28,450 bases of DNA from a virus: IMG/VR virus record IMGVR_UViG_3300021247_000054, positions 1-28,450 of that record. The stretch is one strand, 5' to 3'. A model generated the notes under the pieces. That model saw nothing but the letters and a program-made list of their open reading frames with translations, was not told the DNA's origin and did not search any database. The position numbers were made by a program, and so were the translations under genes. This document shows positions 1 through 28,450 of the stretch, one piece after another. The number at the start of each line of letters is the position of its first letter. The stretch's first letter is position 1.

Positions 1-3000
1 AAAATGGTACTGCTCATGGTGGGCTTTGTAGAAGTCACGCACCTGCTCGTACAGCTTCTTGTTTGTGTCGGTCAGACCATCCCACATCTTCTTCAGGTCG
101 GCATCTTTGCTTAAGTTGCCAGCCACAGTCGGGTCGCGGTACAACAACGTGGAATAGTGCATCACGTTGGCCAGTCGTTGCATCTGCTCGGGGGCGCTGC
201 GTGCTAACTTAGCCAGAGCTTCGGAAACGGGCACCATGTCCATCGTGCGTTTGTTGCGCATTGCGGCCATGTCATTTAGGTACTGCCAAGACTCCTTGAT
301 ACCGCTGATACCGAGGCGGTCAGACCATTGAACTAAGGCTTCGGTTTGTATAGCAGGCAGTATTTGGCGCAACTTGAAGTTGTCAAAACCAACGTACATA
401 GAAGCCAGTGCGTCAGTGAAGTCCTGCATACTGCGCAGGTTTACAAGCAGGGGCAAGTCACGGATAGTGTCGGCAAAGCTGGATTTCTCCATCCGAGCAA
501 CGGTCTTGTTGACCTTTTCTTTTTTCTTTTTAAGTTCAGAAGAAACTTCCGTTGCATCTGCACTTGCGCGTTCCGCAGCAATATTTGCCCGCATATCGGC
601 GGTCAGACGAGAACTCAACATTGCGTTGGTGACGCTGATTACGTCCGCAAGGGCGCTGGTGTGCATTGGCCCCATGTTGAAGAACTGACGCACGTTGTTG
701 ACAAACCGGGTGAACAGCGACTGCTTGGTAACGCCCTCGGTCTCCATCAAGAACTTTTGGAACTTGGGATGGGACATTGCGTAAGCAACAAACTCGCGGG
801 GATCGCCAAAGATGTCATTGACTACCAGTTCCCCCATGAATTCTGGCAACGTACCGGCTGCGTGCATTTCTTTCACGCGCTTTAAAGTCATGTCCATTGT
901 GCCTTGAAGAGCACCAAACGCTTGCACCAGATTAGAGGTGAGGTCTTTTCCTGTGTTTAATGCTTCGTATGCAGCAGCAATCTTTTCATTGAGCGCGGCG
1001 TGCAGCATCTCGTGCAATACAGTGACATTGTTTACGCCTTGGTTGGGGCCAGCAGTTGTTCCACGAACAAAGACAAAGCGTTCTCCAGTAGCCGTAACTC
1101 GTAAGAACATGCCACGGGATTCATCCCAATCGGCCTCTACTCCCCCCTCAGTAATCTGAGAGGGCAACGGGGCTCCCTCTTCAATGACTACAAACTTCAC
1201 GTTCTTTACGAACGGCAACAGGCGCTGGGCCAAGAACTTTTGGAACGCATTGCCAGTCTTAATTACATGCCGCAGTGCTTGCTGGGCAGTCGTCATGTTC
1301 CTGAATCTGGAGTCGGCGCGGCCAGCTTTGACCTCAGTTACAGCTTTGGATACTTGGGCAGCGATGCCCTTCTTGACGTTCTCCAACTCCATCGGGGTGA
1401 TGGCTGGGTTCTTCAGCATCTCGGCTGCGCGGTCGCCAAGCTTGGTTCCTTTGAGCGAACGAGCCAACAACACCAAGGATTTGATAGCTTGGATTTTGCC
1501 AACACGTTTATTTGCTTGGGCGGCAGACAGAGATTCTTCTGAACCAATAGTCTCTTCGTCGATAGGAGCAAGAGCTTCGTCGAGTGCGGCACCCGCAGCA
1601 GTAACAGCTTTTTCGTTTTGTTTGTAGTTTTTGCGTTGCTGTGCGCGGCGCTCGTCGCTGGCGGCTTTTTCTTCTGGGCTCAGGGGCTTACGGCCACGCT
1701 TAGCTTTGGGCGCTGCTTCCTCCACCGCTTCTTCAGTAGGCAGAGTGGTTATGTCCCCGACGGCGTCAGCAACGTCATCAGAAATTTCAACTTCTTCAGC
1801 AATTACATCGTCGGATTTGGCGGGGGCTGCTTCTTGTCCTTGCGCTTCTGCTTGGACGGCTTCAGTGGTTTCAGTGCCAACTTGGTCTCCTTGTTGTTTG
1901 TTTATTGCTTCGTCGTATGCAGCAAGTGCTTTATCAATCGTGGGCTGGTCATCCACTCCTTGCTCACGCAAAGAATCTGCAATGTTGTCTCTGTGTGCGC
2001 CAATTGATTCTTCTAAGGATTCAAAGCTACCTTGGTCAGCTATAGCACTATTTGCGGAACGCTCAGCTAATGCAATGGGGTCTACTGCAACGGGCGCTTG
2101 TTCTTGTCTTTGTTCCCTGTCAAATTCTTCTTCCGCTTGCATCCGAGCATTTGAAGGGTTTAATCCCGCGCCTATAAGTTCTTGGGTTATTTCTTCTATG
2201 CGTTTTTGCTTTGGGTCTACTGCAACGGGCTGTGTTGTTTCTCCTGTAGCAGCCCCTGCAACATCCTGTCCAGCAGAAACCACTCCACTTGGCTCAGTGA
2301 TTCCAACTCCTGCGGGGGTGATGTCTGTACTGGGCTGTCCAGCCACTTGAACGCCTGCTCCACTTGGCTCGGTGATAGTCTGTCCAGCATCTGCTTCTCC
2401 TTGAGCTTCCTCATCTACGGGCGCTTTCTCCTCGGCTTCCAAAGTCGCAGCTTCAATGGCACGAATGTTTGCCTGCGCAGGGTCAAGCCCCATGTCTAGG
2501 AAAGTTTGCTGGAACTGTGCGACACGCTCAGGCTCAATGTTGGTAATGCCCCGTTGTGTCAAATCAGCCGCAATCTTCTCAACTTCCAGCTTGGGCTGTT
2601 CAGGGGTTGCGGGTTTTTGAGTAGCAGCTTTGGGGGCAAGGAGTTCTTTTGTACCCTGCACCGTAGCGCCAAGGCCACCGCCGACGATTGCAGCTTCTGC
2701 GCCGCGAGTCAAAGCTTCTTCTGCGCTTAGACCTTTTTGTGTGCCCGCAGCTTCGCCAAGATACGCAGCCTCTTCCTCGGCCACCTCAGTGCCTGCCTGA
2801 ATACCTGTTTCTTTTGCAATCCGCCCCGCAGTTGAGCCGCCCGCAGTTGGTTTGAGCAAGCCTTTGGTGGCAAAGCGTTCAAGCGTGGATTCAATGACAG
2901 CCGCAGAAGCGGCGGCGGTTACGTCCCCTACGGTAGCTTCGTCGAGTGTTTTGTTGTCGTTCTTGACCCGCTCGTCCAAGATTTCTTTTGTGCGTGCCGC

Positions 3001-3471
3001 CACATAAGCAGGGAACACGCCTGCTGCGGCAACCATATCGGGGGAAGACGTGATTACTCGCTCGGCGATAAACGGAATTGCTTTGAGTGGGTTGGTGCCC
3101 AGCTCTTTGAGCTGCGTGCTTGGCTGGTAACCGAGGCTCTCATCAAACCCCTTCAACGACTTTGCCCAATCAAACAAGGGTTGAAGCTGCTTCTTGTTTT
3201 TAATGTCTTCTTCGCTTATGCCCGACAAGGGCACAGCCAATTCCAACTTGTCGCCGAGCCGCTCGGCAGCTTCTGCCACAGCACCGACACCCGCGCCAGC
3301 CAAGGATGCCACACGTCCAAGCGCCCCGGTAAAGGGGTTTGCTGTGGTTTCTTGTGGGGGCGTAGCTTGCGCAAAGGGGTCAACGATCTGCGGCGCTGAT
3401 TGCGCCTCAAAGGGGTCAACGATACCCTTCCGTTGCGGTTGTTTCGCCTCGAACGGATCAATGATGGCCAT
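1..3471 (-). CDS. Giant polyvalent ejection/internal virion protein with HExxH motif, partial (3' end outside window)
   Basis: Only the first 1157 residues are in the window, and the frame is open to position 1. The ATG follows AAGGGG with good spacing, 11 bases after the previous stop. The N-terminus repeats (I/V)(I/V)DPF three times in the first ~35 residues. A helical Ala/Glu-rich region follows to about residue 280, then a long acidic low-complexity linker with repeated ITEPSG and PVAVDP, then a basic patch KRGRKP (591-596) like an AT-hook. A zincin motif HEMLH lies at 820-824 and a possible third zinc ligand is E893 in PREFVAYAMS. Very long multi-domain proteins last in the ejection block match T7 gp16-like or polyvalent proteins, which are carried in virions and injected with DNA. 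The role is inferred from position and motif; the protease activity is a prediction. The likely family name is uncertain. Confidence 0.85.
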   Translation of the reverse strand, partial: MAIIDPFEAKQPQRKGIVDPFEAQSAPQIVDPFAQATPPQETTANPFTGALGRVASLAGAGVGAVAEAAERLGDKLELAVPLSGISEEDIKNKKQLQPLFDWAKSLKGFDESLGYQPSTQLKELGTNPLKAIPFIAERVITSSPDMVAAAGVFPAYVAARTKEILDERVKNDNKTLDEATVGDVTAAASAAVIESTLERFATKGLLKPTAGGSTAGRIAKETGIQAGTEVAEEEAAYLGEAAGTQKGLSAEEALTRGAEAAIVGGGLGATVQGTKELLAPKAATQKPATPEQPKLEVEKIAADLTQRGITNIEPERVAQFQQTFLDMGLDPAQANIRAIEAATLEAEEKAPVDEEAQGEADAGQTITEPSGAGVQVAGQPSTDITPAGVGITEPSGVVSAGQDVAGAATGETTQPVAVDPKQKRIEEITQELIGAGLNPSNARMQAEEEFDREQRQEQAPVAVDPIALAERSANSAIADQGSFESLEESIGAHRDNIADSLREQGVDDQPTIDKALAAYDEAINKQQGDQVGTETTEAVQAEAQGQEAAPAKSDDVIAEEVEISDDVADAVGDITTLPTEEAVEEAAPKAKRGRKPLSPEEKAASDERRAQQRKNYKQNEKAVTAAGAALDEALAPIDEETIGSEESLSAAQANKRVGKIQAIKSLVLLARSLKGTKLGDRAAEMLKNPAITPMELENVKKGIAAQVSKAVTEVKAGRADSRFRNMTTAQQALRHVIKTGNAFQKFLAQRLLPFVKNVKFVVIEEGAPLPSQITEGGVEADWDESRGMFLRVTATGERFVFVRGTTAGPNQGVNNVTVLHEMLHAALNEKIAAAYEALNTGKDLTSNLVQAFGALQGTMDMTLKRVKEMHAAGTLPEFMGELVVNDIFGDPREFVAYAMSHPKFQKFLMETEGVTKQSLFTRFVNNVRQFFNMGPMHTSALADVISVTNAMLSSRLTADMRANIAAERASADATEVSSELKKKKEKVNKTVARMEKSSFADTIRDLPLLVNLRSMQDFTDALASMYVGFDNFKLRQILPAIQTEALVQWSDRLGISGIKESWQYLNDMAAMRNKRTMDMVPVSEALAKLARSAPEQMQRLANVMHYSTLLYRDPTVAGNLSKDADLKKMWDGLTDTNKKLYEQVRDFYKAHHEQYHF
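3372..3423 (-). repeat. 16-bp direct repeat encoding the VDPF motif
   Basis: The 16-mer caaaggggtcaacgat occurs at 3372-3387 and 3408-3423, with a 36-base period. It encodes IVDPF(A/E) in the N-terminal leader of the ejection protein, and a third, diverged copy (IIDPF) lies at the very start of the gene. The period is a multiple of three, so the copies keep the frame. It looks like a small in-frame duplication of a linear protein motif. Confidence 0.8.
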
Positions 3472-3482
3472 GCCGAACCCCT

Positions 3483-5885
3483 TTATTTGCCGTATTTCTG
3501 ATTGTAGTAGGCAGCTAAGTCTGCGTCAGAAACACCGGGGTTTGCTTTCTTAGCCGCAGCCATCCACGTATTAAGCGGGGGAGCTGCAACAGCGGGAGCT
3601 GAAGCTTGTGGTGCAGGAGCTGAAACAGGCGCGGCGGCTGGGGCAGCGCCCATTTCTCGGGCAAGCCACCGGTCTTTAAAGGCGGCAGCTTGTTCCCCAG
3701 TTGGATCAGCCTTCTGCAAGTCGCTGTATGTTTTGCGCACAGTCTTGTCTGTGAGTACAGCGTTACCCCAAGCTTCATTCGCTTCTTTTTTGCTTTTTGC
3801 AGTCAGTGTTTCTTGAGCCTGAGCTGCGCGGGTATCGCCGGGAAAACGACCAAGATCACTTGCAGCCATCGCCGCAGCTTCGGCCATTGTTTTCTTGTTT
3901 TCTGGTTTGCCTTCCTCAATCATTGCGGCGTAACGAATACGGGTCTGGCGAGCTAAATCAGTTTCCTTGTTCAGAGACATTTGTTGCGCTTTAAGCGTAG
4001 CAGCCGTTTGCATTTCTGTACCGGCCAAGCCTGCGTTGAGCTGTGCAACTTTTTCTTCCGCGCCAATTTTGAGCTTGAGCCCTTCTAATCTTTGCGCTTC
4101 GGCTTTGTCTTCCAGTGAGGTGGCCTTGCCAACCAAACCTTCTTTACGTGCTTGTTGCGCAGTAGCCAGAGTGATTTCGGACTGACGCAGTCGGTCTTTG
4201 GCCTCCTTGGTTTCTTTGGCAACGCGAGTTACCTCACCAACGAACGCCTTGGTAGATTTGTTGGCCCCCTCACGGAAGTTCTTAGCGCCGATCATTTCAG
4301 CAGCAGCCAACAACGCGCCGAGACCTTTGGCCTCATCCATGTTTTTACCCAAGCCAGCACGCTCGGCTTTTACTTCTTCCAAGTAACCGGCAGTAACGTC
4401 GGGGCCGTACAGCTTTTCAACAAACGGCAATTGCTTTTCAACGCCAGCTTGGTACTGCTCAGCGGTCTGGGGCTTGTAGTCACCAACTAAGGACGACAAG
4501 CTTTTGAGGGACTCGTCGGTTTTTTGTCTGTAAGAACCGCCACCAGCCATTGCAACGATGCCACCACCGGCCATCATTTGTTCTTGCTGCTCCACAGGAA
4601 TTTGGTCAAACGCACTGCCAAGGCCCGAAGTCAAAGATTTGGACTGAGCAAGCTCAGCCAGCCGCTCGTCGATTGCGTCCACAGTGTCCATGTCCCTGCG
4701 GTTCAGCGCGTTTTCACGGGCTTGTTGCAGTTGCTCTGGGCCGAGCTTGTCGATGATGCTTTCCACATTACCTTGACTGGTAACAGAGCCTTGGTCGCCA
4801 GCATAGGTTTTAACTTCACCGCCTTCAGCCATGAACTTGCTCAGGCCGTACATGCCCATGCCAAGACCGGCAATATCTTGCAGGCCAGAGCCTGCGGGCT
4901 GGTACATATTGGTTACGCTTGAAGAGCCAGTAGGCGTACCACGCAACAAATCAGACATGAAGCCCAGTTGTTTGTATGGGTAGTTCTGTTGGTTCTGGAA
5001 ATTTTGATACGCAATATCCATGTCCTTTTGGCGTTGCGCTTGTTCCATGCCACCATAGGCAGACTGGAGCTTGTTGATGTCCATGCCTTGCTGGAATTGC
5101 TGACCGCCCAACTGACCAAGCTGCCCAGCGGCTTGTATGCCAGTTTGCAAACCTTGCAGGCCGAGTCCTGCGCCATATTGACGAGACTGTTCGCCCAACT
5201 GCTGGGCTTGCATACGACGAGCTTGGTCAGCATTGAACTGAGCTTGGGCCTGCTGAAACGCAGCATTTGAACCTTGGGCTTGGATGTCACCCTTTTGCAG
5301 CGCCAAATTACGTGCGGCTTCTGCGTCTGCGATTGCTTGACGTGAGCCGCCAAATGCGCCTGATCTAACTGCTTGCGCGTTGCGTTGTGTACCAGCAATA
5401 TCGGCTTGGCGTTGCGCTTCACGTTGCTGGATGTCCACCACATTCTGCATGTAGGGGTTCATGTACTGCTCAGCCGCGCGGTTACCGAATGTGCCGCCAG
5501 AGAATCGACCCGCTTGATAGTTGGTACCCAGTGCGCCAAGACCCGCCATGCCAGCCAAACCTGTAGCCGTGCCCAACTGCTGTGCGGGCCGCATAGTCTC
5601 TGCGCCCTGCATTGCTTGGGTTTGTAATTTGCCGAAGTCCGCTGTGCGGTCACCACCGTAAGTCTGGTACGGGTTTTGGCTGATGTCGGTTAAAGCTTCG
5701 CCTTTAGCCAAAATGTTTTTAGCATACGGACGCGCCCACTCGGGTAAATCAGTAGTTGTGGTTTGCGTCTGAGCAGGGGCAGAACCACCGCCGTCACCAT
5801 AGACAATACGCCCGCCTTCAGCGCGGGTTACCGAATCGCCCAAAGGCTCGCCCAATGCGTAAAGTTGGCGACGTGAATAGCTCAT
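3483..5885 (-). CDS. Internal virion / DNA-ejection protein candidate (800 aa, Gln/Ala-rich)
   Basis: The protein is largely alpha-helical by composition. Residues ~150-310 are very rich in Q, A and G with few hydrophobics, and ~520-700 are charged and coiled-coil-like. The C-terminus is Ala/Pro-rich and ends in a compact PGVSDADLAAYYNQKYG segment. Residues 45-75 carry LPEWARPYAKNIL, a stretch I have seen at the start of internal virion proteins of uncultured podoviruses. Glycine-pair motifs occur at AEGGRI (22-27), MAEGGEV (352-358) and MAGGGIVAMAGGGS (438-451). The start ATG overlaps the previous stop (ATGA). Position and composition fit a T7 gp15-like core protein, but I see no diagnostic domain, so this is inference. 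Confidence 0.8.
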   Translation of the reverse strand: MSYSRRQLYALGEPLGDSVTRAEGGRIVYGDGGGSAPAQTQTTTTDLPEWARPYAKNILAKGEALTDISQNPYQTYGGDRTADFGKLQTQAMQGAETMRPAQQLGTATGLAGMAGLGALGTNYQAGRFSGGTFGNRAAEQYMNPYMQNVVDIQQREAQRQADIAGTQRNAQAVRSGAFGGSRQAIADAEAARNLALQKGDIQAQGSNAAFQQAQAQFNADQARRMQAQQLGEQSRQYGAGLGLQGLQTGIQAAGQLGQLGGQQFQQGMDINKLQSAYGGMEQAQRQKDMDIAYQNFQNQQNYPYKQLGFMSDLLRGTPTGSSSVTNMYQPAGSGLQDIAGLGMGMYGLSKFMAEGGEVKTYAGDQGSVTSQGNVESIIDKLGPEQLQQARENALNRRDMDTVDAIDERLAELAQSKSLTSGLGSAFDQIPVEQQEQMMAGGGIVAMAGGGSYRQKTDESLKSLSSLVGDYKPQTAEQYQAGVEKQLPFVEKLYGPDVTAGYLEEVKAERAGLGKNMDEAKGLGALLAAAEMIGAKNFREGANKSTKAFVGEVTRVAKETKEAKDRLRQSEITLATAQQARKEGLVGKATSLEDKAEAQRLEGLKLKIGAEEKVAQLNAGLAGTEMQTAATLKAQQMSLNKETDLARQTRIRYAAMIEEGKPENKKTMAEAAAMAASDLGRFPGDTRAAQAQETLTAKSKKEANEAWGNAVLTDKTVRKTYSDLQKADPTGEQAAAFKDRWLAREMGAAPAAAPVSAPAPQASAPAVAAPPLNTWMAAAKKANPGVSDADLAAYYNQKYGK

Positions 5886-6310
5886 GATTCATCCTTAAAA
5901 AACTTTTGGTACGTCACACTCTGTACCTCATACCCATGAGAGCCAGCAGATTTTCTCCAGCCCGGGCGTCCAATAAATTCAATGCCGGAACATCCGGCGT
6001 CCTTGGCAAACCTGTCAAGCAGGTCGTACATATCATCTTCCACATACTGCATGTGATTGGGTTCCCCCGCGCAGTACTGCACCGTCAACATCTTGCACCG
6101 TGGGTAGTCTTTAACCTCAGTTATGACATGCCCGTAAATCTCGTTGTCGTCATGTCCTACCCACAACTGCATCTGTCCTGTCAGCACAAATCGCAAAATG
6201 TCATCGACTGTGGCACGCCCTCGTGTCCATTCCTGCGACTTCACCAAGTAGGGTAGCAAAGAAGGGATGACCCCCGCCACTGAACCGGGTGGAATCAACG
6301 ACATCCTCAT
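5882..6310 (-). CDS. Small acetyltransferase-like (GNAT-type) protein
   Basis: 142 aa. The pattern LWVGHDDNEIYGHVITEV, followed by a central strand and helix (YVEDDMYDLLDRFAKDAGC) and then IEFIGRPGWRK, resembles small phage GNAT-fold proteins that sit between the internal virion genes. The classical acetyl-CoA pyrophosphate loop (Q/RxxGxG/A) is not obvious, so catalysis is uncertain. The start ATG overlaps the upstream stop (ATGA) and the gene overlaps the next one by four bases. A second in-frame ATG lies two codons in and has GAGG directly before it. Its position matches that of T7 gene 13, but homology to gp13 is not shown by the sequence. Confidence 0.75.
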   Translation of the reverse strand: MRMSLIPPGSVAGVIPSLLPYLVKSQEWTRGRATVDDILRFVLTGQMQLWVGHDDNEIYGHVITEVKDYPRCKMLTVQYCAGEPNHMQYVEDDMYDLLDRFAKDAGCSGIEFIGRPGWRKSAGSHGYEVQSVTYQKFFKDES

Positions 6311-8472
6311 GCGGGCAAGTATTTCTCAGAGCGGCTGTTCTTGGCAACCCTGCCCTTACCGACTGTTTTACCGCGAGCCTTCTGGATTCTGTCCATCATG
6401 GCGTACAGTTTGCGTGCGCCAGCCTCAGTCGAGCCGTTACCCAACTCAGAAACGATACGGGCAGGAACCACAAATTCACCGTCGGCCAAACGCGCGGGTT
6501 GCTTTTTGCCAATAACCGCAGGGATGGAGTCAGACACGCCGTCACCGGGGCCACGAAGCAGTCGGCCACCATCAGAGTAGTCGCCAAGGTGGGAGATACC
6601 ACCAGCAGCCATCAAGCCGCCGTTTGCTGCGCCAGCACCAGCAGCCATACCGTGCGCACCTGTGCCCATAGCAGCCGCACCGCCGCCGCTACCGCTTCCA
6701 GTAGAAACCCCCACACCACCGACACCGCCACCACCCACCCCATGTAGGCCAGCCAAGCCTGACGATACGCCACCAGCATCCCCGCCAACAGCGCCACCAC
6801 CAACAGATTGTGCAGCCATACCGCTTGGGCCAAAGCCCATTGCGCCAGCGTTACCGGATGTTGCGCCGGGTGTGCCGAATCCTGCGCTCAAACCCCCCAT
6901 CCCAGTACCTTGCAAGGCGGACAGGGCGGCAGAAATAGCCTGTGCTTGTTGGGCGTTGTTTGCATCTGCCTTGGCTTGCACGTCACCCAATGCGCTTGGG
7001 GAAACCATATCGCCAGCATCCACAACTTGAACAGCATCTGGATTGGGGTTTGGTTGGCTTGTTTTAAACGCCATTAAGTTAGCAGGCACGTTAGCCGCCT
7101 CACCAACAGCTTTTGCGGCTAAGGACGCAGGGGCAAGCAAGGAGATTTGAGTGCCGGGTATATTTGTGTTGATGGCAAAATTCTTGGCCGCGTTTACTGC
7201 GGAAGAAAGACCGCCCGTCAAAGTATTTACCAATCCTTCTGCAACCATCTTGTTGGAGATTGAAGGTAGACCTTCGCTAATGCCTTTGCTGACGGCTTGC
7301 ATGTTTTCCTGCCCTTGCTGCATTTGTTTAGCAAACTGGGCGTCGGTCATAGGGGCGTTGTATCCGCCACCCGCCGGGAGGGGTTGAGCAGGTTGATTGG
7401 CTTGTACCTGATTGTCCGAAGGCATGGACTCAATCTTTTTAAACATTTGAGTCAATGGGTCGTATGAATATTGGTCTGGCGTGGCAACCTCGCCGCCTTC
7501 AGCAAACGCCATTTCGCCCGTCATTGGGTTAACGCCTGTATCCGCTGCACCGCTCAACACATTGCGTGAAATAGGGGTCTGCCAAGGAGTTGCGTATGCG
7601 CCCTTATTGATGTCGGCCATCGGGTAGCCAGTGTTTGCACCAACAGCGTTTGCGTCTGACATAGCCTCAACTGGGCCGCCGCCAGCGTAACCGTAAATGC
7701 CTTTTGCGGTGGTTGGGGTTATCGGGGTGAATTTTGGTTGGAAGTACGTTTGCTCACGGCTATATGGGTCGGCATCGGTTGTAGCCGTTCTGCCGGGTGA
7801 GTACAAATACCGCTGACCGGGGTCAGTGTCAGTTTTAATCTCGGGCTGCTTGGTAGTCGGCGTAATTGCTTGGATTACGGAAGGAGCTGCGGCAGCGGCG
7901 TACTTCCAATTGTTCTTAAAAAAGTCTCCGGGGGCTTCGCCAATCTTAGAGAACCCAGAAGACATTTTGTCCATGAACGGGGCTTCGGCGGCTTTGGCCA
8001 GTTGCGCAGAGCGCAGGGCTTCCACTTGTTGGGCATAAGCAGCGGTATCTCCTGCAAACTGGGGCATCTGACCAGCTTGTTGTGCAGCCATCATTCCAGA
8101 CTCAGCCAGAACACCTTCACCAGCACCCATCAAACCACCCATCATGCCCGCACCACCGTATGCGCCAAGACCAGCCATCAAGCCCTTGCTCAAGCTGCCC
8201 GACGTTACACCTGTGATGCCACCCATAACCAAACCTGCCATCGCTGGGGGTACGCCCATAGCGGACAAAGCTATACCGCCGATTGTGGGCAACAAGCTGG
8301 ACAAAAAGCCAGCTTCTGGGAGTCCAGTCTGAGGGTTAATGCTTAGAGATCCACCGTGAGCGCGAGCCAAATCCTGAAGCCCTTTGACTTCCCCGTGGGA
8401 CATGTGGACAAGGGTCGTGTCTGGGCCGCGACCTTGTGCGGCTAAGTGATTGGCGGCAAGCTGTAGGCTCAT
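6307..8472 (-). CDS. Internal virion protein candidate with hydrophobic Gly/Ala/Met segment (721 aa)
   Basis: I choose ATG 8472 (MSLQLAANHL) because GAGG lies five bases before it and a longer reading to 8706 would run into the upstream gene. Residues ~54-125 form a long Gly/Ala/Met-rich hydrophobic stretch (PTIGGIALSAMGVPP and similar) that could insert in a membrane, as expected for an ejected channel protein of T7 gp14 type. The middle is Pro/Gln/Asn-rich. GG motifs sit at YAGGGPV (~263) and FAEGGEV (~323). The C-terminal ~60 residues before the basic tail (about 640-695) contain GPGDGVSDSIPAVI, then ARLADGEFVVPA, then LGNGSTEAGA, a block I recognise from tape-measure and internal virion proteins of many phages. 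Function is inferred from position and this block. Confidence 0.82.
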   Translation of the reverse strand: MSLQLAANHLAAQGRGPDTTLVHMSHGEVKGLQDLARAHGGSLSINPQTGLPEAGFLSSLLPTIGGIALSAMGVPPAMAGLVMGGITGVTSGSLSKGLMAGLGAYGGAGMMGGLMGAGEGVLAESGMMAAQQAGQMPQFAGDTAAYAQQVEALRSAQLAKAAEAPFMDKMSSGFSKIGEAPGDFFKNNWKYAAAAAPSVIQAITPTTKQPEIKTDTDPGQRYLYSPGRTATTDADPYSREQTYFQPKFTPITPTTAKGIYGYAGGGPVEAMSDANAVGANTGYPMADINKGAYATPWQTPISRNVLSGAADTGVNPMTGEMAFAEGGEVATPDQYSYDPLTQMFKKIESMPSDNQVQANQPAQPLPAGGGYNAPMTDAQFAKQMQQGQENMQAVSKGISEGLPSISNKMVAEGLVNTLTGGLSSAVNAAKNFAINTNIPGTQISLLAPASLAAKAVGEAANVPANLMAFKTSQPNPNPDAVQVVDAGDMVSPSALGDVQAKADANNAQQAQAISAALSALQGTGMGGLSAGFGTPGATSGNAGAMGFGPSGMAAQSVGGGAVGGDAGGVSSGLAGLHGVGGGGVGGVGVSTGSGSGGGAAAMGTGAHGMAAGAGAANGGLMAAGGISHLGDYSDGGRLLRGPGDGVSDSIPAVIGKKQPARLADGEFVVPARIVSELGNGSTEAGARKLYAMMDRIQKARGKTVGKGRVAKNSRSEKYLPA

Positions 8473-8506
8473 TTCTGCCTCTTTGAACGGGGGTTGGTGG
8501 ATACTA

Positions 8507-9385
8507 TCATGGGAAGAGCGCCGACACAAATGTGGCGGTGACAATGACGGATGGTGAGACTGGATGGACGGGGGCCGCTCCGCCCGGATAAGTTGCGCAA
8601 ACGGTGTTTCCTGTATCTGAAGCAAACAATAGCTGCAAGTATTGCCCTGCATTGATGGGCTGCACCAAGTTCCAAGAAACAATTGTTGTGCCCGGTTTGC
8701 CACCATGAGTCGCAGGTACTGTAACTATGCCCGCGCTATAAGAGATGTCCACTCCGTCCAATCGCCACCACAAGGTCACATCATCAATTGTGGTGTCGTG
8801 AGAAAGCATTTGAACGCTGAACTGGATGTTATAAATACCAGAAACAGCAAAAACAATTTTTGTTAAATCTGTGGGGTCAATTGCTACGCCGTTACTTGTG
8901 GTGGTCTGAAGAATCGCCACGGCGGTTGCAGTAGCTGCTGACGGCACATTTTGTGCTTCAGTTACTGAAGCGCCAGCGGTATGTGCAGCTTTAGTTGAGC
9001 CAAATGCCCCACGAGTAATCCCGGTGAAAGATGTTGCAGTTTTACCGGTGTAGCTGATAATTTCATTGCCGATGAGAATTGCACCTGCTGTTAACCCAAA
9101 CTGCGCTGTAGACGCAACAACAATATCTGCGGTCGATGTATTTGTAATACTGTTGGTCAGTGTGGTGACGCCATCTTGGAAAAATGCGCCATTCGGGAAC
9201 CGAAGCAGTGATCCGCCAGTGTTGGTTGTAAAGAGCTGTAGGAAGTTCTGTATCTGGTTGAAGTACAGGCGCAGGGCGTTGGAGTACTGCTCTTGATACT
9301 GAGCGTCGTACTGCATCGGGGCCGCCAACAGCCGAGGCTGCTGCGGTGCAATAAGGGGTTGAGTCTTAAAGGTAGGTAGTGCCAT
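8507..9385 (-). CDS. Virion protein with helical N-terminus, shared beta-module and jelly-roll-like C-terminus
   Basis: 292 aa. The first ~55 residues are helical (QYSNALRLYFNQIQNFLQ) and of a type common in tail proteins of uncultured podoviruses. Residues 74-143 are a beta-module also present in the nozzle and the 309-aa adaptor. Residues ~175-292 alternate strands and turns (IYNIQFSVQMLSHD, then VTLWWRLDGVDISYS, then INAGQYLQLLFASD) in the manner of C1q/TNF-type jelly rolls used for binding. The start ATG shares its A with the previous TGA (TGATG). It probably decorates the tail or binds a host surface; that is inference. No enzyme motif is seen. Confidence 0.8.
   Translation of the reverse strand: MALPTFKTQPLIAPQQPRLLAAPMQYDAQYQEQYSNALRLYFNQIQNFLQLFTTNTGGSLLRFPNGAFFQDGVTTLTNSITNTSTADIVVASTAQFGLTAGAILIGNEIISYTGKTATSFTGITRGAFGSTKAAHTAGASVTEAQNVPSAATATAVAILQTTTSNGVAIDPTDLTKIVFAVSGIYNIQFSVQMLSHDTTIDDVTLWWRLDGVDISYSAGIVTVPATHGGKPGTTIVSWNLVQPINAGQYLQLLFASDTGNTVCATYPGGAAPVHPVSPSVIVTATFVSALFP
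8957..9166 (-). repeat. Shared beta-module, copy 1 (residues ~74-143 of the 292-aa virion protein)
   Basis: The pattern is T-x-I-x-V-x-S-T-x-x-F-x-x-x-G-x-x-x-I-x-x-E-x-I-x-Y-T-G, then F-T-G-x-x-R-G, then A-x-H-x-x-G-A-x-V. The same pattern occurs in the 738-aa nozzle candidate and the 309-aa adaptor-like protein. Similarity is at protein level; the DNA has diverged. Confidence 0.75.
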
Positions 9386-11601
9386 CAGCGACGCCCATCT
9401 GGTCGAGTGTCAATACGAGGTACGCCCAACTGCCAAGCCACACCCAAGTCATTGGATACAACTTTGAGCGCCATTTGACGGCCTCGGATACGCACAAACA
9501 CCTGCTCGGTAAATTGTTGCACGTTGTAATACCGCTGATTCAAATAGTTGTTGCCACTAGTCACAGTCGGCGAATCTGCTGTGCCGTAGTTTGTACCGGG
9601 GAACTGACGAGGGCGTACCGTGAAGTCCAAGGACGGCGCAATTGCTGTAGACCCATCAAAAGTCACATCGGGGATGATGCGAGTAACAAGGCCGAAATTG
9701 TGGCCGTCACCAATATCAAAGTCAGAGGACTGCACGTAAGCCTCAATAGGAAGTAAAGTGCCCGGCGTAGTTGCTCCATCGTCGTTACCATTCTCTTGGT
9801 AAATCAATTTGCCGTTGTATCCAGCGGACATGGGCGTAGCCCGCAACGGGCTGTCAAGCCAATATGTACGTGGCATTGTGCCGTAATACCAAGTACGCTC
9901 AAGGTGGTTGAAGATAACGTATTTATCAATTGTGTTTGAGTTAGCGGAACAGTAGAACCACCAGATTTCGTTGTAGCCCTCATTGGTGCTGGCAAAGAAC
10001 TGGAAAGACTGCGTCAAGTTAATGTCGTTGTACACGTACTGGCGCAACGAACAGGGGAGCGTCTCCACACGACCGGAGTACATGTAGAACTTGTCCGTGC
10101 CCATCCAGTACGTGACGTTGTTGGCTGTTGCAATAGCGTTTGGCCCCATGATGGAGATGTTGTCACCCATCAATTGGAAGCCCCACACATAAGGTGGGCC
10201 GAGGTACTGCATGGAGTAAATAGCCGAATCAGTTACCACCAAAATTTCTTGGCGCGTCTGTATGGCCGTAATAATTTGGGAGCCGTGACTCAGGGTGTAG
10301 CTACCCGCTTGGTTGGTCGCCTGCGGAAGCCATGTCGTAATTGACTCTTGATCCGACCAGCAGATAAACATTGGGTTTTGGGTGGTGCTACCCGCCACAG
10401 CATCATTTGCGCCAAAAGCAATGACAAACCGTGAAGAATCCGACACCATCACAAAGTTGGCGACCGATGGGCAGTACGCATCCACCGATACAGTTCCAGA
10501 TTTCAAAACAATAGAAGCGCTGGGGCCAAGTAACTGTCCGCGATTAAATATGTTTGGATTGGCTGCATTGGCCCAGTAATACAACGCACCACCACGAGGG
10601 TTGAATACCAAGTCCTCGCCAAAGTTTGACTGGCTCCAAAGGCGAAGCTGCGATCCAATACCTTGGGCCGCATATGCTGGAGAACCCCAGCCCGTGAAAT
10701 TTGTTGATTGAACAACAGCCGCGCCATTTGCATGAGTGGTGGCTGCACCTGAACCCGTACCACTTACCCCGCGAGTACAGCCTGTGAATGTGTCAGGTGA
10801 AGTTGTTTTGCCTGTATAGGTGATAGTTTCTTGGTCAATCAACAAAGACCCAGTTGTTGTAAACCCAGCGGTGGATGTCACAGTCACCGTGGTATTTGAA
10901 TTGGACAACGTGCCGCCAGACACCGCAGTGGTGGCTGTACCAAGAACAACACCGCCCCAAGTACCAGCGCCCCAGCCCACGTTCTGGGTAAAAACTTCGT
11001 TACCTGTGGAAATTTGGTACACACCAACAACCGACGAACCGCCGTTGCCAACATCACTTGCGTTTGCGGCTACAGAGGCTGTTATGGTGTAGGTGTTGCT
11101 GGATAAATACGTAATCTGAAACTCAGCATTGAGGATAGTCGCTGTAATAACACCGCCCAAGGACACAGCGCCGCTAAAGGTCACAAAGTCCCCGGTCTGA
11201 GCGCCATGCCCTGTATCAGTTACGGTGATAACCGCAGAACCATTAGTCGCGGAAAAGGTTACATCGCCCGCCGCAGTTGTAGCGCGTATGGGAGTAACAT
11301 CGTAAATGTTCCCTCCATTACCGTTTTGGATGTAGTACTTGAGGTTTGTCCCCAACGCAAGCAGGTTGTACCCAGACAAATTCAACCAATTCCACATGGC
11401 GCGGCAAATACCCCAATATGCCCCAGTAGGGGGTTGCAGCGTTGAATTTGTTGTACCGGAATCTAAAACCCAGCCGCCAATTTTTTCGGGGTAGCCAGAA
11501 CGAAACCGAATCTTGTCGGACTCAAACCAACCGCCTTCGTTAGAAAGCGTTGTGCCTTCGCGGTTGATGCCGGGTCTAAATTGCAGTTTCTGTAATGGCA
11601 T
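9385..11601 (-). CDS. Tail nozzle / tail tubular protein B-like structural protein (738 aa)
   Basis: The N-terminus PLQKLQFRPGINREGT, then EGGWFESDKIRFR and YPEKIGGW, is the signature I associate with the large nozzle-type structural protein of many uncultured podoviruses, comparable in place to T7 gp12 or P22 gp10. Two inserted modules interrupt the N-terminal third: one at ~108-197 (VITVTDTGHGAQTGDFVTF ... YTITA ... GVYQI) and the shared beta-module at ~228-298. The rest has strongly conserved-looking blades such as QFFASTNEGYNEIWWFYC and the ending LGVAWQLGVPRIDTRPDG. ATG follows GAGGGTGTT. It would form the distal tube of a short tail. The assignment rests on recognition and gene order. 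Confidence 0.85.
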   Translation of the reverse strand: MPLQKLQFRPGINREGTTLSNEGGWFESDKIRFRSGYPEKIGGWVLDSGTTNSTLQPPTGAYWGICRAMWNWLNLSGYNLLALGTNLKYYIQNGNGGNIYDVTPIRATTAAGDVTFSATNGSAVITVTDTGHGAQTGDFVTFSGAVSLGGVITATILNAEFQITYLSSNTYTITASVAANASDVGNGGSSVVGVYQISTGNEVFTQNVGWGAGTWGGVVLGTATTAVSGGTLSNSNTTVTVTSTAGFTTTGSLLIDQETITYTGKTTSPDTFTGCTRGVSGTGSGAATTHANGAAVVQSTNFTGWGSPAYAAQGIGSQLRLWSQSNFGEDLVFNPRGGALYYWANAANPNIFNRGQLLGPSASIVLKSGTVSVDAYCPSVANFVMVSDSSRFVIAFGANDAVAGSTTQNPMFICWSDQESITTWLPQATNQAGSYTLSHGSQIITAIQTRQEILVVTDSAIYSMQYLGPPYVWGFQLMGDNISIMGPNAIATANNVTYWMGTDKFYMYSGRVETLPCSLRQYVYNDINLTQSFQFFASTNEGYNEIWWFYCSANSNTIDKYVIFNHLERTWYYGTMPRTYWLDSPLRATPMSAGYNGKLIYQENGNDDGATTPGTLLPIEAYVQSSDFDIGDGHNFGLVTRIIPDVTFDGSTAIAPSLDFTVRPRQFPGTNYGTADSPTVTSGNNYLNQRYYNVQQFTEQVFVRIRGRQMALKVVSNDLGVAWQLGVPRIDTRPDGRR
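10708..10920 (-). repeat. Shared beta-module, copy 2 (residues ~228-298 of the nozzle candidate)
   Basis: It contains TTVTVTSTAGFTTTGSLLI, then ETITYTGKT, FTGCTRGVSG and THANGAAVV. It matches copies 1 and 3 in order and spacing of the key residues (STxGF/M, IxxExIxY, F-x-G/N-x-x-RG, H-x-x-GAxV). It lies between otherwise continuous nozzle sequence, so it looks like an inserted domain. Confidence 0.78.
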
Positions 11602-11613
11602 AACACCCTCGAT

Positions 11614-12078
11614 TTAGGCTACAAGACCCTGAAGATACTGCGTTTTACCAGCCACTTTGGTAGCGGTCAACTCCTGCTTCTTCAGGTTGCTTGGGTCATA
11701 AGAGACATGCACCCAGCCACTGTCAGGGATGCCGGGGGTGTAAAACTCAAGAATGAGTTGTGTGTATTCTAGGTTATCCATGATCCATTGAGCAAGCTCT
11801 GCGTTTGCCACTCCGGGTATCTCAATATCGGCGGCTCGGCCAAGGCAATGGTCTGAGGTCTTTGATCCCCCCACGGCTGAATTTGACTCGGGACTACGGA
11901 ACCCAGAGTTCACCTTGACTCCTTTGCCAAAGTGGTCACGCACGGGCTGGAGAACCTTTTCGCACAACAAGCGCAAAGCTTCGGTCTCGGCTTCCCCGGG
12001 GGTGTTATCAAAGCCCATGCGAAGGGCGGTCTCGGATTTGGTCAGCTCATGCAGGCTGAAGTTGGCGGTCAGATTCAT
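11614..12078 (-). CDS. Endolysin: M15 family peptidoglycan peptidase
   Basis: 154 aa. The fold markers of the zinc peptidase M15 / VanY-like family are present: SGFRSPESN (58-66), SDHCLGRAADIEI (75-87) with zinc ligands H77 and D84, the likely catalytic base E111, and GWVHVSY (121-127) with third ligand H124. Members cut peptide stems in peptidoglycan (DD- or LD-peptidase) and several phages use them as endolysins. There is no signal peptide, so release would depend on a holin. The ATG overlaps the stop of the spanin gene (ATGA), with AAAGG upstream. Neighbouring spanins and holin candidates support lysis. The exact bond cut cannot be read from the sequence. Confidence 0.93.
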   Translation of the reverse strand: MNLTANFSLHELTKSETALRMGFDNTPGEAETEALRLLCEKVLQPVRDHFGKGVKVNSGFRSPESNSAVGGSKTSDHCLGRAADIEIPGVANAELAQWIMDNLEYTQLILEFYTPGIPDSGWVHVSYDPSNLKKQELTATKVAGKTQYLQGLVA

Positions 12079-12542
12079 TTGATACCTTTCTGTGATTCAA
12101 GGGCTTGGTTATACAAACTGATGCAGGCGTTGAGCTTGGTGATGGCTCGGTCGCCTTCTTCTGCTATTGCGAAAAGAGCTTTTCCAAACGCTGGGTCAAG
12201 CTCGGTTCGTGCTTCTCCTCCACCACTTCCTGCGGCAACGGCGGTATCTGAGGTGGCTGGTATGGGGCAGGTCGTTTTGACAGGAACCCGCAGCTTGTAA
12301 GCGCCAGAGTCAATAGCAGCATCGCGCTCTTTTGTGGCAAGTTTGGCTTTCTCATTTGTCTTCCTCAGTGCATCAGCAGTTGTGGTTACGGCAGCAGCCA
12401 GAGCTTTCTCCTTGGCCCGGGCCTCGGTGTTAAGTCGGTCAACCTCAACTTGCTGGGCTTTCTTCTCTTCGCTGCCACCGTACCAGTAGCCCACACCGAA
12501 AGCAATCAGCAGGGCAATCAGGGCCGACAACAGGTTACGCAT
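12075..12542 (-). CDS. Rz-like inner-membrane spanin (i-spanin)
   Basis: I start at ATG 12542 (MRNLLSALIALLIAFGVGYWYGG), which gives 155 aa and an eight-base overlap with the upstream gene; earlier starts read through that gene. Residues 3-22 form one N-terminal membrane anchor, followed by a charged coiled coil (~24-85) in the periplasm. The C-terminal EEGDRAITKLNACISLYNQ is typical of Rz-like spanins. I-spanins join an outer-membrane lipoprotein and fuse inner and outer membranes at the last step of lysis. A second gene, the outer spanin, is completely nested in another frame. Confidence 0.9.
   Translation of the reverse strand: MRNLLSALIALLIAFGVGYWYGGSEEKKAQQVEVDRLNTEARAKEKALAAAVTTTADALRKTNEKAKLATKERDAAIDSGAYKLRVPVKTTCPIPATSDTAVAAGSGGGEARTELDPAFGKALFAIAEEGDRAITKLNACISLYNQALESQKGIK
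12164..12355 (-). CDS. Rz1-like outer-membrane lipoprotein spanin (o-spanin), nested in the i-spanin gene
   Basis: 63 aa in a different frame, wholly inside the i-spanin gene as in lambda Rz/Rz1. MRKPNLPQKSAMLLLTLAL is a signal sequence and LTSC (19-22) is a lipobox, so the mature lipoprotein would start at C22 and be 42 aa. RPAPYQPPQIPPLP (29-42) is the proline-rich stretch usual for Rz1. The ATG is preceded by GAGGAAGACAA, a good ribosome-binding site. Signal, lipobox, proline content, size and site together make this a firm call. It implies a host with an outer membrane. Confidence 0.92.
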   Translation of the reverse strand: MRKPNLPQKSAMLLLTLALTSCGFLSKRPAPYQPPQIPPLPQEVVEEKHEPSLTQRLEKLFSQ

Positions 12543-12864
12543 CGCCGGTCTTCCCACGGACGTAGGCTTGAGCCGCCATGAATGCCACAACAATTGTGCC
12601 CATAGCCGCGCAGTAGGTGGTAGCCAAGCCGTTTAAGGCGTTGACCTTCTCCAAGCTGACAAGCTCAGACGCCAGATAAGCAATCAAAGCAGGTGGGGCG
12701 ATAATCGCAAACCAAGACATGACACGTTGCTGGTCAGCCATCTTGTCCATGTTCTCGATCATCAGCATCCGCTCAGACCGAGCCAGCTCCGCGTCCGTCA
12801 CCACGCCATCGTGGTCGGTGTCAAACTGGTTGTAGGTGGAGTCTTTCTCAAGTTGCTTACTCAT
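12535..12864 (-). CDS. EF-hand membrane protein, holin candidate
   Basis: 109 aa from ATG 12864, six bases after AGGA; a TTG five codons earlier is less likely. Residues 15-26 (DTDHDGVVTDAE) form a complete EF-hand loop with D15, D17, D19, T23 and E26 in the calcium-binding places and G20 at the turn. Two hydrophobic segments follow at ~49-66 and ~79-99. Size, two membrane passes and position beside spanins and endolysin suggest a holin. A calcium-binding loop on a holin is unusual but I recall similar proteins in uncultured aquatic phages. Both calcium binding and pore function are inference. Confidence 0.8.
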   Translation of the reverse strand: MSKQLEKDSTYNQFDTDHDGVVTDAELARSERMLMIENMDKMADQQRVMSWFAIIAPPALIAYLASELVSLEKVNALNGLATTYCAAMGTIVVAFMAAQAYVRGKTGDA

Positions 12865-13033
12865 CTTTTTTCCTTTCAATTTCGCGCTTCAATTCTTCCA
12901 CTTGATGTTGGAGTTTTTCAGTTTTCTCTAGATTCTTTTCGGCCCTTTTGTTGACTGTCAGATTGTCCAGATACACCATTGCCATCAGCGGAAGAAGCAG
13001 GGCAACCAGCACACAAGCGGCAATCCATCCCAT
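12857..13033 (-). CDS. Small membrane-anchored coiled-coil protein in the lysis cassette
   Basis: 58 aa. Residues 3-22 (WIAACVLVALLLPLMAMVYL) form one membrane segment and the remaining 36 residues a charged heptad-type coiled coil (EKTEKLQHQVEELKREIERK). I choose ATG 13033 because it overlaps the upstream stop as TGATG and has GGGGA seven bases before it; a longer reading from 13156 would overlap the upstream gene by 124 bases. The topology (N-terminal anchor, coiled coil) is like a short i-spanin or an antiholin-type regulator, but a true i-spanin is already present next door. Function unknown; membrane role likely. Confidence 0.75.
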   Translation of the reverse strand: MGWIAACVLVALLLPLMAMVYLDNLTVNKRAEKNLEKTEKLQHQVEELKREIERKKDE

Positions 13034-13755
13034 CACGTTTTCCCCAAACGACTTACGAACAGGAACCACAGCCACAGGTAGAGGAGGAATAGCATAGTTA
13101 CTAACAGGTACGCTGACTTTGCTTGGAAGTCTCTTTTTGCCTCCTGCCGTTGCCATTGCTTGACCCTTTCCTTCGCCTCTTCCTTCAGCCTTGCGGCTTC
13201 CTGTTCCTCCTGTATGACGCTACGCATATCAAACACTTTGGAATACAGCGCCCCCATTTCAGGCGGTGACTGATACACCATCGTTTCCCGGATCGTCACT
13301 TCCAGTGCCGCCATCTGGTCTTGAGCCATCACGCGCTTGAGCGCGGCTTCCATCAGGTTGGCGTTGGGGTCGTAGACGTTCTGGCTCTTTTCTTCCTCTT
13401 CCCTTATGTGCGCAGCAAGCTGTTCTTGGAGCTTGAAGAACTCCGTGAGTTGCTTGACCACATCAGCCATGACCTTAGTTTCGTCAACATAGGCCTTCTT
13501 TTTCGCCACAGGCTTGGCCTTGGCTGGCTTTCTTTGAGCAGTCGGTTCATCTCTGCTTGGAGCCTGAAAAAGCTTTCCAAAGAACGCCGCAATTGGGCCA
13601 AGGAATCCCTGAATCTCCTGTACCGCACCAGCAACTTCGTCATAAGTCTCTTTGACTTCAACGAAAGTTTCCTTGGCCTGCTTGTAAAGCTCACACCCTT
13701 CCTTGATGGCAGCAACGCAAGCATTGGCGGCAAAGAGGATGCTAATCGGATCAAT
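13033..13755 (-). CDS. Tail-anchored membrane protein with probable ATT start
   Basis: 240 aa if read from ATT 13755. No ATG, GTG or TTG exists in frame between the upstream stop and GTG 13509, yet the 82 codons in between are clearly protein-like: DPISILFAANACVAAIKEG, an amphipathic helix region, then a basic linker (QRKPAKAKPVAKKKAY). Proteins starting M-DPI followed by such a helix are a recurring phage type. AGAGG sits six bases before the ATT and one base separates the ATT from the upstream TGA. The middle (~85-210) is a helical, charged region; residues ~213-235 (LLVTMLFLLYLWLWFLF) anchor the C-terminus in a membrane. It may aid lysis or act as a membrane regulator. The alternative is a 158-aa protein from GTG 13509. 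Confidence 0.75.
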   Translation of the reverse strand: MDPISILFAANACVAAIKEGCELYKQAKETFVEVKETYDEVAGAVQEIQGFLGPIAAFFGKLFQAPSRDEPTAQRKPAKAKPVAKKKAYVDETKVMADVVKQLTEFFKLQEQLAAHIREEEEKSQNVYDPNANLMEAALKRVMAQDQMAALEVTIRETMVYQSPPEMGALYSKVFDMRSVIQEEQEAARLKEEAKERVKQWQRQEAKRDFQAKSAYLLVTMLFLLYLWLWFLFVSRLGKT

Positions 13756-13766
13756 TTCACACCTCT
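13753..13766 (-). promoter_or_regulatory. Shine-Dalgarno site in front of a putative ATT start codon
   Basis: Read on the minus strand the site is AGAGG, a six-base spacer, then ATT. The AGAGG lies inside the last codons of the upstream gene, whose TGA ends one base before the ATT. The spacing is ideal, the reading frame behind it is the coding one, and the frame opened by the neighbouring GTG at 13760 gives an Arg/Ser-rich shadow. The strong site plus coupling to the upstream stop would be needed to start at a rare codon. Confidence 0.65.
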
Positions 13767-14383
13767 AACAAAGGCAGATTTGCCATGTTGATGCCAGCGT
13801 ATACGTCAACATAGGTGGGTAAAAACTCAACAACAAAACCACCGGGTTTGTTTGCCCAGCACACGGAAGTGCGTTTGAACGGCAGGTCTTTAATTAACTC
13901 TTGCTGCTCAGCAGTCATCTGGTTGAACTTTTGAAAATGATTTGTAACCATTTCTTGATTGGTGGCGTAATCAAATTTTTTCTCTACTTGAACACCATCT
14001 ACTGTTTCAAGTACGTAATACTCAATTGGCTGATTGGTAGTCATGTCAAGCGCAGACCATTTAGTTACGCCTGTAGCGCTCGTGGTGATGTCGTCGTTGC
14101 GGTACCACTCGGTCACCGTGTTTGCTTCTTGGTTTACTTTGACAAAGTACCCATACTTGGTTTTGTCCGTAGCAAAAAATACAAACGAAGCAGCTTTTTT
14201 TGCTGACAGGTCGGATACTGCGTAGGAGTATTTGCACTGCAATTGCACTCCCTTTTGCTCCAGAAATTGCTGCGCGGTTGTTCTGTACTTTGACCCGTTC
14301 AGTAAATCACAAACCATACGAATCTTGTCTGCGTCTTTTGCAAACTCAATGATTTGAGATTCATCAGAACAGACGTAACTCAT
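13757..14383 (-). CDS. Hypothetical protein downstream of the adhesin (208 aa)
   Basis: I do not recognise a family. The protein is mixed alpha/beta with no membrane segment or signal. It begins MSYVCSDESQIIEFAKDADK and has a strand-rich core (ASFVFFATDKTKYGYFVKV, then IEYYVLETVDGV). Its start overlaps the stop of the 69-aa gene (ATGA). It is the last gene before the lysis cassette and its 3' end carries the ribosome-binding site for the ATT-started gene. Sitting just after the fibre and adhesin genes it could be a fibre-assembly chaperone, but nothing in the sequence proves this. Confidence 0.75.
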   Translation of the reverse strand: MSYVCSDESQIIEFAKDADKIRMVCDLLNGSKYRTTAQQFLEQKGVQLQCKYSYAVSDLSAKKAASFVFFATDKTKYGYFVKVNQEANTVTEWYRNDDITTSATGVTKWSALDMTTNQPIEYYVLETVDGVQVEKKFDYATNQEMVTNHFQKFNQMTAEQQELIKDLPFKRTSVCWANKPGGFVVEFLPTYVDVYAGINMANLPLLEV

Positions 14384-14589
14384 ATTGTCACCACAAGCTG
14401 AGAAACAAAATCAACGGGTGTCCATGTAACGTCACCATTTTCATGGACGGTTTCTTCTACTGCGGAAGGCGTATGTACTAAAATTACATTTTTTGCGACT
14501 TCAACAAAAGCCGCTTTTGCCTCAGCTTCAGTCTCATACCGTGTATGAGTTCCTGTTTGTGGGTTAAAAATTTGATATGCGTCTGCCAT
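14380..14589 (-). CDS. Small hypothetical protein following the adhesin (69 aa)
   Basis: I start at ATG 14589 (MADAYQIFNPQTGTHTRYE) because GGAG lies six bases upstream; an earlier start at 14649 would overlap the adhesin gene. The core is a YETEAEAKAAFVEVAKN helix after a short strand, then a second strand-rich half ending in TPVDFVSQLVVT. Small proteins of this kind after fibre genes are sometimes assembly factors or structural caps. No family recognised. Confidence 0.75.
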   Translation of the reverse strand: MADAYQIFNPQTGTHTRYETEAEAKAAFVEVAKNVILVHTPSAVEETVHENGDVTWTPVDFVSQLVVTI

Positions 14590-14603
14590 TACAAACTCCA
14601 AAA

Positions 14604-15617
14604 TTAAGCTACAGATCCATAAACACGAGTTGTGTTTCCAGATGTCCATGTTATTGATTGGCCATTGAGGTTGACTGCTTTGCCGCCTGCTCCACTGCCA
14701 CCAAGTCCACCAGAACCGCCTGAAGCGCCCCAGCCGCCGCCGCCGCCGCCATAAACACTTCCGCCAGCAGCGCCGCCCGCAGCATTTGCTGACCCCCCGG
14801 GAGAACCTACTCCACTGCCACCAGAACCGCCAGAACCGCCTGACCCGGGAAAAATTCTGCCTCCGCCACCACCTCCGGCAGGAACCGCTATCGGGCCTGA
14901 ACGAACACCAGATGTTGTGTCCGCTCCCCCTCCTCCACCACCAGAACCACCGCCATTACCGCCAGCGCTTTGAAAGTTTGCGCCTTTAGCACCGGACGCT
15001 CCAATAGCCCCTCCAGCCCCACCCGCGTATGGGCCACCATTTCCAGTACCGCCCGGCCCCCCACCTGCGCCGCCACCCCCACCAGCATTACCAGCAGTTG
15101 CGCCACCCCCTCCACCCCCGCCAATATACGCAGCGCCATTGGTATTGTTAACGGTTGTTGGGTAACCAAGTTGAAGTCCTATTCCGCCGGGGCTACTTGC
15201 AACTGTGAATGGAGAGCCTGTGCCGCCTTGACCCATAATAAAACCGTTGTTCACCAAGGTCAAAGTATCACCAGATGATCCACCAGATAGTGTTAGTCCG
15301 GGTGTTCCGGTGCTGGTTGAGTACAAATAAATACTAGGGTTAACAGTAACCGTGATGTCTGATATACCCGCAGAATAGCCACTAATAGTAGTTACGTTCA
15401 GCGATGCGTTAGCCGTGTTTGCTGTGAATATGTAGGACAAAGTTTTACGATTTGATTTGCCATAGAAGTTTGACAACGAGATTGTTGTCCCACTGGTGGG
15501 AATACCCGCCAATGTCCGGTATGAAGCTTGGTTGATGTTTGCATTTGTTGCTGCTGGCTGACCAAGCTCTACGTTAATGTTGCTAAAGCCTATCGGCCCT
15601 GATACTGGTAACGTCAT
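14604..15617 (-). CDS. Glycine-rich adhesin-like tail protein
   Basis: 337 aa. The first ~55 residues (PVSGPIGFSNINVELG ... ISLSNFYGKSN) are an attachment module common in phage tail proteins. A beta-rich linker follows to ~150. Residues 166-312 are dominated by glycine, in blocks such as GGGGGGG, GGGAGGGPGG and GSGGSGGSG, separated by short variable stretches. This is the architecture of T-even gp38-type adhesins, whose glycine motifs pack as polyglycine II helices and whose variable loops contact the receptor. The last ~20 residues (VNLNGQSITWTSGNTTRVYG) form a closing strand. ATG follows AAGGAGTTGAG. It is probably the receptor-binding tip; homology to gp38 is not claimed. Confidence 0.85.
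   Translation of the reverse strand: MTLPVSGPIGFSNINVELGQPAATNANINQASYRTLAGIPTSGTTISLSNFYGKSNRKTLSYIFTANTANASLNVTTISGYSAGISDITVTVNPSIYLYSTSTGTPGLTLSGGSSGDTLTLVNNGFIMGQGGTGSPFTVASSPGGIGLQLGYPTTVNNTNGAAYIGGGGGGGATAGNAGGGGGAGGGPGGTGNGGPYAGGAGGAIGASGAKGANFQSAGGNGGGSGGGGGGADTTSGVRSGPIAVPAGGGGGGRIFPGSGGSGGSGGSGVGSPGGSANAAGGAAGGSVYGGGGGGWGASGGSGGLGGSGAGGKAVNLNGQSITWTSGNTTRVYGSVA
14682..15122 (-). repeat. Glycine-rich motif region of the adhesin
   Basis: About 147 codons encode mostly Gly with Ala, Ser and Asn in irregular short runs. On the plus strand it appears as long stretches of ccgcc/ccacc units. The short non-glycine islands (for example KGANFQSAG and RSGPIAVPA) would be the exposed, variable loops. 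Confidence 0.8.
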
Positions 15618-15626
15618 CTCAACTCC

Positions 15627-16460
15627 TTATGGTGTGCCGTAAGCAGTGATGTCTGCAAGGTTTGTGAAATTGCCGGACGAGTCCAAAGAAGCAATAGCAG
15701 TGGCCCCGTATTTAAAGTACAACTTACCGCCGGACTCCACAATAGAAAAGTTTGAGGTCACGAGGTTTGCTGCGTTAGTTGCGTTTGTGGCGTTTGTGGC
15801 GTTTGTGGCGTTGGTAACCGCAGTTGAGCCAATCTGTCCAACAATATCCGCCGCGCTTGCTACGGTGACCGCCCCAGTACCAGCGCCTTTGAGGAGTGCC
15901 CCAGACGTAAAACTTGTGGCCCCTGTACCGCCGTTACCAACGACAAGCGTGCCAGCCAAAGTAACTGCGCCGGAGGTGTCTGTAGATGGGGTTAATCCAG
16001 TCGTGCCCGCGCTGAATGTACGCACTGCGTCCAGCTTATAGAAGTTGGTTGCATCAGACCAGATCATGGCCTTTTCACCCGCCAACAATGTTATGGTTGT
16101 GCCACCTGTAGAAGTTGTACCGCCCAAGGCTGTAGCGTTACCTATGGTTGCCGTGTAGGAAGTGGCGTTCCAAACAATGTATTGCTTGGCTGCTGGGGGC
16201 GCATACAAGGTAAATGCGCTTGGCGCACTCACTAACTTCAATGTGGCATACACAGCTTGGTTTGACGCAGGTGTAGCTGTCGGGCCTTGGATCGCCGTCA
16301 GTGCTTGAGGTGTACCAGCAATCGTGACGCTGATTGCCCCTGCAATTGCAGTATCAAAAATGTAGTTGAAGTTGTTGTCAGTGGTTGTCCCCCAAGTACC
16401 AGCTTGGTCACCTGAGCCAATCAGTTCAACCCGCAGGTTGGATGAGTATGAGCTGCTCAT
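15627..16460 (-). CDS. Tail fibre protein with TNA repeat (277 aa)
   Basis: The N-terminus NLRVELIGSGDQAGTWG followed by NNFNYIFDTAIAG is a module I recognise at the start of many phage fibre proteins. The middle is beta-rich. Residues ~170-190 contain one copy of the GGTG fibre repeat (LVVGNGGTGATSFTSGALL) shared with the 1128-aa fibre. A short tandem (TNA)n tract follows, and the C-terminus (LYFKYGATAIASLDSSGNFT) is a small strand-rich cap. The start ATG overlaps the stop of the large fibre gene (ATGA). It is probably a second, trimeric side fibre or a fibre extension. Confidence 0.82.
   Translation of the reverse strand: MSSSYSSNLRVELIGSGDQAGTWGTTTDNNFNYIFDTAIAGAISVTIAGTPQALTAIQGPTATPASNQAVYATLKLVSAPSAFTLYAPPAAKQYIVWNATSYTATIGNATALGGTTSTGGTTITLLAGEKAMIWSDATNFYKLDAVRTFSAGTTGLTPSTDTSGAVTLAGTLVVGNGGTGATSFTSGALLKGAGTGAVTVASAADIVGQIGSTAVTNATNATNATNATNAANLVTSNFSIVESGGKLYFKYGATAIASLDSSGNFTNLADITAYGTP
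15772..15812 (-). repeat. 9-bp tandem repeat coding (Thr-Asn-Ala)n
   Basis: The plus-strand unit gcgtttgtg recurs in tandem three times, with diverged copies at both ends, and encodes repeated TNA in the fibre protein. The unit length keeps the frame, so slippage can change fibre length without breaking the gene. A T-N-A triplet fits a thin trimeric fibre shaft. Confidence 0.8.
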
Positions 16461-19400
16461 GATTTATCCTTTGTCAATTGTTCCAATTTTGCCTCAAGCG
16501 CAATAACTCGTTGGGCAAGTTTTACACAAGCTACCAAAGCTGCATTGCCGTATGCAACAGATAAGTGCCCTTCTTTGTTTTCTATGACCGCATGTTCCAT
16601 AATTGGGCGAAGCGATTGCGCACCAACACCAATCTGTGTGGACTCTTGGTCTGTACGGTCATAAATGCCGTGTTTGACCTTGGCGAGTTGCTCAATAAAG
16701 TCAGGTTGCAGATCACGCCAGTTTGTTTTGACACGCTCGTCTGAATAAGCTGTAATGTTGTTATTCATTGTCAACGCACCAGCAGCCGTCATACTTCCCA
16801 TTATTCCGCTTGCTCCAGTGCCAAAATTAATGCCACCAGTTCCTGCGTAATAATTCAAATACAGTGCTTTTGCGTCACCAGCATCTAAATGCAAATTTCC
16901 ATCAGTTGCAGCAACTGATGCGTACAAACTGCCAGAAACAGTACGGCCATTACCCCCAACACGAAGATATGCACCCCAAGTTGAATTGGGGCCATAGGTT
17001 GTGTATGCGTTACCAGACATAGTGACATTACTACTGAATGCACCCGTAGTCGCACTTACTGTGCCGCCTGATTGGTTGGTTGCCGTTGTTGCAGTAGCTG
17101 CATTGCCAGTTGTGTTCTGGTTGAACGTGGGCCAAGTAAATGTGCCTGTGCTGAAGTTACCAGACTGGGGCGTACCCAAGATCGGAGTTGTGAAGCTTGG
17201 CGAAGTTGCCAAAGCAACAACAGTACCGGAGCCTGTGGTCGAATACGAAGTCCCCCACGATGTGCCTGTGGAGTTGGGGATGCCAGCACCGGGATACACC
17301 ATACCGCTTGGAGCCGCAGCGGATACCCAAGTTGTACCGTTTGAGGTAAGCAAGTTACCGTTTGTTCCCGCAGCTACTGCGGAAATTGATGAGCCCGAGC
17401 CAACCAAAACACCTGTTGCAGTTGCAAGCCCAGTGCCGCCGTTGCCAACAGGCAGTGTTCCTGTGACGTTGGTGGTCAAACTCACAAACTGGGTCGAGGT
17501 TGTGCCTGTGCCGCCATAGTTAATTGGGAGTACCCCACTAACTGAAGTGTCTAGACCAACCTTGCCCCAGCTTGGGGCAGCGTTAATACCGCCAGAGATT
17601 AGGGCGTTGCCAACTGCTACATCCGCGAGTTTTGCCAGCGACGTTGTCGTATCTGCGTAGAGCAAATCTCCCACAGCGTAAGAGGTAATGCCAGTACCAC
17701 CATAACCAGCAGCAATAGTTGAAGCGTTCCAAGTACCAGCAGTAAGAGTACCGACTCCAGTAACGCCCGTATAGCTGCCAGACAACCGTGAAGTGCCCAA
17801 CGTACCTGTTGTGATATTTGAAGCATTGGTTGTGTCCGTTGTTGCTGAAGCAGCCAAGCCCGTGATGTCAGATGCCGCAGGCTGAGCCCATGTTGGAGCC
17901 AGACCCGCTGTGCCGTTACCTGTTTGGCTCAGGAACTTCTTAGTGGTTGTGGTGTTGGCCGTTACCTTGTCCAGCGATGTGGTGGTGTTGGCATACAACA
18001 TCTCGCCTTGGGCGTAGCCAGTAATACCTGTACCGCCGTAGCCAACGGGCAACGTACCAGACACCGCGTTTGATTGATCCAAGGCAACTGCATTCCACTC
18101 AACCTGTGTGCCCGCGCCATTGACAGACAACGTCTTGTAGGCAGCGCCTATACCCAGCTTGCTCCATGTGTTTGAAGCTGATCCGTACAACAGATCACCT
18201 GTTGTGACTGTGTTTACACCTGTGCCGCCGTTGGTGGCTGCAACTGTGCCGGTCAGAGAAATTGTCTGCCCAGTAACGTCAATGTTTGTGCCGCCAACGT
18301 AATCAACGGATCCACTGAATTGCGTGTAGGTCAGCGGGGTATACCCAATAATCATCGTATTGGGCTCAGTGGTCAGGACGTGTGAATCGCCAGCGTTCAG
18401 CAAACCTTCTTGGGTAAAGAAGTAGTCGCCTGTGCCTAGCCCGTTGGGGTCTGAAGGGCTGACAATACTTGCGTCCGCTGCACGGGTTAAAACCCAATTT
18501 GTTGAACCTGAACCTACCGTGGTGACTGTGTAAACGCCGTTTTCAGCCCCATTTGTCTGCAACCGAACCATGACACGGTTGGTTGTAGAAAGATTGACGC
18601 CGTCAATTTGTAGAGCCGTTTGCGCCCCCGCATTGGTCAGTGTTGCACCAACACCCGAATTGATGATTGAGGGTATCGTAGGAGCGCCATTGGTCAACCC
18701 TGTAACGATTGCGCCGCCATAGGTCAAGGAAACTTGGAAAGATGCACCTACAGAATTAACAAGGAAATAGGCGGTGTTTGCCAACAAGCCATTGCTTGAA
18801 CTGCCAATATAAAACTGATCTCCGATTGAAGGAGTTACGCCAAAAAACGTAATATCCGTACCATTTGCAATCAGTATGATGTTGGCGTTCGTGCCCCCAC
18901 CCGTGTATGTCGCGTTTAGATTACCCGTTGTTTCAACCCGCACAGGCTCGTGGATGTGAATGCCAGCGGTGACTTGTTGGTCTACATATGCCTTTGTTGC
19001 TGCTTGCAATGCAAGAGTTGGGTTGGCATTCAGAGTCACGGTGGAGCCAAATGTTGCAGCCCCAGTTACATCCGCCGCTCCAGTCACGTCCAATGCGCCG
19101 CCAACGTTGACAGCCCCGGTAGTTGTGACAGCTTTGCTTGTTTTATCAATCCGAACAGCTTCATCTGTCAAAGCCACGCCACCAGCAAACAGCACAACGT
19201 CATCCGTTGCACTGCCAATAATTAACTCGCCACCGTCGTTGTATAGGTAGCCTGAACCAGCCGTGAAGATTGGGTATGTTGGGTCAGAGTAGCTTGAGCT
19301 ACTGATACCCATGTCGATGAAGTTATTTGCGCCGTCGCCTGCGTCGTTGTACGCCACAATGTCGGTGGAAGCAGTGGCAGAGCTGTTCAAGTTCTGCACA

Positions 19401-19843
19401 TACATCTGCGCAAAAGCTGTTTCATTGGCGTACATCTCCGCCAAGGCAGCGCCAAAGCTGGTGTAGCTTGTAACTCCAGAACCCACAACTGTCAGCGGGC
19501 CCCCGTCGATCAAGACGTTTCCAGTCAGCTCTTCATAGATTGCCTTCTCAGCAGGGTACGTACAGAAGACATCCTTGCTGCCGGAACCAAAAGAAACCTT
19601 TGCCCCAGCCGCACTGGAAGACAAAATAGTGTCGCGTGTCAGTGTTGGGCCTGCTGTCAGATATTGGCCATAGCCAACCTCCCAGTCACCTGTGGCGGGG
19701 TCAACAGCAGCGTAATATGTGAAGTTGGTATTACCAATAGCGGCGAATGATTGATACCCTGCCGCCGCTGAGCCCAACGTAAAGTCAGCAGTGCCGGTGG
19801 TCGTGAAGGTTACTTTTACTCTATCTTTTACGACGATTGCCAT
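16457..19843 (-). CDS. Tail fibre with C-terminal S74 intramolecular chaperone (1128 aa)
   Basis: The N-terminal ~80 residues are a virion-attachment region. A module at ~285-510 has AATKAYVDQQVTAGIHIHEPVRV, then ALQIDGVNL ... NRVMVRLQTNGAENGVYTV and ends near MIIGYTPLTYTQFSG. Five repeats of the type LPVxxGGTGxxxxxxGxLLY form the shaft (about 17430-18240). The end is a peptidase S74 domain: SDERVKTNWRDL begins at S1034, then VKHGIYDR, VGAQSLRPIM, and a coiled coil (LAQRVIALEAKLEQL). S74 domains help fibre trimers fold and then cut themselves off just before the Ser of SDxRxK. ATG follows AGGG. It is the main host-recognition fibre. Confidence 0.92.
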   Translation of the reverse strand: MAIVVKDRVKVTFTTTGTADFTLGSAAAGYQSFAAIGNTNFTYYAAVDPATGDWEVGYGQYLTAGPTLTRDTILSSSAAGAKVSFGSGSKDVFCTYPAEKAIYEELTGNVLIDGGPLTVVGSGVTSYTSFGAALAEMYANETAFAQMYVQNLNSSATASTDIVAYNDAGDGANNFIDMGISSSSYSDPTYPIFTAGSGYLYNDGGELIIGSATDDVVLFAGGVALTDEAVRIDKTSKAVTTTGAVNVGGALDVTGAADVTGAATFGSTVTLNANPTLALQAATKAYVDQQVTAGIHIHEPVRVETTGNLNATYTGGGTNANIILIANGTDITFFGVTPSIGDQFYIGSSSNGLLANTAYFLVNSVGASFQVSLTYGGAIVTGLTNGAPTIPSIINSGVGATLTNAGAQTALQIDGVNLSTTNRVMVRLQTNGAENGVYTVTTVGSGSTNWVLTRAADASIVSPSDPNGLGTGDYFFTQEGLLNAGDSHVLTTEPNTMIIGYTPLTYTQFSGSVDYVGGTNIDVTGQTISLTGTVAATNGGTGVNTVTTGDLLYGSASNTWSKLGIGAAYKTLSVNGAGTQVEWNAVALDQSNAVSGTLPVGYGGTGITGYAQGEMLYANTTTSLDKVTANTTTTKKFLSQTGNGTAGLAPTWAQPAASDITGLAASATTDTTNASNITTGTLGTSRLSGSYTGVTGVGTLTAGTWNASTIAAGYGGTGITSYAVGDLLYADTTTSLAKLADVAVGNALISGGINAAPSWGKVGLDTSVSGVLPINYGGTGTTSTQFVSLTTNVTGTLPVGNGGTGLATATGVLVGSGSSISAVAAGTNGNLLTSNGTTWVSAAAPSGMVYPGAGIPNSTGTSWGTSYSTTGSGTVVALATSPSFTTPILGTPQSGNFSTGTFTWPTFNQNTTGNAATATTATNQSGGTVSATTGAFSSNVTMSGNAYTTYGPNSTWGAYLRVGGNGRTVSGSLYASVAATDGNLHLDAGDAKALYLNYYAGTGGINFGTGASGIMGSMTAAGALTMNNNITAYSDERVKTNWRDLQPDFIEQLAKVKHGIYDRTDQESTQIGVGAQSLRPIMEHAVIENKEGHLSVAYGNAALVACVKLAQRVIALEAKLEQLTKDKS
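16742..16744 (-). other. Predicted S74 self-cleavage point (before Ser1034)
   Basis: TCA at this position codes for the Ser of YSDERVK. In characterised S74 chaperones the chain is cut just before this serine, which would release a 95-residue C-terminal fragment and leave a 1033-residue fibre. The prediction is based on family knowledge and the motif. Confidence 0.7.
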
Positions 19844-19847
19844 TTGG

Positions 19848-20768
19848 TCAGCCCTGCGTTTTGATTACTCGCCATGTGTCAGTCTGCCCGTCATAGACGA
19901 CTGTCCAACCAGCATTTTGAGCGTCATTGATTGTTTGCCAGCTACCTGTTTGGGTCGTCCCAATCGTAGCCCAAGTAGTAGATTCAGCGTTATTGATCGT
20001 GTCCCAATTTGCCGTTTGCGCATCGTTGATGATCTCCCAAAGCAACCGTGCGACTATCTGGTCAACAGCCACTGCGCCTTCGCTAATGGTAGCAACAAAG
20101 ACCGCCGCTGCCAACACTGCATCCAATGCCCGGGCTGTCTCACTGACGGTTGCATTAAAGGTGGATGGGGCCACCAACACACTGTCCAAAGCCGTAGCGG
20201 TTTCAGAAATTGCAACACCAAAACCAGCGGCGGCGCTTACTGAGTCAAGCCCAGACGCGGACTCCGACACCGAGGCGTCAATTGATATATACGACGAGGA
20301 AGTATCTAGGGCGGCGGCAAGTTCGGAAACAAAAACCGCATAAAGCAGTCCGCCAACTATGTCGTCACTGCCGGTAATTGATTCGGTAATATCCGCCGCA
20401 AAAACAGCGATAGCGGAAACAATTTCAGATACGGTTGCCGCTTCAAGTATGGCGGCTTCAAACACGGCTATTGCCGCAGTTGTGTCAGTACCTGCTACGG
20501 TTTCGGCTATGGATGTGGCGTAAACAACCAGCGCGGTGACAAGGTCAGCCCCGGTTACTGTCTCAGCTATTGACGTATTGAATGTGGACGCTGCCACATA
20601 TACAGAATCCACCACAGTAACAGACTCTGCTGCCACGGGCGTAAATACTGCAAGTGCGGATGTTAATTCTGATGCAGACGCAGACTCAGAAACCGCAGAG
20701 TCAAGCACGCGCCCTGCTGCGCCTTGGGCAGCAAACGGGGCGACAGCAAATGCGGCATCAGCGAACAC
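19848..20768 (-). CDS. Repeat-built fibre-like virion protein (306 aa)
   Basis: The protein is almost wholly repeats. Residues ~26-245 hold about eleven units of roughly 20 aa of the form (I/V)SE(T/S)A(T)ALDSVxAAxxxF. Residues 247-301 hold five units of 11 aa, INDAQxxxWxT, with Trp at the ninth place of every unit. There is no catalytic motif or membrane segment. The start is GTG at 20768, four bases after the upstream stop, with no good Shine-Dalgarno site, so coupling is likely. Such repeats suit a thin elongated fibre or solenoid, perhaps joined to the large fibre whose gene follows. The function is inferred from repeats and position. Confidence 0.8.
   Translation of the reverse strand: MFADAAFAVAPFAAQGAAGRVLDSAVSESASASELTSALAVFTPVAAESVTVVDSVYVAASTFNTSIAETVTGADLVTALVVYATSIAETVAGTDTTAAIAVFEAAILEAATVSEIVSAIAVFAADITESITGSDDIVGGLLYAVFVSELAAALDTSSSYISIDASVSESASGLDSVSAAAGFGVAISETATALDSVLVAPSTFNATVSETARALDAVLAAAVFVATISEGAVAVDQIVARLLWEIINDAQTANWDTINNAESTTWATIGTTQTGSWQTINDAQNAGWTVVYDGQTDTWRVIKTQG
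19866..20030 (-). repeat. Five 11-residue INDAQxxxWxT repeats
   Basis: Units are INDAQTANWDT, INNAESTTWAT, IGTTQTGSWQT, INDAQNAGWTV and VYDGQTDTWRV. The period is 33 bases. Trp is kept in all five, and Gln in four. The 11-residue period is compatible with a beta-hairpin or solenoid turn. Confidence 0.85.
20031..20693 (-). repeat. About eleven ~20-residue (I/V)SETxTALDxV repeats
   Basis: Examples are ISETATALDSVLVAPSTF, VSETARALDAVLAAAVF and IAETVAGTDTTAAIAVF. Each begins with a hydrophobic residue, then (S/A)E, then a hydroxyl or Ala stretch, an Asp and a hydrophobic run. Unit length varies by one residue either way. Confidence 0.8.
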
Positions 20769-20771
20769 GCT

Positions 20772-21347
20772 TTAAGCAGCGTCAAGGCTGAATGTGTAGG
20801 TTACGTTCAAAGTGTCGCCAGACACCACGGTACGGTCGCCGGGAGACTGGAAGTCTGACTCCGAAAACAAAATTCCGGATGTGCCACTTGATACGGAACA
20901 CAAGAACGCGCCCGCCACTACGCCGCCCGCGCCAGAAATGGCAAAGGAAGAAGGCGAAGCAGAGTTGCTGATGACTGAAGGGTCTGCGGTTGTTGCAGTG
21001 CCAAAAGTCACAAGCTTGCGTGAGCCGCTGTAGTCGGTGTACTCAGTCCATGCTTTGGAAGCCAAAGTGTCGGTGGCAGCAAAGGTTGTGCCGGAAGCGG
21101 GGCCGGTAATCAACCCAAGATACGCCGCCGCAGTGTAGGTTGAACCCTTGAAATACTGGGTGTTCATGTCCTGCAAGCCTTGATTTACAACCAAGTTGTG
21201 CTCTGAGGTCTTCCATTTCAGGTTACCGTCTTTGTCAAAACATTCCACATAGAACACGCCGCCTGCACGCGCACCAGCATCGGAGCCGGGGCGAGCAACA
21301 AGACCTGCGCTAACGGTGTCTGTTGAGGCTACTTTTTCGTTAAACAT
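20772..21347 (-). CDS. Tail-associated structural protein (191 aa)
   Basis: After a Gly/Ala leader comes a conserved-looking block YVECFDKDGNLKWKTSEHN followed by LVVNQGLQDMNTQYFKG, which I have seen in structural proteins beside adaptors in podovirus-like genomes. The remaining ~130 residues are beta-rich with Ser/Thr/Gly loops and end in a strand pair (TLNVTYTFSLDA). ATG follows AAGGAGCAACC. It sits between the adaptor block and the fibres, so it may belong to the tail or fibre base. No enzyme or membrane signature. Confidence 0.78.
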   Translation of the reverse strand: MFNEKVASTDTVSAGLVARPGSDAGARAGGVFYVECFDKDGNLKWKTSEHNLVVNQGLQDMNTQYFKGSTYTAAAYLGLITGPASGTTFAATDTLASKAWTEYTDYSGSRKLVTFGTATTADPSVISNSASPSSFAISGAGGVVAGAFLCSVSSGTSGILFSESDFQSPGDRTVVSGDTLNVTYTFSLDAA

Positions 21348-21356
21348 GGTTGCTCC

Positions 21357-21779
21357 TTATACAAGCCGAATGAGTGCTGATGTGCTGGTATCAGCAGGCA
21401 TCGTCACGGTGAAAGTTGAAGTTGAGGTTTTGTCGTTGCCAAAGTCCAAAACACAGACTGCGGCCCCAGTGGTGTTGTTGTAAATCAACGCCCCACGAGC
21501 TGTAATTGCCCCAGTCCATGCTGGCGCTGCAAACGTGACGTACACAACACTGCCAGATGCCGTTGTTGCTGTAGAAACGGTGGCAGCAACCACTTGCCCG
21601 GTAGCCACATAGTTACCGCCTGAAGCCTCACCCGTGGATGTGTACCCGGTGGTGGTTTCGTCAAGCGTTGCAGCGTTTGTGTACAGCGCCAGTTTAAATT
21701 GGTTTGATGAAAAATTCATCGTGCCATTCATCAGCCCAGTACGCAAAGTGTTGCAGGAGTAGTTGCCGGTAAACGCCAT
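21357..21779 (-). CDS. Beta-rich structural protein (140 aa)
   Basis: I start at ATG 21779 because its A is shared with the upstream TGA (TGATG) and GGAG lies about eight bases before it; a TTG one codon earlier is less likely. The pattern NQFKLALYTNAATLD, then GEASGGNYVATGQ, then ARGALIYNNTTGAAVCVLDFG matches a phage structural family I recognise without a fixed name, usually found with tail or capsid-surface genes. It consists almost only of strands. Probable virion decoration or tail component. Confidence 0.78.
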   Translation of the reverse strand: MAFTGNYSCNTLRTGLMNGTMNFSSNQFKLALYTNAATLDETTTGYTSTGEASGGNYVATGQVVAATVSTATTASGSVVYVTFAAPAWTGAITARGALIYNNTTGAAVCVLDFGNDKTSTSTFTVTMPADTSTSALIRLV

Positions 21780-22516
21780 CAACGCACTCCATTATTTTGA
21801 GCCAGAGGAGGAACTCTGAACTGGCCGCTACGGTATGCGTCACTGCGCTCCAACCCATCACCCAGACGTTGGGCCAATGCAAGAGCCTCTTTGTACTTTC
21901 CATCGTACAAAGCAATAATGTCTTGCTCGCCCTTCATGAAGGTGTAAGCCTCAACCAGTGAGCCATACAACAACACGGTGTCAAAGTTGTCGCCCAACCA
22001 AGTTTGGCCGGAAGCCACTGTGGTAATTGACTCAGGGTAATAGTAATAGTGCAACTCAACATCGTAAGCCGCATCAGGTGTTGGGCCAAGAATAAAACTC
22101 AGCTCATTTGTGATGACGGGGCTTGGGTCGTTGGAAGTGGTTGGGCCAAACAAAGCATAGTACTTTGGCATAGCGTTGTTAGCAGCGCCCGTATTTGGGT
22201 ATGCCTGACGTATGAAGTTCACGTCCTTGTTCAGCAAGTACTCATAGTTGTCGTCCGCATCAATCACGGCTATTGAGTAAGTTGCTAAGAAGTCAGCGGG
22301 GCATGACAAATACTTGTTGCCGCTGCTTGTTACCCCCGTCACGTTCTTGCGCAACGAAGGGAATTGAACCGTGTTGTAGATGCGCTGCTCAGCCTGCGTA
22401 ATGAAGGTGTTCAACTGAGCCGTTGAAGACTCAGTTCCTCCACCCGCAAGGTACGTTTCCGGGAACGTATTCTCGGTGTAACTTTGAATCGCAGCGATCA
22501 ACTCGGTATAGGTCAT
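21779..22516 (-). CDS. Head-tail adaptor protein (SU10-adaptor-like)
   Basis: 245 aa. The signature is ELIAAIQSYTENT near the start, FITQAEQRIYNTVQFPSLR, a strand-rich centre (YEYLLNKDVNFIRQAYPN, FILGPTPDAAYDVELHYYYYP), and the C-terminal helix region DTVLLYGSLVEAYTFMKGE plus YKEALALAQRLGDG. This is the helical-bundle adaptor family often annotated as phage adaptor protein, which binds under the portal. The start overlaps the previous stop (ATGA). I am fairly sure of the family and infer the structural role from it. Confidence 0.88.
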   Translation of the reverse strand: MTYTELIAAIQSYTENTFPETYLAGGGTESSTAQLNTFITQAEQRIYNTVQFPSLRKNVTGVTSSGNKYLSCPADFLATYSIAVIDADDNYEYLLNKDVNFIRQAYPNTGAANNAMPKYYALFGPTTSNDPSPVITNELSFILGPTPDAAYDVELHYYYYPESITTVASGQTWLGDNFDTVLLYGSLVEAYTFMKGEQDIIALYDGKYKEALALAQRLGDGLERSDAYRSGQFRVPPLAQNNGVR

Positions 22517-22770
22517 GCCATCGGGCCTCGGGCCATCACGCCTTTAGTTGCCGCACCGGTGCCGCGAATCTTGATGCCGCTGGTCTTGGTCTCAGGGTAG
22601 TTGCCCTTGCTGATACCACCAGCAGACATGTTCATCTGATTCATGCGAGCAGCGCCAGTCTCTGTCGGGACGACGGGCTTGATTGCTTTGCCTTGCATGT
22701 TGTGAGGCTTAGCATAAACAGCAGCGTCGCCAACTTCTTTGCCCATTACCTTTTTGCTGAACTTTGCCAT
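22513..22770 (-). CDS. Small basic protein with degenerate AATKGVMARG tail (85 aa)
   Basis: I start at ATG 22770 (MAKFSKKVMGKEVGDAA) because GGAGG lies five bases upstream; a GTG at 22791 would run into the upstream gene. It is Lys/Gly-rich, with MSAGGIS in the middle and GTGAATKGVMARGPMA at the C-terminus, a possible remote relative of the R(A/S)DG(I/V)A tail seen in neighbours. It sits between the 55-aa protein and the adaptor. No family recognised; a virion or assembly role is a guess from position. Confidence 0.78.
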   Translation of the reverse strand: MAKFSKKVMGKEVGDAAVYAKPHNMQGKAIKPVVPTETGAARMNQMNMSAGGISKGNYPETKTSGIKIRGTGAATKGVMARGPMA

Positions 22771-22771
22771 A

Positions 22772-22939
22772 TCAGCCTCCGCGAGCGCCACCGCGCTGAT
22801 TCATTGCACGAGCAACATTACGGCCATACTTGCGCATGGATTCGCCTGTCACGCCGCCTTTAGCCATACCTTTGTGCATACGCTTCTCATGAGATTTAAC
22901 CTCTTTGTCAGCGATGCGTTTAACTGTTTTCGTGTCCAT
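22772..22939 (-). CDS. Very small basic protein (55 aa)
   Basis: Read directly from the sequence: it starts MDTKTVKRIADKEVKSHEKR, carries MAKGGVTGESMRKYGRNVAR in the second half and ends in a Gly/Arg tail. ATG 22939 lies after GGAGTCGAT, and the gene ends one base before the next start. Nearly a third of the residues are Lys, Arg or His. The MAKGGV motif is the same short glycine-pair motif found across this block. I recognise it as a recurrent small gene of similar phages, without a known function. Confidence 0.8.
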   Translation of the reverse strand: MDTKTVKRIADKEVKSHEKRMHKGMAKGGVTGESMRKYGRNVARAMNQRGGARGG

Positions 22940-22948
22940 ATCGACTCC

Positions 22949-23377
22949 TTATGTCGTCACAACCGTAACTGTACCAAGTTCCACAATTAAAACCAAATTA
23001 TTTGGCGTTAATGCGGAATCAAAAAATGAAGAACCTCCTACGGGATTCCACCCCCATTGGAAGATTCGACTGCCGCCCTCGTTGGTTCCTGTGCCATCCA
23101 GCCCAGTCCCACCGTTCACGTTCGTCTGCAACCCGCTGTTGCCCGACAGAAGATAGCTTCGGTCTGGGCGGGGGTTACGCAAGCCTTGAGGATCGTCCAC
23201 CGGGAACATACCCAGTTGCAATTGGGGTTGGTCAGGATCCCAGCACTCGGGACACACCAGCAGCTCGTAGTTCTTGGTCTTGATGATCTCTTTGCGCAAA
23301 ACCTTGAGCTTGAACCGCTGGTCGCAACGGTCGCATTGAGCAATCGCCCATTTACCGCTGGCAAACCTATTTCCCAT
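22949..23377 (-). CDS. Zinc-ribbon protein (142 aa)
   Basis: The N-terminal half has CDRC (15-18) and CPEC (42-45), four cysteines spaced as a zinc ribbon, inside MGNRFASGKWAIAQ ... RFKLKVLRKEII ... WDPDQPQLQLGMFPV. This half is strongly reminiscent of a conserved podovirus hypothetical protein. The C-terminal ~60 residues are Gly/Asn-rich and end in a hydrophobic strand (NLVLIVELGTVTVV). The start shares bases with the upstream stop (TAATG). It could be a structural zinc protein of the neck or a nucleic-acid binder; the sequence does not decide. Confidence 0.82.
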   Translation of the reverse strand: MGNRFASGKWAIAQCDRCDQRFKLKVLRKEIIKTKNYELLVCPECWDPDQPQLQLGMFPVDDPQGLRNPRPDRSYLLSGNSGLQTNVNGGTGLDGTGTNEGGSRIFQWGWNPVGGSSFFDSALTPNNLVLIVELGTVTVVTT

Positions 23378-23832
23378 TACACAATTCTCCCTCGGGTCTT
23401 GCCGCGAGCAGCGATACCGTCGGCTCGGCGAGAGGCGGTCATACCGCCCTTTTTCATGCCTGTACCGGCAGCGCCCACTGGGTCTTTGGTACGGACTGCG
23501 TCGCCGCCTGTATCTTCGTATTCATCGGTGTCTTTTGCCGTGGCTTCTTTGCCAGTCATTGCTTTTGCACCTGCGCCAACAGCCCCAGTACCTGCGGCTC
23601 TAGCCAATGTTCTGCTTACAGCCCGATCTGTAGCCAATTCAACAGATTTTTTGGCCGCGCCTTTTGCTTTGGTTGGTGGGGCGGTGATTTTTTTGAGGTC
23701 ATCCATAAGGCTGGCGTTACCCTTCATTGAGGGCATCCCGCTCCATTTGGTGCTCTTAATACCCGCGCCCGCGCCGCCGCCTTCAAGTTCTTGTTCATCA
23801 AGACCACGTCTTGCTGGGTTGTACTTAGCCAT
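23377..23832 (-). CDS. Basic protein with C-terminal RADGIA-GKT tail (151 aa)
   Basis: A low-complexity, Ala/Gly/Lys-rich protein. The N-terminal MAKYNPARRGLDEQELEGGG is followed by a basic helix-rich middle and then MKKGGMTAS and the terminal tail RRADGIAARGKTRGRIV (135-151). This tail matches three other proteins in the window. The junctions on both sides are TAATG, so translation is coupled to both adaptor and zinc-ribbon genes. No enzyme motif. The lysine content and position suggest a virion or scaffolding-type role, unproven. Confidence 0.82.
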   Translation of the reverse strand: MAKYNPARRGLDEQELEGGGAGAGIKSTKWSGMPSMKGNASLMDDLKKITAPPTKAKGAAKKSVELATDRAVSRTLARAAGTGAVGAGAKAMTGKEATAKDTDEYEDTGGDAVRTKDPVGAAGTGMKKGGMTASRRADGIAARGKTRGRIV

Positions 23833-24761
23833 TATGTACCTCCAATGTATTGCTGCCTAGGCACAAACCGGATTGCAGCTTTCTCGTGATCTTCGTAGGC
23901 TGACAACTCCCATGCCTCGTCATACTGGGCCTTCAAAAACTGGAGGCGTTCAGCGCCTTGTGGAATCTTGCCAGCAATGTAGTACGACAGGCCAGCCACC
24001 ATTGGGGGAATAAAGCGGAACGGAACGTCCATCACGTTCACACCGCCGCCAGCATCTTGGGTGCGGCGCAGTCGCCAATACACGAATTGGTACGGCTGCA
24101 CATTGTCTGGGGTTGGCCAAACGGTCACAGCGGGCAGGTTCTGTACGGATACATTTGCCCCAGTCAGGTGGGCTGCGGCTGTGGTGTTGTTTTGCCCACG
24201 GAAGCAATTATTGAGCGTATTGCCGTCGATATACCCATAATTGATCGTTTCTGAGCCTATCTGCACGAAGCCAACGGCTGGCATACCAGCAGTCGAGTTC
24301 ACCGTGATTGTGGTGGCGGTAGAGGAAATGCCGCCGTTCAATGTGGTATTCGGGGCCGCAGTCTGGCCATCTAGCCGCTGCACCCACACCTGAATAGGCC
24401 GCGCTTGTTGGAGCTTGTTAGGCAGAGTAGCGTAGGTGGAGACACTGATCCGAGTGATGGTCAGGTCGGCCTGATTGGAGACGTTGTTGGCTTGCGTGCG
24501 GATAACGTGCTCAATCAAGTCCACGGTGTCGTTGGGCAGGGCGTAGGTATTCTGGCCCGGAACCAAGTCAATGACCCCAGTCTCAATCGTCCACATGTTG
24601 ATGCCACGGTTGGCCCACTCAGCAAACATGATGTTGAGACTACGGCGTGCAGTACGCAGGTCATAGCCCGTGCGCAGCTCACCTCCAGCGCGTTCAAACG
24701 CCTCCTCGACGAGTTCGGTCAAGTCAAGGTTAAATGCTGTGGAGCCGGAGGTATATGCCAT
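23832..24761 (-). CDS. Head-tail adaptor / tail tube protein (gp4/gp11-like, 309 aa)
   Basis: Residues 12-60 (LDLTELVEEAFERAGGELR, RTARRSLNIMFAEWANRG, NMWTIE) are the helical core of short-tailed phage adaptors. LVPGQNTYALPNDTVDLIE (66-84) is the usual strand-turn that follows, and the C-terminal FRFIPPMVAGLSYYIAGK with YDEAWELSAYED closes the bundle. Residues ~140-205 are an extra beta-module shared with two other virion proteins. The start is TAATG-coupled. It should lie between portal and nozzle. The split between P22 gp4-like and T7 gp11-like cannot be settled by eye. Confidence 0.88.
   Translation of the reverse strand: MAYTSGSTAFNLDLTELVEEAFERAGGELRTGYDLRTARRSLNIMFAEWANRGINMWTIETGVIDLVPGQNTYALPNDTVDLIEHVIRTQANNVSNQADLTITRISVSTYATLPNKLQQARPIQVWVQRLDGQTAAPNTTLNGGISSTATTITVNSTAGMPAVGFVQIGSETINYGYIDGNTLNNCFRGQNNTTAAAHLTGANVSVQNLPAVTVWPTPDNVQPYQFVYWRLRRTQDAGGGVNVMDVPFRFIPPMVAGLSYYIAGKIPQGAERLQFLKAQYDEAWELSAYEDHEKAAIRFVPRQQYIGGT
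24147..24344 (-). repeat. Shared beta-module, copy 3 (residues ~140-205 of the 309-aa adaptor)
   Basis: It contains TITVNSTAGMPAVGFVQI, then SETINYGYIDGNTLNNCFRG and AAHLTGANVSV. The order STAG(F/M), QIGSE-x-I-x-Y, F-RG, H-x-x-GA-x-V equals the other two copies. It is inserted between adaptor strands at a loop. Confidence 0.78.
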
Positions 24762-24994
24762 TATCTAAACCCTGCCGTTTTCTTTGCGATGTTCTTTGGT
24801 TGCGCTACAAACTGCTTGCCTTTTGCCTTGCCAGCTCGTTTGGCCTTGGTTGTTGCTGCGTATTCTGCTGGCGACAAAGACTTGATGGCAGCTTCTGGCA
24901 AATACCGCTCGCCCGTTTTGGACGAAGGCTTCCCCGACTTGGTACGCCATTTCTGGTCGCCCCAATTTTTGAGGGAAGTCTGCGGCGCTTTCAT
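24761..24994 (-). CDS. Small basic conserved phage protein (77 aa)
   Basis: It reads as SLKNWGDQKWRTKSGKPSS, then TGERYLPEAAIKSLSPAEY, then a Lys/Arg-rich tail (KAKRAGKAKGKQF ... KKTAGFR). The W-x-x-Q-K-W-x-T-K-S-G-K pattern and the ERYLP(E)xAIKSLSxxEYAATT block are those of a small conserved hypothetical found in many phages, including large marine ones. It is coupled by ATGA upstream and TAATG downstream. The charge suggests DNA or capsid contact; the function is unknown. Confidence 0.82.
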   Translation of the reverse strand: MKAPQTSLKNWGDQKWRTKSGKPSSKTGERYLPEAAIKSLSPAEYAATTKAKRAGKAKGKQFVAQPKNIAKKTAGFR

Positions 24995-25428
24995 GCTTCA
25001 AACCCTTTGTACCCACTCGCATTTTGCTCAAGATAATCCGCAGCCGCACGCAACGCTTGAATATTGTCTTTAGCATGACCAATCATATTGTTGCACGGGT
25101 TGCACAAAATACCGCGAACTTTTCCGCTTGTATGGCAATGATCGACATCAAGTTTTTTGTCAATTTCATTCTCGGTTATGCCGCATATCATGCAAGCATA
25201 CCCCTCATCTAACCGCATTTGCTCCCATTGCTCATACGTCAACCCGTATCGCAACTGCAATTTTTCCGCTTTACGGTTGCGTGGAGTGGTGGGGCTTTCG
25301 CGTTTGTACTCTTGATGACAAGGTTTGCAGCGGGCACTTGAATAGTGTTTATCTGACCACTTGTCAAAAAACTTGTAAAAGTCTTCCAATGGTTTTTCAG
25401 AATTACACTTCAAGCAAATTTTAGTCAC
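24991..25428 (-). CDS. Endonuclease VII-type HNH nuclease (145 aa, GTG start)
   Basis: GTG 25428 is the start: GGAGG lies eight bases upstream and the residues after it (TKICLKCNSEKP) begin the first zinc ribbon (C5, C8, C34, C37). The catalytic half has CMIC (79-82), DVDHCHTSGKVRG (94-106) and CNPCN (109-113), the beta-beta-alpha metal fold of the recombination endonuclease VII family with H97 as the likely catalytic histidine. Family members cut branched DNA or act as free-standing homing nucleases. It interrupts a block of small structural genes and overlaps its upstream neighbour by eight bases, which suits a mobile nuclease gene. Which role applies is unknown. Confidence 0.92.
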   Translation of the reverse strand: MTKICLKCNSEKPLEDFYKFFDKWSDKHYSSARCKPCHQEYKRESPTTPRNRKAEKLQLRYGLTYEQWEQMRLDEGYACMICGITENEIDKKLDVDHCHTSGKVRGILCNPCNNMIGHAKDNIQALRAAADYLEQNASGYKGFEA

Positions 25429-25696
25429 GGTAAGAGCCTCCAGCCGCCTTGTACTTCTTGGCAACAAGCTGCGCTTTACGAGCTGACCACTGACCCGCGC
25501 CAGTGCCGTGGGTGGCTGCTGCTTTGACCTGAGACACAATCCGCTTACGCAGGCTGGGCTTGGTGTAGTTACCGGCGGCGTTCACCTTTCCACCGTCCGC
25601 ATACTCGGTGAAATCAGTGTTGTCCCGGCGTGCCTTACGTTTGGCTCCGGGCATTTTGGAGGGGTTCATGGCCCCCATGCCACGGGAGGCCATCAT
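25421..25696 (-). CDS. Small basic protein, DUF5872-like C-terminus (91 aa)
   Basis: The start is ATG 25696 (MMASRGMGAMNPSKMPG), overlapping the upstream TGA; an upstream GTG at 25717 is less likely because proteins of this kind begin (M)ASRGMG. Features in order are ASRGMG, KRKARRDNTDFTEYADGGK, then a basic C-terminal domain LRKRIVSQVKAA ... GAGQWSARKAQLVAKKYKAAGGSY. The GQWSARKAQ(L)..KxYxxxGG(G/S)Y ending is what I associate with the DUF5872 family. YADGGKV is one of the shared glycine-pair motifs. Function unknown. Confidence 0.8.
   Translation of the reverse strand: MMASRGMGAMNPSKMPGAKRKARRDNTDFTEYADGGKVNAAGNYTKPSLRKRIVSQVKAAATHGTGAGQWSARKAQLVAKKYKAAGGSYRD
25426..25441 (-). promoter_or_regulatory. 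Strong Shine-Dalgarno site fixing the GTG start of the nuclease
   Basis: Read on the minus strand it is GGAGG, then eight bases, then GTG, all within the last codons of the upstream basic protein. The longer reading from 25539 would overlap that gene by over 100 bases, so this start is preferred. Confidence 0.75.
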
Positions 25697-25947
25697 TTTG
25701 TCATGCCCCCACCGCACATAATCATAGTGCCGCGAGTTTTACCCCGTTGAGCAATACCGTCAGCACGGGCAGAAGCGGAACCGCCTTTGGCCATTTTTTT
25801 GACAGACTTAACAGGCTTGCCGTCAACACGGATGTCGCTACCGGGCTGCTCTGGCATACCGGGTTCGCCCTTTTTGAACTTGCGACCAGCGGATGCGTCA
25901 TCGGGTTCTTTGGGGGCTTCTTTGGTTTTTTCCAAATCGTCGTACAT
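25693..25947 (-). CDS. Small basic protein with RADGIA-GKT tail (84 aa)
   Basis: The N-terminal half is acidic-charged (MYDDLEKTKEAPKEPDDAS). It is followed by KPVKSVKKMAKGGSAS and the tail ARADGIAQRGKTRGTMI (60-76), then eight residues MCGGGMTK. ATG follows TGAGGTAAACC. The tail is shared with three other gene products here. The protein looks unfolded apart from the tail. It could be a virion-associated peptide or assembly adaptor; I do not recognise a named family. Confidence 0.8.
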   Translation of the reverse strand: MYDDLEKTKEAPKEPDDASAGRKFKKGEPGMPEQPGSDIRVDGKPVKSVKKMAKGGSASARADGIAQRGKTRGTMIMCGGGMTK

Positions 25948-25955
25948 GGTTTACC

Positions 25956-26777
25956 TCAATACATTTTGCAGTTGGTTTTACCGCGAGAGGCAATCCCGTC
26001 GGCGCGTTTGGAAGCGGAAGAAACCTTAGAGGTCATGCCCCCAGAAGCCATCTTTTTGACTTTGCCGCCTTTTTTCATGCCCGAAGCTTCTTTGGCTTCG
26101 CGTGAACGGCGTTCTGCGGGGGTTTCAAAGTTCTTTATGTAGTCAGCCACACTTGAACCAGCAGCTTTGACTTTATCCATCGCCGCTTGGCGGTTTGCTG
26201 CGGCTTGCTCAGAAGTAGGAACGCGACCAGACCCGGTGCTTGCTGGGGCCGCAGCGGGCTTTGCAACAGGGGCAGGGGCGCTGGAGTTGCGGCCTTCATT
26301 GCCGTAGTTGGGGTTTGAACCCATAGCGGCACGAGTACCCCGAGACATGCCAGCTTCGGCATCACGGGCACTTGGAGTGCTGACGCTAGGGGGGTTCACA
26401 GTTCCGCGACCCGCGCCCGCGCTTGAAGCAGCGCGAGTGCCGCGACTCATGCCAGCTTCCAAATCAGCGCGAGAAGAATCGCCACGGGAGGCGGTCTTGG
26501 CGGTAGTAGGAGTACGTGGAGGCGTGGCTTTTTTAGGCATTTCCTTTTCAGGCATGACAACGTCGGCCTCAGTAATTGGTTTACTGTCGCCGTCGGACTT
26601 TTTCATGCTGCGTTTGATGGTGTCTTCAGGGGACTCCAAACGAGTCTCAGTGGACTCTGGACGCGCTGCACGGGTGGAGCTTGAATCCTCGCCCTTGTCT
26701 TTACCCTTGGACGCCATGTACGCCGCGCCCGCAAGAGCGGCGAGCCCAGCTAACCTGCCTAAATCTTTCTTCGCCAT
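25956..26777 (-). CDS. Disordered basic protein with RADGIA-GKT tail (273 aa)
   Basis: A short helical, hydrophobic N-terminus (LAGLAALAGAAYMAS) is followed by some 200 residues rich in Ser, Ala, Pro, Thr, Arg and Glu. GMSRGTRAA occurs twice (about residues 109 and 144), each time after a D-x-E-A stretch. Then come MKKGGK, MASGGM and the terminal tail KRADGIASRGKTNCKMY (257-273). ATG follows AGGAG. The duplication and low complexity point to fast evolution. It has no enzyme motif. The tail ties it to the other small basic proteins. Confidence 0.8.
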   Translation of the reverse strand: MAKKDLGRLAGLAALAGAAYMASKGKDKGEDSSSTRAARPESTETRLESPEDTIKRSMKKSDGDSKPITEADVVMPEKEMPKKATPPRTPTTAKTASRGDSSRADLEAGMSRGTRAASSAGAGRGTVNPPSVSTPSARDAEAGMSRGTRAAMGSNPNYGNEGRNSSAPAPVAKPAAAPASTGSGRVPTSEQAAANRQAAMDKVKAAGSSVADYIKNFETPAERRSREAKEASGMKKGGKVKKMASGGMTSKVSSASKRADGIASRGKTNCKMY

Positions 26778-26792
26778 GACCGGCTCCTTAAA

Positions 26793-27278
26793 TCAGCACT
26801 TACCGCCTTTTTTCATGCCTTTGTTACCGGGCATGACAACCATTTTGCCTTTGGTTTTGCCTTTGGTAGCAACACCGTCACGGCTGGGGGCTGCTGTTTT
26901 AACTGCGCCCATTTTGCTGGCGGCCATGCCACCGTTTGCCATTTTCTTTGTCTTCATTTCAGCTTCCTCGTGTTTAACCATTGTTGCAGGTGCGCCCTTC
27001 TTTTTCATGAAAGACACTTCTTTTTTAACCATTGCTTTTGACTCAGCCATCTCGCCTCCTTTTGCGAACAATTCGTTCTTACCTTGATTGGTTTTGGGCT
27101 TGTTAATAGCTTGTGCATCAGCACGGCTACCCGAACCTTTGCCAAACTTCATACCCTTGCTGGCTTCGCTGAAGTCCTTGCCAACGGCTTTAGGTACTCC
27201 AACTTTCTTTGCAAACGCTGGGTTATGAGCCACAGCATCCATGAATTTCTTTTGTTTAGCGCTTGTTGCTGGCATCAT
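26793..27278 (-). CDS. Basic protein with RDGVA-GKT tail and DUF3008-like start (161 aa)
   Basis: The N-terminus PATSAKQKKFMDAVAHN, then FAKKVGVP, resembles the short SxKQxxFM start of DUF3008-type phage proteins. The rest is Lys/Met/Gly-rich with FAKGGEM, MANGGM and MKKGGK, and a tail SRDGVATKGKTKGKMV at 132-147. A second, looser copy of that tail, SRADAQAINKPKTNQGK, lies at 51-67. The start codons ATGATG overlap the upstream TGA. It is likely disordered and nucleic-acid or capsid binding; function unknown. Confidence 0.82.
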   Translation of the reverse strand: MMPATSAKQKKFMDAVAHNPAFAKKVGVPKAVGKDFSEASKGMKFGKGSGSRADAQAINKPKTNQGKNELFAKGGEMAESKAMVKKEVSFMKKKGAPATMVKHEEAEMKTKKMANGGMAASKMGAVKTAAPSRDGVATKGKTKGKMVVMPGNKGMKKGGKC

Positions 27279-27514
27279 TTCCCCGCTTGAAGGAGTCGGT
27301 CAATTTTTTCTTCAAGCTTGTTGAAGCGTTGGTCAATGTGGTCAGTAACTCTTGCCACTTCTGCTTTAGTTGCTGTATCACGGGCAATCTCCTCGCGTGT
27401 GATGTTTAAGAGCCGCTCGATCCGTTTGACATCCTCAAATCTCTCACGGATGAAAAACCACACCGCGCCCATAACAAGCGACAGGCCCGCAGACCAGATG
27501 GTGTTGATGTCCAT
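27275..27514 (-). CDS. Small membrane-anchored coiled-coil protein (79 aa)
   Basis: Residues ~7-24 (WSAGLSLVMGAVWFFIRE) form a single membrane segment. The rest is a long charged coiled coil with heptads (IERLLNITREEIARD, then VTDHIDQRFNKLEEKIDRLL). ATG lies two bases after the previous stop. This layout is seen in holin-like and haemolysin-like small phage proteins but also in many unknowns. It is far from the lysis cassette, so I only call it a membrane coiled-coil protein. Confidence 0.78.
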   Translation of the reverse strand: MDINTIWSAGLSLVMGAVWFFIRERFEDVKRIERLLNITREEIARDTATKAEVARVTDHIDQRFNKLEEKIDRLLQAGK

Positions 27515-27515
27515 T

Positions 27516-27770
27516 TCAGCACTTCCACCTAGCCAAAGATGCGGCCTTGCGTGTGGGCTTACCCTTCTCGTCCTTCATGGGGCCGGGCATACCTGACATA
27601 CGTGCGCAGAACGATTTCTTACGGGGGCCACCCTCGGGCTGTGGAGCCTTCAGGTTACTGCCCGTTGCCTTGTTGTACTTGGCACGGCCTTTGGCGGTTA
27701 AACCCGCCCCCTTGGAGACAGGTAGCTTTTCACCGCGTCCAACTGCGAGGGAGGGGTTTTTCTTAGCCAT
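27516..27770 (-). CDS. Small basic conserved protein, DUF6321-like (84 aa)
   Basis: The order SKGAGLTAKGRAKYNKATG, NLKAPQPEGG, KKSFCARMSGMPGPM, then a basic tail ending in RWKC is a small phage protein that I associate with the DUF6321 family. LTAxGRxKYN and SFCARMxGM are the fixed points. Its start overlaps the previous gene by eight bases. Function unknown; often found among structural genes. High Lys/Arg/Gly content, as for its neighbours. Confidence 0.85.
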   Translation of the reverse strand: MAKKNPSLAVGRGEKLPVSKGAGLTAKGRAKYNKATGSNLKAPQPEGGPRKKSFCARMSGMPGPMKDEKGKPTRKAASLARWKC

Positions 27771-28038
27771 AAAACACCGTAATGGTTGCGCTGCTTAACG
27801 TGGCATGAACATCAGTATTGAATTTGATACCCTCACCGGGAACCAAAATATGCTGGGAACCCGCCGCCGCAGGAGCAGTAAAGGAGAACCTTGTAGTGCC
27901 GCTTGCGCCGCCGTCTTTGAGGACAACAGTACCGCCAGAAGCGTAGCTAACCGTTACCGCTTTTACACGGGTTGTGTCAGCATACGCCGTGTTTGTCGAG
28001 GTTACTTGCGTAGCCTTAACGTCATATTGCATGGCCAT
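27763..28038 (-). CDS. Small beta-rich structural protein (91 aa)
   Basis: The protein is nearly all strands and turns: VKAVTVSYASGGTVVLKDGG, TRFSFTAPAA, HILVPGEGIKFNTDVHATL and SATITVFYG. ATG follows GGAGGTCATC. No cysteine, membrane or enzyme motif. Small proteins of this kind follow capsid genes and act as decoration or capsid-stabilising proteins. Position next to a probable capsid region off the right edge supports this; it remains inference. Confidence 0.78.
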   Translation of the reverse strand: MAMQYDVKATQVTSTNTAYADTTRVKAVTVSYASGGTVVLKDGGASGTTRFSFTAPAAAGSQHILVPGEGIKFNTDVHATLSSATITVFYG

Positions 28039-28051
28039 GATGACCTCCTAA

Positions 28052-28435
28052 TTAGACGTTTTGCTGGCCAACCAGAGGATCAGTCACGAAGTAGGTGATG
28101 ATGCCGGTCACAGTGCCTGTGCCTGAAGTGTTGTCAGTCACAGTAACGTAGGACAGCTCAGTCAGGGCCGCGCCAGTCACAACAGAACCGATGTCGGTTG
28201 TACCAACAGCAACGGTCAAGCCAGAGGCAATATAGTTGTTGTCAGCAGTGCCGGAGGTGTAGCCGGTAGCACCCAAATCAAAAGTGCCAGAGCCCGTCTC
28301 AGCGGTGATGCTGACTGACAGCACGACTGCGCCAGAGGGCAGGATCAGAGAAGGAGCGCCAGAAGCGGAAGAAACTTTGACTTGTGTGCCAGCAGTGGCA
28401 GGAGAAGCGTCAGCAATGTAGAACTGAGCGGCCAT
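28052..28435 (-). CDS. Small beta-rich structural protein, capsid-decoration candidate (127 aa)
   Basis: It starts MAAQFYIADASPATAGTQV and continues with Ser/Thr/Gly-rich strands (LPSGAVVLSVSITAET, TELSYVTVTDN, TVTGIITYFVTDPLVG). The ATG at 28435 has only 15 upstream bases in the window (TCCGGCG, no clear ribosome-binding site), so a slightly different start cannot be excluded. It is probably a head decoration or fibre-like protein by analogy of place; I cannot assign a family. Confidence 0.75.
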   Translation of the reverse strand: MAAQFYIADASPATAGTQVKVSSASGAPSLILPSGAVVLSVSITAETGSGTFDLGATGYTSGTADNNYIASGLTVAVGTTDIGSVVTGAALTELSYVTVTDNTSGTGTVTGIITYFVTDPLVGQQNV

Positions 28436-28450
28436 AACGCCGGAGCCACA

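Follow-up and report, generated by a model that had tools for sequence, protein, structure and literature searches.

A comparison of start codons indicates that ATT, a very rare start codon, opens the gene for a 240-residue membrane protein in the phage DNA analysed here, and that this start is a trait shared across a large family of uncultured aquatic phages, not private to one phage. The window, that is, the whole stretch of 28,450 bases (positions 1 to 28,450 of the IMG/VR record IMGVR_UViG_3300021247_000054), carries the gene directly ahead of those for a 99-residue membrane protein, a holin-like protein, an Rz/Rz1 pair and an M15 endolysin (Table 1). The reading that we moderately favour is that AUU is the true start, a poor and weak one kept by selection and probably fed by ribosomes that end the upstream gene.

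Read along the minus strand, the site consists of AGAGG (13766-13762), TGTGAA (13761-13756), ATT (13755-13753) and GAT (13752-13750). AGG TGT GAA alone stands between the in-frame TAG (13767-13765) and ATT, and the codons after ATT (GAT CCG ATT AGC ATC CTC TTT) encode DPISILF; the stop codon of the frame lies at 13035-13033. A preliminary description, made from the letters of the window alone, had placed ATT six bases past AGAGG and one past TGA, and had found no ATG, GTG or TTG ahead of codon 83. Direct reading of the window bears out both points: between the upstream TAG and codon 83 the ATT frame holds none of these codons, and a canonical start is first reached at GTG 13509, which is codon 83 itself. 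tRNA genes, sought as the source of an odd anticodon, were absent from the 28,450 bases.

Table 1. Features of the ATT start site and of the surrounding genes in the window.
Feature	Position	Strand	Basis
ATT start codon	13753..13755	-	Read directly; kept as ATT/ATC in 118/195 loci, GTG in 44/195
AGAGG, Shine-Dalgarno-like site	13762..13766	-	Read directly; six bases 5' of ATT
TGA, stop of upstream gene	13757..13759	-	Read directly; one base (A, 13756) before ATT
TAG, in-frame upstream limit of ATT frame	13765..13767	-	Read directly
ATT-start gene, 240 aa including start codon, all-helical, one C-terminal hydrophobic segment	13033..13755	-	Translation; AlphaFold2 model
Upstream gene, 208 aa, without known family; stop abuts ATT	13757..14383	-	Sequence, family searches
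Next gene, 99 aa, one hydrophobic segment, charged C-terminus, ATG start	12857..13156	-	Sequence; ATG in 88/93 relatives
Holin-like protein, 109 aa	12535..12864	-	Position and two hydrophobic segments; without family match
Rz-like spanin, from ATG of MRNLL	12075..12539	-	PHROG 1327, E 6.6e-17
Rz1-like lipoprotein	12164..12355	-	PHROG 11621, E 8e-4
Endolysin, Peptidase_M15_3	11614..12078	-	PHROG 894, E 6e-43; Pfam PF08291, E 3e-20

The preliminary description had proposed that the ATT start is genuine and had suggested comparing the start codons of homologues. In a protein scan of IMG/VR, which returned hundreds of relatives, the alignments of the best 80 all begin at the residue that follows the start, and the codon at the start position is ATT in 63, GTG in 17 and ATG in none. 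A DNA pattern for the N-terminal motif with the start codon left open, taken together with the loci from the protein scan, gave 111 distinct sequences, 92 with ATT and 19 with GTG; scans of IMG/VR for ATG, ATA or ATC and for TTG or CTG ahead of the motif found nothing. The set was then widened by a search for distant relatives and by one Betaproteobacteria MAG contig. After removal of duplicates, 195 distinct loci were retained (116 ATT, 2 ATC, 44 GTG and 33 ATG), although near-copies among them mean that such raw counts are not independent events. The ATT figure combines 114 loci with 2 in which the codon lies one position further upstream, and the GTG figure 41 with 3 of the same kind. Within the window's own (DPIS) clade, 94 of the 118 members have ATT, 24 have GTG and none has ATG; the ATG loci are confined to a separate, AT-rich group. 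Over 100 other contigs, drawn from many different metagenomes, have ATT directly ahead of the conserved DPIS, far more than chance would give, and the Betaproteobacteria MAG contig, 46% identical, likewise has ATT, after AGGGG. The comparison thus supports a genuine ATT start.

Several details of this set may be recorded. The two ATC starts belong to relatives L269 and L273 (L numbers denote loci), and in L240 and L258 ATT is apparently one codon further upstream (ATT GTT/GTC GAT). The AT-rich ATG group (L202, L208, L226, L236 and relatives) includes some contigs above 100 kb and has a different setting, mostly without a close upstream gene. The deposited relatives MW202484 and MW202462 have annotated starts that lie 6 and 7 codons into the conserved N-terminus, and several database relatives of the protein are short, as would be produced by gene finders that reject such codons.

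For a single contig, a base error giving a false ATT would be an admissible explanation, and the preliminary description had named it as one that could overturn its claim. The same error could not turn up in over 100 contigs, however, and ATT is found at 114 distinct loci, drawn from dozens of metagenome data sets, as well as in the MAG contig, which leaves an error of sequencing or assembly with a negligible probability. The recurrence points instead to translation that would be deliberately weak. A second reading is initiation at a canonical codon further inside, which in the window is GTG 13509, with the upstream stretch untranslated; this is the choice that gene finders would make, and a downstream start could yield an additional short form. 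The preliminary description had allowed for a native start there while reading the 82 codons ahead of it as protein. That reading of the 82 codons holds, since they are conserved, with an N-terminus kept in all relatives, and would all be dropped by a start at GTG 13509. Moreover, codons 2-43 show pS of 0.456 and pN of 0.066 in the ATT frame (pN/pS 0.146), with the reverse in the other two frames. This synonymous bias indicates purifying selection on these 42 codons and thus translation in the ATT frame from codon 2 onwards. Nor is there a canonical codon at a consistent position downstream of ATT/ATC: the first one falls anywhere from codon 5 to codon 106, and we find an internal start very improbable.

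In a third reading, ribosomes coming from the upstream gene would shift frame or read through its stop, and the residues before DPIS would lie inside the resulting longer product. Isoleucine resembles valine, so the alternation of the two could be that of an ordinary protein position. Against this, the ATT/ATC loci have about 49 different upstream contexts with differing frame relations, an in-frame stop immediately precedes the start codon in 48 of the 118, and a canonical in-frame start further upstream is absent from 116 and present in 2. Isoleucine codons elsewhere in the same genes are ATC (576), ATT (300) and ATA (275), near 2:1:1, unlike the 116 ATT versus 2 ATC at the start position. 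This codon bias appears to be the behaviour of a start codon and not that of an isoleucine codon, and a fusion can be given hardly any credence. Base error, internal start and fusion were accordingly rejected, on contig number, N-terminal selection and the varied upstream contexts and frames, respectively.

The same contexts indicate that ATT travels with its own gene and not with the neighbour. The four start types require 27 changes on a protein tree built with FastTree, where branches with good support demand 13 or more changes of the ATT label; the DPIS clade has 13 changes, all between ATT and GTG. Recombination that swapped the junction may account for some of these changes of start codon. 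ATT is one base away from ATG and two from GTG, which makes the absence of ATG from the clade notable. It bears on a further possibility, that ATT is a true start but near neutral, made good enough by its Shine-Dalgarno (SD) site and inherited without regulatory purpose. The codon does cluster on the tree, and the SD sites at ATT loci are reasonably good (a median of -5.8 kcal/mol and a spacing of mostly 4-7) and about as strong as those at other genes of the same phages; given such ordinary strength, the net initiation rate at ATT could be moderate. Nevertheless, none of the 118 members of the clade has ATG, even though the codon has switched between ATT and GTG 13 times; a survey of bacterial and archaeal genomes counted a change to AUU in only one of 61,358 ancestral AUG starts (PMC5622118); and the GTG forms often add a competing AUG. 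We therefore regard near neutrality as rather unlikely.

The competing AUG takes the form of ATGTG, in which AT precedes the GTG start: it is present at 30 of 41 GTG loci versus 0 of 114 ATT loci. The association holds on the tree, where about 10 of 12 independent pairs fit it and none runs counter to it, and by upstream context, where 7 of 17 carry the motif with 6% expected (p 5e-5). In E. coli, SD spacing decides between the two codons of AUGUG, a longer spacing sending ribosomes to AUG (PMC9841429). The main GTG group has a long spacing, and many of its ribosomes should hence take the wrong frame. By this analogy, the ATT and the ATGTG forms of the site would both be weak. The motif occurs in at least seven unrelated upstream contexts, for example at L002, L016, L040, L231, L245 and L192, and the out-of-frame AUG sometimes opens a very short frame. 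A second conserved protein in that frame was considered and rejected, as the frame stops at varying places. A repressing RNA hairpin at the start was likewise dismissed: the region is structured in absolute energy but not against dinucleotide shuffles.

An upstream frame ends within 12 nt of the start codon, or slightly overlaps it, at 107 of 114 ATT, 35 of 41 GTG and 10 of 33 ATG loci; the association of ATT with coupling is not significant on the tree, and because close gene packing is usual in phages, a tight junction alone is no proof of coupling. Low output might also be wanted simply for stoichiometry, without coupling or the sensing of IF3 as a signal. pcnB and cvfC1 use AUU to limit output (PMC1780047, PMC13009471). 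The junction, which is tight in almost every ATT or GTG locus but seldom in ATG loci, leans to coupling instead, although the contrast is tempered by the ATG group differing in host and setting. Stoichiometry control without coupling is to us a possible but not a likely explanation. A compensation of ATT by a stronger SD site was rejected: the raw difference is strong, but it is confounded by the AT-rich ATG group and is weak after phylogenetic correction. In that group the SD is weak at other genes too, and an upstream gene that ends close by is missing from most of the loci.

The ATT product is predicted to be a tail-anchored helical membrane protein. Its AlphaFold2 model has a mean pLDDT of 83, with a first helix that begins at residue 2 at high confidence. 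Family searches at the default cut-off returned no known family, the best PHROG match being weak and of unknown function; a fold search against the PDB gave no significant match, and neither sequence nor fold matched a holin, antiholin or spanin family. A role in lysis is suggested by the position of the gene. The 99-residue gene begins inside the ATT gene, overlapping its transmembrane-coding end by 124 bases (13033-13156) in a different frame, and comparable overlaps are present in relatives L228 and L231. Gene order is similar in the inspected ATT and GTG relatives (L228, L210 and L231); the inspected ATG relatives have other genomic settings. The Rz1-like gene lies entirely within the Rz-like gene, in another frame. 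The holin-like protein has a perfect-looking EF-hand calcium loop (DTDHDGVVTDAE) ahead of its two hydrophobic segments, and could possibly be a calcium-binding lysis protein.

A general use of ATT starts by these phages was rejected, since the neighbouring genes start with ATG; the trait is thus specific to the ATT gene. In the same loci, the endolysin starts with ATG in 68 of 89, the remainder showing ACN codons that probably mark relatives whose N-terminus is longer; for the p738 tail gene, the start is ATG in 33 and GTG in 2. In five control genes, the inspected cases without ATG are alignment offsets, except for a possible ATA start in one relative of the holin-like gene (L142, minus strand). 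An automatic scan of these loci for more ATT-start families was crude, and its low scorers resembled spurious frames.

In phage T4, gene 26 has an internal AUU start, and the lysis gene of MS2 starts at UUG. The T4 case is one of AUU initiation in a phage, as in the window, although it is an internal start giving a shorter product and not the main start of a conserved family. The lysis gene of MS2 and fr is coupled to coat termination, and close stop-start pairs are often coupled (PMC12548453). It resembles the ATT gene in being a phage gene that has a poor start and depends for translation on a stop upstream of it, coupling in the window being suggested by a stop and a start within a few bases of each other; it differs in belonging to an RNA phage, in its long overlap and in its proven lysis function, whereas the link of the ATT gene to lysis is positional. 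The best-known bacterial case is infC of E. coli, which encodes IF3: its AUU is poorly used and checked by IF3, resulting in autoregulation (PMC5472188). By analogy, repression by IF3 would be expected in the phage gene, which cannot autoregulate in that way as its product is a membrane protein. pcnB of E. coli has an AUU start that limits output, as cited in PMC1780047 and PMC13009471; the scarcity of its protein is likened here to that expected of the phage product, but pcnB is a bacterial housekeeping gene and not a phage family.

The staphylococcal cvfC1 (AUU) and ccpN (AUA) have conserved non-canonical starts with a strong SD and yield about 10% of the output from AUG (PMC13009471). The likeness lies in a non-canonical start shared among relatives together with an SD site. 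In the ATT gene, too, a near-cognate codon is kept, no canonical in-frame codon could stand in for it and the SD lies at a fitting distance; cvfC1, however, is first in its operon, whereas the phage ATT abuts an upstream stop and alternates with GTG among relatives. sigR of Streptomyces, with a GTC start repressed by IF3 (PMC5472188), shares a conserved non-canonical start overlooked by gene finders, and differs in its codon and in encoding a regulatory sigma factor. Ambiguous AUGUG and GUGUG starts (PMC9841429) correspond to the motif of the GTG relatives; the window's own site has ATT without such an overlap of AUG and GUG. Finally, reinitiation declines when IF3 is in excess, an effect that is smaller at sites with an SD (PMC2268962).

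The preliminary description had also suggested that poor initiation could limit the amount of the membrane protein and tie it to IF3 or to coupling, which agrees with the known AUU genes and the tight junction. On this basis, selection for a weak, coupled start would operate as follows. The well-spaced SD would place a ribosome over AUU, largely one just done with the upstream gene. The initiator tRNA would pair poorly there, owing to the third-base mismatch, and IF3 would reject most complexes, so that a small share would start. The outcome would be a low amount of the tail-anchored protein, set relative to the upstream gene, with the holin-like, spanin and endolysin genes alongside keeping normal starts; in GUG relatives, the overlapping out-of-frame AUG would often take over the weakening of the site. 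A bolder proposal is that AUU and AUGUG are interchangeable devices for low, coupling-dependent synthesis, through which the lysis cassette senses IF3 relative to ribosomes and the timing of lysis responds; we consider it speculative and improbable as a whole.

The AUU starts known from experiment are a handful (infC, pcnB, cvfC1). Our results suggest that gene finders limited to ATG, GTG and TTG would cut tens of residues off this protein across the whole family. An AUU kept in more than 100 members and at about 49 junctions, and never replaced by AUG in the main clade, amounts to a natural experiment on the avoidance of a good start, and the phage family offers a clean system for asking whether initiation-factor levels feed into gene expression near lysis.
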